Source of the DNA: Knoellia koreensis
GTDB lineage: Bacteria; Actinomycetota; Actinomycetes; Actinomycetales; Dermatophilaceae
DNA length: 64,000 bases
NCBI RefSeq assembly: GCF_013041615.1
Contig: NZ_JABEPQ010000001.1
Coordinates: 1,108,976 to 1,172,975, forward strand
Direction of reading: 5' to 3'
Within the stretch, counting starts at the first letter, position 1. Each line of letters starts with the position of its first letter. A model generated the notes under the pieces. It saw only the letters and a program-made list of their open reading frames with translations. It was not told the DNA's origin and made no database searches. Of the stretch, positions 1-64,000 are shown piece by piece. Both the position numbers and the translations under genes were made by a program.

Positions 1-102
1 GAAGCAGACCATCGCGAGCGCACCGAAGGCGTACGGGCTCATCGGCAGCTCGCGGGCGTTCTCCTCGGCGGCGGCGAAGACGTTGGACAGTGACGACGAC
101 AT
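1..102 (-). CDS. Small membrane protein, N-terminal fragment cut by the window edge
   Basis: The minus strand reads from an ATG at 102 for 34 codons to the window edge without a stop. The protein begins MSSSLSNVFAAAEENAREL and runs into a hydrophobic stretch (FGALAMVCF) that looks like the start of a membrane segment. Short one-helix proteins of this form are known near proA and nadD in actinobacteria, so nadD may follow outside the window; that is inference from typical gene order. No function can be assigned. The start is supported by codon usage, and the upstream DNA is non-coding. Confidence 0.55.
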   Translation of the reverse strand, partial: MSSSLSNVFAAAEENARELPMSPYAFGALAMVCF

Positions 103-160
103 GGGGGTCAGCGTACCCGCCCGGCCCCCCTCGTCCCCGCGGGACACCGGTCAAGCGTCG

Positions 161-227
161 TTGTCCACCAATGTTGTGCACAGGGGTGTGCACAACCTGC
201 GGCTTGTGCGCCATTTCGTGTGGACAA
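161..227. promoter_or_regulatory. Cluster of four DnaA-box-like nonamers
   Basis: Four nonamers lie within 67 bp: TTGTCCACC (161-169), TTGTGCACA (174-182), TGTGCACAA (187-195, its exact inverse) and TGTGGACAA (219-227, which is TTGTCCACA on the other strand). TTGTCCACA is the preferred DnaA box of high-G+C actinobacteria. The middle two form a 9-bp inverted repeat with a GGGG spacer. No dnaA or dnaN is nearby, so this is not an obvious oriC. It could titrate DnaA or be a DnaA-controlled regulatory site. A palindromic operator for another regulator is the alternative. Confidence 0.5.
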
Positions 228-495
228 CGATGTGGGAAAACGGTGGACGAAAAAAGGTTGGCGAAACCTATTGCCGCACAACGGATCTGGGCATTAGAAA
301 TCTCACACGCACTTCAGCAGGGAAGCCGCGAAGGGGAAACCCGGACCGGCAGCCAGGCCGAAGAGCAGGTCAACCGGATAACGGTGGACCGCCTCGACCG
401 GGTCTCCCGGACGAGGTCCCAGGACCTTCGGGTGCTGGGTCCGTGGGCGACGCCACGGAGGAACTCCGGACCCGCTGACCAGATCGCAACGACCC

Positions 496-830
496 GAACG
501 CGCCGGCTTGCCGGAGCGCCCGGGACGCCACCGTCGCAGTGGTCATGCTCCGGCTTGCCGGACGTGAGCGGTCGACCGGAGCAGGGACTTTGCCGCTCGT
601 CGGCCCAGAATCTGCACCAACTCGTGGGACGTGCACCGCTTCGGCGAGGCACGACCCGCACCGTGAGCGGATCGACCACCTCGGTGGCCGGACCACTTAC
701 ATCGCGAGGGACCGCAGCCACCTCGGTGGCAGCGCGAACTCGCACCCGTGAGGGACGGCAGGTCGCTTCGGCGGCCGGCCAGAACTCACACCGCGCAGGA
801 CCGGTCCACCTCGGTGGACAGGACCTACGC
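496..830. repeat. Degenerate tandem array of small hairpins, period about 42 bp
   Basis: A short inverted repeat recurs at regular intervals: CCACCTCGGTGG at 676-687, 718-729 and 806-817, with variants at about 636-647 and 763-774, and weaker GC-rich hairpins near 502, 549 and 588. Spacings are roughly 40, 42, 45 and 43 bp. Between hairpins a second conserved block resembles GAACTCGCACCGTGAGGGAC. Unit lengths are not multiples of three, so a repetitive protein does not explain them. The repeats are too diverged and lack unique spacers, so this is not a CRISPR array. With the stem at 834-868 it may be a structured non-coding RNA. No coding gene is seen in 103-934. Confidence 0.5.
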
Positions 831-833
831 ACC

Positions 834-868
834 GAGGGCCCCTCGAACTCATACTTCGAGGGGCCCTC
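834..868 (+). terminator. Perfect 13-bp hairpin, terminator-like
   Basis: The arms at 834-846 (GAGGGCCCCTCGA) and 856-868 are exact inverse complements with a 9-base loop. No long T tract follows, which is usual for high-G+C actinobacteria. No coding gene on the plus strand ends here, so if it is a terminator it would end a non-coding transcript from the repeat array. It also sits 66 bp upstream of the glycosyltransferase start. Confidence 0.5.
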
Positions 869-921
869 ACCTTTGTGCCCCGCGTGGGCCCGGATGCGCC
901 GGCCGCGCAAGCCCCGCGCCG

Positions 922-927
922 TACGCT
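922..927 (+). promoter_or_regulatory. -10 element of a leaderless promoter (TACGCT)
   Basis: TACGCT fits TANNNT and ends seven bases before the ATG at 935, the spacing typical of leaderless actinobacterial transcripts. There is no ribosome-binding site before the ATG. I see no clear -35. Confidence 0.45.
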
Positions 928-934
928 GGACCCC

Positions 935-1939
935 ATGCCCGCCGAGATGCCCGTCGAGCTCAGCATCGTCATCCCCGTCTACAACGAGGAGGACGTCCTG
1001 CCCCTCCTGGCCGACCGGCTGCGCCCGGTCGCCGAGGGGCTCGACGCGGCATACGAGGTCATCACCGTCGACGACGGCTCCACCGACCTGTCCCCCGTCG
1101 TCCTGCAACGACTGCGCCGTGACTGGCCGCAGCTGCGGGTCGTGCGGCTGCGCGCCAACGCCGGCCACCAGGCGGCCATCTCGGCAGGGCTGGCTACCGC
1201 GCGCGGCGACTACGTCGTCACCCTCGACGCCGACCTGCAGGACCCGCCCGAGGTGATCGCGCCGATGCTCACCGCCGCCCGCGAGCAGGGGGTGGACGTC
1301 GTCTACGGCGTCCGCGGTGACCGCTCGACGGACACGGCGTTCAAACGGCTGAGCGCGCGGGCGTTCTACCGCGTCATCCGCACCCTGTCGGGCACGCACG
1401 CCCAGGTCGACGCCGGCGACTACCGGCTCATGTCGCGCGCGACGGTCGACGCCATCAACGCCCTGCCGGAGCAGCACCGGGTGCTGCGGTTCGTCGTGCC
1501 CGCACTGGGATTCCCGTCGGCCTCCGTGACGTACCGGCGCGACGAGCGGGCCGCGGGGACGTCCAAGTACCCACTCGCCAAGATGATCCGGCTGTCGCTC
1601 GACAGCGTCACCGGGTTCTCGACGGCGCCGCTGCGGTTCGCCACGTGGCTCGGGCTGCTCGGCGGTGTGGCGGCGTTCGGGCTGCTGCTCTACGCCCTCG
1701 TCGCGATGGCGCTCGGGCACACCCTGCCTGGCTGGACCTCGACCGTGGTGGCGGTCGCCGGCGTGGGCGCGGTGCAGCTGCTGTGTGTTGGGATCCTCGG
1801 CGAGTACGTCGGGCGCATGTACACGCACCTGCAGGCGCGGCCGACCTACTTCATCGCCTACGACTCCCTGACCGGCACCGGGCCGGGTGCCGTCAGCGGC
1901 GCGGACGAGCCTGCGCGAACAGAGTCACGCCGGGCATAG
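935..1939 (+). CDS. Polyprenyl-phosphate glycosyltransferase, family 2 (GtrB/DPM-like)
   Basis: The protein has 334 residues. The N-terminal GT-A domain begins with LSIVIPVYNEEDVLP and carries the nucleotide-sugar motifs VDDGSTD (about residue 50) and DADLQDPPE (about 97-105). Two hydrophobic helices follow near residues 230-290. This is the layout of enzymes that move a sugar from a nucleotide donor to undecaprenyl or polyprenyl phosphate at the inner face of the membrane. The sugar and the final glycan are unknown. I chose the ATG at 935 because a -10 element lies just upstream; ATG 947 is possible. The 3' end overlaps the convergent methyltransferase gene by 47 bp. Confidence 0.85.
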   Translation: MPAEMPVELSIVIPVYNEEDVLPLLADRLRPVAEGLDAAYEVITVDDGSTDLSPVVLQRLRRDWPQLRVVRLRANAGHQAAISAGLATARGDYVVTLDADLQDPPEVIAPMLTAAREQGVDVVYGVRGDRSTDTAFKRLSARAFYRVIRTLSGTHAQVDAGDYRLMSRATVDAINALPEQHRVLRFVVPALGFPSASVTYRRDERAAGTSKYPLAKMIRLSLDSVTGFSTAPLRFATWLGLLGGVAAFGLLLYALVAMALGHTLPGWTSTVVAVAGVGAVQLLCVGILGEYVGRMYTHLQARPTYFIAYDSLTGTGPGAVSGADEPARTESRRA

Positions 1940-2588
1940 CCTTCACCGGCAGGTAGCGCTCCACCGTCACGATCGCCTTCAGGCCAGCGTTGACGATCGG
2001 GTGGATCTCCTCGAGATCCGAACCGCTGGAGGTGCGCCGACGCAGGGCCACGACCGGGCGCAGCAGGACGTTCCACGACGTCATCGAGGTGACGGCGAGA
2101 CCGTTGCGCTCCAGGACACTGGTGAGGGTCGGGCGGGTGTAGCGGCGCACGTGGTCGACCGCCACGTCGTGCTCGGACCACAGCCGCGGGTCGGCCGGGA
2201 CGGCGATGAGGAAGGTGCCGTCGGGGCGCAGCGCCCGCAGCACCTCCGCCACGGCGGCGTCGTCGTCGACGATGTGCTCGAGGACGTCGAACGCCACCAC
2301 GAGGTCGAGCGAGTCGTCGGCGACGGGCAGTGCCGTCGCGTCGCCGCGGACCACGTCGAGCCCACGCTCCGCCGCGACCTGGGCACCGTCCGCGCCGTAC
2401 TCGAGGGCGCTCACCTGCCAGCCGGCCCTGCGCAGCACGCGGGTGTTGCCGCCGCCGGCCGCCCCGATGTCGAGGGCCTTGCCGGGCGTGAGGCCCTCGA
2501 TCATGCCGCCCAGGAGGTGACGCCTCTCGGCATACCACCAGTGCGCATCCTCCAGCGCCGCCAGCTTGCGGACCTCAGTGCCCTCCAC
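1893..2588 (-). CDS. Class I SAM-dependent methyltransferase
   Basis: A 231-residue protein with a GTG start. The SAM-binding motif I reads LDIGAAGGGNTRVL (about residues 39-52). The post-I acidic residue follows in SALEYG, motif II resembles LDLVVAFDVLEHI, and a later strand carries RPDGTFLIAVPA. This is the Methyltransf_11/23 type; the substrate cannot be read from sequence. It faces the glycosyltransferase and overlaps its 3' end by 47 bp, so the two transcripts are antisense over that stretch. A role in modifying a glycosylated lipid or wall polymer is possible but inferred only from adjacency. Confidence 0.8.
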   Translation of the reverse strand: MEGTEVRKLAALEDAHWWYAERRHLLGGMIEGLTPGKALDIGAAGGGNTRVLRRAGWQVSALEYGADGAQVAAERGLDVVRGDATALPVADDSLDLVVAFDVLEHIVDDDAAVAEVLRALRPDGTFLIAVPADPRLWSEHDVAVDHVRRYTRPTLTSVLERNGLAVTSMTSWNVLLRPVVALRRRTSSGSDLEEIHPIVNAGLKAIVTVERYLPVKAMPGVTLFAQARPRR

Positions 2589-2639
2589 GGGCGCTCATCC
2601 TGCCACCCGACGCGTCCCACGCCGCCCTCGCCCCGCGCG

Positions 2640-2719
2640 CCCCAGCTTTTACGCGTGGAGCGGGAAAGCTGGCTTCGCTCGGGTTGCTGGACCGTGTGAA
2701 GCTCACAGTTCGCGTGTGA
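2640..2719. repeat. Intergenic palindromic repeat, copy A (partial)
   Basis: This segment between the methyltransferase and proA begins with CCCCAGCTTTTACGCGT, identical over 17 bases to the start of the copy at 49331. It continues with GCGGGAAAGCTGGCTTCGCTCGG and a degraded second half (GTGTGAAGCTCAC). The other family members are at 9391-9470, 49331-49427 and 50737-50826. This copy has lost its right arm. Confidence 0.55.
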
Positions 2720-2796
2720 AGTCGGCCGGCCTCAACCGCGCTGGTATGCCGCGTGGTCGCCTGTGCCGCCTGGTCGCCTCTATCGGCGTGGTTGCC

Positions 2797-4077
2797 TCAG
2801 GCGCGGACCTGGCCGTCACCCTCGACGATCCACTTGGTCGTGGTCAGCTCGGGCAGGGCCATCGGGCCGCGAGCGTGCAGCTTCTGGGTGGAGATGCCGA
2901 TCTCGGCGCCGAACCCGAACTCGCCGCCGTCGGTGAACCGGGTCGAGGCGTTGACCATCACCGCGGCGGCGTCGACCTCGGCGGTGAACCGGCGGGCCGC
3001 CGCACGGTCCTCGGTGACGATCGCCTCGGTGTGACCGGTGCCGTGCTCGCGGATGTGGTCGAGCGCGGTGTCGAGATCGGGCACGACCCGCACCGCCATC
3101 TCGAGCGCGAGGTACTCGGTGTCCCAGTCCTCGTCCGTCGCCTCGGTGTGGGCGATGCCGGCAACCTCGGCAGCCTCGCCCGAGGCCGCATCGGTGTGCA
3201 GGACCACGCCCGCGCCGGAGAGCTCGGCGAGCACCTTGGGCAGGAAGTCCTGCGCCACAGCCTCGTGGACGAGCAGCGACTCGGCAGCGTTGCACACGCT
3301 CGGCCGGTGGGTCTTGGCGTTGACCGCGATCGCCAGCGCCTTGTCGAGGTCCGCCGCGGCGTCGACGTAGACGTGGACGTTGCCGACACCGGTCTCGATG
3401 ACAGGCACCGTCGACTCGGTGACGACGGTCTGGATCAGGCCCGCTCCCCCACGCGGGATGATGAGGTCGACCAGTCCGCGAGCCGTCAGGAGCGCACGCA
3501 CCGCGTCCCGCCCGCCCTCGAGCAGCTGGACCGCGTCGGCCGGAATCCCTTGCCCCTCAAGGGCTCCCCGCATCACGTCGACGAGGGCGCGGTTGGTCGA
3601 CTCGGCCGCCGACCCGCCACGCAGGATCACGGCGTTGCCCGATTTGAGCCCAAGCCCGGCCGCATCGACGGTGACGTTGGGGCGGGCCTCGTAGACCATC
3701 CCGACGACACCCATCGGCACCCGCACCTGCCGGATCTGCAAGCCGTTGGCGAGCGTGGAGCCACGTACCACCTCACCGACCGGGTCGGGCAGGCCCGCGA
3801 TGTCGCGCAGCGCCGCCGCGACGGCGGCGACCCGCCGCTCGTCGAGGGCGAGCCGGTCGAGCAGGCCACCCGGCATACCCCCGTCCCGTCCGCGGGCGAG
3901 GTCCTCCTCGTTGGCGGCGACGATCGTCGGAGCGGCAGCCTCGAGGGCCTCGGCCATGGCGTGCAGCGCGGTGTCCTTGTCGGCGCGCGACAACAGCGCG
4001 AGGCGCCGGGCGGCCACGCGCGAGGCACGTGCGGCGGTCGCCACCTGCTCGCGGGCGGCGGTGTCGATCTCAGCCAT
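2797..4077 (-). CDS. proA: Glutamate-5-semialdehyde dehydrogenase (gamma-glutamyl phosphate reductase)
   Basis: The second step of proline synthesis: NADPH-dependent reduction of gamma-glutamyl phosphate to glutamate semialdehyde. The 426 residues match the usual length. Visible signatures are the nucleotide-binding region [20 protein letters not shown] and the catalytic cysteine in [15 protein letters not shown] near residue 260. I chose the ATG at 4077 ([10 protein letters not shown]); an upstream in-frame start adds 12 unconserved residues. Unusually, proB lies 2.6 kb away, separated by three plus-strand genes, so proA is probably transcribed alone from the divergent gap with pdxY. Confidence 0.95.
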
Positions 4078-4151
4078 TCCCCAAGGGTATGCCGCCGTCC
4101 CCGGCTCCCCCACGCCCGTCCAGCGGGCGGGTCGGCTGGTTGAATGAACCG

Positions 4152-5003
4152 GTGAACATCCTGTCGATCCAGTCCTCCGTCGCGTACGGCCACGTCGGCA
4201 ACTCGGCGGCCGTCTTTCCGTTGCAGCGCTTGGGTGTCGAGGTGTGGCCGGTCTACACGGTGGTGTTCTCCAACCACACGGGGTACGGCGAGTGGCGTGG
4301 CCCGTTGCTGCCGGCCGACGACGTGCGTGCCGTGATCCAGGGCGTCGAGGAGCGGGGCGCGTTCCCGAAGATCGACGCGGTGCTGTCGGGGTACCAGGGC
4401 GGCGAGGAGATCGGCGACGTCATCCTCGACACGGTGGCGCGGGTCAAGGAGGCCAACCCCGCTGCCATCTACGCCTGCGACCCGGTGATGGGGAACGCGA
4501 AGTCGGGGTGCTTCGTCCACCCGGCTATCCCAGTGCTGCTGCGCGAGAAGGTCGTGCCGGCCGCGGACCTCATCACGCCGAACCAGTTCGAGCTCGGCTT
4601 CCTCACCGGCACCGAGCCGCGCACCCTGGAGGAGACGCTCGAGTCGGTCGAGCTGGCCCGGGCGATGGGCCCGTCGACGGTGCTCGTGACGAGCGTCGAG
4701 CGACCCGACGCCCCGACGGACACGATCGAGATGATGGCGGTCACCGGAGACGGCGCATGGATCGTGCAGACACCGCGCCTTCCCATGAAGGCCAACGGTT
4801 CTGGCGATGTGACGGCCGCGCTGTTCACGGCACACCTGCTCGAGACCGGCGACCCGGGGGTCGCGTTGGGCCGCACCGCGTCGAGCGTGTTCGACCTGCT
4901 GCAGACCACCCTCGACTCCGGTGAGCGTGAGCTCCAGCTGGTGCAGTCGCAGGAGGCCATCGCCCACCCGCGGATGCAGTTCGAGGTCACCCGCCTGCGC
5001 TGA
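4152..5003 (+). CDS. pdxY: Pyridoxal/pyridoxine kinase
   Basis: Phosphorylates pyridoxal (and probably pyridoxine or pyridoxamine) with ATP in the vitamin B6 salvage pathway. The 283 residues align end to end with Pdx[20 protein letters not shown] at the N terminus, [20 protein letters not shown], the metal/ATP motif [18 protein letters not shown], and the ribokinase-family anion-hole motif [11 protein letters not shown] with the catalytic Asp near residue 220. The GTG at 4152 gives the usual N terminus; a TTG at 4140 would add four residues. The gene is divergent from proA with a 74-bp gap that contains one TATGCCG motif. Confidence 0.93.
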
Positions 5004-5166
5004 CGTCACCCGCTGGACCGCGCGTGGCCCGTGCAGCCGCGGCTACGAAGGGCGGGCCTACGAGCCCCCGAAGGTCTGAAGCACGCGGCATACCTCCACA
5101 GGCATGTGCCTCGCGCCCCGTGCTAGCGTCCCTGCGATCGTGATCGACCGTCGGGAGGTGAGCCCC

Positions 5167-5226
5167 ATGTCCGCAGCGTCCGCACAGGGTGCTCCCCCGC
5201 AGTCCACGATCCGGCGTCGGAGATAG
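5167..5226 (+). CDS. Possible 19-residue leader peptide
   Basis: A 20-codon reading frame (begins MSAASAQGAPP, ends IRRRR) follows a strong ribosome-binding site, GGGAGGTGAGCCCC, directly before the ATG. A TAGCGT sequence at about 5123-5128 could be a -10 element. It ends 41 bp before the patatin-like gene, so it could act as a translated leader. The evidence is only the good ribosome-binding site and position. Confidence 0.3.
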   Translation: MSAASAQGAPPQSTIRRRR

Positions 5227-5267
5227 TCGCCACGGGAGCGCCGCGACATTCTCCGAGAGGCCCTCCC

Positions 5268-6179
5268 ATGAACTCAGATCCCTTGTCCCACAACCACTCT
5301 CGCGCTCTGGTCCTCGCTGGCGGTGGCGCCGCTGGCAACGCGTGGCAGATCGGCCTGATCGCCGGCCTGTTCGAGGCCGGCCTCGACGTCACCTCTGCCG
5401 ACGTCATCATCGGCACCTCGGCGGGGTCGACGGTCGCCGCGGCGGTCACCAGCCACCTCACCCCGAGCGAGCTGTATGCCGCCGTGCTCACCGAGCCGCG
5501 ACGGCCGGCGCCCGAGGGCCCCACCGCGACGACCCGGCCGCGGTCACCCCAGCCGTCCGGACCGGCCTACCTCGACTGGTCGAACGCCGTCATCGCCACC
5601 GCGACCGACCCCGCCGACATGCGCCGCCGCATGGGTGCCGCCGCGCTCGAGCGCGACACCTCAGGCGGCGCCGACGCCGTGCGCTGGCGCGAGGTGGTGG
5701 CCGCGCGACTGCCCAGCCACGACTGGCCGGAGCAACGCATCCTCATCACGGCCGTCGACGCGCACACCGGTGAACCGGTCGTCTTCGACCGCGACAGCGG
5801 CGTCGAGCTGGTCGACGCCGTCGCTGCCAGCACCTCGGCCATGACGCCTTACCGCATCGGCGGGCGTCGCTACCTGAACGGCGGCTACCGTCGCAGCGAG
5901 AACGCCGACCTGGCCGCCGGCAGCGACCGGGTGCTCGTCCTCTCGCCGTTCGGTGGCCGCTCGCGCATGCCCGACGACTGGGGCATGGACCTCGCGACCC
6001 AGGTCGCTGAGCTCGAGGCCGGCGGCAGCCGCGTCGCGACCGTCTTCCCCGACGCCAGGGCCGGTGACGTCTTCGACGCGAACGCGCTCGACCCCGCCAC
6101 GCGCGGGCGGGCGGCCCGGGGAGGCTACGACCAGGGCCGCGAGCTGGCCGCAGGCTCCGTGGGCGAGCTCTGGCGGTGA
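5268..6179 (+). CDS. Patatin-like phospholipase family protein with altered catalytic Asp
   Basis: A 303-residue protein of the patatin/RssA fold. It shows the oxyanion-hole loop LAGGGAAGNAWQIG (about residues 17-30) and the nucleophile elbow GTSAGS (about 48-53), where Ser would be the nucleophile of a Ser-Asp dyad. The second motif, normally D-G-[GA], reads YLNGGYRRSENADLA near residue 203, so the expected catalytic Asp is Asn (codon AAC). Either the protein has lost hydrolase activity or another acid substitutes. No signal peptide is visible, so it is probably cytoplasmic. The gene lies in the plus-strand insert between proA and proB. Confidence 0.85.
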   Translation: MNSDPLSHNHSRALVLAGGGAAGNAWQIGLIAGLFEAGLDVTSADVIIGTSAGSTVAAAVTSHLTPSELYAAVLTEPRRPAPEGPTATTRPRSPQPSGPAYLDWSNAVIATATDPADMRRRMGAAALERDTSGGADAVRWREVVAARLPSHDWPEQRILITAVDAHTGEPVVFDRDSGVELVDAVAASTSAMTPYRIGGRRYLNGGYRRSENADLAAGSDRVLVLSPFGGRSRMPDDWGMDLATQVAELEAGGSRVATVFPDARAGDVFDANALDPATRGRAARGGYDQGRELAAGSVGELWR

Positions 6180-6224
6180 CGCGACGGCACGGCGGGCGAC
6201 GGCTGGGTGCGCGATCATGGGCGT

Positions 6225-6626
6225 ATGCCGCGTGGTGCCCTGTCCGTCGTCGCCGCCCTCGTCGTCGCGGTGGCGCTGGCCGGGTGCTCCACCACGTCCC
6301 CGACCGTGGCCCCGGCCGCGAGCGACCGTGCGGGGCAGCCGCTCGACACATACCAGTCCCGCGGCACCGAGCTGCGTGTCGACTTCGCCGGCGCTCCGCT
6401 GCTGCCCGGCCCGTGCCGCGTCGACTACACGGCCACGGCGAGTGAGACCGCGGACCGCGTCTACGTGCGGGTGACCCCGGTGCGCCGGGCACCGCACGCG
6501 GCGCAGCTCGGCTGCCCCCGGGTGACGGGACCCCGTGCGGTGGTCCTGCGGCTGCAACAGCCACTCGGCCCCCGGGCCGTCGTCGACGGCTCCACCGGCG
6601 ACATGCTCATCCAACCCACGTCCTGA
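6225..6626 (+). CDS. Small lipoprotein of unknown function
   Basis: A 133-residue protein with a lipoprotein signal: MPRGALSVVAALVVAVALAGC, lipobox LAGC with Cys at residue 21. The mature part (about 112 residues) has two cysteines (GPCRVDY and LGCPRV) that could form a disulfide, and alternating hydrophobic strands suggesting a beta-rich fold. No family recognised. The ATG lies inside a TATGCCG motif; an upstream GTG at 6207 would add six residues and spoil the short signal. It is 45 bp downstream of the patatin-like gene and could be co-transcribed with it. Confidence 0.75.
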   Translation: MPRGALSVVAALVVAVALAGCSTTSPTVAPAASDRAGQPLDTYQSRGTELRVDFAGAPLLPGPCRVDYTATASETADRVYVRVTPVRRAPHAAQLGCPRVTGPRAVVLRLQQPLGPRAVVDGSTGDMLIQPTS

Positions 6627-6663
6627 CCCACGCGGCATACCTGCGGCGCCGCAGGCGCGGACG

Positions 6664-7803
6664 TCAGAGCAGGACGAGGTCGTCGCGGTGGACGAGCTCG
6701 CGCTCGTACTCCGGGCCCAGGTCGCGAGCCAGCTCGTGGGTGGAGTGGCCGAGCATGCCGGGCAGCTCGGCGGAGGTGTAGTTGACGAGCCCACGCGCCA
6801 CGACCCGCCCGTCGGCTGCGCACAGGTCCACCGGGTCGCCGTCGACGAACGTCCCCTCGACCGCCACGACCCCCGCGGGCAGCAGCGACTTGCGCCGCTC
6901 CGTCACCGCACGCACGGCGCCGTCGTCGAGGACCAGCCGACCGCGCGGGGTGGTCGCGTGCGCGAGCCACAGCTTGCGCGACAGCCGCTTGGACCCGGCG
7001 CGCGACTTCCCCGGCACGAAAACCGTTCCCACGTCAGCGCCTTCGAGCGCGGCACCCACCCGGTCGGCACTGGTGAGGACGGTTGGTATGCCGGCGGCGT
7101 TGGCGATCGTGGCCGCCTCCACCTTGGTGACCATGCCACCGGAACCGACCTGCGAGCCCGTGCCGCCGATGGTGACCGCGTCGAGGCCGGCACCGCCGAC
7201 CACGAGCGGCACGCGCGAGGTGCCGGGCTTGGAGGGCGGGCCGTCGTAGAGAGCGTCGACGTCGGTGAGCAACAGCAGCCCGTCGGCGTGCACGAGGTGT
7301 GCCACGAGCGCGGCCAGCCGGTCGTTGTCGCCGAACCGGATCTCCTGCGTCGCCACCGTGTCGTTCTCGTTGACGATCGGCACGATGTCGAGCTCGAGCA
7401 ACCGGTCGAGGGTGCGTCGCGCGTTGGTGTAGTGCGACCGCCGGGTCACGTCGTCAGCGGTCAGCAGGACTTGGCCCACCGTGAGCCCGTGGGCGCCAAA
7501 CGCGCGTTGGTATGCCGCGACGAGGGCTCCCTGCCCGACGCTGGCCGCCGCCTGTTGGGTCGCGAGGTCCCAGGGGCGACGGGTCAGTCCGAGCGGGGCG
7601 ATCCCTGCGGCGATGGCACCGGAGGACACCAGGACCACCTGCTGGCCGGCGAGCCGCCGCTTGGCGAGCTCGTCGACGAGTGCGACAAGACGGCCCTCGT
7701 CCAGGGACCCGCCGCCCGGCGAGGTCAGCGACGACGAACCGACCTTGACGACGAGGCGGCTCGCCTGCGCGACCGCCCGCCGGTGGTCGGTCGCAGCGCT
7801 CAT
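6664..7803 (-). CDS. proB: Glutamate 5-kinase
   Basis: The first step of proline synthesis: ATP-dependent phosphorylation of glutamate. Normally feedback-inhibited by proline. The 379 residues contain the amino-acid kinase domain (SRLVVKVGSSSLTSPGG near the N terminus, VSSGAIAAGIAPLG, IPIVNENDTVATQEIRFGDNDRLAALVA, GTGSQVGSGGMVTKVEAA) and a C-terminal PUA domain from about residue 285. I chose the ATG at 7803. It lies 10 bp downstream of obgE on the same strand, the standard obgE-proB order, but proA does not follow directly. Confidence 0.95.
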   Translation of the reverse strand: MSAATDHRRAVAQASRLVVKVGSSSLTSPGGGSLDEGRLVALVDELAKRRLAGQQVVLVSSGAIAAGIAPLGLTRRPWDLATQQAAASVGQGALVAAYQRAFGAHGLTVGQVLLTADDVTRRSHYTNARRTLDRLLELDIVPIVNENDTVATQEIRFGDNDRLAALVAHLVHADGLLLLTDVDALYDGPPSKPGTSRVPLVVGGAGLDAVTIGGTGSQVGSGGMVTKVEAATIANAAGIPTVLTSADRVGAALEGADVGTVFVPGKSRAGSKRLSRKLWLAHATTPRGRLVLDDGAVRAVTERRKSLLPAGVVAVEGTFVDGDPVDLCAADGRVVARGLVNYTSAELPGMLGHSTHELARDLGPEYERELVHRDDLVLL

Positions 7804-7813
7804 GCCCGCGCCG

Positions 7814-9343
7814 TCACTCGTCGTCGTCCTCGTCGCGAGCCGTGGCCCAGTGACCCGCCTTGCGCTCGGCCGCGAGCTCGTCGCGGGCGGCCGACTTGGC
7901 GGCCCGCCGCGCGGCATACTCCTCACGCTTCTCCCCACGGGTGGGGCGCGACGCCTCCTCGAGGCGCAGGTCGGTGCCGCGGGCGCCGAGCAGCTCGGCG
8001 CCGGTGGCGAGGGTGGGCTCCCAGTCGAAGACGACGGAGTTGTCCTTGGGGCCGATGACGACGGTCGCACCGGCGACCGCACCGGCGGCGAAGAGCGCCT
8101 CCTCGACACCGAGGCGGTTGAGGCGGTCGGCGAGGTAGCCCACGGCCTCGTCGTTGCTGAAGTCGGTCTGGCGCACCCAGCGCGTGGGGCGTTCGCCCTC
8201 GACGCGGAAGACCTCGCCCTCGGGAGTGTCCTCGCGCACGACGCGGAAGCCGCTGTCGTCAACTCCCTTGGGGCGCACCACGACTCGCTGCGGGACGGCC
8301 ACCTCGGCCGCGAGCTCCTCGCGCGCCTGCTCGACGTGGCGGGCCATGGCGAAGGTCAGCTCGCGCAGCCCGGTGTGGGCCACCGCCGACACGATGAACA
8401 CCTCCAGACCGCGCGCCTCGAGGTCCGGCTTGACCAGCTCGGCCAGCTCGCGCGCCTCGGGCACGTCGGCCTTGTTGAGCACGACCATGCGGGTACGCTC
8501 GGACAGCGGGCGGCCGCCGAGGTTGGCGTCGGGCACGTACTCGGCCAGCTCCGCCTCGATCACCTCGAGGTCGGTCATGGGGTCGCGGCCCGGCTCCAGG
8601 GTGGCGCAGTCGATGACGTGGACGAGCACCGAGCAGCGCTCGACGTGGCGCAGGAACTCCAGCCCGAGGCCCTTGCCCTGGCTCGCGCCGGGGATAAGGC
8701 CGGGCACGTCGGCGACGGTGAACCGCACGTCTCCGGCCTGCACGACACCGAGGTTGGGCACGAGGGTGGTGAACGGGTAGTCGGCGATCTTCGGCTTGGC
8801 CGCCGACAGCACGGACACCAGCGAGGACTTGCCCGCCGAGGGGAAGCCGATGAGCGCGACGTCGGCGAGCGACTTGAGCTCGAGCACGATGTCGACCGAC
8901 TCCCCGGGCTCGCCGAGGAGGGCGAAGCCTGGTGCCTTGCGGCGCGGCGAGGCGAGGGCCTTGTTGCCGAGTCCGCCCCGGCCACCGCGGGCAGCGACGT
9001 ACTCGGCGCCCGGCCCGACGAGGTCGGCCAGCACCTCACCGGAGGCGTCGGTGACGACCGTGCCCTCGGGCACGGCCAGCACCAGGTCGGCGCCGTCGGC
9101 GCCGTTGCGCTCGTCGCCCGCGCCAGGGGCGCCGTTCTTGGCGGTGCGGTGCGGGTGGCGGTGGTAGTCCAGCAGTGTGGTGGCGCTGGGGTCGACCCGC
9201 AGGATCACGTCACCGCCGCGCCCGCCGTTGCCGCCGTCGGGACCACCGAGCGGCTTGAACTTCTCGCGCTTGACCGAGGCGACGCCGTGGCCCCCGCTGC
9301 CGGCGGTGACGTGCAGCACCACCCGGTCGACGAAGGTGGTCAT
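7814..9343 (-). CDS. obgE: Obg/CgtA GTPase, ribosome assembly and stress
   Basis: A 509-residue essential GTPase linked to 50S maturation and stringent response. Domains in order: glycine-rich Obg fold (about 1-158; [35 protein letters not shown]), G domain with P-loop GFPSAGKSS (about 166), [15 protein letters not shown], and the C-terminal OCT domain characteristic of Gram-positive and actinobacterial Obg (about 300-430). The tail is charged. It is downstream of rplU-rpmA on the same strand, separated from rpmA by 222 bp that hold a terminator-like hairpin and an intergenic repeat, so it may have its own promoter. Confidence 0.95.
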
Positions 9344-9390
9344 GATGTGCCTCTTTCGATGGGGCGGACGACGGGTGCGCCGGCCGCTAC

Positions 9391-9470
9391 TTCACTCGGG
9401 AAAGGTGAGGTTCGCTCGGTTCAGTGTCCCGAGTGAAGCTCGCTTTCCCGCATGACGCGGAAAAGCTGGG
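9391..9470. repeat. Intergenic palindromic repeat, copy B
   Basis: The right arm at 9428-9467 is identical at 38 of 40 positions to 50785-50824 (copy D), ending in GACGCGGAAAAGCT. The left part is shortened (CACTCGGGAAAGGTGAGGTTCGCTCGG). It lies just upstream of obgE on the minus strand, between two conserved genes, so it can sit near an essential gene without disrupting it. Confidence 0.65.
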
Positions 9471-9487
9471 GCGGGTGGGGCGGACGC

Positions 9488-9521
9488 GAAGGGGGCGGGC
9501 CGGTGTCGGCCCGCCCCCTTC
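9488..9521 (-). terminator. 14-bp GC-rich hairpin downstream of rpmA
   Basis: GAAGGGGGCGGGCC at 9488-9501 pairs exactly with GGCCCGCCCCCTTC at 9508-9521 around a six-base loop. It lies 44 bp beyond the rpmA stop in the direction of transcription and probably terminates rplU-rpmA before obgE. There is no T tract. Confidence 0.6.
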
Positions 9522-9565
9522 GGTGCGGTGTGCCAGGTGGTGACCACCCGGCATACCTCACAAGG

Positions 9566-9835
9566 TCAGCTGGCGTCCGCGGTCTGCGCCGGGACGATGT
9601 TGACGACGTTGCGCCGGCGCTTGGTGCCGAACTCGACGTTGCCCTCGACGAGCGCGAACAGCGTGTCGTCACCGCCACGGCCGACGCCGTCGCCGGGGTG
9701 GAAGTGCGTGCCGCGCTGGCGGACGAGGATCTCGCCGGCCTTGACGAACTGGCCGCCGAAGCGCTTCACGCCGAGTCGCTGTGCGTTGGAGTCACGACCG
9801 TTGCGGGTCGAGGACGCACCCTTCTTGTGTGCCAT
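9566..9835 (-). CDS. rpmA: 50S ribosomal protein L27
   Basis: An 89-residue protein with the family start [29 protein letters not shown] and the conserved [21 protein letters not shown]27 reaches towards the peptidyl-transferase centre of the large subunit. The N terminus begins directly with the mature AHKK sequence, without the Firmicutes cleavable extension. It lies 36 bp downstream of rplU in the usual L21-L27 pair. Confidence 0.97.
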
Positions 9836-9871
9836 CTCGTGTACCTGTCTTTCGGAAAGTTCGGGGGACGC

Positions 9872-10180
9872 TCAGGCGTCGATCGCGGTGATCTTGACCT
9901 GGGTCAGGTGCTGGCGGTGACCCTGGCGCTTGCGGTAGCCGGTCTTGTTCTTGTACTTCATGATGGTGATCTTCGGGCCCTTCGCGGGCTTGACCACCTC
10001 GGCCTTGACACTGACCTTGGCGAGCTTGTCGGCATCGCTGGTCACGGTCGAGCCGTCGACGACCAGGAGCGGGGTCAGCGTGATGCTGTCGCCCTCCTTG
10101 GCGGACACCTTGTCGACGATGAGGACATCACCGACGGCGACCTTCTCCTGACGGCCACCTGCGCGAACGATCGCGTACAC
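9872..10180 (-). CDS. rplU: 50S ribosomal protein L21
   Basis: A 102-residue protein beginning [19 protein letters not shown] and ending with the family signature [22 protein letters not shown]21 binds 23S rRNA domain VI. It is the first gene of the rplU-rpmA operon. A leader of about 110 bases lies between a likely promoter at 10299-10328 and the ATG. Confidence 0.97.
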
Positions 10181-10298
10181 GGGTAACTCTCTTTCTGATT
10201 CAGATCGGCACGCGCTCTCTGTCTGGACCGGCCGGCAGCTACCCGTCTGCGAGCGGGCTCGCGCGACGGACGCCGGACGGTGGGCGCACCAAGGGGCA

Positions 10299-10328
10299 AT
10301 GCTACCGGCCGTGGTGGGCCCCGACCAA
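10299..10328 (-). promoter_or_regulatory. Likely sigma-70-type promoter of rplU-rpmA
   Basis: On the minus strand TTGGTC (10328-10323) and TAGCAT (10304-10299) are spaced by 18 bp, a good housekeeping promoter for this G+C content. Transcription would start near 10292 and give a leader of about 110 bases before rplU. Confidence 0.5.
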
Positions 10329-10381
10329 ACCGGCGATCCGTGCCTGGCCGGGACCCCTCACGAGCGGGTATGCCGCGTGGC

Positions 10382-13300
10382 TCAGTCCTGCTCGGACGTC
10401 GCCTCGGTGTGGTGGTCGACAGCGGTGTCGGTGTGGGTGTCGCTCGGGCTGTCGCCGGCCGCGGCACGCGGCGGCCCGGCGGGGGCCACGACCCGGCCAC
10501 GCTTGCGGCGGCGCGGGGCAGGCGGCTCGGCCACGACCGGCTCGCTCACGACCGGGACGGCAGGCGCCGGCTGGGTCTCCAGCACGGGCTCGTCCTGGGC
10601 GCTGCCCGCGAGCGCGGTCTCGTCGTTCGGGGCGACCAGCGGCGTCTCCTGCTCCGCGGGGGTCGGCCGGACCTCGCCGAGGGCGCGGGTGGGGACCTCC
10701 TGGTCGCTGGCCTCGTGGACCTCGACGACCGGGTCGTCCTGGCCAGCCGGCTCGAGCGGCGCCTCGTCGGCGTCGTGGTGCTCGGACGACTTCAGCGCCG
10801 CGGCGTGGGCGGCAGCTGCGATCTGCGCGGGCGTGGGCCCGCCGTGGTGGACCGGTTGCGGCTGCTCGGCCGGCTGGCTCGAGCCGCCCTTGCCGCGACG
10901 GCCGCGGCCACCGCTGCGCGAGCTGCCACTGGAGCTGCCACCGTTGCCGGAGCCACCGCTGTTGTCGTTGCCGCCGTTGCCGGACTTCTCGACCGGGTGG
11001 TCGTGGACGATGATGCCGCGGCCACCGCACTTGTCGCAGGTCTCGGAGAAGACCTCGATGAGGCCCGACCCGACCCGCTTGCGGGTCATCTGCACGAGCC
11101 CGAGCGAGGTGACCTCGGCGACCTGGTGCTTGGTGCGGTCGCGACCGAGGCACTCGAGCAGGCGCCGGACGACGAGGTCGCGGTTGGACTCCAGCACCAT
11201 GTCGATGAAGTCGATGACGATGATGCCGCCGATGTCGCGCAGCCGGAGCTGGCGGACGATCTCCTCGGCCGCCTCGATGTTGTTCTTGGTGACGGTCTCC
11301 TCGAGGTTGCCGCCGGAGCCGACGAACTTGCCGGTGTTGACGTCGATGACCGTCATGGCCTCGGTGCGGTCGATGACCAGCGAGCCACCCGACGGCAGCC
11401 AGACCTTGCGGTCCATGGCCTTGGCGATCTGCTCGTCGACCCGGTAGCGGGTGAAGAGGTCCTCGGTGCCGGTCCACTTCTCCAGCCGCTCGGCCAGGTC
11501 CGGAGCGACGTCGCCGAGGTAGTCACTGACCTCGGTCCATGCCTTGTCACCGGCGACGACGAGCTTGCTGAAGTCCTCGTTGAACACGTCCCGGATGACC
11601 CGGACGGTCAGGTCGGGCTCGCCGTGCACGAGGGCCGGGGCTCCACCCTTGGCCTTGCTCTTGGACTCGGCCTTGGACTGGATCTTCTCCCAGGTCTTGG
11701 TGAGCCGCTCCACGTCGGCGCGCAGCTCCTCCTCGCTGGCACCCTCGGCCGCGGTGCGGACGATGACGCCGGCGGAGTCGGGCACGACCTCCTTGAGGAT
11801 GCCCTTGAGCCGCCAGCGCTCGGTGTCCGGGAGCTTGCGGCTGATGCCGGTCATCGAGCCCTCGGGCACGTAGACCAGGTAACGGCCGGGCAGGCTGATC
11901 TGGCTGGTGAGCCGGGCGCCCTTGTGGCCGATCGGGTCCTTGGTGACCTGCACCAGGACGGTGTCGCCGGACTTGAGCGCGTTCTCGATGCGCTTGGGCT
12001 GGTTCGCCTCCAGACCGGCGGCGTCCCAGTTGACCTCACCGGCGTAGAGCACGGCGTTGCGGCCCTTGCCGATGTCGACGAACGCCGCCTCCATGGAGGG
12101 CAGCACGTTCTGGACGCGGCCGAGGTAGACGTTGCCCGCCATCGAGGCGTTCGTCTCGCGGGAGACGTAGTGCTCGACGAGCACGTCGTCCTCGAGGACG
12201 CCGATCTGGGTCTTGCCGTCGCGCTCGCGGACCACCATGACGCGCTCGACGGCCTCACGGCGGGCGAGGAACTCGGCCTCGGTGATGACGGTGCGGCGAC
12301 GCCCGGCCTCGCGGCCCTCGCGGCGGCGCTGCTTCTTGGCCTCGAGCCGGGTCGAGCCCTTGACGCTCTGAGGCTCGTCGCGGCGCGACTCCCGCACCTT
12401 GGTCACGGTGCCGGGCGGGTCGTCGCCATCGGTGGCCGAGCCGCTGCGGCGGCGGCGACGACGGCGACGGCTGCTCGAGCTGCCGCCCTCGTCCTCGGCG
12501 CCCTGGTCCTGGCTGCCCTCGGCGTCCTGACCCGAGTCGTCGGCGTCGTCACCGGACTCGCCCGAGGCCTTGGCATCCTGCTCGGCGCCGTCGGTGTCCT
12601 GACCGCGACCCCGGCCACGGCCCTTGCCGCCACGGCGGCGCCGGCGACGGCCGCCCTCGCCCTGCTCCTCGGCGGACTGCTGGTCGGCGTCACCACCCTC
12701 GCCCTGCTCGGCTCCCGTGGTGTCGGTGGCGTCAGTGGTGGCCTTCGCCCTGCCCTTGGACCTGGCACCGCCCGTGGGCGTCTCGTCGCCGCTCGCCGGG
12801 TCGGCATCGGGGGCCGGCTCGGCCTTCTTGCGGGTGCGGCGCCGGGCCGGCGCCGCCGCCTCGGGGTCGGGGGCCTGGAAGACGAGGCCGAAACCGGGGG
12901 CTGCTGCCGCAGCGGCCTGGGCCTCCGGCGCGGGGCTGTCCGCGGTGCTGGGCCCGGCGCTCGGCTCGGTCGACTCCGCCGAGGCGGACTCGCCGGCGGC
13001 GGCGTCGGTCTCCGAGGCGGCGGCCTTCTTCCGGCTCCGCGTGGCGGTGGTCTTCTTGGCCGCCTTGGTGGCCTTCTTCGCGGTCTTCTTCGCCGCCTTG
13101 GCTGGCGCGTCGTCCGTCGCGGTGTCGGCGCTCTGCTCGGTGGGCGCGGCTTCCGGTGCAGCGCCCTCGTCGGCGGTGGGGGCCGCGGCGGCCTTCCTGG
13201 TGGCGCGCTTGGCCGTGGTCTTCTTCGCTGCCCGCTTGGCGGTCTTCTTCGCCGGGGCCGCAGCGTCGGTGCCGTCCTGCGCGGACGCCCCGGCAGGGGT

Positions 13301-13390
13301 GCCTGCCGAGGCGTCAGCCGGCGTCTGGCCAGCGGGAGCGGTGGGTTCGTTGCCTTCGGGGGCGGTGAACAGGTCTTCGTTGGATGCCAT
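10382..13390 (-). CDS. rne: Ribonuclease E/G family endoribonuclease
   Basis: A 1002-residue RNase E/G that cleaves single-stranded, AU-rich RNA in mRNA decay and rRNA processing. About the first 390 residues are disordered, rich in Ala, Lys, Glu and Arg with KKTAKK-type repeats. The core follows: S1 domain from about 406, then the DNase-I-like catalytic region with VIDVNTGKFVGSGG and the metal-binding acids in IIVIDFIDM, and the Zn-link CDKC near residue 785. The last 215 residues are disordered and Gly/Ser/Pro-rich. Flanking disorder on both sides is typical of actinobacterial RNase E. I chose the ATG at 13390 (MASNEDLFT); an upstream start adds 20 residues. The gene order DUF2344-rne-rplU-rpmA is conserved in actinobacteria. 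Confidence 0.93.
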   Translation of the reverse strand: MASNEDLFTAPEGNEPTAPAGQTPADASAGTPAGASAQDGTDAAAPAKKTAKRAAKKTTAKRATRKAAAAPTADEGAAPEAAPTEQSADTATDDAPAKAAKKTAKKATKAAKKTTATRSRKKAAASETDAAAGESASAESTEPSAGPSTADSPAPEAQAAAAAAPGFGLVFQAPDPEAAAPARRRTRKKAEPAPDADPASGDETPTGGARSKGRAKATTDATDTTGAEQGEGGDADQQSAEEQGEGGRRRRRRGGKGRGRGRGQDTDGAEQDAKASGESGDDADDSGQDAEGSQDQGAEDEGGSSSSRRRRRRRRSGSATDGDDPPGTVTKVRESRRDEPQSVKGSTRLEAKKQRRREGREAGRRRTVITEAEFLARREAVERVMVVRERDGKTQIGVLEDDVLVEHYVSRETNASMAGNVYLGRVQNVLPSMEAAFVDIGKGRNAVLYAGEVNWDAAGLEANQPKRIENALKSGDTVLVQVTKDPIGHKGARLTSQISLPGRYLVYVPEGSMTGISRKLPDTERWRLKGILKEVVPDSAGVIVRTAAEGASEEELRADVERLTKTWEKIQSKAESKSKAKGGAPALVHGEPDLTVRVIRDVFNEDFSKLVVAGDKAWTEVSDYLGDVAPDLAERLEKWTGTEDLFTRYRVDEQIAKAMDRKVWLPSGGSLVIDRTEAMTVIDVNTGKFVGSGGNLEETVTKNNIEAAEEIVRQLRLRDIGGIIVIDFIDMVLESNRDLVVRRLLECLGRDRTKHQVAEVTSLGLVQMTRKRVGSGLIEVFSETCDKCGGRGIIVHDHPVEKSGNGGNDNSGGSGNGGSSSGSSRSGGRGRRGKGGSSQPAEQPQPVHHGGPTPAQIAAAAHAAALKSSEHHDADEAPLEPAGQDDPVVEVHEASDQEVPTRALGEVRPTPAEQETPLVAPNDETALAGSAQDEPVLETQPAPAVPVVSEPVVAEPPAPRRRKRGRVVAPAGPPRAAAGDSPSDTHTDTAVDHHTEATSEQD

Positions 13391-13558
13391 CCGGCGTCCT
13401 TCCGTCACCCACGAGTCGAGGGCCACACCGAAGTCCTGGTGGACTTCCATCGGCCACGTGGTGCGCGGTCTTGCTGGGTCGTGTCGGTGGCGGTTGCCCT
13501 CGACACGGAAGTCGGTTGGCTACGCCTGGTGCAGCTCGCGCGGGTGCGCGGCACCGCC

Positions 13559-14311
13559 TCAGGCGCCGTCGTCGTGCAGGTCGGCAGCCAGTGGGTCAGC
13601 CACCCTCGCGGTTGCGGTCTGGAGCGGGCCCTGCGCCAGTCGAGTCACCAGGGGTGGTGTCGGTGGTGCCAGCTCCGCCACTGCTCGCAGCGCGGTCAGT
13701 ACGTCGTCGGGGCGTACAGCCGGTGTGGTGTGCCGTACGACCACCCGCAGTATCGCACAGTCGGGTTCCGCCGCAGGCTCGACCCGCGCGGACACGACGG
13801 CCGAGCGCACGTCGAAGGTCTTGGGACCGGTCTTGAACATCCGGGTCACCTCGGCGCGGTCCCGGCCCAGCAGGGTGGTGACGGCCTCCTGGAGGTGAGC
13901 AGGCGGCATACCGGCGAACTCCATGACCCAGTCGCTCGCCTGGAGCCGGTCGGCAAGCGCCCCGGGCGCCGCCTCCACGACCTCGAGCACGTCGAGGCCA
14001 TCCGGGAGCGCCTCGTCGAGGGCCGCGCGCACCGACTCGGGGTCGACCCGCTCGGTCACCGAGATCTCGAAGTACTCCGCCTCGCTCGCGGTGCCGGTCG
14101 GCGCGGCGTTGGCGTAGCTGATCTTCGGGTGCGGGTGGAAGCCCGCCGAGAAGGCCATCGGCACCCCCGCGCGGCGCAGCGCCCGCTCGAGCGCCCGCTG
14201 GAAGTCGCGGGTCGAGGAGAACCGCAGACGTCCGCGCTTGGCGTAGCGGACCCGCAGCTTCTGCACCGCCGGAACCGGTGGTGGGCCTTCGGGGACGCGC
14301 TGTCGTGCCAT
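13559..14311 (-). CDS. DUF2344 (TIGR03936-family) protein
   Basis: A 250-residue protein with the DUF2344 signature: KLRVRYAKRGRLRFSSTRDFQRALERALRRAG, then FSAGFHPHPKISYANAAPTGTASEAEYFEI. In many bacteria this domain is fused to or directly next to the TIGR03960 radical SAM protein. Here that partner starts 5.6 kb upstream (17932-19941, same strand), separated by five genes on both strands. The function is unknown; an RNA-related role is suggested only by the link to rne. I chose the ATG at 14311 because a longer upstream reading frame is low-complexity. Confidence 0.85.
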   Translation of the reverse strand: MARQRVPEGPPPVPAVQKLRVRYAKRGRLRFSSTRDFQRALERALRRAGVPMAFSAGFHPHPKISYANAAPTGTASEAEYFEISVTERVDPESVRAALDEALPDGLDVLEVVEAAPGALADRLQASDWVMEFAGMPPAHLQEAVTTLLGRDRAEVTRMFKTGPKTFDVRSAVVSARVEPAAEPDCAILRVVVRHTTPAVRPDDVLTALRAVAELAPPTPPLVTRLAQGPLQTATARVADPLAADLHDDGA

Positions 14312-14343
14312 GGGCGCCAAGCGTACGGCCGGCGCCGGGTCGG

Positions 14344-15090
14344 TCAGCTCGAGGCCCAGGTGACCCAGGTGAGGACGCACATGAGCACGGTCAGGACAGG
14401 GAAGAGCGCGAGGTTGGTCCAGCGGGCCGTGCGCCGCGTCCCCAGGGTCCGGCCGTCCGGGGACTCGACCAGGTCGATCGGGTCCCCCGCGCTCAGCCAC
14501 GTGGCCACGCCCGTGGCCAGCAGCCCCAGCCCACCCACGAGCCAGGCCGGGACACTGACCAGCGGCGCACGCAGCAGCGCGAAGACACCGACCATGACCG
14601 CGACCAGCAGCGCCGGAGCAAGGGCCGCGAGGAGCACGCGACGCCGCGACCCGACCAGGGCGCGCAGCACCTGGGTGCCGAACGCGAACAGCCCCCACAT
14701 CAGTGCGGCGAGCAGCCCGAGGGCCACGAGGTCGCCCACCCGCACCTCGACCGAGCCGCCCTCCAACAGGGCCGCCACCGCGCGGGGCAGCAGGACCAGC
14801 CCAAGGAGGCCCGCGGCCGAGGAGACCATCACCCGCCTGGGTATGCCGCGGGGTCGCGCGGGTGCGCTGTCGGCCAGCTCGCGGGCGTAGGCCTTGGCCG
14901 GGCCGAACGCCTCCGTGACGTCCTCGCCGGTGGCGACCAGGTGCTCCTCCACTGTCGCGAGGGCGTCGCCGATCTGCGCGCCCGGGACGCCGAGCAGCCG
15001 CTGCTCGACGACGAAGTCCTCGACCCAGCGTGAGTCGGCGTGCGGCGCCATGTCCAGCAGGCCGGTCACGTGGCGTGGTGCGTTGGTCAT
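14344..15090 (-). CDS. Membrane protein with HAAS-like N-terminal domain, PadR partner
   Basis: A 248-residue protein. The first 80 residues are soluble, rich in acidic and helical segments (WVEDFVVEQRLLGVPGAQIG, VATGEDVTEAFGPAKAYAREL), like the HAAS domain found beside PadR regulators. About five hydrophobic helices follow, separated by short Arg-rich loops. The ATG overlaps the PadR stop by four bases, so the two are translationally coupled. Such pairs usually form a regulator plus a signalling membrane protein that affects envelope or transporter function; the signal here is unknown. Confidence 0.75.
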   Translation of the reverse strand: MTNAPRHVTGLLDMAPHADSRWVEDFVVEQRLLGVPGAQIGDALATVEEHLVATGEDVTEAFGPAKAYARELADSAPARPRGIPRRVMVSSAAGLLGLVLLPRAVAALLEGGSVEVRVGDLVALGLLAALMWGLFAFGTQVLRALVGSRRRVLLAALAPALLVAVMVGVFALLRAPLVSVPAWLVGGLGLLATGVATWLSAGDPIDLVESPDGRTLGTRRTARWTNLALFPVLTVLMCVLTWVTWASS

Positions 15091-15440
15091 CGTCGTACCC
15101 CCGTGGTCTCGCCCTCGATCAGGGCTGTGGTGAGCGTGGTGAAGTCCGCCCAGCGGTCGCGCTGGTCGGCCAGGTGACGGCGGCCCGAGTCGGTGAGAAC
15201 GTAGACCTTGCGCCCGGGGCCGCCGTCGCCGGGCAGCCACTGCGCCTCGAGGTGGCCGGCCGTCTCCAGCCGCCCCAGCAGCGGGTAGAGCGTGCCCCCC
15301 TTGACGGTGCCGAGACCGGCTTCCGACAGGGCCGCGGCGATGGCGTACCCGTGGGCGGCGCCCCGCTGCAGGACGGCGAGGACGGTGACGGCGAGGACGC
15401 CGCGCAGCCAGTCGCTGGGCCACACCTCCTCCGTCGCCAT
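15087..15440 (-). CDS. PadR-family transcriptional regulator
   Basis: A 117-residue winged-helix repressor with the PadR signature: LRGVLAVTVLAVLQRGAAHGYAIAAAL, KGGTLYPLLGRLETAGHLEAQW and RKVYVLTDSGRRHL. I chose the ATG at 15440 (MATEEVW) because a promoter with TTGACA and CATGAT places the transcription start at or very near this ATG; a farther start would lie inside the promoter. It is the first gene of a coupled pair with the membrane protein and probably represses its own transcription. Confidence 0.9.
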   Translation of the reverse strand: MATEEVWPSDWLRGVLAVTVLAVLQRGAAHGYAIAAALSEAGLGTVKGGTLYPLLGRLETAGHLEAQWLPGDGGPGRKVYVLTDSGRRHLADQRDRWADFTTLTTALIEGETTGVRR

Positions 15441-15442
15441 GG

Positions 15443-15475
15443 CTAGATCATGTGCCAATCTAGTCAGACTGTCAA
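15443..15475 (-). promoter_or_regulatory. Leaderless promoter and palindromic operator of the padR gene
   Basis: On the minus strand, TTGACA (15475-15470) and CATGAT (15452-15447) are spaced by 17 bp, and the -10 ends seven bases before the ATG. The palindrome CTAGAT-N9-ATCTAG (15443-15463) covers the -10 element, as expected for an autorepressor site. The promoter hexamers are clear; the operator role is inference. Confidence 0.6.
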
Positions 15476-15654
15476 CCTATTGACCGGCGACGAAGGTCGG
15501 ACGCGCACCGGTGACGGTCGCGCGACCCCGTCGGACGGCATACCGCTCGGCGCACGGACCGATCTGGGCCGGTGACCGGGGGCGGGCACCGGCGTACGGT
15601 GGAGAGTTGACCACTTCAGCGGATGTGGCCTTTCCGAGCGTGGAGGGCTGAGCA

Positions 15655-16335
15655 GTGTTCATCCAGATCATCCAGGGCAAGTGCCGTGACGCCGACGAGA
15701 TGCGTCGCCTCTCCGACGAGTGGCGCGACCAGATGGGGGCGACCGCGCAGGGTTGGCTGGGCGGTACCTACGGCATCACCGACGACGACGAGTTCATGGG
15801 CGTGGTGCGGTTCGAGAGCCGCGAGGCGGCCGCCCGCAACTCCGCCAAGCCCGAGCAGGGCGAGTGGTGGAGCCGGATGGAGCAGTGCTTCGACGGGCCC
15901 GCGACCTTCCACGACTGCGACGACGCGATGATGTTCCTCGACGGCGGGTCCGACGACGCGGGCTTCGTGCAGGTGATCCAGGGCCGCGTCGCCGACCCGG
16001 AGCGGTTCCGGTCGCTGATGTCAGGTCCGATGGACGTCATGCACGAGCAACGCCCCGAGATCATCGGCGGCACCATTGCCATGGAGCCCGACGGCTGGTT
16101 CACCGAGACGGTGTCCTTCCGCAGCGAGGCCGAGGCCCGCGAGGGCGAGCGCAGGGACATGCCGAGCGAGGACCGCGACCGCTGGATGCGCGAGATGGAG
16201 CAGATGCAGGACGTGCACTACTACGACCTGCACCGGCCGTGGTTCGCCAGCGCACCGATGCGCAGTTCCGGCATGTCCATGGACACCGGCATGCCGATGG
16301 ACTCTGACATGCCCATTGACTCTGGCAGGAGCTGA
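15655..16335 (+). CDS. Tandem-duplicated dimeric alpha/beta-barrel (ABM-like) protein
   Basis: A 226-residue protein with two homologous halves. Half one (1-96) begins MFIQIIQGKCRDADEMRRLSD; half two (about 101-200) begins FVQVIQGRVADPERFRSLMSG. Each resembles a small ferredoxin-like barrel of the antibiotic biosynthesis monooxygenase superfamily, and both have an MEQM or RMEQ segment near the end. A duplicated barrel could form a pseudo-dimer. The last 25 residues are a Met/Asp/Ser repeat (MSMDTGMPMDSDMPIDSG), which is unusual. The GTG start is preceded by GGAGGG. No substrate can be assigned. Confidence 0.7.
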   Translation: MFIQIIQGKCRDADEMRRLSDEWRDQMGATAQGWLGGTYGITDDDEFMGVVRFESREAAARNSAKPEQGEWWSRMEQCFDGPATFHDCDDAMMFLDGGSDDAGFVQVIQGRVADPERFRSLMSGPMDVMHEQRPEIIGGTIAMEPDGWFTETVSFRSEAEAREGERRDMPSEDRDRWMREMEQMQDVHYYDLHRPWFASAPMRSSGMSMDTGMPMDSDMPIDSGRS

Positions 16336-16357
16336 GGCGCCCCGCGGGCGGAGTGCT

Positions 16358-16819
16358 TCAGAGGTCCAGGCGCAGGAGGTTGTCCGCTGGGCGGAACCCC
16401 AGCGAGGTGTAGAGCGGCAGCGACATCTCGCTGGGGCTGAGGACGATTCGCACCATCCGCTCGGCGCGGGACCAGTCGACCACGGCGGTCATGAGCAACC
16501 TGCCCACGCCACGGCGGCGGTGGGCCTCGTCGACCCACACGTTGGCGACGTAGGCCCAGCGCCCGGCGTCCCGTCCGGGTCGCGGCATGCGCTCGAACAC
16601 CATGAGGTTGACCATGCCCACCGCGGTCCCGCCCGCGTCGAGCGCGACCCAGGTCCGTCGGTGGCCAGACTCGCGCTCCCACCAGGCGCGGAACTCGTCC
16701 TCGAACCCATCCGCCGGTTCGCCGCCCTGGGCGACGGTCCAGTCGGTGCGCATCCGCGCGAGGTCGCCCAGGTCGCCCTCGCCCACCTCCCGACAGAGGT
16801 ATGCCGTCCCCTCACCCAT
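16358..16819 (-). CDS. GNAT-family N-acetyltransferase
   Basis: A 153-residue single-domain acetyltransferase. Motif A for acetyl-CoA reads [20 protein letters not shown] (about residues 91-110), and motif B ends with LYTSLGFRPAD. Strand beta-4 contains TWVALDAGGTAVGMVNL. It could acetylate a small amine or a protein; nothing identifies the substrate. It converges on the ABM-like gene with a 22-bp gap. Confidence 0.85.
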   Translation of the reverse strand: MGEGTAYLCREVGEGDLGDLARMRTDWTVAQGGEPADGFEDEFRAWWERESGHRRTWVALDAGGTAVGMVNLMVFERMPRPGRDAGRWAYVANVWVDEAHRRRGVGRLLMTAVVDWSRAERMVRIVLSPSEMSLPLYTSLGFRPADNLLRLDL

Positions 16820-16896
16820 GGCGGTCAGCCTAGGTGAGCGGGCGGCACACCCCTGCCCCCGCGCGCGGCCACTGCCCCATGGGGCCGGGAAAGACG

Positions 16897-16937
16897 GCGC
16901 CGCCCGCGTCCTGGCGTGAGCCTGGCGCGGGCGGCGC
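16897..16937. terminator. 12-bp GC-only hairpin in an intergenic gap
   Basis: GCGCCGCCCGCG (16897-16908) pairs exactly with 16926-16937 around a 17-base loop. It lies between the Gly/Asp-rich protein gene (ends 17105) and the GNAT gene start (16819), both on the minus strand, and probably terminates the former. The loop holds a CCTGG direct repeat. Confidence 0.4.
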
Positions 16938-17104
16938 GGGTCCGGTTGCTCTCCGCACGAGCGTCCGGATCCGGCAGGGGATGAAGGGAGTCCAGTGCCG
17001 GGTGCGGTCAGGAGGAGTTCGACCGCTGAAGCAATTGCACACCGCTCCCCCGGGTGGCTCCGATGACGGATGTCATGACTTTCCTGTGAGTTCCATGGGA
17101 ACCA

Positions 17105-17824
17105 CTAGAAGCCGCCGTCGAAGCCCCCACCGAAGTCGCCCCCACCACCGAAGTCACCGCCGCCGAAGTCGCTGCCGCCGCCCCAGTCGCCGCCGCCGTC
17201 ACCGGCGTAGTCGGTTCCGCTGTCGCCGGTGTCGCCACCGGCATCACCGCCGTCCGCTCCCGAGCCGTCGCCGGACGAGCCATCGCCGGACGAGCCATCG
17301 TCGGACGGGCCGGGGTCACCCGACTCCTGGGCCTCGGGTGAGTCGGCGTACCCGTCGAACAGCATGTTCGCGATGGCCGAGCCAATGACGAACCCGGCGA
17401 TGGTGCCCATCATCGACCCCATGACCGTGCCACCCATCCCGCCGGCGAACGAGCCGCGGCTGAACGTGTTCTGCAGGTAGCCCGGCTGGCGCATCTCGGC
17501 GCGCGTGGCCGCGCGCGCGAGGTCCTGGGGGTTGTCGGAGGTCGGTTGCTCCCCCGCCGGTGCCGAGCTCGACAGCTCCTGGAGCAACTGCTGACGCTGC
17601 TGCGGCGTCAGCCGCGCGAACGCCTCGGCGTGGATCTGCTCGAGCTGCTCCGGCCGTGCGGTCCGCAGCAGGTAGCGGTAGCGCGCGACCGCCTGGTCCT
17701 CGCTCACCGGTTGCCCCTGTGAGGCGCCGTATGCCGCGGGGGCCGCCCCCGCGGCATACCCACCTGAGGGGGTGGTGTTCATCGGCTTGGGCGAGCGTCC
17801 GAGAAGTCGGTCGAGGAAACCCAT
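17105..17824 (-). CDS. Gly/Asp/Ser-rich membrane-associated protein
   Basis: A 239-residue protein. Residues 45-80 carry a conserved helical block (AVARYRYLLRTARPEQLEQI, AFARLTPQQRQQLLQEL). Residues about 120-155 form a Gly/Met-rich hydrophobic segment (GGMGGTVMGSMMGTIAGFVI, IGSAIANMLF). The C-terminal 75 residues are a low-complexity acidic tail of Gly, Asp and Ser ending in GGG-D-FGGG repeats. Similar actinobacterial proteins have no assigned function. Residues about 23-32 (YAAGAAPAAY) are encoded by a perfect 14-bp DNA palindrome made of two facing TATGCCG motifs. Confidence 0.7.
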   Translation of the reverse strand: MGFLDRLLGRSPKPMNTTPSGGYAAGAAPAAYGASQGQPVSEDQAVARYRYLLRTARPEQLEQIHAEAFARLTPQQRQQLLQELSSSAPAGEQPTSDNPQDLARAATRAEMRQPGYLQNTFSRGSFAGGMGGTVMGSMMGTIAGFVIGSAIANMLFDGYADSPEAQESGDPGPSDDGSSGDGSSGDGSGADGGDAGGDTGDSGTDYAGDGGGDWGGGSDFGGGDFGGGGDFGGGFDGGF

Positions 17825-17931
17825 GGTGACCCTCCCTGGTCAGCGGGGACCGGCTGCGGTAGCCGTCCTTACCCACCAACGGTCGCATCGCCGCGGCCGT
17901 TCCGCTCGGCCGGGCGTTCACGCCGACGCGC

Positions 17932-19941
17932 TCAGTGCTGGTGGCCGGTGGTCTCGAGCATCCGCTCGCGGCCGGAGCCCAGCACCGTGAGGGGCAGCAG
18001 CGTCTTGCCGGTCGGGCCGATCTCGATCTCCGTGCCCATCTGCGGACACACCCCACAGTCGAAGCACGGGGTCCACCGGCAGTCGTCGACCTCGATCTCG
18101 TCGAGGGCGTCCTGCCAGTCCGCCCAGAGCCACTCCTTGTCGAGGCCCGAGTCGATGTGGTCCCAGGGCAGCACTTCGGTCTCGCCGCGCTCGCGCGTGG
18201 TGTACCAGGCGACGTCGACCGGCTCGTCGGCCAACGCGGTCTCGGCGGCGCTCATCCAGCGCTCGAACGAGAAGTGCTCGCTCCACCCGTCGAACCGGCC
18301 ACCGTCGCGCCACACCTGCTCGATGACCCGGCCGACGCGGCGGTCGCCACGCGACAGCAGGCCTTCGACGATGCCGGGTTTGCCGTCGTGGTAACGGAAT
18401 CCGATGGACGAGCCATACCGGCGGTCCGACCGGATCGCCTCACGCAGCTTCTCGAGCCGGGCGTCGGTCTCGTCGGCCCCGAGCTGCCCGCACCACTGGA
18501 ACGGCGTGTGCGGCTTGGGCACGAAGCCACCGATCGACACGGTGCAGCGGATGTCCCGACGACCGCTCACCTGGCGGCCGGTCTCGATGACCTTCTTGGC
18601 GAGCTCGGCGATCTGGAGCACGTCGTCGTCGGTCTCGGTGGGCAGGCCGCACATGAAGTAGAGCTTCACCTGGCGCCAGCCGGCGGAGTAGGCCGCGGTG
18701 ACGGTGTCGATCAGGTCCTGCTCGGACACCATCTTGTTGATGACCTTGCGAATTCGCTCGCTGCCGCCCTCGGGTGCGAAGGTCAGGCCGGATCGGCGGC
18801 CGTTGCGGGTCAGCTCGTTGGCGAGGTCGATGTTGAACGCGTCGACACGGGTCGACGGCAGCGACAGACCGGTCTGCGTGCCGTCGTAACGGTCGGCGAG
18901 GCCCTTGGTGATGTCGGCGATCTCCGAGTGGTCGGCACTCGACAGCGAGAGCAGGCCGACCTCCTCGAATCCCGTTGCGGCCAAACCTTTTTCGACCATC
19001 TCACCAATGCCGGTGATCGACCGCTCCCGGACCGGGCGGGTGATCATCCCCGCCTGGCAGAACCGGCAGCCGCGGGTGCACCCACGGAAGATCTCCACGG
19101 ACATGCGCTCGTGCACCGACTCGGCCAGCGGCACGAGCGGCTGCTTCGGGTAGGGCCACTCGTCGAGGTCCATCACCGTGTGCTTGGCGACCCGCCACGG
19201 CACACCGGTCGCGTCGGCGCGCGGCGCGACGCGCTTGATCCGTCCGTCGGGCAGGTACGACACGTCGTAGAGGGAGGGCACGTAGACGCCGCCGGTGCGC
19301 GCGAGGCGCAGCAGCAGCTCACGGCGACCACCCGGCATACCCTCGCTCTTCCACTCCCCCACGATGTCGGTGACGGCCAGGACCGCCTCCTCACCGTCGC
19401 CCACGATCGCGGCGTCGAGGAAGTCGGCGATCGGTTCGGGGTTGAACGCCGCGTGGCCGCCCGCGACAACGATGGGGTCGTCGTCGCTGCGATCCTTGGC
19501 GTGCAAGGGAATCCCCGCCAGGTCGAGCGCCGTGAGCATGTTCGTGTAGCCGAGCTCGGTCGAGAACGACAGCCCGAACACATCGAAGTCGCGAACGCTC
19601 CGGTGCGCGTCGACGGTGAACTGCGGCACCGCGTGCTCGCGCATGAGCGCCTCGAGGTCGGGCCACACGGCATACGTGCGCTCGGCGAGGGCGTCGGCAC
19701 GCTCGTTGAGCACTTCGTAAAGGATCATGACGCCCTGGTTGGGGACGCCGACCTCGTAGGCGTCGGGGTACATCAGCGCCCAGCGCGTCGTGAGCTCCTC
19801 GCCGCCGGGGCCGTGGCCGCCGACGTTCCAGTCCTTGACGGTCGAGTTGAGCTCGCCGCCGACGTACTGGATGGGTTTGCTGACCTGCTCGAGGAGCGGC
19901 TCGAGCTGGGGGAACACGGATTGGCCGGTGGTGCTGGTCAT
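17932..19941 (-). CDS. TIGR03960-family B12-binding-type radical SAM protein
   Basis: A 669-residue protein. The N-terminal half resembles a B12-binding-type Rossmann domain (ALMYPDAYEVGVPNQGVMILYE; SFSTELGYTNMLTALDLAGI). The radical SAM core starts with EIFRGCTRGCRFCQAGMI, whose CxxxCxxC ligates a 4Fe-4S cluster. Family features VGLLSLSSADHSEI and FMCGLPTETDDDV follow. The C-terminal region has a Cys cluster (RWTPCFDCGVCPQMG). Its usual partner is the DUF2344 protein, here at 13559-14311. The reaction is unknown. Confidence 0.9.
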   Translation of the reverse strand: MTSTTGQSVFPQLEPLLEQVSKPIQYVGGELNSTVKDWNVGGHGPGGEELTTRWALMYPDAYEVGVPNQGVMILYEVLNERADALAERTYAVWPDLEALMREHAVPQFTVDAHRSVRDFDVFGLSFSTELGYTNMLTALDLAGIPLHAKDRSDDDPIVVAGGHAAFNPEPIADFLDAAIVGDGEEAVLAVTDIVGEWKSEGMPGGRRELLLRLARTGGVYVPSLYDVSYLPDGRIKRVAPRADATGVPWRVAKHTVMDLDEWPYPKQPLVPLAESVHERMSVEIFRGCTRGCRFCQAGMITRPVRERSITGIGEMVEKGLAATGFEEVGLLSLSSADHSEIADITKGLADRYDGTQTGLSLPSTRVDAFNIDLANELTRNGRRSGLTFAPEGGSERIRKVINKMVSEQDLIDTVTAAYSAGWRQVKLYFMCGLPTETDDDVLQIAELAKKVIETGRQVSGRRDIRCTVSIGGFVPKPHTPFQWCGQLGADETDARLEKLREAIRSDRRYGSSIGFRYHDGKPGIVEGLLSRGDRRVGRVIEQVWRDGGRFDGWSEHFSFERWMSAAETALADEPVDVAWYTTRERGETEVLPWDHIDSGLDKEWLWADWQDALDEIEVDDCRWTPCFDCGVCPQMGTEIEIGPTGKTLLPLTVLGSGRERMLETTGHQH

Positions 19942-20072
19942 GGTGCTCCAAGGGTAAGCCGGGCGCCGCCCCCGGGTGAAACTGCAGGACCGATGTGGCC
20001 GGGGGCGTCGATCACCTCACCCGCACCTCGGCTCACCATCGAGCACGACCTCGATGGAGAGGTGGTCACGAA

Positions 20073-20112
20073 TGCGAACCTGGGTTTCGTAGATGCGCAA
20101 CCCAGGTTCGCA
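20073..20112. repeat. 14-bp inverted repeat in the divergent gap
   Basis: TGCGAACCTGGGTT (20073-20086) is exactly inverse to AACCCAGGTTCGCA (20099-20112) around a 12-base spacer. It lies between the divergent radical SAM gene and the SRPBCC-like gene and could be an operator or an intergenic palindrome of the type seen elsewhere in this window. Confidence 0.5.
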
Positions 20113-20176
20113 ATGCGGAGACCCTGTACGTGCTCACCCGGCGGGTCCAGGGCTCGGGTCGTGCAAGGCTAGATCC

Positions 20177-20734
20177 ATGGCCGGTTTGCCGGGGGTGCCG
20201 ATGGCGTGGGGTGTTACCGAGGCCGAGTGGGGGCGTCGCTACCGCTGTGACGACGCCGCCAAACCCGGCGGGCTGCGGATGGCGCGGGGCGTTGACGTGG
20301 AGGCCCCGCCGGAGCGCGTGTGGCCGTGGCTGTGCCAGCTCCGGGTCGCGCCCTACTCCTACGACTGGGTCGACAACTGGGGCCGCCGGAGCCCGCGCAC
20401 GCTGACGCCGGCGCTCACCGACCTCCGCCTCGGGCAGGACTTCATGACCATCTTCCGGCTCGAGGACTTCGTGGCGAGTGAGCAGCTGACGTTGTCGATG
20501 AAACCGGGTGGGCCGCAACGCGTGTTCGGCGCCGGGTGGGTCACGTATGCCGTGACGCCGGCCGACGTAGGCACGTCACGGCTGGTCGCGATGCTGGCGT
20601 TCGAACGTCGGCGCAGCCCACTGGGGCGGGCGTCCAACGCACTTCTCCCCTGGGGTGACCTGCTGATGATGCGCCACCAGCTGCACACCTTCGCCCGGCT
20701 GGCCGAGCGCACGCCGACCCCAGCGGTGGGCTGA
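20177..20734 (+). CDS. SRPBCC/START-like small-molecule-binding protein
   Basis: A 185-residue protein. GVDVEAPPERVWPWLCQLRV is the opening strand-helix of the SRPBCC (polyketide cyclase/START) fold, and the C terminus has the long helix DLLMMRHQLHTFARLAER. The middle has SYDWVDNWGRRSPRTL and a membrane-facing FMTIFRLED segment. Members bind hydrophobic ligands; no ligand can be named. The start is uncertain: ATG 20177, or ATG 20201 (MAWGVTEAEWGRR). Confidence 0.65.
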   Translation: MAGLPGVPMAWGVTEAEWGRRYRCDDAAKPGGLRMARGVDVEAPPERVWPWLCQLRVAPYSYDWVDNWGRRSPRTLTPALTDLRLGQDFMTIFRLEDFVASEQLTLSMKPGGPQRVFGAGWVTYAVTPADVGTSRLVAMLAFERRRSPLGRASNALLPWGDLLMMRHQLHTFARLAERTPTPAVG

Positions 20735-20735
20735 C

Positions 20736-20809
20736 GCGCAAACCGGGGGTTGCTGACGTGAAACGGGCACCAGAACCACCCGTTTTGTGCACGCAACCCC
20801 CGTTTTGCG
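20736..20809. repeat. Nested palindrome between convergent genes
   Basis: The outer arms CGCAAACCGGGGGTTGC (20736-20752) and GCAACCCCCGTTTTGCG (20793-20809) are inverse with one mismatch. The inner arms GAAACGGG and CCCGTTTTG are also inverse. The element fills the gap between the SRPBCC-like gene and the sensor kinase gene, which converge, and may terminate both. The nested symmetry is more elaborate than a terminator needs. Confidence 0.55.
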
Positions 20810-20824
20810 GGAAGCGCCCGAAGG

Positions 20825-22090
20825 TCAGCGGCGGCCGAGGGGGTCGGTGTCGGGCGGCCGGCGGTCGCGCTCGGCGGGACCATTGATGGCTCGGTCGGGC
20901 AGCCAGATGACGAACGTGCTGCCGACCCGCGGCTCGCTGAACAACGCGATGCGGCCCTCGTGCGACTCGACCACCTGCCGGGCGATCGCAAGACCTAGCC
21001 CGTGCCCGTCACCGTTGCCCTCCGACGGCCCGGTGCGGCGAAACCGGTCGAAGACACGCTCGTGGTCGACCGGGTCGATGCCCGGTCCCTCGTCGCGCAC
21101 GGCCACCCAGGCCCAACCGGCCTGCGACCCCGACGCCACGGTGACCTCGCTGCCCCCGGGCGCCAGCCGCACGGCATTCGACAGCAGGTTGTCCAGGGCG
21201 CGGGTGAGCGCCTCCGCATCGGCGATGACCCTCGGCCCCGGCGCCAGCCGCAGCGTCAACCGCAGCCCGCGCGACGAGCCGAGCAGCCGGAACTCCTCGG
21301 CCGACTCGCGCGCCAGCGCCGACAGGTCGACCTCACGCTCGACGAACGCCCCGGACCGCACCCGCGCGGTGGCGAGCAGGTCCTCCACGAGCCGGCCCAT
21401 GCGAGCCGTCGCGCGTCCCACCACGGCGGCAGCCTGCGCCCTCTCATCGGCGGTCACGTCGTCACGCGACAGCACGGCGTCGAGGTTCGCCTGCACGACG
21501 GCGACCGGGTTGCGCAGCTCGTGCGACACGTCGTCGACGAGGTCGCGTTGGGCCGTGAACGCCGCTTCGAGCCGGTCGAGCATGCCATCGATGGTGTCGG
21601 CGAGAGTGCGCAGCTCGTCCTGTGGGCCTACGGCGGCAATCCGCCGCGACAGATCCGTGCCGGAGATCTCACGGGCCGTGGCGGTGATGCGCCCCACCGG
21701 GCGCAGGGCGCGACCGGCCACCCACCAGCCGATGACGAGACTGAGGACGAACAGCACCCCGAGGGCGATGAACGAGTACGTGCGCAACGTCTGCAGCGTC
21801 GTGTAGTTGACGTACTGCTGCACGTCGGTGATGTCGGCCGCCTGGAAGTCCTCTCCCTTGCGGTAGTTGACGATTCCGCTCGGGCCCTTCTCAAACTTCT
21901 TCACTGTCACGGGGTCGAGCGGCTTCGCCTCGATCGTCTGCGCCAGCGCCAGGTAGAGGCCGCCGACGAGCAGCGCCGCCACCGCGAACAGCAGCGCCGA
22001 GTAGGTCAGTGCCAGCCGTGACCGCACGGTCCGGGCCCACGCCGGCAACCGTGCCGTCCAGCGCACCAGCCACCCCGGCGCCCCTGCCAT
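20825..22090 (-). CDS. Two-component sensor histidine kinase
   Basis: A 421-residue kinase. The N terminus has a TM helix (residues about 26-45), an extracytoplasmic sensor of about 65 residues, a second TM (about 110-130), a HAMP domain with GRALRPVGRITATAREI, the H-box VSHELRNPVAVVQANLD and an HATPase domain (N-box ALDNLLSNAVRLAPGG, G boxes RDEGPGI and GDGHGLGLAIARQVVE). The ATG overlaps the response-regulator stop by one base, so they are coupled. The likely target is the divergent gene run beginning at 22963. Confidence 0.92.
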   Translation of the reverse strand: MAGAPGWLVRWTARLPAWARTVRSRLALTYSALLFAVAALLVGGLYLALAQTIEAKPLDPVTVKKFEKGPSGIVNYRKGEDFQAADITDVQQYVNYTTLQTLRTYSFIALGVLFVLSLVIGWWVAGRALRPVGRITATAREISGTDLSRRIAAVGPQDELRTLADTIDGMLDRLEAAFTAQRDLVDDVSHELRNPVAVVQANLDAVLSRDDVTADERAQAAAVVGRATARMGRLVEDLLATARVRSGAFVEREVDLSALARESAEEFRLLGSSRGLRLTLRLAPGPRVIADAEALTRALDNLLSNAVRLAPGGSEVTVASGSQAGWAWVAVRDEGPGIDPVDHERVFDRFRRTGPSEGNGDGHGLGLAIARQVVESHEGRIALFSEPRVGSTFVIWLPDRAINGPAERDRRPPDTDPLGRR

Positions 22091-22800
22091 CAGGCGGTCC
22101 CGGCGACAGCGGGGTCGGCCCGCAGCCGGTAGCCGCGCCCGATCACCGTCTCGATCATCGGCGGCTCGTCGTCGACCGACAGCTTGCGTCGCAGCGTGCC
22201 CACCGTGACCCGCACGGTCTGGGTGAAGGGGTCGGCGTTCTCGTCCCACACGTGCTCGAGCAGCTCCTCCGACGACACCACGTGGTCGGGCCGCGTCATG
22301 AGGTAACGCAGGACCGCAAACTCCTTGAGCGTCAACGAAAGCTCGCGTCTGCCGCGGTGCGCGAGCTGGCGTGCGGCATCGAGGGTGACGTCACCGACGC
22401 GCAGCACCGACGACGTCCCCCGCACGTCGCGACGCAACAGCGCCCGAAGCCGGGCGGTCAGCTCGGCCAGCGCGAACGGTTTCACGACGTAGTCGTCAGC
22501 CCCCACGTCGAGCCCGCGCACGCGGTCGGGCAGACCCCCTCGAGCGGTGAGCATCAGCAGCCGAACGTCCGTGCCCGACGGGCCGTCGAGCTCACCGGAG
22601 CGCACCTGCTCGGCGAGCTGGAAACCGTTGCCGTCAGGGAGGTTCACGTCGAGCAGGACGATGTCGTATGCCGTGAGGGCGAGCTTCTCGTGCGCCTCCC
22701 CGGCCGTCGTGGCGAGGTCGACGGCATACCCCTCCCGGACCAGGCCGATGCGCAACGCACCGGCCAGGCCCTCCTCGTCCTCGACGATCAGCACCCGCAC
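22090..22800 (-). CDS. OmpR/PhoB-family response regulator
   Basis: A 236-residue regulator: receiver domain (RVLIVEDEEGLAGAL, phosphoacceptor in VLLDVNLPDGNG about residue 50, Lys in DDYVVKPFALAEL) and winged-helix DNA-binding domain (SLTLKEFAVLRYLM, TVRVTVGTLRRKL, VIGRGYRL). The GTG at 22800 is chosen because it begins the receiver domain and upstream sequence is the promoter region. Four TTTCG-containing direct repeats spaced about 11 bp upstream are the likely binding site for its dimer. Confidence 0.93.
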   Translation of the reverse strand: MRVLIVEDEEGLAGALRIGLVREGYAVDLATTAGEAHEKLALTAYDIVLLDVNLPDGNGFQLAEQVRSGELDGPSGTDVRLLMLTARGGLPDRVRGLDVGADDYVVKPFALAELTARLRALLRRDVRGTSSVLRVGDVTLDAARQLAHRGRRELSLTLKEFAVLRYLMTRPDHVVSSEELLEHVWDENADPFTQTVRVTVGTLRRKLSVDDEPPMIETVIGRGYRLRADPAVAGTA

Positions 22801-22841
22801 GAGTCCACCGTAACCCGATGAACCCCGCTGTCCCCCATGGG

Positions 22842-22883
22842 CTTTCGCTGAACTTTCGCTGCGGCTTTCGGACGTTTTCGCAG
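22842..22883. promoter_or_regulatory. Four direct repeats spaced about 11 bp, likely response-regulator operator
   Basis: CTTTCGCTG at 22842 and 22853, CTTTCGGAC at 22865 and TTTTCGCAG at 22875 repeat once per helical turn on the same face of the DNA, the layout bound by phosphorylated OmpR/PhoB-type dimers. The repeats lie between the regulator gene start (22800) and the divergent gene at 22963. The site probably controls one or both directions. Confidence 0.6.
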
Positions 22884-22962
22884 CCCCTTGATGGGCTGGG
22901 ACTCGCCAGCCACCCGGCGGGCACCGCAGCAGCGGAAACCCCTTGGAACGCAAGGAGCGCAG

Positions 22963-23346
22963 ATGACCACTCCCACTCCCGACCCGACGCCGGAGCCCCA
23001 GGTCTCATCGGACCAGGCCCTGCCCGGCCCCAACCCGACGGGCGCCCGCCGGCTGCGCCGAGGAGCCCTCGTGGGCGCCGCGGCACTGCTGCTGGCCGCC
23101 GGTGGCGCCACCGCGGCATACGCCTCGTCCAACACCGACGGGGCCGAGAGCGGCTACGCGACCATCGTCGACACGCAGGGCGAGACCCAGCAGCCGAGCC
23201 AAACCCAGCCGGACCAGAACTCCCAGGATGGCACCGGCAACCGCACCGACTGCCCGGACAAGGGCGGTCAGGGCGGCACGGACCAGGGTTCCGGCTCGGC
23301 GCAGGGCGGCACCGAGTCGCAGGCACCGGACACGAGCACGCTGTGA
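22963..23346 (+). CDS. Membrane-anchored exported protein of unknown function
   Basis: A 127-residue protein: about 35 polar cytoplasmic residues, an RRLRRG basic patch, one hydrophobic helix (ALVGAAALLLAAGGATAAYA, about 39-58) and an extracytoplasmic tail rich in Gln, Gly, Ser and Thr with two conserved-looking residues (a single Cys in DCPDKG). The ribosome-binding site AAGGAG is well placed before ATG 22963. It is the first gene of a run overlapping by four bases into MoxR and lies beside the two-component system, so it may be its direct target. No family recognised. Confidence 0.7.
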   Translation: MTTPTPDPTPEPQVSSDQALPGPNPTGARRLRRGALVGAAALLLAAGGATAAYASSNTDGAESGYATIVDTQGETQQPSQTQPDQNSQDGTGNRTDCPDKGGQGGTDQGSGSAQGGTESQAPDTSTL

Positions 23347-24425
23347 CCGAGCCACTGACGCACCCGGCGTCCCACGACACCCCCTCCCCGGCCACGTCCC
23401 CCATGGCGGCCGGGGAGGGGGCCACCCCGGCCCTCGCGACCAACCACGGCGTGCCGCTCGAACGAGCCCTGTTCGAGGTCAAGCGGGTCGTCGTCGGCCA
23501 GGACCAGATGGTCGAGCGGATGCTCGTCGGCCTGCTGGCCCGCGGCCACCTGCTGCTCGAGGGCGTGCCCGGCGTCGCCAAGACGCTCGCCGTGCGAACC
23601 CTCGCCGACGTCATCGGAGGCTCGTTCACGCGACTGCAGTTCACGCCCGACCTCATGCCCGGCGACATCGTCGGCACGCGGGTGTGGCGCCCGAGCTCGG
23701 AGTCCTTCGACAACGAGCTGGGGCCGATCTTCTCCAACCTGGTCCTCGCCGACGAGATCAACCGTGCACCGGCCAAGGTGCAGTCGGCGCTGCTCGAGGC
23801 GATGGCGGAGCGCCAGGTCAGCGTGGGCGGCAGGACCTTCGCGCTGCCCAAGCCGTTCCTCGTGCTGGCGACGCAGAACCCGATCGAGTCCGAGGGCGTC
23901 TACCAGCTGCCGGAGGCCCAACGGGACCGCTTCCTGCTCAAGGTCGACGTGCCCTACCCCACCGACCTCGAGGAGCTCACGATCCTGCAGCGGATGAGCG
24001 TCGACCCGCCACGGGCCGAGCGCACGCTTCAGGTCGAGGACGTCGTGCGGCTCCAGCGCGCGGCCGACGAGGTCTTTGTCCACCACGCGGTGGCGCAGTA
24101 TGCCGTCGCGCTGGTCATGGCGACCCGCGAGCCGCACCGCTACGGCGTGGGCCAGCTCGACGGCGTCATCGACCTCGGCGCCAGTCCCCGCGCCACGCTG
24201 GGCCTTGTCGCCGCCGGTCGTGCACTGGCACTGCTTCGCGGCCGCGACTACGTGCTGCCCGGTGACGTCGCCGACATCGCCCCGGACGTCCTCAGCCACC
24301 GGCTGGTGCTGTCGTTCGACGCGGTGGCCGACGGCGTCGACCCCCGCAGCGTGGCGACCAGCATCGTCGCGGCGATCCCCCAGCCCCGCGTCGCACCCGC
24401 GCAAGGTGGCGAGGTCGCACCGTGA
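23343..24425 (+). CDS. MoxR-family AAA+ ATPase
   Basis: A 360-residue ATPase: about 35 disordered residues, then the MoxR core with Walker A GVPGVAKT (about 73-80), Walker B LVLADEINRAPAKVQSALLEAM, sensor I ATQNP, and the second domain with PRATLGLVAAGRALALLRGRDYV. MoxR proteins work with VWA-domain proteins as chaperone-like modules. The GTG overlaps the previous stop by four bases, and the next gene overlaps by four bases, so the set is one operon. Confidence 0.92.
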   Translation: MTEPLTHPASHDTPSPATSPMAAGEGATPALATNHGVPLERALFEVKRVVVGQDQMVERMLVGLLARGHLLLEGVPGVAKTLAVRTLADVIGGSFTRLQFTPDLMPGDIVGTRVWRPSSESFDNELGPIFSNLVLADEINRAPAKVQSALLEAMAERQVSVGGRTFALPKPFLVLATQNPIESEGVYQLPEAQRDRFLLKVDVPYPTDLEELTILQRMSVDPPRAERTLQVEDVVRLQRAADEVFVHHAVAQYAVALVMATREPHRYGVGQLDGVIDLGASPRATLGLVAAGRALALLRGRDYVLPGDVADIAPDVLSHRLVLSFDAVADGVDPRSVATSIVAAIPQPRVAPAQGGEVAP

Positions 24426-25366
24426 GGCTCGCCGACGGCAGCGTCGTCCGTGACCCGGAGCGGGCCTTCCAGGCGCTGGACCTCGTGGTCCGCAGGCGTC
24501 TGGACGGCCTGCTCCAGGGCGAGCACGCAGGCCTGCGGCTCGGCGCGGGCACCGAGCCGGAGGAGGTGGTGCGCTACCGGCCGGGTGAGGACGACGTGCG
24601 TCGCATCGACTGGAACGTCACCGCCCGCAGCATGGACCCGCACGTGTGGCGGCCCCAGGCGCAGCACGAGCTGGACACCTGGGTGCTGGTCGACGAGACC
24701 GCCAGCATGGACTTCGGCACGGTGACCGCGGAGAAGCGCGATGTCGCCGCCTGGGTCACCGGGGCCATCGGTCTGCTGGCGGACGGCCCGGGCAACCGGG
24801 TGGGGATCGCGCACCTCACCGATGACGGAATCCGTTGGGACGCACCACTTCCCGGCCGCGTCACGGCCCGGCGCGCACTGCGTCGACAGACGAGCCCCCA
24901 TCGCGGGCCCACTGAGAACGTCGACCTCGCGCACGCGATCGGCGCCCTCGAGCGGCGGCAGCGACGCTCCGGGCTGCGCGTGGTGGTCTCCGACTTCGTC
25001 GAGCCGGACGGCGACACCGACCGGCCGCTGCGGTGGGAGCCGGCGCTGCGACGCCTCGCCGCCCGCCACGACGTCGTGGTCGTCGAAATCTCCGACCCGC
25101 GTGAGCTCGAGCTCCCAGACCTCGGGCACCTCGTTCTCACCGACCCCGAGACCGGGCGCCAGCGCGAGGTCTACACCTCACCTGCGCTGCGTTGCCGGTA
25201 TGCCGCAGCTGCCGCGCAGCACCGCGCGGCCGTCGCCGAGGGCGTGCGTGCCACCGGCGCCGGCCATGTGGCCCTGCGCACCGACACCGACTGGGTGAGT
25301 GACCTCGCCCGCTTCATCCTCGCCCGCCGGCACCAGCCGCGGGCTCGTACCAGGAGCACCCGATGA
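24422..25366 (+). CDS. DUF58 (VWA-like) protein of the MoxR module
   Basis: A 314-residue cytoplasmic protein with the DUF58 signature GEDDVRRIDWNVTARSMDPHV (about residues 55-75) and a VWA-like metal-binding site in LVDETASMDFG, where Asp and Ser/Thr positions are kept in altered form. DUF58 proteins are the standard middle partner between MoxR and a membrane-anchored VWA protein. It overlaps both neighbours by four bases. Confidence 0.88.
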   Translation: MRLADGSVVRDPERAFQALDLVVRRRLDGLLQGEHAGLRLGAGTEPEEVVRYRPGEDDVRRIDWNVTARSMDPHVWRPQAQHELDTWVLVDETASMDFGTVTAEKRDVAAWVTGAIGLLADGPGNRVGIAHLTDDGIRWDAPLPGRVTARRALRRQTSPHRGPTENVDLAHAIGALERRQRRSGLRVVVSDFVEPDGDTDRPLRWEPALRRLAARHDVVVVEISDPRELELPDLGHLVLTDPETGRQREVYTSPALRCRYAAAAAQHRAAVAEGVRATGAGHVALRTDTDWVSDLARFILARRHQPRARTRSTR

Positions 25367-26397
25367 CCTTCCTCTCCCCCTGGTGGCTGTTGCTGCTCGT
25401 GCCCGTCCTGGGCCTCGCCGCGGCATACCTCCTCATGCACCGCAGGCGGACGCGGTATGCCGTCCGGTTCGCCACCCTGCCCCTCCTCGAGAAGGTGGCG
25501 CCCCGCCAGCCCGGCTGGCGGCGGCACGCACCAGCCGCGGCCTTCCTCCTCGCACTGACCACCCTCGGTTTCGCCGCCGGGCGTCCTGAGGTGAACCTGC
25601 GGCTCCCGCACGAGCAGGCCACCGTCATCGTCGCCGTGGACGTGTCCAACTCGATGGCCGCGACCGACGTCGACCCGAACCGGCTCGAGGCGGCCCGTGC
25701 CGCCGCCCGCACGTTCATCGAGAACCTGCCCGACACGTTCAACGTCGGTGTCGTGGCGTTCTCGGGCTCGACCCAGGTGCTGGCCGCGCCGACGACCGAC
25801 CACGACGAGGCCGCCGCCAGCCTGCAGCGGCTCGAGCTGGCCGACAGCACGGCGATCGGCGAGGCGGTCTTCACCTCACTGGACCAGATCGCCTCGATGG
25901 CGGCAGCCCAGGACGACGCCGACACGCAGCAACCGTCGACCGGCCCGGACCGGGGCGCCACCGACGGCCAGGACGGCGCCGGCGAGCCGAACCAGCAGGC
26001 GCCAGAACGCATTCCAGGCCGCGTGGTCCTGCTCTCGGACGGCTCGAACACGCAGGGCCGCGACCCGGAGCAGGCGGCTCAGGCTGCGTCCGACGCCGAG
26101 GTGCCCGTGTCGACCATCGCCTACGGCACCCCTGACGGCACGATCGACCTCGGTGGCCGCCAGGTGCCCGTCCCCGCCGACGAGGAGGCCATGGCCGAGC
26201 TCGCCGACGCGACCGGTGGCCAGACCTACACCGCCACCAGCGGCGACGAGCTCGAGGCCGTCTACGAGGACATCGGGTCCTCGATCGGCTGGCGCACCGA
26301 GCCCCGCGAGATCACGCCCTACCTCGCCGCCGCGGCATTCCTGTTCCTGCTCGGCGCGGGCGCGATGTCGCTGCGCTGGTTCGCCCGGCTGCCCTGA
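25363..26397 (+). CDS. Membrane-anchored VWA-domain protein (BatA-like)
   Basis: A 344-residue protein: two N-terminal TM helices (WWLLLLVPVLGLAAAYLLM; AAAFLLALTTLGFAAG), a VWA domain with the complete MIDAS DVSNSM (about residue 91) and downstream Thr/Asp, and a C-terminal TM helix (YLAAAAFLFLLGAGAMSL). The insertion at about residues 183-225 is rich in Asp, Gln and Gly. The three MoxR-module proteins probably form a membrane complex that assembles or inserts metal into envelope proteins; that role is from the family. Confidence 0.9.
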   Translation: MTFLSPWWLLLLVPVLGLAAAYLLMHRRRTRYAVRFATLPLLEKVAPRQPGWRRHAPAAAFLLALTTLGFAAGRPEVNLRLPHEQATVIVAVDVSNSMAATDVDPNRLEAARAAARTFIENLPDTFNVGVVAFSGSTQVLAAPTTDHDEAAASLQRLELADSTAIGEAVFTSLDQIASMAAAQDDADTQQPSTGPDRGATDGQDGAGEPNQQAPERIPGRVVLLSDGSNTQGRDPEQAAQAASDAEVPVSTIAYGTPDGTIDLGGRQVPVPADEEAMAELADATGGQTYTATSGDELEAVYEDIGSSIGWRTEPREITPYLAAAAFLFLLGAGAMSLRWFARLP

Positions 26398-26442
26398 CCC
26401 GCCGGCGAGACCCGACACCCCGACCACCTCACGGAGACGACG

Positions 26443-27414
26443 ATGACCCAGACACCCACCCGCCCCACCTGGCCAGGGCTCGGCGTGCCCGCCGGACCGG
26501 ACTTCGTCCGTCGCCATGACCAGGAGCCCACCGAGCCGTCCCCTGAGCCGACACAGCCCGTCATGTCCCTCGCCCCGGCCCCCGCGCCGGAGCCGCCACC
26601 GACCCCGGACCCGGCCGGACCCCTCCCTGTGCCTCCCGGCCGGGTCCGGTCCGCGCGCAGGGGACGACGCGGCATACCCACCGTGCTGCTGACCGCGGTC
26701 CTGGCCGGCGGGCTGGCGGGAGCAGGCACCGCCTGGTGGCTCGAACCGGGCGCCACCTCCACCGGTGGAACGAACATCGCCCAGGAGCCTCCGAGCGGAC
26801 GCGCTCCCGCGGCGGCCGCCGGCACAGAACAGGCCGCCGCCGAGGCGATCATGCCCAGCGTGGTCCAGGTGCGGGCCGGCAGCGCCAGCGGGTCGGGCTT
26901 CGTTCTCGACGACCAGGGGCACGTGCTGACCAACCACCACGTCATCGACGGCGCCAGCACCGTGCGCCTCCAGCTCTCGACGGGGCGCACCGTGTCGGCG
27001 ACCGTTGTCGGCAGCAACGCGGCGAACGACATTGCGGTGCTTCGGGTTTCGGATCCCTCGGTCCTCACCCCTGCGCGCATCGGCCAGTCGTCCTCGCTCG
27101 CGATCGGCCAGCCCGTCATCGCGGTTGGGTCACCGCTCGGCCTGAGCGGCACCGTCACCAGCGGCATCGTCAGCGCGGTCGACCGGGAGGCACGGCTCGG
27201 CGGGCAGGCTGCGCAGTCGGTGATCCAGACCGACGCCTCGATCAACCCCGGCAACTCCGGCGGCCCGCTCGTCAACCTCGACGGCCAGGTGGTCGGCGTC
27301 AACACCGCCATCGCGACCCTCGGCGGGCGCAGCTCGGGCTCGATCGGCATCGGGTTCGCCGTCCCCATCGACCGGGCCGTGTCCGTCGCCGAGCGCATCA
27401 TCGACGGCGGCTGA
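26443..27414 (+). CDS. Membrane-anchored S1C trypsin-like serine protease without PDZ domain
   Basis: A 323-residue HtrA-type protease. Residues 1-70 are Pro-rich and cytoplasmic, followed by one TM helix (TVLLTAVLAGGLAGAGTAWW). The extracytoplasmic protease domain has the triad: His in LTNHHVIDGA (about 165), Asp in NDIAVLRV (about 196), Ser in NPGNSGGPLVN (about 271). The chain ends immediately after the protease domain, so the usual PDZ domain is missing. It follows the VWA gene by 45 bp and could serve the same envelope-quality process. Confidence 0.9.
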   Translation: MTQTPTRPTWPGLGVPAGPDFVRRHDQEPTEPSPEPTQPVMSLAPAPAPEPPPTPDPAGPLPVPPGRVRSARRGRRGIPTVLLTAVLAGGLAGAGTAWWLEPGATSTGGTNIAQEPPSGRAPAAAAGTEQAAAEAIMPSVVQVRAGSASGSGFVLDDQGHVLTNHHVIDGASTVRLQLSTGRTVSATVVGSNAANDIAVLRVSDPSVLTPARIGQSSSLAIGQPVIAVGSPLGLSGTVTSGIVSAVDREARLGGQAAQSVIQTDASINPGNSGGPLVNLDGQVVGVNTAIATLGGRSSGSIGIGFAVPIDRAVSVAERIIDGG

Positions 27415-27516
27415 GCCCTCCGGCGCCGCAGACGTGGCCGACGGGCCCGGTCGTCGGAGGACGGCCGCCCGCCGGCCACCCGGCCGCACGTTCAGGCAAC
27501 ACCCAGCCACGCGGCA

Positions 27517-27522
27517 TACCGT
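27517..27522 (+). promoter_or_regulatory. -10 element inside a CGGCATA motif (TACCGT)
   Basis: CGGCATACCGT ends seven bases before the GTG at 27530, matching the leaderless TANNNT geometry. The same arrangement precedes the genes at 49451 and 50874. Confidence 0.45.
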
Positions 27523-27529
27523 CTGCGCC

Positions 27530-27679
27530 GTGCGCCAGTCCTCGATCCGTCTCATCGCCGGCCTGGGCTTGTTGCTCGCCCTTGCCGGCGCCACGCACGC
27601 CATCGGCTCGGGCCCCGACGGGCCGCCGCCCTCGCACGCAGCGAACCGCGCCTCGACCGCGACACCGCACCACACCTGA
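27530..27679 (+). CDS. Small exported peptide, 49 residues
   Basis: A GTG start gives RQSSIRLIAGLGLLLALAG followed by ATHAIG, a signal-peptide-like segment, then a short tail rich in Ser, Ala, Pro and His ending HHT. A -10 element seven bases upstream supports translation from this start. The stop is two bases before the SGNH lipoprotein start, so the two are probably co-transcribed. No homology recognised. Confidence 0.45.
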   Translation: MRQSSIRLIAGLGLLLALAGATHAIGSGPDGPPPSHAANRASTATPHHT

Positions 27680-27681
27680 CC

Positions 27682-28518
27682 GTGCCGCGCCGCTGGCCGA
27701 CCCGGCTCGCGTGTGGGCTCGCCGCGGCGACCCTCCTCACCGGGTGCTCGGCACGCCCACCCGGCACGACCAGCGGGGCGGACACGTCGACGCGCACCCC
27801 CACGACCACGACGGCCGGCTCCTCCCCGAGCGCCTCGTCGACGACCCGAGCCGTGGGGCCCACCACAGTCGTGGGACTCGGCGACTCGGTCATGTCCGGC
27901 ATGAACTGCGACTGCGACCCGTTCATCGTCACGTATGCCGCGGCGCTGGGTGGGCGTGACCACCGCACCGTGCACGCGGTGAACCTCGGCCAGTCGGGCA
28001 TCACGACGCCCCAGCTCATCGAGCAGCTGCACCAACCCGACGTGGCCGCCCGGGTGGCCGCCGCCGGCGAGGTCGTCATCACCATCGGCGCCAACGACCT
28101 GGTGCCGCTCGTCTCGCGGTGGAAGGACTCGGGTTGCGCCGTATCGTGCATGGCGCCGAGCGTGGCGACCATGGGGGCCACGGTGGACCAGGCCCTCGCC
28201 CGCGTCGGCCAGCTGGTGCGGCCCGGGACCCCGGTGCTGGTGACCGACTACTGGAACGTGTTCGAGGACGGCGACGTCGCCGACGTGCGGCACGGCGACG
28301 GGTTCGCCGACTGGAGCGACGCGGTCACCCTGCGCGCCAACGCCGCGATCTGCGCCGCGGCGATGCGGGCCGGTGACACGTGCGTCGACCTGCGCCAGCC
28401 GTTCCTCGGCGACGACGGGTCCAAGAACCCCACTCCCCTGCTCGCCGACGACGGCGACCATCCCGACGCGGCCGGGCACGCGCTGATCGCGCGCACCCTG
28501 CTCGCGGCGACCCCCTGA
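27682..28518 (+). CDS. SGNH/GDSL-family hydrolase lipoprotein
   Basis: A 278-residue protein with a lipoprotein signal ending LLTGC (Cys at 22), then a Ser/Thr-rich linker to about residue 58. Catalytic blocks: GLGDSVMSG (nucleophile Ser about 68), LGQSGITT, ITIGANDLVPL (about 133-143) and DGDHPDAAGH (Asp/His near 256-259). Two CxC-type cysteine motifs (NCDCDP; CAVSC) suggest disulfides in an exported protein. Likely an ester hydrolase at the outer face; substrate unknown. Its stop lies two bases from the convergent esterase stop. Confidence 0.88.
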   Translation: MPRRWPTRLACGLAAATLLTGCSARPPGTTSGADTSTRTPTTTTAGSSPSASSTTRAVGPTTVVGLGDSVMSGMNCDCDPFIVTYAAALGGRDHRTVHAVNLGQSGITTPQLIEQLHQPDVAARVAAAGEVVITIGANDLVPLVSRWKDSGCAVSCMAPSVATMGATVDQALARVGQLVRPGTPVLVTDYWNVFEDGDVADVRHGDGFADWSDAVTLRANAAICAAAMRAGDTCVDLRQPFLGDDGSKNPTPLLADDGDHPDAAGHALIARTLLAATP

Positions 28519-28520
28519 GG

Positions 28521-29690
28521 TCAGGCCAGGCGTCGCGCTAGGAAGTCCAGGCCGGCCGGCACCACCCGTGACCAGTCACGGAAGTTGTGGCCGCCACCGG
28601 CCACGGTGACCACCTGCACCGACATGGGCGGTCGCACCAGGCTCGCGAACCTGCGGGTGTCGACGATCCCGTTGTGCCCCAGCTCGTTGGTGCCGATGCT
28701 GGCGTAGACCGACACCGGCGGCGCGGGCTGGTGCTGAAGCAGCCACTCGAGGTCGTTGAGGTGACGCACCTGCGGCGATCCGCCCCAGAGGTCGCCGGTC
28801 GTCCCGTCGCGAAGCGTGTGGTAGTACCCGGACAGGGAGACGGCGCTGGTGAAGACGCTCGAATGGGTCATGGCCAGCTTGGTGGCGCAGTAGCCGCCGG
28901 TCGAGTCACCCATCGCGCCCCAGCCGGTGGCGTTGACGCGCAGGTCGGAGGCGACCGCGCGTGGCACGTCCTCGGCGAAGTAGGTCAGCGCGAGCGGGCC
29001 GGCGGGCACGTCGGTGCACTCGGTGTCCCGCGGCGGCGCGATGGTGGGACGCATCATGACCAGCACCATCGGCTTGGCCCGATGATGCGCCATCTCGGAC
29101 AGCAGGATCGACGGGTAGTGCATCCGCTCGACCAGGGCAGTCGTCATCCCGGGGTACCCGGTCAGCACCTCAACCCCCGGGAACCGCGTGTGGCGGTAGG
29201 CGGGCTGGAAGTACTGCGGCGGCAGGTAGACCAGCGCCTCCTCGGACATGCCGCTGTGCGCCCCCGCGATCGTCACCGCCTGCACCCGGCCCTTCGTGGA
29301 CCACTGCGCGGGGGTCGACCACTGGGACTGGGTCGCATGGGCCACGGCGCTCTGCGTCTGGGACGGAGCGACGCCGGTCCTGCCGTGGTCGGTCCCTGAG
29401 CTGTCGGGCTTCACACCTAGGGCACGCGAGATCGTGGCCGGATCGGGTGCACCTGACGACGTCTGGCCCACGAGGTCGGACCAGGACCCGAAGAAGTACC
29501 CGTAGTTGTTCAGGCCGGCGGCGACCAGCAGCACCGTCGCCACCTGGGTGACCAGGAGCAGCCCGACACGTTGCGCCACCCGCAACGGGCGCCCGCCCCT
29601 GACCCGCGGCCACGCCACGAGCGTCACCACCATCGTCACCAGGGTGACCACCGACAGGGTGAGCACCAAGGGCCAGCCGAGCAGGGGCAC
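28521..29690 (-). CDS. Membrane-anchored alpha/beta-hydrolase esterase (esterase D/antigen-85-like)
   Basis: A 389-residue protein with two N-terminal TM helices (residues about 5-25; 38-60), an exported hydrolase domain with GWGAMGDSTGGYCATKLA (Ser about 262) and the catalytic His near the end in GGGHNFRDW. This resembles the esterase D/Fes or antigen-85 group. The GTG at 29690 is chosen because GGAGG lies five bases upstream; a TTG at 29693 is possible. It converges on the SGNH gene with a two-base gap. Confidence 0.82.
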   Translation of the reverse strand: MPLLGWPLVLTLSVVTLVTMVVTLVAWPRVRGGRPLRVAQRVGLLLVTQVATVLLVAAGLNNYGYFFGSWSDLVGQTSSGAPDPATISRALGVKPDSSGTDHGRTGVAPSQTQSAVAHATQSQWSTPAQWSTKGRVQAVTIAGAHSGMSEEALVYLPPQYFQPAYRHTRFPGVEVLTGYPGMTTALVERMHYPSILLSEMAHHRAKPMVLVMMRPTIAPPRDTECTDVPAGPLALTYFAEDVPRAVASDLRVNATGWGAMGDSTGGYCATKLAMTHSSVFTSAVSLSGYYHTLRDGTTGDLWGGSPQVRHLNDLEWLLQHQPAPPVSVYASIGTNELGHNGIVDTRRFASLVRPPMSVQVVTVAGGGHNFRDWSRVVPAGLDFLARRLA

Positions 29691-29839
29691 CAAGCACCTC
29701 CGGTCACCGGGCCGCCACGGTGGCGACTCGGTTCACCTGCCATCGTCAGCCCGGAGGCTGAGCGCAGGCTGAACGCGCGCTGCATCGTTGCGCGAGGGCA
29801 TCCGCCCACCAGCGGTGCGGTCGGCGGCATACTGGCGTC

Positions 29840-30421
29840 GTGGCCGGAGCTGCGGACCGGGTCGCGGCAGCCATCAGGGCGGTGCCGCGCCAAGACTTCC
29901 TCCCCGCGGCCCAGCGGGGCTACGCCCGACGTGACGCACCGCTTCCCATCGGTCATGACCAGACCAACAGCCAGCCCACGACCGTGCGGCAGATGCTTGA
30001 GCTCCTCGACGCCCGCCCCGGTCACCACGTCCTCGACGTCGGCAGCGGATCGGCCTGGACGACCGCGCTGCTCGCCCACCTCGTGGGGTCGCAGGGTCGC
30101 GTGGTCGGCGTCGAGCGGGTGCCCGAGCTCGTCGCCTTCGGCGCCGACAACCTCAGGGCCGCAGGTATGCCGTGGGCCACGGTCGCGCTCGCGCGGCCCG
30201 GCACGCTCGGGTCACCGGAGGGTGCGCCCTACGACCGTGTCCTGGTGTCGGCGCAGGCGACCGAGCTCCCCGGCGAGCTGGTCGCCCAGCTGGGGGACGG
30301 CGGCATACTCGTCGTCCCCGTCGCCGGTCGGATGCTGCGCGTGACCCGGCCCGCCGGTGGCGCCGAACCGGTGGTCGAGGAGCACGGGTGGTACCGGTTC
30401 GTGCCCTTGGTGGTGGACTGA
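29840..30421 (+). CDS. pcm: Protein-L-isoaspartate O-methyltransferase (Pcm-like)
   Basis: A 193-residue SAM-dependent methyltransferase for repair of isoaspartyl residues. Signatures: ADRVAAAIRAVPRQDFLPAAQRGYA, QTNSQPTTVRQMLELL (the substrate motif usually QTISQP, here QTNSQP), motif I VLDVGSGSAWTTALL, VGVERVPELV, and PYDRVLVSAQATELP. It is shorter than the 210-residue average. The GTG is preceded by CGGCATACTGGCGTC, another motif copy close to a leaderless -10 position. Confidence 0.85.
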   Translation: MAGAADRVAAAIRAVPRQDFLPAAQRGYARRDAPLPIGHDQTNSQPTTVRQMLELLDARPGHHVLDVGSGSAWTTALLAHLVGSQGRVVGVERVPELVAFGADNLRAAGMPWATVALARPGTLGSPEGAPYDRVLVSAQATELPGELVAQLGDGGILVVPVAGRMLRVTRPAGGAEPVVEEHGWYRFVPLVVD

Positions 30422-30467
30422 GACCCGTTGTGCTGCACCCGATTTCGGCTGGTGACGGGCGGCTCCC

Positions 30468-32324
30468 TCAGCCGTCGTAGAGCGCGTCGAGCTGGTCCCG
30501 GTACTTCTCGCTGACCGCCTTGCGGCGCAGCTTGAGGCTCGGGGTGAGCTCGCCGTCCTCGACGGTGAGGTCGTGGTCGAGGATGACGAACTTCTTGATC
30601 TGCTCCCAGCGGTTGAGGTTGACGTTGAGGGTGTCGATGTAGTTCTGCACCATCTCGCGGGTCTGGTCGGACCGCACGATCGTGGCGTAGTCGCCGGTGA
30701 TGCCACGTGTGTCGGCCCAGTCCTTGATGGCGTCGGCGTCGAGGGTGACCAGCGCCGTGACGAAGTTGTGCTCGGCGCCGTAGACGACGAACTGGCTGAC
30801 GTACGGGCACAGGCCCTTGAAGGTCGACTCGATGAGCGACGGTGCGACGTACTTGCCGCCGGAGGTCTTGAAGAAGTCCTTCTTGCGGTCGGTGATCTTG
30901 AGGTAGCCGCGGTCGTCGAGCTCGCCGATGTCGCCGGTGCGCAGCCAGCCCTCGGCGTCCTTGGTCTCGGCGGTCTCCTCCGGCTTGTCGTGGTAGCCCT
31001 CCATGACACCGGGGCCGCGCAGCAGCACCTCGCCGTCCTCGGCGATCTTCGCCTCGGTGCCGGGCAGCGCCCAGCCGACGGTGCCGATCCGGTTGGCACC
31101 AGGGCGGTTGACGAAAGACGCGGCACTGGTCTCGGTGAGCCCGTAGCCCTCGATGATGGGCAGCCCGATGGAGTCGAACCAGTGCGCGATGTCCTGGTTG
31201 AGGGCAGCTGAGCCGGAGATGAAGAACCGGATCCGGCCACCGAACCGCTCACGCACCTTGTGCAGCACCAGCTTGTCGGCGAGCGCGATCTTCTTGGCCA
31301 GCATGCCCGTCGGCTCCTCGCCGCGGGCGCGCATCTCGGCCACCTCGCGGCCGACGCTCACCGACCACAGGAACAGCTTCTCCTTGAGGCCGCCCTCGGC
31401 CTTCATCATCATCGTGATGCGGGCATAGGCCTTCTCGAAGATCCGCGGAGCCGCTCCCATGAAGGTCGGCTTCACCACACCGAGGTTGTCGACGATCTTG
31501 TCGATGCGGCCGTCGATGACGGTCGGGAAGCCGACCTGGAGCGGCAGCGTGAGCAGGAACTTGCCGAACACGTGCGCGAGCGGGAGCCACAGGAACTGAA
31601 GGTCCTTGGGGCTGAGGATGCCGATCGCGTCGGTGGCCGCCGCCTGGTACGTCCAGGCGTTGTGCTGCAACCGAACTCCCTTGGGGCGACCGGTCGTGCC
31701 CGAGGTGTAGATGATCGTCGCGAGCTGGTCCGCCGTCTGGGTGTCGATGCGGTCGTCGACGGCGGTGGGGTTGGTGGCGAGCAGCTCGGCACCGCGCTGC
31801 TCGAGGTCCGCCAGCGACAGGACCCACTCGCCGTCGGCTGCGCCCTCGAAGACGATGACGTGGCCGATGTCGGGCAGGTCGACCCTGCGCTCCCACAGCT
31901 TCGTGACCTGGTCGTCGTCCTCGGCGAAGACGACGCGGCTGGCTGAGTTGGCCAGGATGTAGGCCACGTCCGGCGCAATGGTCGTCGGGTAGATGGTCGT
32001 CGTGGCACCGCCGGCGCACATGACAGCGAGGTCGGCCAGCGCCCACTCGTACCGGGTCGAGGACGCGATGGCGACCCGGTCCTCCGGCTCCACGCCAAGG
32101 GTGATGAGGCCTGCGGCGAGCCGGTAGGCACGCTCCTTCGCCTGCGCCCAGGTGACGGACGTCCAGTCGTCGCCCGCGGCATACCGGAATGCCTCCGTAT
32201 CGGGCGTGCGCGCGACGCGGTCACGGAAGAGCTGTCCGACGCTGGCGGAGCGGCGCTCGATGACGGTGGGGTCGAACTTCTCCGCCTGTGCGGAGGCGGT
32301 GGGGTCCAGGGTGGGAGTCGACAT
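30468..32324 (-). CDS. Long-chain fatty-acid--CoA ligase (AMP-binding, FadD15-like)
   Basis: A 618-residue ANL-superfamily enzyme that activates fatty acids through acyl-AMP to acyl-CoA. Signatures: AMP motif IIYTSGTTGRPKG (about residue 210), the fatty-acid-channel region FLWLPLAHVFGKF, GYGLTETSAASFVNRPG, TGDIGELDDRGYLKITDRKKDFFKTSGGKYVAP and the C-terminal catalytic Lys near LTPSLKLRRKAVSEKY. Length and order match actinobacterial long-chain acyl-CoA synthetases. It is transcribed alone on the minus strand. Confidence 0.93.
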   Translation of the reverse strand: MSTPTLDPTASAQAEKFDPTVIERRSASVGQLFRDRVARTPDTEAFRYAAGDDWTSVTWAQAKERAYRLAAGLITLGVEPEDRVAIASSTRYEWALADLAVMCAGGATTTIYPTTIAPDVAYILANSASRVVFAEDDDQVTKLWERRVDLPDIGHVIVFEGAADGEWVLSLADLEQRGAELLATNPTAVDDRIDTQTADQLATIIYTSGTTGRPKGVRLQHNAWTYQAAATDAIGILSPKDLQFLWLPLAHVFGKFLLTLPLQVGFPTVIDGRIDKIVDNLGVVKPTFMGAAPRIFEKAYARITMMMKAEGGLKEKLFLWSVSVGREVAEMRARGEEPTGMLAKKIALADKLVLHKVRERFGGRIRFFISGSAALNQDIAHWFDSIGLPIIEGYGLTETSAASFVNRPGANRIGTVGWALPGTEAKIAEDGEVLLRGPGVMEGYHDKPEETAETKDAEGWLRTGDIGELDDRGYLKITDRKKDFFKTSGGKYVAPSLIESTFKGLCPYVSQFVVYGAEHNFVTALVTLDADAIKDWADTRGITGDYATIVRSDQTREMVQNYIDTLNVNLNRWEQIKKFVILDHDLTVEDGELTPSLKLRRKAVSEKYRDQLDALYDG

Positions 32325-32448
32325 GGCCTTCCTCGGCTCTCGTGGGGGTTTCCGCGATGGTGCCAGACGAGCGGAGCCGGGAGGGCCGAGCTCGCAAAAC
32401 GTGACCGAACGGTTGGGTCGGCCAGGATCCGGGCGGGAGCGGGTCGGC

Positions 32449-33615
32449 TCAGGGACGCGCGGTGACGGTGGCGAGGTGGACGTTGTTGACGAGGCCGATC
32501 GCGAGCCAGCACGCGAACATCGACGAGCCGCCGTAGGACAGGAACGGCAGCGGCAGTCCGGTGACCGGCGTGAGCCCGAGGTTCATGCCGACGTTCTCGA
32601 CGACCTGGAACAGCAGCCACGCCGCGACCCCGACCGCCATGAGCCGGCCGAACGCGTCCCGGGCGCGCGCAGCCACGAGCACCGACCGCAGCACGATGAA
32701 ACCGAGCAGCAGCAGGATGCCCACTGCCCCGATGAACCCCAGCTCCTCCCCTGCCACCGAGAAGATGAAGTCGGTCTGCTGGAACGGAATTCGCCCACCT
32801 TGCGTCTGCGCCCCCTCGAACAGACCCTGCCCGCTCCAGCCGCCCGACCCGATCGCGATCCGCACCTGCCGCGTCTGGTAGCCGATGCCCTGTGGGTCGG
32901 TGCTCGGGTCGAGGAACGCGGTCAGCCGGTCGCGCTGGTAACCACTGAGCACCGGCGTCGTCAACGCGGCGACCACCCCGGCGGCGACGAGCGCGAGCAG
33001 CGCAGCCAGCCACCTTTTCGGCGTCCCCGCGACAGCCACCACTCCGAACGCCAGCGCCCCCAGGACGAGCGCCGAGCCGAGGTCCGGCTGGAGCAGGATC
33101 AGCCCCACCGGCACACCGGCCACCAGCGCGGTGAACGCCAGTTCGCGCCGCCCCGGCCGCGCGCCACGGTCGAGCCGCTCGCCGAGGACCACCGCCAGCC
33201 CGACGCACAGCGCCGCCTTGGCGAACTCCGACGGCTGCACCGAGAAGCCGCCGGGCAGCAGGATCCACGAGTGTGACCCGTTGACGGTCGACCCGACCGG
33301 TGTGAGGACGAGGACCAGACCGACGATCGAGGCGAGGTAGAGCACAGGGGCGAGCGCGCGCAGCGTCTGGTGCCCCAGCCGCGTCACCACCGCGGCCAGC
33401 ACAACCCCGAGTGCCGTGTTGAGCAGGTGTCGGGCGAGGTATGCCGTGCCGCTGGCGTGGCGGGTCGCCGACCACACGAGGACGGCACCGACGAGCGACA
33501 GACCCAGGGCTGCGACGACGAGCCCCCAGTCGGACCGGGCCCAGATCGCGGCCCCGTGACCACTGCGCGGGCGGCCGCTCAGGACGGGACGATCGTGCCC
33601 AGGACCTGCCGGCAC
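32449..33615 (-). CDS. rodA: RodA/FtsW/SpoVE-family SEDS protein
   Basis: About 388 residues with 8-10 TM helices. SEDS signatures: NGSHSWILLPGGFSVQPSEFAKAALCV (about residue 125), LILLQPDLGSALVLGALAF, GQTRIPF-like GGRIPFQQTDFIFSVAGEELGF, and the C-terminal TGLPLPFLSYGGSSMFACW. These polymerise peptidoglycan glycan strands with a class B PBP. The RodA type is inferred from length. The start is uncertain: GTG 33615, which overlaps ribF by 37 bp, is the first plausible in-frame start; an initial CTG is possible. Confidence 0.85.
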   Translation of the reverse strand: MPAGPGHDRPVLSGRPRSGHGAAIWARSDWGLVVAALGLSLVGAVLVWSATRHASGTAYLARHLLNTALGVVLAAVVTRLGHQTLRALAPVLYLASIVGLVLVLTPVGSTVNGSHSWILLPGGFSVQPSEFAKAALCVGLAVVLGERLDRGARPGRRELAFTALVAGVPVGLILLQPDLGSALVLGALAFGVVAVAGTPKRWLAALLALVAAGVVAALTTPVLSGYQRDRLTAFLDPSTDPQGIGYQTRQVRIAIGSGGWSGQGLFEGAQTQGGRIPFQQTDFIFSVAGEELGFIGAVGILLLLGFIVLRSVLVAARARDAFGRLMAVGVAAWLLFQVVENVGMNLGLTPVTGLPLPFLSYGGSSMFACWLAIGLVNNVHLATVTARP

Positions 33616-34538
33616 TTCTCCACGTCCGCAGCCATGGCCTCGAGCAGCTCCTCGACCGAGTCGAACCGCAGCGTCGGGCGGATGCGCTCGACGAACTCGA
33701 CGCTCACGTGCTCGTCGTAGAGGTCGAGGTCGGTCCGGTCGAGCACGTAGGCCTCGACGGTGCGCTCGGTGCCGTCGAAGGTCGGGTTGGTGCCCACCGA
33801 GATGGCGGCGGGCAGGGTGCGCTCGGGGTCGTCGGTCGGCTTGTCCAGCCTCGTCAGCCACCCGGCATACACCCCGTCTGCGGGCACGAGGCCGAGCGAG
33901 TCGGGCGCGAGGTTGGCCGTCGGGTAGCCGAGCTCGCGCCCCCGGTGGGCGCCGTGCACGACGGTGCCGGTCATGCGGTGCGGCCGGCCGAGGACACCGG
34001 CAGCGGCGGCGACGTCGCCGGAGGTGAGGTCGCGCCGGATCGCGCTGGAGGACCAGCGTTCGGAGTCGCCGAGGTCGTCGAGGGCGATGACGTCGAAGCC
34101 GTGCCGCTGCCCGAGCTCGGCCAGCAGCTCCACGTCGCCGGTGTAGCCCTTGCCGAAACCACGCGTGTCCGAGCCCACGACCAGCGCCTGCGCCCCGAGC
34201 GTCTGGACGAAGGTCGTCACGACGAAGTCCTCCGCGCTCTGGTCGGCGAACTCGCGGGTGAACTCGAGCACGAGCAACCCGTCGATGCCGGTTTCCTCGA
34301 GCAGCTGGTCGCGCAGCGGGCCGGGAGCGATGAGCTCCACGGTGTCCGGGTGGAAGATCTCGGCCGGGTGCGGCTCGAAGGTCACGGCGACCGTCGGCAG
34401 GCCGCGCGCGGCGCCCTCCTCGACGAGCCGGGTCAGGACGGCGCGGTGGCCTTGGTGGACACCGTCGAAGTTGCCGAAGGTGGCGACGCATGGCCGCAGC
34501 TGCGCGGGCGTCTCGGCGGGGTCGGTCCAGCGATGCAC
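33579..34538 (-). CDS. ribF: Bifunctional riboflavin kinase/FAD synthetase
   Basis: A 319-residue enzyme making FMN and then FAD. The N-terminal adenylyltransferase (about 1-185) shows VATFGNFDGVHQGHRAVL and GSDTRGFGKGYTGDVELL; the flavokinase begins at GTVVHGAHRGRELGYPTANL and contains PAAISVGTNPTFDG and VEAYVLDRTDLDLYDEHVSVEFVERI. I chose GTG 34538 (MHRWTDP). It sits between truB (10 bp) and the SEDS gene (37-bp overlap), with the same order rbfA-truB-ribF as in most actinobacteria. Confidence 0.95.
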   Translation of the reverse strand: MHRWTDPAETPAQLRPCVATFGNFDGVHQGHRAVLTRLVEEGAARGLPTVAVTFEPHPAEIFHPDTVELIAPGPLRDQLLEETGIDGLLVLEFTREFADQSAEDFVVTTFVQTLGAQALVVGSDTRGFGKGYTGDVELLAELGQRHGFDVIALDDLGDSERWSSSAIRRDLTSGDVAAAAGVLGRPHRMTGTVVHGAHRGRELGYPTANLAPDSLGLVPADGVYAGWLTRLDKPTDDPERTLPAAISVGTNPTFDGTERTVEAYVLDRTDLDLYDEHVSVEFVERIRPTLRFDSVEELLEAMAADVEKCRQVLGTIVPS

Positions 34539-34548
34539 GGAGGACACT

Positions 34549-35466
34549 CTACGAACCCGACGGGGCGAAGACGACGTGTGCCCGCGCTTTGTGAGCGGAC
34601 TCATCCAGCATCGCCACGAGCCGGCCGTCGGGGGCGAACGCCGCCACGGGTTCGGTGCGCAGCGGCTGGGCCGAGTCGATCCGCTGGCCATAGCCCACCG
34701 CGGTGGCCTCGGCGTCGGTCAGCTCGTGACGGGCGAACTGGGCGCGGGCGGCGTCGGGCAGCTCGATGACCGGCACGGCTTCGGGGTCGTCCAGGGCGGT
34801 GAGCCGGTCAAAGTCGCGGGCCTCGTCGAGGGTGAACGCCCCGACCCGGGTGCGCCGCAGCGCGGTGAGGTGGCCGCCGACGCCGAGCGCGGCGCCGAGG
34901 TCACGCGCGAGCGCGCGCACATAGGTGCCCGAGCTGACGGTCACCTCGACGTCGAGGTCGAGCAGCGGTATGCCGTCCGCGGACGTCGCGGGCCGGCTCG
35001 CCACCACCTCGAACCGGCTGACCGTGACGGGGCGCGCGGGCAGGTCGACGTCCTCGCCGGTGCGCACGCGGTGGTAGGACCGCTGCCCCTTGACCTTGAT
35101 GGCCGACACCGAGCTCGGCACCTGGTCGATGTCGCCGGTGAGGTCCGCGACCGCCGCGGCGACGGCCTCGTCGGAGAGATGGTCGGCGGCGGCCGTGGCC
35201 GTCACTTCACCGTCGGCGTCGTCGGTGATCGTGTTCTGCCCCAACCGAATCGTGGCCGTGTAGTCCTTGTCGGTGCCGACGAGGAAGGTCAGCAGCTTGG
35301 TCGCCCGGCCGATGCCGAGCACCAGGACGCCGGTGGCCATCGGGTCGAGGGTGCCGGCGTGACCGACCTTGCGGGTGCCGCAGATCCGCCGCGACCGGGC
35401 GACCACGTCGTGGCTGGTCCAGCCGGCCGGCTTGTCGACGACGAGGAGGCCGTCAGCCGCGGGCAT
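34549..35466 (-). CDS. truB: tRNA pseudouridine(55) synthase
   Basis: A 305-residue enzyme that makes pseudouridine 55 in the T-loop of tRNAs. The catalytic Asp is in GHAGTLDPMATGVLVLG (about residue 40); other motifs are PVTVSRFEV and SSGTYVRALARDLG. The C-terminal PUA-like segment is short. I chose the ATG at 35466; the gene overlaps the 3' end of rbfA by 14 bp. Residues DGIPLLDLDV include a rare ATA codon placed by a TATGCCG motif at about 34968. Confidence 0.95.
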   Translation of the reverse strand: MPAADGLLVVDKPAGWTSHDVVARSRRICGTRKVGHAGTLDPMATGVLVLGIGRATKLLTFLVGTDKDYTATIRLGQNTITDDADGEVTATAAADHLSDEAVAAAVADLTGDIDQVPSSVSAIKVKGQRSYHRVRTGEDVDLPARPVTVSRFEVVASRPATSADGIPLLDLDVEVTVSSGTYVRALARDLGAALGVGGHLTALRRTRVGAFTLDEARDFDRLTALDDPEAVPVIELPDAARAQFARHELTDAEATAVGYGQRIDSAQPLRTEPVAAFAPDGRLVAMLDESAHKARAHVVFAPSGS

Positions 35467-35938
35467 CCGGCTCGTCAGCCTCGTCGCCGGCCGCGGCTCC
35501 TTCGTCGTCCTCGTCCTCGTCGTCGTCGTGGCGGTACGGGTCGGACTCCCCGGCATACGTGGCACCGGCGGCGCTCGCGGCCACCGCCGCATCGCGCTCC
35601 TTGGCCTCCTTGAGCAGGCCCTCGATCTGCGACGCCGACTCCGGAAGTGCGTCCGGGATGAACTCCAGGCTCGGCGTCAGCCGGATCTGCAGCTGCTTGC
35701 CGACGAACGAGCGCAGCTTGCCGCGGTTCTTCTCCAGCAGCTCCGCGGTGCGCTCGCGCTGGGTCTCGTCACCGAACACGGTGTAGAAGATCGACGCGTG
35801 CTGCAGGTCGCCAGTGACGCGGACGTCGGTCACGGTGACGAAGCCGAGGTCGGGATCCTTGACGATCGACTCGAGGTTCGCGGCGACGAGGGTCTTGATC
35901 CGGTCGGCGATCCTGCGGGCTCGTCCGGCGTCGGCCAC
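35453..35938 (-). CDS. rbfA: 30S ribosome-binding factor A
   Basis: A 161-residue protein for late 30S maturation, binding near the 5' helix of 16S rRNA. The KH-like fold is visible: RIADRIKTLVAANLESIVKD, VTVTDVRVTGDLQHASIFYTVFG, and LRSFVGKQLQIRLTPSLEF. The last 35 residues are an acidic tail (HDDDEDEDDEG). It overlaps truB by 14 bp and lies downstream of the sigma/anti-sigma-like pair rather than directly behind infB. Confidence 0.95.
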   Translation of the reverse strand: MADAGRARRIADRIKTLVAANLESIVKDPDLGFVTVTDVRVTGDLQHASIFYTVFGDETQRERTAELLEKNRGKLRSFVGKQLQIRLTPSLEFIPDALPESASQIEGLLKEAKERDAAVAASAAGATYAGESDPYRHDDDEDEDDEGAAAGDEADEPDARG

Positions 35939-35960
35939 GGGGTCCTCCTGGGCATGTCGG

Positions 35961-37283
35961 CTACTTCTGGTCCACGGGCCTGCCCACCTTAGTTGGTGCC
36001 GGGTCCGTGGGCAGCAGGCGGGAGTCCAGGGGGGTCACGTCACCCTCAGGCGTCACGCCGTAGGCAGCCGGTTTGCCGACGAGACCTGGCATCGCGTAGG
36101 CGCTCTCGGGTCCGACGAAAAGCCTGGTCACCTCGCCGACTCCGGCCACCCGAACTGCCTCGGTCCAGTCGCTGGACTCGGTGCGCCACAACGTGTTCGC
36201 GGTGTCCAGAACGAAGAGCGTGCCGTCCTCGGTGAGCCCGAGCGCGCGGATGGTGGTGTCGGCCGGTATGCCGCGCAGTGTCACCTCACGCCACGTCGTT
36301 CCTCCGTCGGTGGTCACCACGAGCGGCTGGTTCTCGGTGCGGTCCAGCTGCCCGGCGGGGTTGGCCGACCACGACGCGACGACCCGGTCGCCGCGGCCGG
36401 TGAGCGCCCCGTAGATGGCCTGACCCGCTTGGGCGTTGTCGCCCCCCAGGGCACGACGCTGCCACGCGGCCCCGTCGCGCGACCACACGATCGACGTGCG
36501 CGACTTGTCGCCGAGGTCCATCGCCTCCGCGAAGACCCCGTTCGGGGTGCCGGACGCGACGGCCATGAGGCTGAGCCCGTTGGGCTTCGGCATCCGGTAG
36601 GAGCGTGCACTGTCGAGGTCGACGACGAGCGCCGACCCGGTGGCCAGCACCACAGCCTGGTGCTTGGCGGACGCCGGGATCGAGCCGTCACTGGCGGTGG
36701 CCTGCTTGGCGGTCCCGTCGGCGCGCACGATGAGGGGTGTGACGCCATCGACGGTGACGACGGCGGTGTCGTCGGCGGCGCCCTGCCCCGTCACAACCGT
36801 CGCCTCAGGCCCGACCTGCGCGCCGCTGACCGGCACCAGCCCGCCCCGGACCTTGCCGCCGGCGTCGACCACCTGCCACGCGTAGGCGCAGCTGACCTTG
36901 TCGTTGCCGGTGCACTGGCCGAAGACGGAGAACTGGCCGGCTGCGCTCACCGCGAGGTCGAGCATGGGACTGCTGTCGATGACGGCCTGCGCGTCCGCTG
37001 GCATCGCGGCTGAATCGCGGCTGGTAGCGCCCGTCGGGGGCGCCGTGCTCGTCGAAGAGGCCGCTGGGCTGAGGCTTCGCGGATCATCACCCCCCATGCC
37101 GGACAGCGACACGGCGAGCGCAGTGGCAGCGGCTGCGGCAACTGCTCCCCCGGCGGCTGCACCTACGCGCACGTGGCGACGGTGGTTGGCGCGAGCGACC
37201 AGCTCAGCGAAGTCCGGGACGGTGGTCTGCTCCTGCACGTCCCGGCGCAGGGTGGCGAGGGTGGTATCGAGTCGGTCAGGCAT
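35961..37283 (-). CDS. Membrane-anchored protein with exported BNR/propeller-like repeats, sigma-factor partner
   Basis: A 440-residue protein. Residues 1-45 are cytoplasmic with LDTTLATLRRDVQEQTTVPDFAELVARA; a TM helix follows (VGAAAGGAVAAAAATALAVSL, about 52-72). The exported part has repeats with Asp-box-like sequences (WSRDGAAWQRRAL; TTDGGTTWREVTL; LTEDGTLFVLDTANTLW), suggesting a beta-propeller. Its start overlaps the sigma-factor stop by eight bases, so it probably acts as anti-sigma factor or sensor, though no zinc-finger anti-sigma motif (HxxxCxxC) is present. The function is inferred from coupling. Confidence 0.7.
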   Translation of the reverse strand: MPDRLDTTLATLRRDVQEQTTVPDFAELVARANHRRHVRVGAAAGGAVAAAAATALAVSLSGMGGDDPRSLSPAASSTSTAPPTGATSRDSAAMPADAQAVIDSSPMLDLAVSAAGQFSVFGQCTGNDKVSCAYAWQVVDAGGKVRGGLVPVSGAQVGPEATVVTGQGAADDTAVVTVDGVTPLIVRADGTAKQATASDGSIPASAKHQAVVLATGSALVVDLDSARSYRMPKPNGLSLMAVASGTPNGVFAEAMDLGDKSRTSIVWSRDGAAWQRRALGGDNAQAGQAIYGALTGRGDRVVASWSANPAGQLDRTENQPLVVTTDGGTTWREVTLRGIPADTTIRALGLTEDGTLFVLDTANTLWRTESSDWTEAVRVAGVGEVTRLFVGPESAYAMPGLVGKPAAYGVTPEGDVTPLDSRLLPTDPAPTKVGRPVDQK

Positions 37284-37803
37284 GGCGTGCCTCCTGCGGG
37301 CTGTCCTCGTAGGTCTCTTCCAGTAACGGGAGCAGGGCCGCACGGCCCCGCGACAGGCGGGCTTTGACCGTGCCCTCAGGAACGCCGAGCAGCTCGGCGA
37401 CCTCGGCGACGGGCAGGTCCGCGAGGTGGTGCAGCGCGATGGCCTCACGCTGCGGTGCGGGCAGCGCCCGCAGGGCGGTCAGCAACGCGACCCGGTCGAC
37501 GGCACTGTCGTGACGCTGCGGGTGTTCCGTGAGTTTGGGCAGCAGCCCCAGGAAGTGCCGTCCGCGCCGCCAGCGCCGCCGTGCCTGGTTGAGCGCGACG
37601 GTGAGCAGCCACGCCTCGGGCTTGTCCATCGTGGCGAACTCGCGCCGGGCCACGGCCTGCACGAACGCCTCCTGCACGACGTCCTCGGCCTCGGCCCGGC
37701 TGCGGGTGAGTCCGATGACCTGCCCCACCAGCCGCCGATAGCTGCGGTCGAACACTGCTTGCACGTATGCCGCGTGCTCGTCACGCGTGCCGGGTCCGTC
37801 CAC
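37276..37803 (-). CDS. ECF-type RNA polymerase sigma factor (SigE family)
   Basis: A 175-residue sigma factor. Region 2: YRRLVGQVIGLTRSRAEAEDVVQEAFVQAVARREFATMDKPEAWLLTVALNQARRRW; region 4: LRALPAPQREAIALHHLADLPVAEVAELLGVPEGTVKARLSRGRAALLPLL. It is coupled by an eight-base overlap to the membrane-anchored protein downstream. The start is GTG 37803. Upstream lies a 305-bp gap packed with four long palindromes that separates it from infB. It is inserted in an otherwise conserved infB-rbfA-truB neighbourhood. Confidence 0.9.
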   Translation of the reverse strand: MDGPGTRDEHAAYVQAVFDRSYRRLVGQVIGLTRSRAEAEDVVQEAFVQAVARREFATMDKPEAWLLTVALNQARRRWRRGRHFLGLLPKLTEHPQRHDSAVDRVALLTALRALPAPQREAIALHHLADLPVAEVAELLGVPEGTVKARLSRGRAALLPLLEETYEDSPQEARHA

Positions 37804-37880
37804 CGGTGCCCCCCTCCTCGTTTTCCATCCTGTCGGGAAGGACGAGTCACATCACGCCCCCGCGGTTGCACCACTCGCCG

Positions 37881-38050
37881 AGTTGAGTGCCTGACGACGA
37901 CCCAGGGGTGGGTCTCAGGCACTCAACTGCGGCAGACGCGGACGGGCCCGCATCGGAAGTTCCGATACAGGCCCGTCTAAGCCACGCGGCATACCCCACG
38001 CATTTGCGTCCGCGGTTCTGGCTGCCAGAGCGACCAGAACCGCGGACGCA
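37881..38050. repeat. Three long palindromes upstream of the sigma-factor gene
   Basis: P1: AGTTGAGTGCCTGA (37881-37894) with its exact inverse at 37915-37928 and an inner GACCCA/TGGGTC pair. P2: GACGGGCC (37941-37948) with 37970-37977 and inner ATCGGA/TCCGAT. P3: TGCGTCCGCGGTTCTGG (38005-38021) with its exact inverse at 38034-38050. Together with the infB-end hairpin they fill nearly the whole gap 37804-38108. No coding sequence is evident there. One TATGCCG motif lies between P2 and P3. Confidence 0.65.
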
Positions 38051-38066
38051 CGCAGGCGCGAGAGGC

Positions 38067-38102
38067 GAGGTATGCCGCGTGGCTGGCCACGCGGCATACC
38101 TC
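38067..38102 (-). terminator. 17-bp hairpin built from two facing TATGCCG motifs, downstream of infB
   Basis: GAGGTATGCCGCGTGGC (38067-38083) pairs exactly with 38086-38102 around a two-base loop. It starts six bases after the infB stop and probably terminates the rimP-nusA-ylxR-infB operon. Both arms are the long form of the window-wide motif (GGTATGCCGCGTGG). Confidence 0.6.
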
Positions 38103-38108
38103 ACCGTC

Positions 38109-41042
38109 TCAGTCGCGCGGCTTCTCGCGCATCTCGTAGGTCGCGATGAGGTCGCCCACCTGAAGGTCGTTGAACGACCCCAGGTTGATGCCGCACTCGA
38201 AGCCCTCACGGACCTCGGTGACGTCGTCCTTGAACCGGCGCAGGCCGGCGATGTCGACGTTCTCGGCCACGACCACGCCGTCGCGGGTGATCCGCGCCTT
38301 GGCACCACGCCGGATCTCGCCGCTGCGGACGATCGAACCCGCGATGTTGCCGAACTTGCTCGAGCGGAAGATCTCGCGGATCTCGGCGGTGCCGAGCTCC
38401 ACCTCCTCGAACTCCGGCTTGAGCATGCCCTTGAGCGCGGACTCGATCTCCTCGATGGCGTTGTAGATCACCGAGTAGTAGCGGATCTCGACGCCCTCAC
38501 GCTCGGCGTAGTCGGCGTTCTGGCCCTCGGCCCGCACGTTGTAGCCGATGATGATCGCGTCGGACGCCATCGCGAGGTTGATGTTGTTCATCGTGATCGC
38601 ACCGACACCGCGGTCGATGATGCGCAGGTCGACCTCGTCGCCGACGTCGATCTGCAGCAGCGCGTCCTCGAGTGCCTCGACCGAACCCGACACGTCACCC
38701 TTGAGGATGAGGTTGAGGGTCTCGACCTTGCCAGCCGCCAGGGCCTCGTTGAGGTCCTCGAGCGAGATGCGCTTGCGGGCCTTGGCCAGGGACGCCTGGC
38801 GGTCGGCAGCTTCGCGCTTCTCGGCGATCTGACGGGCGGTGCGGTCATCCGGTGCCACCACGAAGGTGTCACCAGCGCGCGGCACCGAGGACAGACCGAG
38901 CACCTGCACCGGACGCGACGGCAGCGCCTCCTCGACGTTCGCGCCGTGCTCGTCGAGCATCGCGCGGACACGACCGTAGGCCGAACCCGTGACGATCGCG
39001 TCACCAACGCGCAGCGTGCCGGACTGCACCAGCACCGTCGCGGTCGCACCACGGCCACGGTCGAGGTTGGCCTCGATCGCGACGCCACGGGCGTCCTTGT
39101 CGGGGTTGGCGCGCAGGTCGAGCGCGGCGTCCGCCGTCAGCAGGACCGCCTCGAGCAGGGTGTCGATGTTCTGGCCCTGCTTGGCCGACACGTCGACGAA
39201 CATGGTGTCGCCGCCGTACTCCTCGGCCACGAGGTTGTACTCCGTCAGCTGGCCACGGATCTTGGCCGGGTCAGCACCCTCGACGTCGATCTTGTTGACC
39301 GCCACCACGATCGGCACGTCAGCGGCCTGCATGTGGTTGAGCGCCTCGATGGTCTGCGGCATCACGCCGTCGTCGGCGGCGACGACGAGGATCGCGATGT
39401 CGGTCACCTTGGCACCACGGGCACGCATGGCGGTGAACGCCTCGTGACCCGGGGTGTCGATGAAGGTGATCGCGCGGTCGACGCCCTCGTGCTCCCGGTG
39501 GACCTGGTAGGCACCGATGTGCTGGGTGATGCCACCGGCCTCACCGGCCACGACGTCCTCGTTGCGGATGGCGTCGAGGAGGCGGGTCTTACCGTGGTCG
39601 ACGTGGCCGACGACGGTCACGACCGGCGGCCGCGGCTGCAGGTCGTCCTCGTCCTCACCCTCGATGCCGGTGTCGAGGTCGATGTTGAAGGAGTCGAAGA
39701 GCTCCTTCTCCTCCTCCTCCGGCGACACGACCTGGATGTCGTAGCCGAGCTCGGCACCGAGCACCTTGAAGGTGTCCTCGTCGAGCGACTGGGTGGCCGT
39801 GGCCATCTCACCGAGGTGGAACAGCACGGTCACCAGCGATGCCGGGTTGGCGTTGATCTTGTCGGCGAAGTCGGTCAGCGAGGAACCACGACGCACCCGC
39901 ACGACGGTCGAGCCGTCACCACGGGGAACCGTGACACCGCCGAGCGACGGAGCCTGCATCTGCTCGAACTCCTGGCGCTTGGCCCGCTTGGACTTGCGCC
40001 CGCGGACCGGACGGCCGCCACCGCGACCGAACGCACCGGCGGCCTGACCGCGGCCACCGCCGCCGCCACGGCCACCGAAGCCGCCGCGACCGCCGAAGCC
40101 GCCACCACCACCGGGACCGCCACCGGGGCCACGGTTGCCACCGGGACCACCACGGCCGCCACCCGGGCGGGCCGGGCGCTCACCGGGACGACCGACCGCG
40201 GAACGGTCGGGCATCATGCCCGGGCTGGGACGCGGACCACCGGGACGGGGCCCACCGGGACCGGCCGACCCACCGGGGCGAGGCCCCGGACGCGACTGCG
40301 GCCGCGGCATACCCTGGCTCGACGCGAAGGGGTTGTTGCCCGGGCGGGGCGAGCCCTCGCGACCCTGCGGACGCTGGGTGCCCATGCCCTGGCTGGACGC
40401 GAACGGGTTGTTGCCCGGGCGCGGACCGGCGGAGCCGCCGGGACGCGGGCCGGGCGCCGCGGGGCGCGGACCGGCCGAGCCGGGGCGCGGCGAGGAACCC
40501 GTGCCGGGTCCCTGCTTGCCACCGTCACGGGAGGACTGGACACCCTCGCGGGCGGCCGGCGCGGCCGGAGCCTCGGGGGTGGTCGGAGCGGCCGGGGCAG
40601 CCGGAGCGGGCGCCGCCGGCGTCGGTGCCGGTGCCGACTTTGCAGCCGGCGCCTGCGGCTCGGCGGGAGCCGGGCTCGCCGGTGCGGCCGGGGTCGGCGC
40701 GGCCGGGGTCGCGGACGGCTTCGGCGCTGCCGGCTCAGCGGACGGCGCGGCCGGGTTGGCCGGCGTCGACGAGGACGGCGCAGAGGCCGGGACCTCGGTC
40801 ACCTCGGGCGTCGCCGCGGTGTCGGCCGGCTTGGCCGCGGTCTTCTTCGCCGCAGCCTTCTTGGCGGGAGCCTTCTTCTTCAGCTCCTCGGGGAATGTCT
40901 CGGTCGCCTTGCGGACGACCGGTGCCTCGATCGTCGAGCTGGCGGTCTTGACGTACTCGCCGATGCTCTGGAGGTGGGCGATCAGCGTCTTGCTGTCGGT
41001 GCCCAGCTCCTTGGCGAGCGCGCTTACACGGACCTTTGCCAC
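38109..41042 (-). CDS. infB: Translation initiation factor IF-2
   Basis: A 977-residue GTPase that brings fMet-tRNA to the 30S subunit. N-terminal IF2_N ([20 protein letters not shown]), then about 330 residues of low-complexity Ala/Pro/Lys and Gly/Arg repeats (including two copies of NPFASSQGM), a second IF2_N near 385, the G domain with [12 protein letters not shown] (about 475), DTPGHEAF and NKID, and domains II-IV. The long disordered spacer is normal in high-G+C actinobacteria. A possible extra promoter lies in the 128-bp gap upstream. Confidence 0.97.
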
Positions 41043-41111
41043 GTTTCTCCTGTTCCTGGTCCGCGTCAGGACAGGCGCGGACCGTCGTTACTGCTGGGGG
41101 GAGCTCATTGC

Positions 41112-41142
41112 TGAGTACTCATCGGGTGCTCATCAGCGTCAA
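41112..41142 (-). promoter_or_regulatory. Possible internal promoter for infB
   Basis: TTGACG on the minus strand (41142-41137) is followed 17-19 bp later by AGTACT or TACTCA (41119-41112). The gap around it (41043-41170) is AT-richer than its surroundings. A transcript from here would serve infB alone. Weak evidence. Confidence 0.3.
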
Positions 41143-41170
41143 ACCCGCCTTCGGTTCTATTACGGACGGT

Positions 41171-41530
41171 TCATTTTTCTGGTGGTGCGGCGAGCGGTCG
41201 GGTGGCCAGTTCCTCGACGTATGCCGTGACCGCTGCCGGATCCGGGGCGGTGCTGGTGCGCAGCGCGCGCCCGAAAGCTCGGCGTCGGAGGGCTTGGTCG
41301 AGGCAGTCGCCGGTCGGGTGCAGCCATGCGCCACGCCCCGGCAGGCGGTGCCGTGGGTCGGGGGTCAACCGGATGGCACCGGTGTCGTCCGTCTCCGCGA
41401 CCACTCGCAGGAGTGCCGACCAGCTATCCGTCCTGCGGCAGCCCACACACGTGCGGGTCGGTGACCCGTGCGTGGTGCGGGGGGTGGTGCTCACTGCCGA
41501 AGGCCGGAGTCCAGTCCGGTCGGTCCCCAC
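41171..41530 (-). CDS. ylxR: YlxR/RnpM-type RNA-binding protein (DUF448)
   Basis: A 119-residue (or 107-residue) protein with the family signature [20 protein letters not shown] and [26 protein letters not shown]. YlxR homologues bind RNase P RNA or act as nucleoid-associated regulators. The start is uncertain: GTG 41530 has GGAAGG eight bases upstream; GTG 41494 gives the usual length. It sits in the usual nusA-ylxR-infB order. Confidence 0.85.
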
Positions 41531-41547
41531 CAGTCTAGCCCTTCCCG

Positions 41548-42687
41548 TCAGTCGGGCGTGTCACCGGTGTCCGGCGCCCCACTGGAACCAGTCGCCCCAG
41601 CAGCCTCATCTGCCCCAGTGGTGGCGGCGTCCGCGGGTGCTGCCGGTGCGGTCGGTGCACCCGCTGCGGCCGGTGCACCTGGCGCCCCAGCCGCCGTGTC
41701 GGGACGGATGTCGATCCGCCAGCCGGTCAGCTTGGCGGCGAGCCGGGCGTTCTGCCCCTCCTTGCCGATGGCGAGCGACAGCTGGTAGTCGGGCACGATC
41801 ACCCGGGCCGCCCGCAACTGCGGGTCGACGATCTCCACCGACTCCACCCGCGACGGCGACAGCGCGGCCGCCACGAACTCCTTGGGGTCCTCGGAGTAGT
41901 CGACGATGTCGATCTTCTCGCCGTGCAGCTCGGTCATGACCGCGCGCACCCGGGCGCCCATCGGGCCGATGCAGGCGCCCTTGGCGTTGACACCGGGCAC
42001 CTTGGAGTGGACGGCGATCTTGGTGCGGTGACCGGCCTCACGGGCCAGGGCCGCGATCTCGACGGTGCCGTCGGCGATCTCGGGCACCTCGAGGGCGAAG
42101 AGCTTGCGCACGAGGTTGGGGTGGGTGCGGGACAGCCCGATCTGCGGGCCCTTGGGCCCACGGCGCACCGAGACCACGAACGTGCGCAGCCGCTCGCCGT
42201 GCACGTACTTCTCCCCCGGCACCTGCTCGGCCAGCGGCAGGATGCCCTCGACCGTGCCGAAGTCGACGGTGACGTGCCGCGGGTCCGGGCTCTGCTGGAT
42301 GACGCCGGCGACCACGTCGCCCTCGCGCCCCTTGAAGTCGCCGAGGATCGCCTCGTCCTCGAGGTCGCGCAGCCGCTGCACGATCACCTGCCGCGCGGTG
42401 GCGGCGGCGATCCGGCCGAACCCGGTCGGGGTGTCGTCGAACTCCGGGCCGTACTCGCGCGGCGGCCGCTCTTCTCCTTCTGCCGGCTCCGGCTGCTCGA
42501 GCTCCTCGCGCGCCCACACGATGACGTGACCGCTCTTGCGGTCGAGCTCGACGCGCGCGTTGCGGTACGCACCCTCGGTGCGGTGGTAGGCGACGAGGAG
42601 TGCCTGCTCGATGGCGGGGATAAGGACGTCGAGCGAGATGTCCCGCTCCCGTTCCAGTGCCCGCAGTGCAGCGAGGTCGATGTCCAT
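41548..42687 (-). CDS. nusA: Transcription termination/antitermination factor NusA
   Basis: A 379-residue protein: N-terminal RNA-polymerase-binding domain ([30 protein letters not shown]), S1 domain (about 135-205; [22 protein letters not shown]), KH1 and KH2 ([55 protein letters not shown]). The tail after about 335 is low-complexity Ala/Gly/Thr. It lacks the Proteobacterial C-terminal acidic repeats, as expected. The ATG lies one base from the rimP stop. Confidence 0.96.
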
Positions 42688-42688
42688 G

Positions 42689-43270
42689 TCACTCCTCCTC
42701 GGTGGCGGCCGCGCCGCCGGTGGTGTCGTCGCCCGACGTGTCGTCGGCACCGTCGTCGGCACCGGAGTCGGGACGCGAGAACTCGACCTCGACCACAGCC
42801 CGCGAGATCGCGGCATACGGCAGCTCGACCGTGCGCGCGGGGGTCTTCTTCGCGGCGGGCACCTCGAGGGTGACCCCGTCGGCGCCGGCCCGGACGATGC
42901 GTCCGGTGACCTTGTCACCCTCGGTGGGGGTGATGGTGACGAGCCGACCGACGTTGCGGCGGAAGTGGCGGGGCTCGGTGAGGGGCCGGTCCAGGCCGGG
43001 GCTGGTGACCTCGAGGGTGTACGGCTGCTCGCCCATCGTGTCGGCCTCGTCGAGCGCGTCGCTCACGACGCGGGTCGCGTCGGCGACCTCGTCGAGGCTG
43101 AGCGGCGGCGTGGAGGTGGTCGAGTCACCGTCGTCGGGGACGACCCGGTCGATCCAGATGCGGACCATGCGGCGCTTGCCCGCAGGGGTGACGGCGACGT
43201 CCTCGACCAGCAGGCCCAGGGCCGCGAGCGGTGGCTCGACGACGGGACGAATCTGGTCCTTGACGCTCAT
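42689..43270 (-). CDS. rimP: Ribosome maturation factor RimP
   Basis: A 193-residue protein required for 30S maturation, first gene of the rimP-nusA-ylxR-infB operon. The N-terminal domain shows [32 protein letters not shown], and the family motif [30 protein letters not shown] is complete. The C-terminal 35 residues are an acidic tail ([14 protein letters not shown]). ATG at 43270. Confidence 0.95.
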
Positions 43271-43360
43271 GACTCGTCCTCTCTGAAGTTCTCGACTGTC
43301 CTGCGTCGTCACTCTAGCCACGCCGCCGACCGGCCGCACGAGCGGCTGACCCGTGCGTGA

Positions 43361-43366
43361 CATGAT
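43361..43366 (+). promoter_or_regulatory. -10 element (CATGAT) of a leaderless promoter
   Basis: CATGAT ends seven bases before the ATG at 43374, which itself lies in a TATGCCG motif. No clear -35 is seen. Confidence 0.4.
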
Positions 43367-43373
43367 CGCGGGT

Positions 43374-44417
43374 ATGCCGCCCGCTCCCGACCGCGACCGC
43401 GCGCACCTCTCGCGCCGGGTCGCGTTGGCCCTCGGCGCGAGCGCCGTTGCGGCACTGGGACTTTCGGCCTGCGGGATCAGACTTGAGGACGACGCACCGC
43501 GCGTGCCCGGCATACCGACACGTGAGCCCTTTGCCTGGGAGGGGTTCCTCGTGGCCCTGTGGCGGCGCAGCGACACCCTGGCCCAGCGGGCGCGCAGTGT
43601 CGGCGGGCCGGCGACCGGCGTCCCGGCCCGGCTGGTCGCCCTGCACGACACCCAGGCGACGGTGCTGCGGGCCGAGCTGGCGCGTCTCGGCGTGCCCGAG
43701 CGGGTGCTGGCCGAGGCGGAGCGACCCAGCCCGACCGGGACGTCCACGACCGCATCATCGACAGCCACCTCGGGGACGGCCACCGCCTCCCCGAGCGCGT
43801 CGAGTCCTCCCGTCGTGGCCACCGGCAAGGCCGGCCAGAGCGCGCTGGCGGGCGCCGAGGCCAGCGACCTCGGGCCCACGGCGGTTGCGTCGCTGGCCCA
43901 GCTGCCCGCCGACGCCGTGCCCCTCGTGGGCGCGGTCCTGGGGCAACGGGGTGCCGCCGCGGCCCTGCTCGGGCACGCGATCACCTGGCCCGACCAGGCC
44001 CTGTCAGCGCCGTCGCTTGCCGCGAGCTACCTGTCGACCACCCGCGCCGCCGTGTACGGCTTGGAGGTCGCGACGGCACAGTCTCCGACCGGGGCCCAGC
44101 GCACGTTGGCGCAGGCGACGCTGACCGCGTTGCGGACGCGCGCCTCCGACCAGGAGGTCCTGGCTGGCTCGTCGGCGGACCCGCCCGCGGTGGCCTACAC
44201 GCTGCCCTTCGCCGTGACCACACCGGCGGCTGCACGCAAGCTCGCCGTGCAGGTCCTCACCGAGCTGCGGGCCGCCATCGCCCGCGACCTCGGCAGCGCC
44301 CGCGGCAACGTTCCCGCCCTCGGGCTGCTCGTGCAGTGGCTGTCGGACACCGAGGTGCTGGCCTCGCGGTGGGGTGTCCCGCTGGCGCCGTTCCCCGGCC
44401 TGACGACACCGAAGTGA
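43374..44417 (+). CDS. Tat-type lipoprotein with DUF4439 (ferritin-like) domain
   Basis: A 347-residue protein. The signal SRRVALALGASAVAALGLSAC has a twin-arginine pair (residues 14-15) and a lipobox LSAC with Cys at 33. A helical region (about 60-130), a Ser/Thr-rich linker (about 125-150) and a C-terminal four-helix segment (AASYLSTTRAAVYGLEVAT... LVQWLSDTEVLASRWGVPL) fit DUF4439. It is likely anchored outside the membrane after folding; function unknown. The next gene's ATG overlaps its stop by one base. Confidence 0.78.
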   Translation: MPPAPDRDRAHLSRRVALALGASAVAALGLSACGIRLEDDAPRVPGIPTREPFAWEGFLVALWRRSDTLAQRARSVGGPATGVPARLVALHDTQATVLRAELARLGVPERVLAEAERPSPTGTSTTASSTATSGTATASPSASSPPVVATGKAGQSALAGAEASDLGPTAVASLAQLPADAVPLVGAVLGQRGAAAALLGHAITWPDQALSAPSLAASYLSTTRAAVYGLEVATAQSPTGAQRTLAQATLTALRTRASDQEVLAGSSADPPAVAYTLPFAVTTPAAARKLAVQVLTELRAAIARDLGSARGNVPALGLLVQWLSDTEVLASRWGVPLAPFPGLTTPK

Positions 44418-45355
44418 TGCGCACGGAGGACGCGGCGGCGCTGGTGCCGGCCGCCTTCACCGAGTTCGTCGGACGCTGGTCCGCCGAGGAGGGGAATGTC
44501 GGCGGGCCGTCGGGTGCCCAGTGGGCCGCCGACCTACCCCGGTTGCTCGCCGGGGTGCTCGACGACTGGGAGCTGACGCCGACCGGCCCCGGGCGTACCG
44601 GCTACTCAGCCCTGGTGCTGCCAGTGGAGCGGGCCGACGGACGCGCTGCCCTCAAACTGGCGTGGCCACACCTCGAGGCGCGTGACGAGCCTCTTGCCCT
44701 GCGGCACTGGGACGGGAAGGCGGCCGTGCAACTCATAGCGGCCGACCCGTCCCGCAGTGTGCTGCTCCTGGAGGCCCTCGACTCCTCCCGCGACCTCACG
44801 ACGGTCGACATCGACACCGCCTGCGCCGTCATCGGGGGCCTGTTGGCGCAGCTCCATGTCGACGCGCCACCCGGGCTGCGCTCGGTTCCCGAGTACGTCG
44901 AACGCGTCCTCACCCGCATGGATGCGCTGGCTGGTGCTCTCCCCAGGCGCATGACCGATCGGGCGACGGGGTTGCTGCGCGACCTGACCGCGTCGGGCGC
45001 GAAACCCCGGCTGCTGCACACCGACCTGCACTTCGAGAACGTCCTCGCCAGCCGGTCCGGCACCGACCGGCCGCCCTGGCTGGCGATCGACCCCCACGCC
45101 ATGGCGGGCCACCCCGGCTTCGAGGTCCAGCCGCTCCTGCGCAACCGGCGCGACGAGCTCGGCACGGGCTCCGCCATGCGCCGCGGGGCGCGAAGGCGGC
45201 TGGCGATCTGTTGCGAGGCGGCCGGCATCGACGAGGACGAGGCGCTCGGATGGACCTACCTGCACACCATGATGCAGGCCATCTGGGGCGCCGAAGGTGG
45301 CGACCAGGGCGAGGTCTCGTTCAACATCGCCCTGCTCAAGGCCCTCGACGACTGA
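44417..45355 (+). CDS. Aminoglycoside/hydroxyurea-type phosphotransferase (kinase-like fold)
   Basis: A 312-residue protein of the streptomycin/hydroxyurea 6-kinase family. The catalytic loop reads LLHTDLHFENVLASR (about residue 200) and the metal site IDPHAMAGHPGFEV (about 223). The N-lobe has VLPVERADGRAALKLAWP with the ATP-binding Lys. These kinases phosphorylate aminoglycosides or unknown housekeeping alcohols; resistance is not demonstrated. It overlaps the DUF4439 lipoprotein stop by one base, so the two may be co-expressed. Confidence 0.8.
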   Translation: MRTEDAAALVPAAFTEFVGRWSAEEGNVGGPSGAQWAADLPRLLAGVLDDWELTPTGPGRTGYSALVLPVERADGRAALKLAWPHLEARDEPLALRHWDGKAAVQLIAADPSRSVLLLEALDSSRDLTTVDIDTACAVIGGLLAQLHVDAPPGLRSVPEYVERVLTRMDALAGALPRRMTDRATGLLRDLTASGAKPRLLHTDLHFENVLASRSGTDRPPWLAIDPHAMAGHPGFEVQPLLRNRRDELGTGSAMRRGARRRLAICCEAAGIDEDEALGWTYLHTMMQAIWGAEGGDQGEVSFNIALLKALDD

Positions 45356-45375
45356 CCGTGCCCGAGCCCGCGTGG

Positions 45376-45482
45376 TTGCGTCTGCGTCAACGGTGGCCAC
45401 AGCCACCACTCACGCAGACGCAAGCGGGCGGCATACCCAACGTCTGCGTCAACGGTTGCCATAGCCGCCACTGACGCAGACG
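45376..45482. repeat. Twin palindromes between convergent genes
   Basis: TTGCGTCTGCGT (45376-45387) pairs with 45412-45423, with an inner GGTGG/CCACC pair; CGTCTGCGTCA (45441-45451) pairs with 45472-45482. The two palindromes share the core GTCTGCGTCAACGGT(G/T)GCCA and form a direct repeat of about 64 bp, with one TATGCCG motif between them. They fill the gap between the kinase-like gene and the convergent response-regulator gene. Confidence 0.6.
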
Positions 45483-45490
45483 CAGCGGCC

Positions 45491-46180
45491 TCAGGTCCAG
45501 CGGTACTCGATCTCGGGGCGGCCGGCGCCGGCATACCGCTGCGAGCGCGTCACGAGCCGCGCGTCGCTGAGGTGCTCGGCGTAGCGCCGCGCGGTGACCC
45601 GGCTGACGCCGAGGCGCTCGGCCAGCTCGGTCGCCGACAGTGCGCCGGCCCCCCGGAGCTCGCGGGTGACCCGCCCGAGCAGCTCCTCCGACATCCCCTT
45701 GGGCAGCGCGGCCCGGGTCGGGCGCACCCCTGCGACCACTTGGTCGACCTCGTCCTGGCTGGCGACCTGCTCGCCGGAGCGCACCTGCGCGCGGTAGTCG
45801 CGGTAGGCCTCGAGCCGGTCCCGCAGCGTCGCGAAGACGAAAGGCTTGAGGATGTACTGCACCACCCCGAGCGACACCGCCGAGCGCACCACCTCCAGCT
45901 CGCGCGCCGAGGTGACGGCGATGACGTCCGCGCGATGGCCCGCCGTCCGCATGGCGCGGATGACGTCGAGGCCGTGGCGGTCGGGCAGGTTCATGTCGAG
46001 CAGCACCACGTCGACCGGGGTCGTGTCGAGCACGCGCAACGCCTGCTGGGACGTCGCCGCCGTGCCGGCCACCGTGAAGCCGGCCACCCGCGTGACGTAT
46101 GCCGCGTGGGCCTCGAGTGCGACCGGCTCGTCCTCGACGACGAGGACGGCGAGGGCCGGTGCGTCAGCGTGATCCGCCAC
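45491..46180 (-). CDS. CitB/DcuR-type response regulator
   Basis: A 229-residue regulator: receiver (VLVVEDEPVALEAH, phosphoacceptor in VVLLDMNLPDRHG about residue 57, Lys in YILKPFVFATLRDRL) and C-terminal HTH (SATELAERLGVSRVTARRYAEHLSD). The start GTG 46180 has GGAGG six bases upstream; GTG 46186 is the alternative. It overlaps the sensor kinase by 17 bp. With the kinase and the divergent dctA it probably controls C4-dicarboxylate uptake. Confidence 0.9.
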   Translation of the reverse strand: MADHADAPALAVLVVEDEPVALEAHAAYVTRVAGFTVAGTAATSQQALRVLDTTPVDVVLLDMNLPDRHGLDVIRAMRTAGHRADVIAVTSARELEVVRSAVSLGVVQYILKPFVFATLRDRLEAYRDYRAQVRSGEQVASQDEVDQVVAGVRPTRAALPKGMSEELLGRVTRELRGAGALSATELAERLGVSRVTARRYAEHLSDARLVTRSQRYAGAGRPEIEYRWT

Positions 46181-47834
46181 GAGCACCCTCCTGCCCGGTC
46201 GGATCCGGCTGGGGCCGCAACGGCAGCCGGACGGTGAAGGTGGCGCCGGGCGGGCCGGTCACCTCGAGCTCACCACCGAGCCGGGCGACCGACTGTGACA
46301 CGAGCGCGAGCCCGATGCCGCGGCGACCGGCGCTCCCCTCCTGCTTGGTGCTGAACCCTCGCCGGAACGCCTGCTCGACCGCACCCGGCGGCAGCCCGGG
46401 CCCGTTGTCGGACACCTCGAGGACCGCGGTGTCCCCGTCGAGGCGTGCGTCGACGGTGACCCGGCGCGGCGGCTCGACGGTCGCGACCGCCTCGAAGGCG
46501 TTGTCGATGAGGTTGCCGACGATCGTGACGAGGTCGCGGGCGGGCGCCGCGTCGGACGGCCACTGCGCGTCCGGGTCGATGGTGAAGTCGATACCGCTCT
46601 CACTCGCCTGCGCCGCCTTGCCGAGCAGCAGGGCGGTGAGGGCCGGCTCGGAGACAGCGCCCACCACCGCGTCAGTCAGGCCCTGCGACAGCTGGAGCTC
46701 CTCGGTGGCGAAGGCGAGTGCGCGGTCCGGGTGGCCGAGCTCGATGAGGCTGACGATCGCGTGCAGCCGGTTGGCCGACTCGTGCGCCTGCGAGCGCAGC
46801 GCCTCGGTGAGGCCGCGGGCGGAGTCGAGCTCGCCGGTGAGGTGCTCGAGGTCGGTGCGGTCACGCAACGTGACGACGTGCCCCAGCTGCCGGCCCTGCC
46901 ACTCCGCAGGGGCCTTGTTGAGGACGAGCACCCGGGCGGCGGTCACGTGCAGCTCGTCCAGCCGTTCGTCGTCGTCGGTGAGGGCGCTGGTCAGGGCGTC
47001 GGCGAGACCGAGGTCGGCCACCTTCCTGCCGACGGGGTCGGGCGGCAGGTCGAGGAGCCGGGTGGCCTCGTCGTTGGCGAGCCGCACCCGGCCCTGCCGG
47101 TCCACGAGCAGCAGGCCCTCGGTAACCGCGTGCAGGACGGCGTCGTAGTACTGGACCATGTCGCCGAGCTGGCGCTCCCCCAGCCCACGCGTCTGCCGCT
47201 GCACCCGTCGGGCGACCAGCGCGGTGCCCAGGCCGGAGAGCAGCGCGGCGACCAGACCGGCGAGCAGGATCGCGGGGAGCTGTCCCTGGACCTGGGCGCT
47301 CACCGCCGACTTGCGGATGCCGACCGCCACCATGCCGACGACGTCCTGACCGCCCTGACCTGTCTGAGCGGCCTGGTCGTCGCGGACGGGCTCGACCACG
47401 CGGCGCGACGGGCCGAGCGTTCCCGTGTAGTCCTCGACCACCTCCCCACCGGCCCGGGCGGCGTCGATGTGGCCGATGAACGGCTTGCCGATCTGGGCGG
47501 TGTCCGGGTGGGTGAACCGGATGCCGTCACGGGTCATGACGACCACGAAGTCGGTGCGGGTCTCGACCCGCGTGCGCTCGGCGAACTCCTGCAGCCCCGC
47601 GGGGTCGTCGTCCCTCAGCCCGGCGACGACCGACGGGCTGGCCGCCACGGTCTCGGCCACGGCACGGGCGCGCTCGGTCGCCTCCTTGGTGCTCGCCCGC
47701 CTCGCCTGCACGTAGACGGCGGTCACCCCCACACCCACGACGAGCAGCCCCACGAGCACCTGCAGGGCGAACGTCTGGGCCGCCACGCTCCACCGGTTCG
47801 GCGCGCGCACGAGGTGACTGCGCGGCATACTCAC
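46164..47834 (-). CDS. CitA/DcuS-type sensor histidine kinase
   Basis: A 556-residue kinase: TM1 (about 20-42), extracytoplasmic sensor resembling the citrate/C4-dicarboxylate sCache domain (RVETRTDFVVVMTRDGIRFTHPDTAQIGKPFIGH), TM2 (about 188-208), PAS domain (VTEGLLLVDRQGRVRLANDEATRLL), CitA-type H-box (SQAHESANRLHAIVSLIELG) and HATPase (VGNLIDNAFEA; SDNGPGLPP; GRRGIGLALV). The start GTG 47834 or ATG 47828 lies over a CGGCATA motif. It is divergent from dctA and coupled to its regulator. Confidence 0.92.
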   Translation of the reverse strand: MSMPRSHLVRAPNRWSVAAQTFALQVLVGLLVVGVGVTAVYVQARRASTKEATERARAVAETVAASPSVVAGLRDDDPAGLQEFAERTRVETRTDFVVVMTRDGIRFTHPDTAQIGKPFIGHIDAARAGGEVVEDYTGTLGPSRRVVEPVRDDQAAQTGQGGQDVVGMVAVGIRKSAVSAQVQGQLPAILLAGLVAALLSGLGTALVARRVQRQTRGLGERQLGDMVQYYDAVLHAVTEGLLLVDRQGRVRLANDEATRLLDLPPDPVGRKVADLGLADALTSALTDDDERLDELHVTAARVLVLNKAPAEWQGRQLGHVVTLRDRTDLEHLTGELDSARGLTEALRSQAHESANRLHAIVSLIELGHPDRALAFATEELQLSQGLTDAVVGAVSEPALTALLLGKAAQASESGIDFTIDPDAQWPSDAAPARDLVTIVGNLIDNAFEAVATVEPPRRVTVDARLDGDTAVLEVSDNGPGLPPGAVEQAFRRGFSTKQEGSAGRRGIGLALVSQSVARLGGELEVTGPPGATFTVRLPLRPQPDPTGQEGARGGSR

Positions 47835-47944
47835 GCACCGCCGAACTCAATGAACACAAACGTGACCCTAACCGCGGGCCACGCCACGATCGTCGCTGTT
47901 CGTCATCCCGGACGCACCCGGGACCACACAGCTGGGAGAACACC

Positions 47945-49321
47945 GTGAGCACACGTGCCGACAACGCCGTCGACCGACCCGCACCGAAGCGGGACAGAAC
48001 GCACTACCTCTACATCGCCGTCATCATTGCGATGGGCCTCGGCATTGCCGTTGGCATCTTCTTCCCAGAGTTCGGGCTCAAGCTCAAGTGGCTGGGCACC
48101 GGCTTCGTCAACCTCATCAAGATGATGATCACGCCGATCATCTTCTGCACCATCGTCCTCGGCATCGGGTCGGTGCGGCGCGCCGCCCAGGTGGGCAAGG
48201 TCGGCGGGCTCGCGCTCGGCTACTTCCTCACCATGTCGACCGTCGCCCTGGCCATCGGCCTCGTCGTCGGCAACATCGTCAAGCCGGGCGCCGGCCTGCA
48301 CCTCACCGAAGCGCTCGCCAAGACCGGCCAGGCGCAGGTGAAGGGCGAGGCCGAGACAACGGTCGACTTCATCCTCGGACTGATCCCGGACACGCTCGTG
48401 TCGTCGCTGACGTCCGGGTCGGTGCTGCAGGCGCTGCTCGTGGCGCTGCTGGTGGGCTTCGCGCTGCAGAAGATGGGGCCGGCCGGCGAGCCGATCCTGG
48501 CCGGCATCAAGCACTTCGAGCGGCTCGTCTTCCGCCTGATGGCGATGATCATGTATGCCGCGCCGATCGGTGCGTTCGGAGCGATGGCTGCCGTCGTGGG
48601 CGCCACCGGTCTCGACGCCCTCAAGAGCCTGTTCCAGGTGATGCTCGCCTTCTACGTGACGTGTGCCCTGTTCGTCTTCGTCGTGCTGGGCCTCGTGCTC
48701 TACGCGTTCACCCGCGTCAACGTGTTCAAGCTGCTGAAGTACCTCGGCCGCGAGTTCCTGCTCATCCTGTCGACGTCGTCGTCGGAGTCGGCGCTGCCGC
48801 GGCTCATCGCCAAGATGGAGCACGCCGGTGTCTCGCGGCCGGTCGTCGGCATCACCGTGCCGACGGGGTACTCGTTCAACCTCGACGGCACCGCGATCTA
48901 CCTGACGATGGCGTCGCTGTTCATCGCCGACGCGCTCGACAAGCCCTTCACGCTGGGGCAGCAGATCTCGTTGCTGCTGTTCATGATCATCGCGTCCAAG
49001 GGTGCTGCTGGCGTGACCGGCGCGGGGCTGGCGACGCTTGCCGGTGGGCTGCAGTCGCACCGCCCCGACCTGGTCGACGGCGTGGGCTTCATCGTCGGCA
49101 TCGACCGGATGATGAGCGAGGCGCGGGCGCTCACCAACTTCGCCGGCAACTCGGTCGCGACCGTGCTCATCGGCACCTGGGTCGGGGAGGTGGACCGGCC
49201 GCGGCTCGATGCGGTGCTGGCCGGTGACCTGCCGTTCGACGAGCGCACGATGCTCGACCAGGACGAGGCCGACCGCGCCGACCTCGTGGGCGACGAAGCG
49301 TCGGTCACCCAAGGCCACTAG
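47945..49321 (+). CDS. dctA: C4-dicarboxylate/cation symporter
   Basis: A 458-residue DAACS-family transporter, about eight TM helices plus two re-entrant loops. Signatures: IKMMITPIIFCTIVLGI, Ser-rich loop ILSTSSSESALPRLI, GYSFNLDGTAIYLTMASLFIA, SKGAAGVTGAGLATLA and EARALTNFAGNSVATVLI. This last region is DctA-like rather than glutamate-specific. GTG 47945 follows GGGAGAACACC. The gap to the sensor kinase is 110 bp and divergent. C4-dicarboxylates (succinate, fumarate, malate) are the likely substrates. Confidence 0.9.
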   Translation: MSTRADNAVDRPAPKRDRTHYLYIAVIIAMGLGIAVGIFFPEFGLKLKWLGTGFVNLIKMMITPIIFCTIVLGIGSVRRAAQVGKVGGLALGYFLTMSTVALAIGLVVGNIVKPGAGLHLTEALAKTGQAQVKGEAETTVDFILGLIPDTLVSSLTSGSVLQALLVALLVGFALQKMGPAGEPILAGIKHFERLVFRLMAMIMYAAPIGAFGAMAAVVGATGLDALKSLFQVMLAFYVTCALFVFVVLGLVLYAFTRVNVFKLLKYLGREFLLILSTSSSESALPRLIAKMEHAGVSRPVVGITVPTGYSFNLDGTAIYLTMASLFIADALDKPFTLGQQISLLLFMIIASKGAAGVTGAGLATLAGGLQSHRPDLVDGVGFIVGIDRMMSEARALTNFAGNSVATVLIGTWVGEVDRPRLDAVLAGDLPFDERTMLDQDEADRADLVGDEASVTQGH

Positions 49322-49330
49322 CCCCCACCG

Positions 49331-49427
49331 CCCCAGCTTTTACGCGTCATGCGGGAACTTGAGGTTCACACGCCCTAGTAGGCCGAGTGAAGCTCAAGGT
49401 TCCCGAGCGAGGCGCGTCGAGCTGGGG
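49331..49427. repeat. Intergenic palindromic repeat, copy C (full length)
   Basis: CCCCAGCT (49331-49338) and AGCTGGGG (49420-49427) are exact outer arms of a 97-bp palindrome, with inner pairs GGGAACTTGAGGTTCAC and GTGAAGCTCAAGGTTCCC around CTAGTAGG. Related copies: 2640-2719, 9391-9470 and 50737-50826. No coding potential. It lies ten bases downstream of dctA and 23 bp upstream of the GNAT start. Confidence 0.65.
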
Positions 49428-49438
49428 CGGACGCGGCA

Positions 49439-49444
49439 TACCCT
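49439..49444 (+). promoter_or_regulatory. -10 element inside a CGGCATA motif (TACCCT)
   Basis: CGGCATACCCT ends six bases before the GTG at 49451, matching a leaderless promoter. See 27517 and 50862 for the same layout. Confidence 0.45.
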
Positions 49445-49450
49445 GGCGCC

Positions 49451-50005
49451 GTGACCGAGCTGAGCACCGACCGACTCCTGCTGCGGCAGTGGACCGACGC
49501 CGACCTGGAGCCGTTCGCCGCCCTCAACGACGACCCCGAGGTGATGGCGCACTTCCCGGCCCACCTGACCCGCGAGCAGAGCGATGCCAACGCCGGTCGT
49601 ATCCGCGCCTTCATCGACGAGCGGGGCTGGGGGCTGTGGGCCGTCGAGGTGGTGCAGACGGGTGAGTTCGTGGGGTTCACGGGGCTGTCGATCCCGCGGT
49701 TCGAGGCGCACTTCACCCCGTGCGTCGAGATCGGCTGGCGGCTCGCGCGGTCCGCGTGGGGGCGCGGGTATGCGACCGAGGCAGCAGTCGCCAGCGCTGA
49801 GCACGGCTTCGGTGAGCTCGGGCTCGACGAGATCGTGGCGATGGTCGAGGTGCGAAACACCCGCTCGCAGAACGTGATGCACAAGCTGGGCATGACCCGC
49901 GACGAGGACGGCGACTTCGACCACCCGATGGTGCCGGAGGGAAGTCCGGTGCGGCGCCACCAGCTTTATCGACTGCGGCGCGACGACTGGAAGGGAGCGG
50001 CATGA
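49451..50005 (+). CDS. RimJ/RimL-type GNAT acetyltransferase
   Basis: A 184-residue acetyltransferase: ELSTDRLLLRQWTDADLEPFAALND at the N terminus, acetyl-CoA motif WRLARSAWGRGYATEAAVASAEHGF (about 98-122) and C-terminal NTRSQNVMHKLGMTRDEDGDF. This is the subfamily that acetylates protein N termini or amines. The next gene's ATG overlaps its stop by four bases, so the two are coupled. Leaderless promoter with a motif-borne -10. Confidence 0.88.
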   Translation: MTELSTDRLLLRQWTDADLEPFAALNDDPEVMAHFPAHLTREQSDANAGRIRAFIDERGWGLWAVEVVQTGEFVGFTGLSIPRFEAHFTPCVEIGWRLARSAWGRGYATEAAVASAEHGFGELGLDEIVAMVEVRNTRSQNVMHKLGMTRDEDGDFDHPMVPEGSPVRRHQLYRLRRDDWKGAA

Positions 50006-50724
50006 GCGGGACGGTGGCACCAGAGACCGTGGTTTCGGCGCTGGCCCCCACAGGCACGCTGCGCGCATCGATCAACCTCGGCAATCCCGTTCTCGCCCAG
50101 GGGACTCCGGACGAGCCGCGCGGCGTGACGGTGGACCTTGCGCGCGAGCTGGCACGACGGCTCGGTGTGCCACTGGAGCTGCTCTGCTTCGACGCGGCGC
50201 GCAAATCCTTCGAGGCGATGGCCACGGGTGCGGCCGACCTCTGCTTCCTGGCGATCGACCCGGCGCGCGAGACGGAGGTCGCCTTCTCCGCGCCCTACGT
50301 CGCGATCGAGGGCGTCTACGTCGTCGCCGAGGATTCACCGGTGCGCAGTGCCGACGACGTCGACCGCGTGGGAACGCGCGTCGGCGTGAAGGAGGGATCG
50401 GCATACGACCTGCACCTGAGCCGCACGCTGCGTGACGCGACACTCGTCCGCGGGGCCGAAGGCGTCGAGGTCTTCGTGGACCAGTCGCTCGAGGTCGGCG
50501 CCGGGATTCGCCAACCGGTCGAGGCCTTCGTCGCGGCCAGTGCGGGTCACCGGGTCGTCGAGCCGGGCTTCATGCAGATCCGGCAGGCGGTGGGTGTTCC
50601 ACGCGACCGTCCCGCTGAGGCGGCGCAGCTCGTGAGCGACGTGGTCGACGAGCTCAAGGCCTCCGGCTTCGTGGCCGAGTCGTTGGAGCGCTCAGGCCAG
50701 TCCGCGTCCCTCGTCGCCCCCTGA
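50002..50724 (+). CDS. Family-3 solute-binding fold without a signal peptide
   Basis: A 240-residue protein with the SBP_bac_3 fold: TGTLRASINLGNPVLAQG, RGVTVDLARELARRLGVPLELLCFDAARKSFEAM, DLCFLAIDPARETEVAFSAPYVAIEGVYVV and VGVKEGSAYDLHL. The N terminus (MSGTVAPETVVSALAP) has no hydrophobic helix and no lipobox, so it should stay in the cytoplasm, unlike transport-linked homologues. It is coupled to the GNAT gene. It may be a ligand-binding sensor or an enzyme (for example a cyclohexadienyl-dehydratase-like protein). No ABC permease is nearby. Confidence 0.75.
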   Translation: MSGTVAPETVVSALAPTGTLRASINLGNPVLAQGTPDEPRGVTVDLARELARRLGVPLELLCFDAARKSFEAMATGAADLCFLAIDPARETEVAFSAPYVAIEGVYVVAEDSPVRSADDVDRVGTRVGVKEGSAYDLHLSRTLRDATLVRGAEGVEVFVDQSLEVGAGIRQPVEAFVAASAGHRVVEPGFMQIRQAVGVPRDRPAEAAQLVSDVVDELKASGFVAESLERSGQSASLVAP

Positions 50725-50736
50725 TCCCTGAGTCCC

Positions 50737-50826
50737 TACTTTTCCGCGTGACGCGCGAACGTTGAACTTCACACGCACTAGTAGCCCGAGTGAAGCCAGC
50801 TTTCCCGCATGACGCGGAAAAGCTGA
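50737..50826. repeat. Intergenic palindromic repeat, copy D
   Basis: Opens CTACTTTTCCGCGTGACGCGC and closes TTTCCCGCATGACGCGGAAAAGCTGAGG, with the shared centre ACACGCACTAGTAG. Positions 50785-50824 match 9428-9467 at 38 of 40 bases. Copies C and D bracket the GNAT/solute-binding gene pair. Confidence 0.65.
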
Positions 50827-50861
50827 GGCGGCGGCGGGGGCGCGGTGTCGGCGACGCGGCA

Positions 50862-50867
50862 TACCGT
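50862..50867 (+). promoter_or_regulatory. -10 element inside a CGGCATA motif (TACCGT)
   Basis: CGGCATACCGT ends six bases before the ATG at 50874. No ribosome-binding site is present, which fits leaderless transcription. Confidence 0.45.
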
Positions 50868-50873
50868 CGGCGC

Positions 50874-51290
50874 ATGACCTATTGGGTGAACACGGTGAGC
50901 CGCAGCCACGTCGAGCGCGGCATGGCGGGTGGGTTCACCCAGGCCAACCACGGCAAGCCCCACATGCTGCGCCGGATGGAGCGGGGTGACTGGATCGCGT
51001 TCTACTCCCCCCGCACCGACTACCCCGACGGCGCGACGCTGCAGGAGTTCACTGCCCTCGGGCAGGTGAGCGACGACGAGGCCTACCAGGTCGAGATGAC
51101 ACCCGACTTCCACCCCTGGCGGCGCAACGTCGATTTCGTGGAGGTGTCGCCCGCACCGATCCGGCCGCTGCTCGAGGAGCTCGACTTCATCGAGGACGTG
51201 CGGCACTGGGGGCAGAAGTTCCGGTTCGGGGTGTTCGAGATCGACCAGCACGACTACGAGGTCATCCGGGCAGCCCTTACCGATCAGTGA
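50874..51290 (+). CDS. EVE-domain protein (UPF0310)
   Basis: A 138-residue protein: MTYWVNTVSRSHVERGMAGG, FTQANHGKPHMLRRMERGDWIAFYSPR, FTALGQVSDDEAYQVEM and PIRPLLEELDFIEDVRHWGQKFRFGVFEI. The EVE fold is PUA-like and binds modified bases in known members, such as hydroxymethyl- or methylcytosine. No restriction or modification gene is adjacent, so whether this one reads DNA or RNA is open. ATG 50874 is chosen because a -10 element lies six bases upstream; a longer reading frame would run through repeat D. Confidence 0.85.
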   Translation: MTYWVNTVSRSHVERGMAGGFTQANHGKPHMLRRMERGDWIAFYSPRTDYPDGATLQEFTALGQVSDDEAYQVEMTPDFHPWRRNVDFVEVSPAPIRPLLEELDFIEDVRHWGQKFRFGVFEIDQHDYEVIRAALTDQ

Positions 51291-51390
51291 CCCGCTGGGG
51301 TCGCGCCCCGGGCGCTGGTCCGGCAAGAATCGTGCACGCAGGGGACGCAGCACCACGGACGAGCCCCGGAGGGCGAGGAGGTCGGCACCG

Positions 51391-52527
51391 GTGAGCCAGA
51401 TGCAGTTCGGGATCTTCACGGTCGGCGACCTGACCCGCGACCCCACCACGGGCAAGACGCTCAGCGAGCACGAGCGCATCAAGGCCACCGTCGAGATCGC
51501 CAAGAAGGCCGACGAGGTCGGGCTCGACGTCTTCGCGACCGGTGAGCACCACAACCCACCGTTCGTGCCGTCCTCCCCCACGACGCTGCTCGCCTACATC
51601 GCCGCGCAGACCGAGCGCCTCCTGCTGTCGACGTCGACGACGCTCATCACGACCAACGACCCGGTCAAGATCGCCGAGGACTTCAGCGTCCTGCAGCACC
51701 TCACCGACGGACGCATGGACATCATGCTCGGCCGCGGCAACACCGGGCCGGTCTACCCGTGGTTCGGCAAGGACCTGCGCGCGGCCATCCCCCTCACGGT
51801 GGAGAACTACGCGCTCCTGCGCGCCGTCTGGGACGAGGAGATCGTCAACTGGGAGGGCAAGTACCGCACCCCGCTCCAGGGGTTCACGCTGGCACCCCGG
51901 CCGCTCGACGGCATACCCCCGTTCGTCTGGCATGCGTCGATCCGCTCGCCCGAGATCACCGAGCTCGCGGCCTACTACGGCGACGGGTTCTTCGCCAACC
52001 ACATCTTCTGGCCGGCGTCCCACACCCAGCAGATGGTGGCCCGCTACCGCGAGCGGTTCGCGCACTACCGGCACGGCACGCCCGAGCAGGCGATCGTGGG
52101 TCTCGGCGGGCACGTGTTCATGCGGCCCAACAGCCAGGACGCGGTCAACGAGTTCCGGCCGTACTTCGACGAGGCACCGGTCTACGGGCACGGGCCCTCG
52201 CTCGAGGAGTTCACCGCCGACACCCCGCTCACCGTCGGGTCGCCGCAGCAGGTCATCGAGCGGACCCTGTCGTTCCGCGACTACGTCGGTGACTACCAGC
52301 GTCAACTGTTCCTCGTCGACCACGCCGGGCTGCCGCTCAAGACCGTCCTCGAACAGCTCGACCTGCTCGGCGAGGAGGTGGTTCCGGTGCTGCGCAAGGA
52401 GTTTGCGATCGGCCGGCCCGCTGACGTGCCCGACGCACCCACCCACGCGAGCCTGGTCGCCAAGGCCCGGGAAGAACAGCGCACCGACGACACACCCGAG
52501 AGCACCGACCAGGAGGAGTCCGCATGA
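51391..52527 (+). CDS. LLM-class flavin-dependent oxidoreductase, CE1758-type
   Basis: A 378-residue luciferase-like monooxygenase that uses reduced FMN from the partner reductase. Signatures: MQFGIFTVGDLTRDPTTG, EVGLDVFATGEHHNPPFVPSSP, STTLITTNDPVKIAEDFSVLQHLTDGRMDIMLGRGNTGPVYPWFG and WHASIRSPEITELAAYYGDGFF. The gene after it (overlap four bases) is a CE1759-type FMN reductase, and this pairing is diagnostic of the LLM duo. The substrate is unknown. Confidence 0.9.
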   Translation: MSQMQFGIFTVGDLTRDPTTGKTLSEHERIKATVEIAKKADEVGLDVFATGEHHNPPFVPSSPTTLLAYIAAQTERLLLSTSTTLITTNDPVKIAEDFSVLQHLTDGRMDIMLGRGNTGPVYPWFGKDLRAAIPLTVENYALLRAVWDEEIVNWEGKYRTPLQGFTLAPRPLDGIPPFVWHASIRSPEITELAAYYGDGFFANHIFWPASHTQQMVARYRERFAHYRHGTPEQAIVGLGGHVFMRPNSQDAVNEFRPYFDEAPVYGHGPSLEEFTADTPLTVGSPQQVIERTLSFRDYVGDYQRQLFLVDHAGLPLKTVLEQLDLLGEEVVPVLRKEFAIGRPADVPDAPTHASLVAKAREEQRTDDTPESTDQEESA

Positions 52528-53129
52528 CGACGATCGCCGTGGTGACCGGAGGGCTGCGCGAGCCGTCCTCGACCCGACTGCTCGCCGACCGGCTCGCGGG
52601 CGCCGTCCGCGACCACCTGCCCGGTCAGGACGTCCAGATGCCCGTCATCGAGCTGCGTCACGTCGGCCGGGCGGTCGTCGACGCGATGCTCACGGGGTTC
52701 CCGAGCGCCGAGCTGGAGCAGGTCTTCGACACCGTCGCGAGCGCCGACGGCCTCATCGCAGTGACACCGGCGTTCAACGCGTCGTTCTCCGGTCTGTTCA
52801 AGTCGTTCTTCGACGTGCTGCCCGAGCCGAGCCTGCAGGACATGCCGGTCCTCATCGCGGCAACCGGTGGGACAGAACGGCATTCGCTCGTTCTCGAGCA
52901 CGCGTTGCGCCCGATGTTCTCCTACCTGCACGCGGTCGTCTCACCCATCGCCGTGTATGCCGCGACCGACGACTTCGCGGGCGCGGGCGCCGGGTCGCTG
53001 GACCAGCGGATCGACCGCGCGGCCGCCGCGTTCGTGCGGCTGCTGTCCGCGTGCGGACCTCGCGAGCGGCCGCAGGAGTATGCCGCGGAGCTGGGTGAGA
53101 TGGAGCGCCTCCTGGGCGGCCTGAAGTGA
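52524..53129 (+). CDS. LLM-partnered NAD(P)H:FMN reductase, CE1759-type
   Basis: A 201-residue flavodoxin-like reductase with TIAVVTGGLREPSSTRLLAD (the FMN phosphate loop), ADGLIAVTPAFNASFSGLFKSFFDVLPE and IAATGGTERHSLVLEHALRPMFSYLHA. It supplies FMNH2 to the upstream monooxygenase. Overlaps of four bases on both sides (ATGA; GTGA) make a translationally coupled trio with the DUF5996 gene. Confidence 0.9.
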   Translation: MTTIAVVTGGLREPSSTRLLADRLAGAVRDHLPGQDVQMPVIELRHVGRAVVDAMLTGFPSAELEQVFDTVASADGLIAVTPAFNASFSGLFKSFFDVLPEPSLQDMPVLIAATGGTERHSLVLEHALRPMFSYLHAVVSPIAVYAATDDFAGAGAGSLDQRIDRAAAAFVRLLSACGPRERPQEYAAELGEMERLLGGLK

Positions 53130-54112
53130 GCTCGTCGGAGGCGGGAGGCGGATCGCAGGCGCCCATCCTCGGTTTCCTCCAGGGGCAGAACTGGCCGCAG
53201 CTCACGGTCGACAGCTGGACCGACACCCGGGAGACGCTGCACATGTGGCTGCAGATCGTCGGCAAGATCCAGATGGTGTCGACGCCGCTGCTCAACCACT
53301 GGTGGAACGTCGCCTACGAGGTGAGCGCGCGAGGCCTGCGCACCCGGCTGATGCACGAGGGCCAGCACGGCTTCGACGCCGAGTTCGACTTCCTCGACCA
53401 CCAGCTCGTGCTGCGCGGCACCGACGGGGCGACGCGCACTGTGGCCCTGGAGCCGCGCACGGTCGCCGACTTCTACGCCGCGACGATGGACGCCATGCAG
53501 TCGCTGCACCTCGAGTGCGTCATCGTGCCCAGCCCCAACGAGGTGGCTCCGGCGGTCCCGTTCGCGCAGGACACCGAGCACAAGAGCTACGACGCGCAGG
53601 CGGTCACGAGGTACTGGCAGCAGCTGCGCGCGATCAACCGGGTCTTCTGGCTGTGGCGGGCCGGGTTCGCCGGGAAGGACAGCCCGGTGCAGCTGTTCTG
53701 GGGGTCGATGGACCTGTCGGTCGTGCGCTACTCGGGTCGGATGGCGCCACCGCACGAGGGCGCCGGCCCCCCGTCCTGCCCACCGTGGGTGATGGCGGAG
53801 GCCGAGTCGCGCGAGAACGCCAGCGCCGGCTTCTGGTCCGGCGGCTCGGCGGAGGGCTCGTTCTACGCCTACGCCTACCCGGCCCCGGACGGCTACGCCG
53901 ACGGCACCGTGTCGGCGGGCCACTACGACACCGAGCTGGGCGAGTGGATCCTCCCCTACGCCGACGTGCGGACGAGCGAGCACCCGGAGAAGACGCTCCT
54001 CACGTTCCTCGACGAGACCTATGGCCTCGCCGCAGACCTGGGCAAGTGGGACCGCAAGGTCCTCGACGTGAACCCCAATCGGCTCGACGCGGAGATCTAC
54101 CGGTCCCGCTGA
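53126..54112 (+). CDS. DUF5996-family protein
   Basis: A 328-residue protein. It shows NWPQLTVDSWTDTRETLHMWLQIVGKIQM, LLNHWWNVAYEVSARGLRT and a C-terminal motif QLFWGSMDLSVVRYSGR; also WVMAEAESRENASAGFWSGG and GEWILPYADVRTSEHPEKTLLTFLDETYG. The Trp- and His-rich conserved blocks match DUF5996, which has no known function. Coupling to the LLM/FMN-reductase pair suggests a role in the same oxidation. Its 3' end overlaps the convergent Lrp-type gene by 16 bp. Confidence 0.8.
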   Translation: MSSSEAGGGSQAPILGFLQGQNWPQLTVDSWTDTRETLHMWLQIVGKIQMVSTPLLNHWWNVAYEVSARGLRTRLMHEGQHGFDAEFDFLDHQLVLRGTDGATRTVALEPRTVADFYAATMDAMQSLHLECVIVPSPNEVAPAVPFAQDTEHKSYDAQAVTRYWQQLRAINRVFWLWRAGFAGKDSPVQLFWGSMDLSVVRYSGRMAPPHEGAGPPSCPPWVMAEAESRENASAGFWSGGSAEGSFYAYAYPAPDGYADGTVSAGHYDTELGEWILPYADVRTSEHPEKTLLTFLDETYGLAADLGKWDRKVLDVNPNRLDAEIYRSR

Positions 54113-54594
54113 CCGTCGCGGGCTCCCACGTCGGTGCTGCGCCACAGGCCCGGATGCTTGGGCGTCGGCTCCTCGAAGACCAGCAGGGTGCGGGTGCTCG
54201 TCACGCCCTTGAAGCTCTGGATGCGGTCGAGCACGACGTGTCGCAGGTCGGCGTTGTCGCGCGCCCGCACCAGTAGCACCACGTCGAACTCGCCGCCCAC
54301 CAACGCGATGTGTGCGACACCGGGCAGCTCCTCGAGCTGCCGACGCACGTCGCGCCAGTCGGCCTGGTCGACGTTGAGGGTGACGTAGGCGGAGGTCCCC
54401 ATCCCGGCCGCCACGGGGTCGATGTCGGCCCGGAAGCCGCGGATCACGCCGCTGGTACGCAGCCGCTCGACGCGGGCGTAGGCGTTGGCGCGGGAGATGT
54501 GCAGCTGCTCGGCGAGCGAGCGCATCGACAGCCGGCCGTCGTCGGACAGGGCGGCGAGGATGCGTTCGTCGGTGTCGTCGAGGGGCTCGGCCAC
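54097..54594 (-). CDS. Lrp/AsnC-family transcriptional regulator
   Basis: A 165-residue regulator with N-terminal HTH (DDTDERILAALSDDGRLSMRSLAEQLHISRANAYARVERLRTSGVIRG) and C-terminal RAM ligand domain (AYVTLNVDQADWRDVRRQLEELPGVAHIALVGGEFDVVLLVRARD). GTG 54594 is chosen because GGAAGG lies nine bases upstream; GTG 54603 is possible. It is divergent from the 2-oxoacid dehydrogenase operon, the usual place for its regulator, where branched-chain amino acids or ketoacids are likely effectors. Confidence 0.9.
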   Translation of the reverse strand: MAEPLDDTDERILAALSDDGRLSMRSLAEQLHISRANAYARVERLRTSGVIRGFRADIDPVAAGMGTSAYVTLNVDQADWRDVRRQLEELPGVAHIALVGGEFDVVLLVRARDNADLRHVVLDRIQSFKGVTSTRTLLVFEEPTPKHPGLWRSTDVGARDGQRDR

Positions 54595-54727
54595 GTGTCT
54601 CACCCTTCCCTGTTCGTCAGGCTCCAATTGTGGACGTTTGGCCCATCGTAGGCGCCTTGAGGACGACAAGTTCTCGACATTGGCGACCAGGTGGAACCCA
54701 TCGTGCCCGCTACAGCAGGATCTCGGC

Positions 54728-55831
54728 ATGCATCGTGGCATCGACTCCCTCCTCCCGTCCGAGGAACCGGTCCAGCACCTGGGCGCCGACGGCCGGCTCA
54801 CCCCGCTCGGGGAGAGCGCGAAACCGGACGACGAGGCACTGCTCGAGGGGTATGCCGCGCTCGTCGCCGCCCGTCGGCTCAACGACCAGGCGTACGCCCT
54901 GGTGCGGCAGGGCCGGCTCGCGGTCTACCCATCGTCACACGGGCAGGAGGCCTGCCAGGTGGCGGCGTCGCTGGTCCTGGGCCGCCAGGACTGGTTGTTC
55001 CCGACCTACCGCGACTCGGCTGCGGTGGTGGCGCGCGGTGTCGACCCGGTCGAGGTGCTGGTCCTGCTCAAGGGTGACTGGCACGCGGGCTACGACCCAC
55101 GCGAGCACCAGGTGGCACCGCAGGCGACCCCGCTCGCGACCCAGCTGCTGCACGCGGTCGGCGTCGCCCACGCGGCCACCCTGCGCGGCGAGGACACCGT
55201 CGTCATGGCGTTGTGCGGCGACGGCGCGACGAGCGAGGGCGACTTCCACGAGGCCCTCAACTTCGCGGCGGTGTTCAAGTCCCCCGTCGTCTTCTTCGTG
55301 CAGAACAACGAGTACGCCATCTCCGTGCCGCTGGCCCGCCAGTCCGTCGCGCCTTCCTTGGCACACAAGGGAATCGGCTACGGCATACCCGGCGAGCGGG
55401 TGGACGGTAACGACCTGGCCGCGCTCCTGTCCGTCCTCGGCGACGCGGTCACCCGCGCGCGCGACGGTGAGGGCCCCCAGCTGGTCGAGGCACACACCTA
55501 CCGCATGCAGGCGCACACCAACGCCGACGACGCGACGCGCTACCGCAACGACGCCGACGTGCAGGCATGGGTGCACCGCGACCCGCTGACCCGGGTCGAG
55601 ACCTACCTGCGCGGGCGCGGGCTGCTCGACGACGCCAAGGCGGCCGACCTCGCCGAGGCCGCGGAGGTGGTCGCCGCCCGGGTGCGCGACGGCCTCAACA
55701 CCGACGTCGAACCCGACCACCGCAAGCTGTTCGACCACGTCTACGCCCGGCGGACGCCACAGCTCGAGGAGCAGGCTGCCCTGGTCGCCGACGAGCTGAG
55801 CCGCGAGACCGCGACGGAGGACGCCCGATGA
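54728..55831 (+). CDS. 2-oxoacid dehydrogenase E1 alpha subunit (branched-chain type)
   Basis: A 367-residue thiamine-diphosphate enzyme subunit. ThDP motif: ALCGDGATSEGDFHEALNFAAVFKSPVVFFVQNNEYAISVP (about residues 158-200); also GQEACQVAASLVLGRQDWLFPTYRDSAA, HRDPLTR and EAHTYRMQAHTNADDATRYR. These fit branched-chain 2-oxoacid dehydrogenase E1 alpha better than pyruvate dehydrogenase. First gene of a coupled E1 alpha-E1 beta-E2 operon, divergent from an Lrp regulator, as in mycobacterial bkdABC. I chose ATG 54728 (MHRGIDSL). Confidence 0.92.
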   Translation: MHRGIDSLLPSEEPVQHLGADGRLTPLGESAKPDDEALLEGYAALVAARRLNDQAYALVRQGRLAVYPSSHGQEACQVAASLVLGRQDWLFPTYRDSAAVVARGVDPVEVLVLLKGDWHAGYDPREHQVAPQATPLATQLLHAVGVAHAATLRGEDTVVMALCGDGATSEGDFHEALNFAAVFKSPVVFFVQNNEYAISVPLARQSVAPSLAHKGIGYGIPGERVDGNDLAALLSVLGDAVTRARDGEGPQLVEAHTYRMQAHTNADDATRYRNDADVQAWVHRDPLTRVETYLRGRGLLDDAKAADLAEAAEVVAARVRDGLNTDVEPDHRKLFDHVYARRTPQLEEQAALVADELSRETATEDAR

Positions 55832-56859
55832 CCGCCACGATCCAGGCCCCTGCCCCGACCACGACCCCGGCCCGGGGTGTCGAGACGCTCACCATGGCGC
55901 AGGCACTCAACCGGGCCCTGCGCGACTCGATGGCGCAGGACGAGTCGGTGCTCGTCTTCGGCGAGGACGTGGGCCCCCTCGGCGGCGTCTTCCGCATCAC
56001 CGACGGCCTGACCGCCGAGTTCGGCGACCAACGCTGCTTCGACACCCCGTTGGCCGAGGCCGGCATCATGGGTTTCGCCGTGGGGCTGGCGATGAACGGC
56101 ATGCGCCCGGTCGTGGAGATGCAGTTCGACGCGTTCGCCTACCCCGCCTTCGAGCAGGTCGTCAGCCACGTCGCCAAGCTGCGCAACCGCACCCGCGGGG
56201 CCCTCAGCGCGCCCATCGTGATCCGCATCCCGTATGCCGGTGGCATCGGTGGGGTGGAGCACCACTGCGACTCCTCCGAGGCCTACTACGCGCACACGCC
56301 GGGGCTGCACGTCGTCAGCCCGTCCACCCCGGCCGATGCCTATGCGCTTCTGCGGGCGGCGATCGCCTCGCCGGACCCCGTCGTGTTCCTCGAGCCGAAG
56401 AAGCTCTACTGGGCCAAGGGCCAGGTGGAACTCGACGCCCCAGCCGGCGAGATCGGGACCGCGCGCGTCGTCCGCGAGGGTACCGACGCGACCCTGATCG
56501 CCTACGGCCCCTCGGTGCCCACCGCACTGGAGGCCGCCGAGGTCGCCGCGACGGAGGGTCGCAGCCTGCAGGTGGTGGACGTGCGCTCGATCGTTCCCTT
56601 CGATGACGAAACCGTCTGTGCCGCAGTGCGATCCACTGGGCGCGCCGTCGTCATCGCGGAGGCGTCGGGGTTCACCAGCGTGGCCTCGGAGATCGCTGCG
56701 CGGGTGACCGAGCGCTGCTTCCACCACCTCGCGGCGCCGGTGCGCCGGGTCACCGGGTTCGACATCCCGTTCCCGCCTCCGAAGCTCGAGCACTTCCAGC
56801 TGCCGAGCGTCGACCGCATCCTCGACACCGTCGACGAGCTGAACTGGGAGGACGCATGA
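55828..56859 (+). CDS. 2-oxoacid dehydrogenase E1 beta subunit
   Basis: A 343-residue subunit that pairs with E1 alpha. Pyrimidine-binding part: LTMAQALNRALRDSMAQDESVLVFGEDVGPLGGVFRITDGL, FDTPLAEAGIMGFAVGLAMNGMRPVVEMQFDAF; transketolase C domain: PPPKLEHFQLPSVDRI. Overlaps by four bases with E1 alpha (ATGA) and with E2. Confidence 0.94.
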   Translation: MTATIQAPAPTTTPARGVETLTMAQALNRALRDSMAQDESVLVFGEDVGPLGGVFRITDGLTAEFGDQRCFDTPLAEAGIMGFAVGLAMNGMRPVVEMQFDAFAYPAFEQVVSHVAKLRNRTRGALSAPIVIRIPYAGGIGGVEHHCDSSEAYYAHTPGLHVVSPSTPADAYALLRAAIASPDPVVFLEPKKLYWAKGQVELDAPAGEIGTARVVREGTDATLIAYGPSVPTALEAAEVAATEGRSLQVVDVRSIVPFDDETVCAAVRSTGRAVVIAEASGFTSVASEIAARVTERCFHHLAAPVRRVTGFDIPFPPPKLEHFQLPSVDRILDTVDELNWEDA

Positions 56860-58172
56860 GCGACCGCACCTTCCTCCTGCCGGATCTCGGCGAGGGACTC
56901 ACCGAGGCAGAGATCGTGCGCTGGCTCGTCGCCGAGGGCGACGACGTCACCGTCGACCAGGCCATGGTCGAGGTCGAGACCGCCAAGTCTGTCGTCGAGG
57001 TGCCCTCACCGTATGCCGGCCGCGTCCTCACCCAGCACGCGTCCGAGGGCGAGACGCTCGAGGTCGGCAAGCCGCTCGTCACCGTGGGCAGCGGAGCCGA
57101 CTCGGCAGCGTCGCAGCCGACGCCCACGACGACGGAAGGCGACGACACCCCGGGACGCGAGGCCGCGGCATACCGGGAAGAAGAGAAGGCCGGGTCGGGC
57201 AACGTCCTCATCGGTTATGGCACCAGTGCCGAAACCGCACACGCGCGGCGACGCCGACGGCGGACCGTCGCTGACGTCACGTCGGAGCCGACCGCGGCGC
57301 CCGCGCAGCGCGCGGTGCCGAAGGTGTCCTCTCCCATCGTGCGCAAGCTCGCCGCCGACCACGGGCTCGACCTCCGGTCGCTCACGGGCACTGGACGCGA
57401 CGGGCTCATCACCCGGGCCGACGTCGACCGGGCCATCGACACGAGCTCGACGCCGCCCTCCGACGCCCCGGCCAAGACCGGCGGTGAGACGCGAATTCCG
57501 TTGACCGGCTTCAGGAAAGCGGTCGCGACGACCCTCAGCCGAAGCCGTTCGGAGATCCCCGAGGCGACGGTCTGGGTCGACGTCGACGCCACCCCGCTGT
57601 GGGAGCTGCGCGAGCAGACGCGCAATGCCGCAGCGCCCGGACCGGGGCTGCTCGCCTACCTGGCCCGCTTCACCGTCGCCGCGCTGCGCCAGCACCCCGT
57701 GCTCAACTCCCGGATCGACACCGAGCGCGACGAGATCGTGCAGCTCGACCAGGTGAACCTCGGGCTCGCCGTGCAGGGTGAGCGCGGACTCGTGGTGCCG
57801 GCGGTCATGGGGGCCGAGCGGCTCACCACGTCCGAGCTCGACACCGAGATCCGTCGCGTCACCGCGAGCGCTCGTGCGGGCCGCTCGACGCAGGAGGAGC
57901 TGACCGCGGGGACGTTCACCCTCAACAACTACGGCAACTTCCGCGTCGACGGCAGCGCCGCGATCATCAACCACCCGCAGGTCGCGATCCTGGGGTTCGG
58001 GCGGATGATCGAGCGGCCCTGGGTCGTCGACGGGGCCATCGTGCCGCGCCGCATCACCCAGATGTCGTTCGTCTTCGACCACCGCGTCTGCGACGGCGGG
58101 ACGGCCGCCGGCTTCATGCGCTCGGTCGCCGACGCCATCGAGAACCCAGCAGGAGCCATCGCCGGGCTCTGA
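56856..58172 (+). CDS. 2-oxoacid dehydrogenase E2 (dihydrolipoyl acyltransferase)
   Basis: A 438-residue acyltransferase. Lipoyl domain (1-78) with the lipoylated Lys in VEVETAKSVVEVPSPYAG (about residue 44); linker; peripheral-subunit-binding domain KVSSPIVRKLAADHGLDLRSLTGTGRDGLITRADVDRA (about 155-193); catalytic domain with the His/Asp motif FDHRVCDGG near residue 408. One lipoyl domain, as in BCKDH E2. The E3 gene is not in this operon or window and is presumably shared. Confidence 0.93.
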   Translation: MSDRTFLLPDLGEGLTEAEIVRWLVAEGDDVTVDQAMVEVETAKSVVEVPSPYAGRVLTQHASEGETLEVGKPLVTVGSGADSAASQPTPTTTEGDDTPGREAAAYREEEKAGSGNVLIGYGTSAETAHARRRRRRTVADVTSEPTAAPAQRAVPKVSSPIVRKLAADHGLDLRSLTGTGRDGLITRADVDRAIDTSSTPPSDAPAKTGGETRIPLTGFRKAVATTLSRSRSEIPEATVWVDVDATPLWELREQTRNAAAPGPGLLAYLARFTVAALRQHPVLNSRIDTERDEIVQLDQVNLGLAVQGERGLVVPAVMGAERLTTSELDTEIRRVTASARAGRSTQEELTAGTFTLNNYGNFRVDGSAAIINHPQVAILGFGRMIERPWVVDGAIVPRRITQMSFVFDHRVCDGGTAAGFMRSVADAIENPAGAIAGL

Positions 58173-58208
58173 TGGCTGCGGCCCGGAGGCCGTGAGAGGG
58201 TCGGAAGC

Positions 58209-60206
58209 ATGCCCAACCGGCTCGCGGACGCCACCTCCCCCTACCTGCAGCAGCACGCGGACAACCCCGTCGACTGGTGGGAGTGGGGGCCCGAGGCGTT
58301 TGCCGAGGCGAGGCGGCGGGACGTGCCGATCCTGCTCAGTGTCGGGTATGCCGCGTGCCACTGGTGCCATGTGATGGCCCACGAGTCGTTCGAGGACGAC
58401 CTCGTCGCGGCCGCGGTCAACGCCGACTTCGTGCCGGTCAAGGTCGACCGCGAGGAGCGACCCGACGTGGACAGCGTCTACATGGCCGCCACCACCGCAC
58501 TGACCGGTCAGGGCGGGTGGCCGATGACGTGCCTGCTGACGCCGGACGGCGACCCGTTCTTCGCGGGCACCTACTTCCCCAAGCCGCAGTTCCTGCAGCT
58601 GCTCGGCCAGGCATCCGCTGTGTGGCGCGAGCAGCGCGACCGCGTGCTCGAGAGCAGCACGCACATCGCCAGCCGGCTGCGTGAGATCACCACTGCCACA
58701 ACGCCTCTGCCCATCGACGCGGAGGGTCTGGACCGGGCCGCCGCCATCCTGCGCGGCCAGTTCGACGACGCCCGTGGCGGGTTCGGTGGGGCACCGAAGT
58801 TCCCGCCGTCGATGGTGCTGGAGTTCCTGCTGCGGCACCACGCGCGCACGGGCTCGGCCGACGCCCTCGCGATGGTGGGCGCCACCTGCGAGGCCATGGC
58901 ACGCGGCGGCATGTACGACCAGCTCGGCGGTGGCTTCGCGCGCTACTCCGTCGACGCCGACTGGGTCGTGCCGCACTTCGAGAAGATGCTCTACGACAAC
59001 GCGCAGCTGCTGCGCGTCTACGCACACTGGCTGCGCGCGACCGGCAGCCCCCTGGCCCGTCGTGTGGTCCGCGAGACCGCCGACTTCCTCGTCCGGGACC
59101 TGCGCACCACCGAGGGCGGCTTCGCCTCGGCCCTCGACGCGGACACCGTCGTCGACGGACACAGCAGTGAGGGTCTCACCTACGTGTGGACGCCCGCGCA
59201 ACTCGTGGACGTGCTCGGCGATGAGGACGGCCGCCGGGTCGCCTCCCTGTTGGGGGTCACCGAGACCGGAACCTTCGAGCACGGCACCTCCACCCTCCAG
59301 CTGCGTTCTGACCCCGACGACGAGCAGTGGTGGTATGCCGCGCGCGAACGTCTGCTCGCAGCGCGGGCCGAGCGCCCGCAACCGGCACGTGACGACAAGG
59401 TCGTCACGTCGTGGAACGGTCTGGCGATCGCCGCCCTCGCCGACGCCGCAGTCATCACCGGCGACCAAGAACTCCTCGAAATCGCAAGCAGGGCAGCCGA
59501 ATTCGTAGTCGACACCCACCTGGTCGACGGTCGCCTCCGCCGTTCCTCCAAGGATGGGCGAGTAGGACAACCCGCAGGCGTGGCCGACGACTACGGCAAC
59601 CTCGCCGAAGGGCTGCTCGCCCTGAACCAGGCAACCGGCGACCCGCGCTGGCTCGGCATCGCCAAGGACCTCCTCGACACCGCCGTCGAGAGCTTCGCCG
59701 CCGAGGACGGCGGCTTCCACGACACCCCGGCCGACGGAGAGCAGCTGCTGCTGCGCCCTCGCAACCAGGCCGACAACGCCGAGCCGTCCGGGCAGTCCGC
59801 CCTCGCTGGTGCCCTCCTCACCTGCTCGGCACTGACGGGAGTCCCGGTCATGCGCGAGCGCGCCGACGCCGCCCTCGCGGCTGCCGGTCAGCTCGCCACT
59901 CGAGACCCGCGCTTCGGTGGCTGGGCCCTCGCCGTCGCCGAGGCGGCCGCGGCTGGGCCGCTCCAGGTCGCCGTCGTGTCCCCGACCCCGGACGATCCCC
60001 GAGCCCGGAAGCTGCTCGCCATCACCCGTGCCGCAACCAGTCCCGGTCTCGTCATCGCCCCCGGTGCCCCCGACACCCCCGGCACCCCGCTGCTCGCCGA
60101 GCGTCCGCTCGTGGCCGGCGGCGCGGCGGCATACGTCTGTCGCGGTTTCGTCTGCGACGCCCCGGTGACCGAGCCCGGCGACCTCAGGAACGCACTGGCC
60201 CGCTGA
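58209..60206 (+). CDS. YyaL-type protein: thioredoxin-like DUF255 plus glycoside-hydrolase-like domain
   Basis: A 665-residue protein: [61 protein letters not shown] (CxxC at about 50-53), [19 protein letters not shown], then an (alpha/alpha)6 barrel ([54 protein letters not shown]). The family is conserved from bacteria to man (spermatogenesis-associated 20) with no settled function; a redox role is suggested by the CHWC site. Its 3' end overlaps the convergent gene by 23 bp. Confidence 0.9.
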
Positions 60207-60813
60207 CAGCGCGGTGCAGGGCGTCCCGGTCCCAGGCCGGGGCGACGCCGGGGCACTCGAGGAGGTAGTCGACGATGGCTTCGACGTCGAGGCCGTGGGA
60301 CTCGCGCAGGCCCGCCGCGATCGTCGTGAGGTATGCCGCTGTGGGCGAGTTGCGTTGCAGTACAGCGGGTTCCGGGGTGGTGAAGGTGAGGACCGGGCGC
60401 CCGTCGAGCTCGCCGACAAGGTGGAGGGACTCGTAGCGACCCGGCCCGGTGTCGTGCCGGGTGTCGCGCAGGACGTGGGTCAGGTCGAGGTCAGCCCCGG
60501 GCTCGCGGTGCATCTCTTGCGCGGCCACGTCGGCGAACTGCTGGTCGGTGAGCAGGTAGGCGCGGGCCAGGGTCGCACCGGCGGAGTCCGCGTCGTAGAA
60601 GGCGATCCCGCCACCCCACGTCGGCGAATGCCACCCGAAGAACACCTGTCCGGGCAGGGTCAGCGGGCAGTCATCCTCGGGCCCAGCCTGATTTCGGGCG
60701 CCCGGATAGGTGCGAGTCGCACCGGTCGGTCGCCCGCCGCGCAGGTAGGTGAGGAACCGCTCGCGGGACAGGTTGCTGCCGTAGCTCGCGTACCAGACCT
60801 GCACCCTCACCAC
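60184..60813 (-). CDS. Gamma-glutamylcyclotransferase-like (BtrG-fold) protein
   Basis: A 209-residue protein beginning [24 protein letters not shown] (YGSNL motif of the BtrG/ChaC fold), with [26 protein letters not shown] and a C-terminal helical part. It lacks a confident match to any subfamily; actinobacterial homologues are often mis-called histone deacetylase. The likely chemistry is cyclisation or amide cleavage of a gamma-glutamyl group. The start is one of three GTG codons at 60813, 60810 or 60804. Confidence 0.7.
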
Positions 60814-60840
60814 GGTGCCACAGTCACCGCTGTCTCGGAG

Positions 60841-61596
60841 TCAGAGGACGAGGTGTCGGTATGCCGGGTGCTCCCCTTCCAGCGTCTGCGTGGCGACCGC
60901 GGGGTCGACGAACAGCGCCGTCGCCCACACGTCGGCCCACAGCAGGCTCGGACCCCACACCGTGGCCGAGCCGGGCCGGCTGATCGGGGCGCCGTCGCGA
61001 GGGTCGCGGAGGTGGGCCCCACGGGCTGCCGTGCCCGAGGTCGCCAGGCCCCCGCAGGTGAGCTCGACGGTGGCGGCCACCCGACCGGTGTGTCGCGGGT
61101 CCTCGATGCCGATGGTCCACGGAGACGGGTCGTGGCCCGGGCCGAAGCCGGCCACCAGGTCGCCACCAGCGTTGATGCAGAACGAGATTCGCGGGACGTG
61201 CGCCAGGTGTCGCGCCGCTCCCTCGACCGCCCAGCCCTTGACCAGGCCAGTCGGGTCGTAGGCCCCGGCGTGGTACGGGCTGAACAGTCCGCCGGTTCGC
61301 AGGTGTGCGAGCGCGCACAGGCCGCTCACCTCCGCCAGCCACGGGTGCGCGTCGGCTGCGTCGAGATCACCCCGCGACGAGCGCATCAGCTCGCTGTCGA
61401 CGCGCCACGTGCTGAAGACGTCATCGACGCGGCTCAGGTGCGAGAACGCCTGTGCCACAGCAGTTCTCGCATCTGGAGACTCCACGTCGCCCCTTGCTCC
61501 GCGTAAGTGGATCGACACCGGCATACCCATGACGTGCTCGACGAAGGCGCGCCGACTGGTGTCCGCCACCTCGGTCGCGAACGACGCGGCGGTCAC
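60841..61596 (-). CDS. apbE: FAD:protein FMN transferase (ApbE/Ftp)
   Basis: A 251-residue enzyme that transfers FMN from FAD to a Thr/Ser of flavoproteins. Signatures: FVEHVMGMPVSIHL, VDDVFSTWRVDSELMR, DPTGLVKGWAVEGAARHL (the flavin-binding region), INAGGDLVAGFG and the C-terminal Asp/Thr site in SLLWADVWATALFV. The GTG overlaps the FMN-binding gene stop by four bases. Its substrate is almost certainly the neighbouring FMN-binding protein. Confidence 0.9.
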   Translation of the reverse strand: MTAASFATEVADTSRRAFVEHVMGMPVSIHLRGARGDVESPDARTAVAQAFSHLSRVDDVFSTWRVDSELMRSSRGDLDAADAHPWLAEVSGLCALAHLRTGGLFSPYHAGAYDPTGLVKGWAVEGAARHLAHVPRISFCINAGGDLVAGFGPGHDPSPWTIGIEDPRHTGRVAATVELTCGGLATSGTAARGAHLRDPRDGAPISRPGSATVWGPSLLWADVWATALFVDPAVATQTLEGEHPAYRHLVL

Positions 61597-62123
61597 AGGT
61601 GCGCCTGGTCGATCGCGGACTGGAGCGACTGGAGGTAGCCCTCGCTGGTCACTGTCGCGCCGGAGACCATGTCGATGCTCGCGCTCTGCTGTTGCACGAC
61701 CTCCTGGTCGAGGATCGGCAGCGCGTAGCCGTTGATCTGGGCGTCCTCGTGGTTGCCGTTCGGGTAGACGACGGCCTCGGACTTGGTGATCGTGCCGTTC
61801 TCCACGGTGATCTGCACCTGCACCGGCCCCCACCGGGTCTGCACCGTGTCGCCCGAGTAGGTCGTGCTGCCCGACGAGGTTCCGGACGAGCTCGATCCGC
61901 TGCTGGACGAGCTCGGCGAGTCGGACGAGCTCGAGCCGCTGACCGATCCGGATGAGCTCGAGCTGTCGCTGCTGCCGGAGCTGCTCGACCCGGCGACGGT
62001 CGGCGCCTGGGCCACGGTGCCCGCGGCGCTCGCGACGCCGGAGCCGGCGGTCGAGGTGTGGTAGCTGAACAGCAGCACCAGCGAGGTGAGGGTGGACAGG
62101 GACCAGACGGTGATGCGTCGCAC
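61593..62123 (-). CDS. Exported FMN-binding protein with covalent FMN site
   Basis: A 176-residue protein with an N-terminal signal/anchor (ITVWSLSTLTSLVLLFSYHTS), a 55-residue linker almost entirely Ser and Gly (about 40-92), and an FMN_bind domain ending MVSGATVTSEGYLQSL. SGAT is the motif whose Thr is esterified to FMN by ApbE. It is coupled by four bases to apbE and lies nine bases downstream of the flavocytochrome gene. The linker may span the peptidoglycan or let the FMN domain swing. Confidence 0.88.
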   Translation of the reverse strand: MRRITVWSLSTLTSLVLLFSYHTSTAGSGVASAAGTVAQAPTVAGSSSSGSSDSSSSSGSVSGSSSSDSPSSSSSGSSSSGTSSGSTTYSGDTVQTRWGPVQVQITVENGTITKSEAVVYPNGNHEDAQINGYALPILDQEVVQQQSASIDMVSGATVTSEGYLQSLQSAIDQAHL

Positions 62124-62132
62124 GGGATGCTC

Positions 62133-63557
62133 CTAGTAGCTGAAACGTTCGAGGTGGATGTGCTCGGCGGGGACGCCGCAGGCGAGGGCGGCCTTGCGCG
62201 CGGCCGTCATCCAGCCGTCCGAGCCGCAGACGTAGACCTCGTGCTCGGCGACGTCGGGGACGAGCTCGGCCAGCGCCTGCGCATCGGTGAGGTGGGCGGC
62301 TGACTGCGGCAGCCAGCTGTCGCGACCCACCAGGCGCGACCCCAGGACGGTTACGTAACGGGCGCCCCGCTGCCCCGCGAGGGTGTCCAGCTCGGCGCAG
62401 TGGACGAGCTCCTCGGCACTGCGTGCACGGTGCACCACGGTGACGTCGCCCGGCTGCTGCGGCAGCCCCTCGAGCAGGGCACGCATCGGCGTGATGCCGA
62501 TGCCGGCGCCCATCAGGAGCACCTTGCGGCGGGTCCGGACCCCGTCGTGGAGCCGCCCATAGGGGCCCTCGACTAGGACGCGCGTGCCGGGCTTCAGCGT
62601 CGCCAGCCGCGTCGACCCATCACCGAGATGCGCTGCGGTGAAACGCAGTTCGCGACCGCTCGGTGCGGCGGACAGCGAGTAGGGATTGGCCCGCGACCAC
62701 CCGGGCCCGCCGAGGAACCGCCACTGGAAGAACTGTCCCGGCCGGGCCGCGAGCCGCGCCACGCCGGGCCCGCCGACCACGACCGACGTCACGCCGGGCC
62801 CCTCCTGCGCCACTGCGACCACGCGAAGCGGCGCGCGCAATGAGCGCCACGCAGGCACCCCCAGACGGAACACGAGCACGGCACCCGCGCACGCGGCATA
62901 CAACGTCCACCAGAACACGGTCGCGGTGCGCGAGCTGAGGAACTCCTGACCGGTCCACAGCTGGTGCGGGAGGGCCAGCCCGGCGCCGAGGTAGCCGTAG
63001 AGGTGGATGAGGTGCCACGACTCGTAGCGCAGTCGGCGCCTCGCCCTCTTGACCGAGGTGACCACGACCATGCACAGGGCGAGGGTGCCGGCGATGGCGA
63101 GCAGCATGCCCGGGTAGTTGAGCGTGAAGTCGACGATCGTGCCCCACAGGCCGAGCGGGCTCGCGGCGGCATACCCCAGGGTGATGAGGACGAGGTGCGC
63201 CCACAGCAGGGTGAACGACGTGAACCCGACATAGCGGTGGGTGCGCGCCAGACCGTCCTGCCCCCACGCCTGCTCGAACCACGGCACCCGCGCCATGAGG
63301 AACACCTGCACCAGCAGGAGGGCCGAGGCGACGAGCCCGGTGAGGCGGCCGATGCTCGTGAGAGCACCGGAGACCGTGCCGAGCTCCTGGATGCCACCGC
63401 CTGCAACCCAGAGGGCGACGACGAAGGTGAGGATCGCCCAGAAGAGTGAGAGGGACGCGTCGCGCCACCAGTGCGGCACGGGCCGGGGCGTGCGATGGCG
63501 GTATGCCGCGTCGGCGGCTGTGGAGCCGGGAGCGGCATCCGCGGTGGTCGTGGTCAT
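62133..63557 (-). CDS. Ferric-reductase-type membrane flavocytochrome (FRE/NOX-like)
   Basis: A 474-residue protein: six TM helices (about 30-260) with heme-ligand His candidates in RTHRYVGFTSFTLLWAHL and YESWHLIHLYGYLGAGLALPHQ, then an FAD domain (PGQFFQWRFLGGPGWSRANPYSLSAAPS) and an NAD(P) domain (KVLLMGAGIGITPMRALLEGLP; YVCGSDGWMTAARKAAL). This carries electrons from NAD(P)H across the membrane through FAD and heme. The ATG at 63557 is preferred; ATG 63605 would add 16 residues. It heads an operon with the FMN-binding protein and ApbE. Confidence 0.9.
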   Translation of the reverse strand: MTTTTADAAPGSTAADAAYRHRTPRPVPHWWRDASLSLFWAILTFVVALWVAGGGIQELGTVSGALTSIGRLTGLVASALLLVQVFLMARVPWFEQAWGQDGLARTHRYVGFTSFTLLWAHLVLITLGYAAASPLGLWGTIVDFTLNYPGMLLAIAGTLALCMVVVTSVKRARRRLRYESWHLIHLYGYLGAGLALPHQLWTGQEFLSSRTATVFWWTLYAACAGAVLVFRLGVPAWRSLRAPLRVVAVAQEGPGVTSVVVGGPGVARLAARPGQFFQWRFLGGPGWSRANPYSLSAAPSGRELRFTAAHLGDGSTRLATLKPGTRVLVEGPYGRLHDGVRTRRKVLLMGAGIGITPMRALLEGLPQQPGDVTVVHRARSAEELVHCAELDTLAGQRGARYVTVLGSRLVGRDSWLPQSAAHLTDAQALAELVPDVAEHEVYVCGSDGWMTAARKAALACGVPAEHIHLERFSY

Positions 63558-63665
63558 GGTTGGAGTGTCAGGGTCAATGCTGTGTGGTTGCTGTGGGACG
63601 GCCATGACGCCGGTGGGAGTCCGTCCCGGGGAGCAGCTGTCACCAAGGCGTGGTTGTCTGGCGGC

Positions 63666-64000
63666 ATGGCAGACGACACGAACGACAGCGGCACCACCGA
63701 CAACGCGGCCTCGGTGGCCGCGCTCGACACCGGGCTCGACCAGCTCGCCGAGCTGGTGGCGACCGTGGGGCCGGACGACCTCGACAAGCCCACACCGTGC
63801 ACCGACTGGCAGGTGCGCGACCTCGTCGACCACGTGCTCCACAGCACCGCCGGCATGGCCAAGGCCGCGCGGGGCGAGCAGGTGGACTGGTCGGCGCCCA
63901 CACCCCACGCCGACGACCCGGTGGCTGCCTTCGGCGAGCGTGCGCAGGAGCTGCGGACGGTCATGGCCGACGCGGGCGATGCCGCCAACGCCGACTGGCA
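63666..64000 (+). CDS. TIGR03086-family (maleylpyruvate isomerase N-terminal/DinB-like) protein, 3' end missing
   Basis: The first 111 residues are visible: after a Ser/Asp-rich start, LAELVATVGPDDLDKPTPCTDWQVRDLVDHVLHSTAGMAKAARGEQ, the signature of the mycothiol-dependent maleylpyruvate isomerase metal-binding domain, with His in HVLH. The window ends inside the gene. In actinobacteria these proteins are widespread with mixed or unknown substrates. Confidence 0.75.
   Translation, partial: MADDTNDSGTTDNAASVAALDTGLDQLAELVATVGPDDLDKPTPCTDWQVRDLVDHVLHSTAGMAKAARGEQVDWSAPTPHADDPVAAFGERAQELRTVMADAGDAANADW

Follow-up and report, generated by a model that had tools for sequence, protein, structure and literature searches.

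Short words that label DNA for uptake have been named, in the portions of the literature available, for the Neisseriaceae (DUS) and the Pasteurellaceae (USS). The DUS of Neisseria are described as lying about 1,150 nt apart, as stringently conserved and as absent from recently acquired genes, and their inverted repeats are described as acting as terminators (excerpts of PMC2397512); conservation, dialects, terminator pairs and absence from acquired genes also appear in the combined excerpts of PMC2397512 and PMC3630211. The transformation of Micrococcus luteus uses Flp pili together with ComEA and ComEC (excerpts of PMC4322843 and PMC6370729), and no uptake word is described for this organism in the available text of PMC4322843, from which both "uptake sequence" and "discriminat" are absent.

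HIP1 and Chi are further examples of octamers that are repeated many times over and present in numerous core genes, a property shared by the word described here. The cyanobacterial HIP1 octamer is palindromic, and Chi-like sites are strand-biased with replication; uptake words are evenly spaced along genomes, and the USS of Pasteurellaceae have, in addition, preferred reading frames and phased AT-rich flanks.

The window considered here is a stretch of 64,000 nucleotides from Knoellia koreensis (contig NZ_JABEPQ010000001.1, positions 1,108,976 to 1,172,975, forward strand), the whole genome of which was searched as 4.28 Mb in 15 contigs. One of the palindromes in the gap between infB and an ECF sigma factor gene is an inverted pair of the non-palindromic word GTATGCCG (extended form GGTATGCCGCGTGG), the genomic statistics of which behave like those of the DUS and USS of Neisseriaceae and Pasteurellaceae. 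By this likeness, GTATGCCG is proposed, with a probability of roughly 0.55, to be a DNA-uptake-sequence-like self label in Actinobacteria. Neither an uptake word in Actinobacteria nor this word as a genome repeat was found among the matches listed for the open literature (title and start of abstract), which is weak evidence of novelty.

Gene Layout and Palindromes of the Gap

The gap (37804–38108, 305 bp) is bounded upstream by infB (38109–41042, minus strand) and downstream by the ECF sigma factor gene (37276–37803, minus strand), which carries the Pfam domains Sigma70_r2 and r4_2; the gene positions used for all distances to stop and start codons are taken from home-made ORF calls. The sigma gene is overlapped by a partner ORF of 440 aa (35961–37283, minus strand) that has no Pfam match and may, judging by its position, encode an anti-sigma factor. 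Beyond it lies rbfA (35453–35938, minus strand), named by eye from a sequence match to the post-infB ORF of congeners, and infB and rbfA are separated in this genome by the sigma gene and the 440-aa ORF (35961–37803).

Four palindromes with perfect arms of 14, 8, 17 and 17 bp had been reported for this gap in a preliminary description, and their positions and arm lengths are reproduced here. Palindrome A (37881–37928, no strand assigned) has perfect arms of 14 bp; hairpin D (37941–37977, minus strand) has perfect outer arms of 8 bp and pairs over 18 bp at 89%; palindrome C (38005–38050, no strand assigned) has perfect arms of 17 bp; and palindrome B (38064–38105, minus strand), with perfect arms at 38067–38083 and 38086–38102, contains word copies at 38070–38077 (plus) and 38092–38099 (minus) and begins 3 nt past the infB stop codon. 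Neither A nor C is built from the word. A fifth element, absent from the preliminary description, is a third copy of the extended B-arm word at 37981–37995 (GGTATGCCGCGTGGC on the minus strand, core at 37987–37994), which is unpaired and lies directly before hairpin D.

When the gap was shuffled 300 times with its dinucleotides preserved and loops of up to 30 allowed, the longest perfect arm reached a median of 6 bp and a maximum of 13, so that 14 was never attained. The 8-bp arm of D is by itself no more than chance provides, 95% of shuffles having a longest arm of 9 bp or less, and the D hairpin therefore rests on its 18 bp at 89%. A 464-kb sample (C1:1-400000 plus the window) contains 60 gaps that are 150 bp or longer; 7 of these have a perfect arm of 14 bp or more (loop up to 15), and two such arms are found in this gap only. 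Folding of the transcribed minus strand gives −179.1 kcal/mol, compared with −108.6 ± 4.8 kcal/mol for shuffles (z = −14.7). A scan of the gap for terminator-like sites with a T run returned 0 sites, hairpins being present with no T run after them, and no canonical terminator is called for this reason; the sigma-70 promoter scan of the gap was likewise empty. Nothing exceeded the gathering score in an Rfam search of the locus, and the best sub-threshold match, traJ-II (33.3 of 40 bits), followed by microRNA families, was taken as chance, as long hairpins attract such matches.

Dispersed Palindrome Families

Three of the four gap palindromes belong to dispersed families and are not private to the sigma gene: A, B and C recur elsewhere in the genome, while the single-copy D matches itself only. 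Family A occupies 23 further places besides the gap copy, 24 in all, and consists of similar 48-bp palindromes (AGTTGAGTGCCTGA...TCAGGCACTCAACT) that mostly adjoin stop codons; none was found in the searched samples of relatives. Palindrome B is found at no fewer than 40 genome places, the gap copy included (40 scored of 569 first-look candidates), and 53 B-type palindromes carry exact GGTATGCCGCG arms. Among pattern matches in sampled segments, a stop codon is found no more than 40 nt away from 32 of 34 B pairs and a start codon equally close to 6 of the 34, the corresponding figures for A being 18 and 9 of 24; on a looser list of 41 B places, 2 are intragenic by the gene calls. Family C comprises a handful of related places, which with look-alikes include C13:38300, C11:150956, C1:1685193-1685306, C9:271544 and C8:276966, with arms around TTGCGTC(C/T)GC, and several C-type palindromes directly adjoin copies of GTATGCCG. 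An orthologous-site search around 67 palindromes found one case, in which the relative is without the B palindrome.

The dispersal of similar 48-bp palindromes over 24 places, the confinement of 8 of the 9 copies of the A arm word in the 464-kb sample to such palindromes, and the absence of family A from the relatives' samples would all suit small transposase-mobilized elements of the MITE or REP kind. This explanation of the palindromes is nevertheless very improbable, since the unit of B is a word of 8–14 bp occurring mostly as single genic copies, which is not a product of transposition, and no target duplications were noticed in an informal inspection of the A flanks by eye. A transposable origin of B was set aside because the word is mostly intragenic.

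Sequences Following infB in Relatives

The C-terminus of InfB was searched in 29 genomes, ten of which are congeners. A perfect hairpin arm of 10–20 bp starts 10–37 nt past the infB stop codon in nine of the ten, and the tenth, G141, has by eye an 11-bp arm with a longer loop. Exact GTATGCCG lies within 24 nt of the infB stop codon in seven of the ten (G147, G145, G141, G146, G139, G144 and G140), and variant words follow infB in G142 and G138 (GTATGCAG) and in G143 (GTACGCAG). The word forms a perfect palindrome in G147 and G145; in G141, G146, G139, G144 and G140 it is single and is followed by, or merges into, another GC-rich hairpin, which is the order of the copy at 37981–37995 and D. rbfA starts 89–185 nt past the infB stop codon with no sigma gene between in nine of the ten congeners, the exception being G141, in which rbfA starts 1.0 kb past infB; the region downstream of infB in this genome (L109) contains repeats around CTTCTGGCCAGCGGTGCCGCATG. 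In seven more distant genomes, infB is followed by other sequences, with no such word within the stretch compared.

From these comparisons, the sigma gene and its 440-aa partner ORF look like a newcomer between infB and rbfA. The word and hairpin formed by 37981–37995 and D resemble the infB end of several relatives; D is possibly the older infB end hairpin, and B, C and A would be hairpins added beside this word and hairpin.

The preliminary description took one palindrome as a plausible terminator for infB and suggested that the others could be operators, RNA structures or cruciform hot spots controlling the ECF sigma gene. The former idea holds in part: the hairpin position at the 3′ end of infB is kept in congeners, but the T run of a canonical terminator is missing. 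The latter idea, by which the palindromes would be operators or RNA switches, has in its favor their position upstream of the sigma gene and against it the recurrence of families A and B beside the stop codons of other genes, as well as the hairpin kept after infB in nine of ten congeners without a sigma gene between; because hairpins are present in congeners that have no sigma gene there, they belong with the end of infB. Control of the sigma gene as the explanation of the palindromes is thus hardly credible, and a part for A or C in sigma expression may still exist. In the comparison with relatives, which had been named as a check, the infB-end hairpin is kept in congeners and A was not seen in the relatives' samples.

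Abundance, Orientation and Conservation of the Word

By an unbiased word count, GTATGCCG is the most over-represented 8-mer of the 464-kb sample, where an order-3 Markov model predicts 22.6 copies and 459 are present, and it is the commonest 8-mer in a second stretch, C8:1-400000, with 391 copies (0.98 per kb). Over the whole genome, GTATGCCGYG occurs 2494 times (1246 + 1248) against 28 (11 + 17) for the reversed pattern, and GGTATGCCGCGTGG, with up to one mismatch, 359 + 378 times against 1 + 4; 43 of 76 sampled GGTATGCCGCGTGG matches are inside genes. The window holds 76 word copies, three of them in the infB–sigma gap. The word is strongly over-represented genome-wide, as is expected of DUS and USS, at a density of about 1 per kb on both strands, within and between genes; the expectations come from simple models, and most tests were made on samples rather than whole genomes. 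Its 8-base core is sharp, since none of the 24 words one mismatch away exceeds 2.4 times expectation and the majority do not rise above background. Downstream of the core the bases Y, G, T, G and G are preferred, more strongly between genes, and little signal extends past about 5 bases.

No strand polarity is seen genome-wide (1246 vs. 1248), in the 464-kb sample (235/224) or in C8:1-400000 (193/198), and the strands are near balance in 50-kb bins. Genes contain 381 of the 459 copies, 213 in sense and 168 in antisense orientation, and 78 lie between genes or at edges; the density of 0.91 per kb in coding against 1.65 per kb in non-coding DNA amounts to a modest intergenic enrichment. Tyr-Ala or Ala-Tyr frames account for 302 of the 381 genic copies (177 of 213 sense, 125 of 168 antisense), so that both the lack of polarity and the preferred reading frames of DUS and USS are present.

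Within 60 bp of each other, word copies form 13 convergent, 6 divergent and 0 tandem pairs in the 464-kb sample, the 13 convergent pairs being only a twofold excess over the 6.6 (2 to 11) of random placement. Core copies in short gaps (20–250 bp) number 4.0 per kb in convergent, 3.0 in tandem and 2.7 in divergent gaps, which does not set convergent gaps strongly apart, so that single words are no feature of 3′ ends. Long exact inverted pairs, unlike single words, are a feature of gene 3′ ends, and the close inverted pairs at gene ends that characterize DUS and USS are accordingly found here in the form of the B pairs. Even spacing of the word copies was looked for in C1:1-400000 and not found, the spacing being about random.

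B, C and A could alternatively be terminators or mRNA 3′-end stem-loops of conserved sequence, with the word as a by-product. The proximity of most B and A palindromes to stop codons (32 of 34 and 18 of 24, respectively), the high stability of the hairpins and the hairpins after infB in ten congeners agree with this. An intrinsic terminator consists of a GC-rich hairpin and then a T run, and the T run is absent; moreover, termination gives no reason for the 381 of 459 word copies that sit inside genes in both orientations. This explanation is improbable, and a terminator function for B can be a second role rather than the origin of the word.

At sites aligned with five congeners, the words of the own genome are identical in 24 of 47, 27 of 42, 24 of 41, 11 of 38 and 18 of 35 cases, or 104 of 203 in total, against 79 of 405 for flanking 8-mers 20 nt to either side, so that the word is kept 2.6-fold above its flanks; these counts are summed over genomes, and the five comparisons share the same own words and are not independent. 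One-mismatch words are also somewhat conserved (25 of 78 identical), and part of the conservation may therefore be codon constraint. The conservation above the surroundings known from DUS and USS is thus seen, with some codon constraint possible. Where the word has been lost, two or more changes are usually seen. The exception is G138: this congener has a lower copy number (302 + 339 of GTATGCCGYG), and 11 of its 38 sites differ at a single base, which would be expected of a word in decay.

The two longest word-free gaps of C1:1-400000 measure 10,896 and 10,853 bp and contain integrated mobile elements, with a tyrosine integrase and an AAA_25 protein (C1:192320-203216) and a serine recombinase (C1:129481-140334), respectively. 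The third longest is the rRNA operon; by eye, two large secreted-type proteins are encoded in the fifth, and Rhs-like or WXG-like genes are present in the fourth and in the sixth. As the longest gap at random spans 5.0–10.3 kb (95%), the 10.9-kb gaps are barely beyond the range, and gap length alone is a weak argument, gene content being a stronger one. The longest word-free gap in C8:1-400000 is 5.8 kb, and the longest gaps there hold ordinary and Tad genes with no obvious mobile genes; the absence of the word from foreign DNA is accordingly an observation from one 400-kb stretch.

Several of these properties would also suit a genome-wide internal site that is comparable to Chi or HIP1, serves recombination, chromosome organization or methylation and is unrelated to import, the 3′-end palindromes being incidental. 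Its sharp 8-base core without an excess of one-mismatch words, its even coverage of genes and the failure of ComEC presence to track the word (see below) point in this direction. The orientation bias with replication expected of Chi is, however, lacking, given the counts of 1246 and 1248 and the near-balanced bins, and the word is non-palindromic, unlike HIP1; furthermore, the word-free gaps in integrated elements, the dialect-like flanks and the inverted pairs at 3′ ends find counterparts in DUS as described in the accessible parts of the literature. An internal site of this kind is rather unlikely, and is given a smaller share of probability than the uptake label, with the remainder distributed among the other explanations, because the signature is DUS-like here, but ComEC does not track the word and PilM is absent.

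Distribution in the Family

Among 186 genomes of the family, 99 are high in the word, 76 are low and 11 fall between, where high denotes 200 or more copies of GTATGCCGYG that outnumber the reversed control no less than 5 times, low denotes 60 copies or fewer, and the thresholds were set post hoc. The high genomes have a median of 38-fold over the reversed control; the low ones, summed, still exceed it (1004 vs. 442 hits). Of the 53 genera, 27 include a high member and 23 have low members only; g4, g33 and g42 contain both kinds.

In samples of 20–100 kb from 12 genomes, GTATGCCG ranks first among 8-mers in G049, G103, G077, G145 and G147 and second in G136; it is enriched without being the top word in G143 and G146 (7 and 6 copies vs. 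0.5 expected), reaches 4 copies against 1.2 expected in an 80-kb sample of G002, and is absent from the samples of G158, G082 and G001. The flanks around the core differ among genomes (GGTATGCCGCG, CGTATGCCGCG, GGTATGCCGTG), so that dialects round a shared core, as in DUS and USS, are found in six of the 12 sampled genomes. In the 48 infB loci of Streptomyces (253 kb), 3 copies of GTATGCCG against 2.8 expected constitute no enrichment.

Other enriched words were also encountered. The top 8-mer of G002, a member of a genus poor in GTATGCCG, is GTACGCCG (56 copies vs. 10.6 expected in the 80-kb sample), which is possibly a T-to-C dialect of the word or a codon effect. A 60-kb sample of G136 contains, besides GTATGCCGTG, a second enriched word, GACAGGCGTT, with 9 copies against fewer than 0.1 expected.

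Candidate Uptake Machinery and Comparison with Known Systems

comEA and comEC lie about 9 kb to the left of the window, near leuS (identified by eye). One tad/flp cluster (C8:333609-342280) encodes three Flp_Fap proteins together with TadE and RcpC, and a second (C8:282-6699) has T2SSE and SAF domains; 7 of the 8 proteins examined matched domains, and the rest of both clusters was assigned by eye. As ComEC is found in 180 of the 186 family genomes, word-rich and word-poor alike, it fails to explain the presence or absence of the word. PilM, a marker of type IV pili, is lacking in 181 of the 186, the own genome included, and was for this reason dropped as a marker of an uptake pilus.

According to the available excerpts, the Neisseriaceae DUS shares with GTATGCCG a short, non-palindromic form, a density of about 1 per kb, occurrence in and between genes, conservation above the flanks, dialects that have their core in common, and inverted pairs lying close together where genes end (PMC2397512, PMC3630211). 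The absence of DUS from acquired DNA may have a parallel here, in that the longest word-free gaps of one 400-kb stretch lie in integrated elements. The USS of Pasteurellaceae, which are associated with competence, likewise number hundreds to thousands of copies, also within genes (excerpts of PMC2346458, PMC1626085 and PMC7811141). With Micrococcus luteus the shared feature is the machinery genes, represented here by comEA, comEC and two tad clusters (excerpts of PMC4322843 and PMC6370729).

The present word differs from the Neisseriaceae DUS in its high-GC actinobacterial host, in its 8-base core, which is GTATGCCG and not GCCGTCTGAA, in the presence of Tad/Flp pilus genes with PilM absent, in that only some copies are paired, and in being known from sequence alone. 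The letters ATGCCG are common to this word and the 12-mer form of the Neisseria word, which may be chance. From the USS, it differs in sequence and in the shortness of its downstream signal (about 5 bases). HIP1 is palindromic and Chi strand-biased, whereas this word is neither.

On the proposed reading as an uptake label, the word would mark self DNA and would be bound by a candidate surface receptor during natural transformation, perhaps working through Flp/Tad pili with ComEA and ComEC, all of which are encoded here. Close inverted pairs at gene 3′ ends can form stem-loops, as after infB, and such pairs would be tolerated or kept there as RNA stem-loops for termination or 3′-end protection.

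Implications

The chances are about even that these features together represent a Gram-positive actinobacterial uptake-label system, with a family-wide GTATGCCG core and genus dialects and a putative Tad/Flp-linked receptor, retained by core genes and kept out of mobile elements, and hence a third independent origin of sequence-biased uptake. If this is true, self-labelled transformation would have arisen independently in high-GC Gram-positives with Tad pilus genes, and natural competence would be predicted in Pedococcus, Janibacter and relatives. The addition of the word to donor DNA would then offer a practical handle for bacteria that are hard to transform, and one class of palindromes at the ends of genes in these bacteria would be explained.
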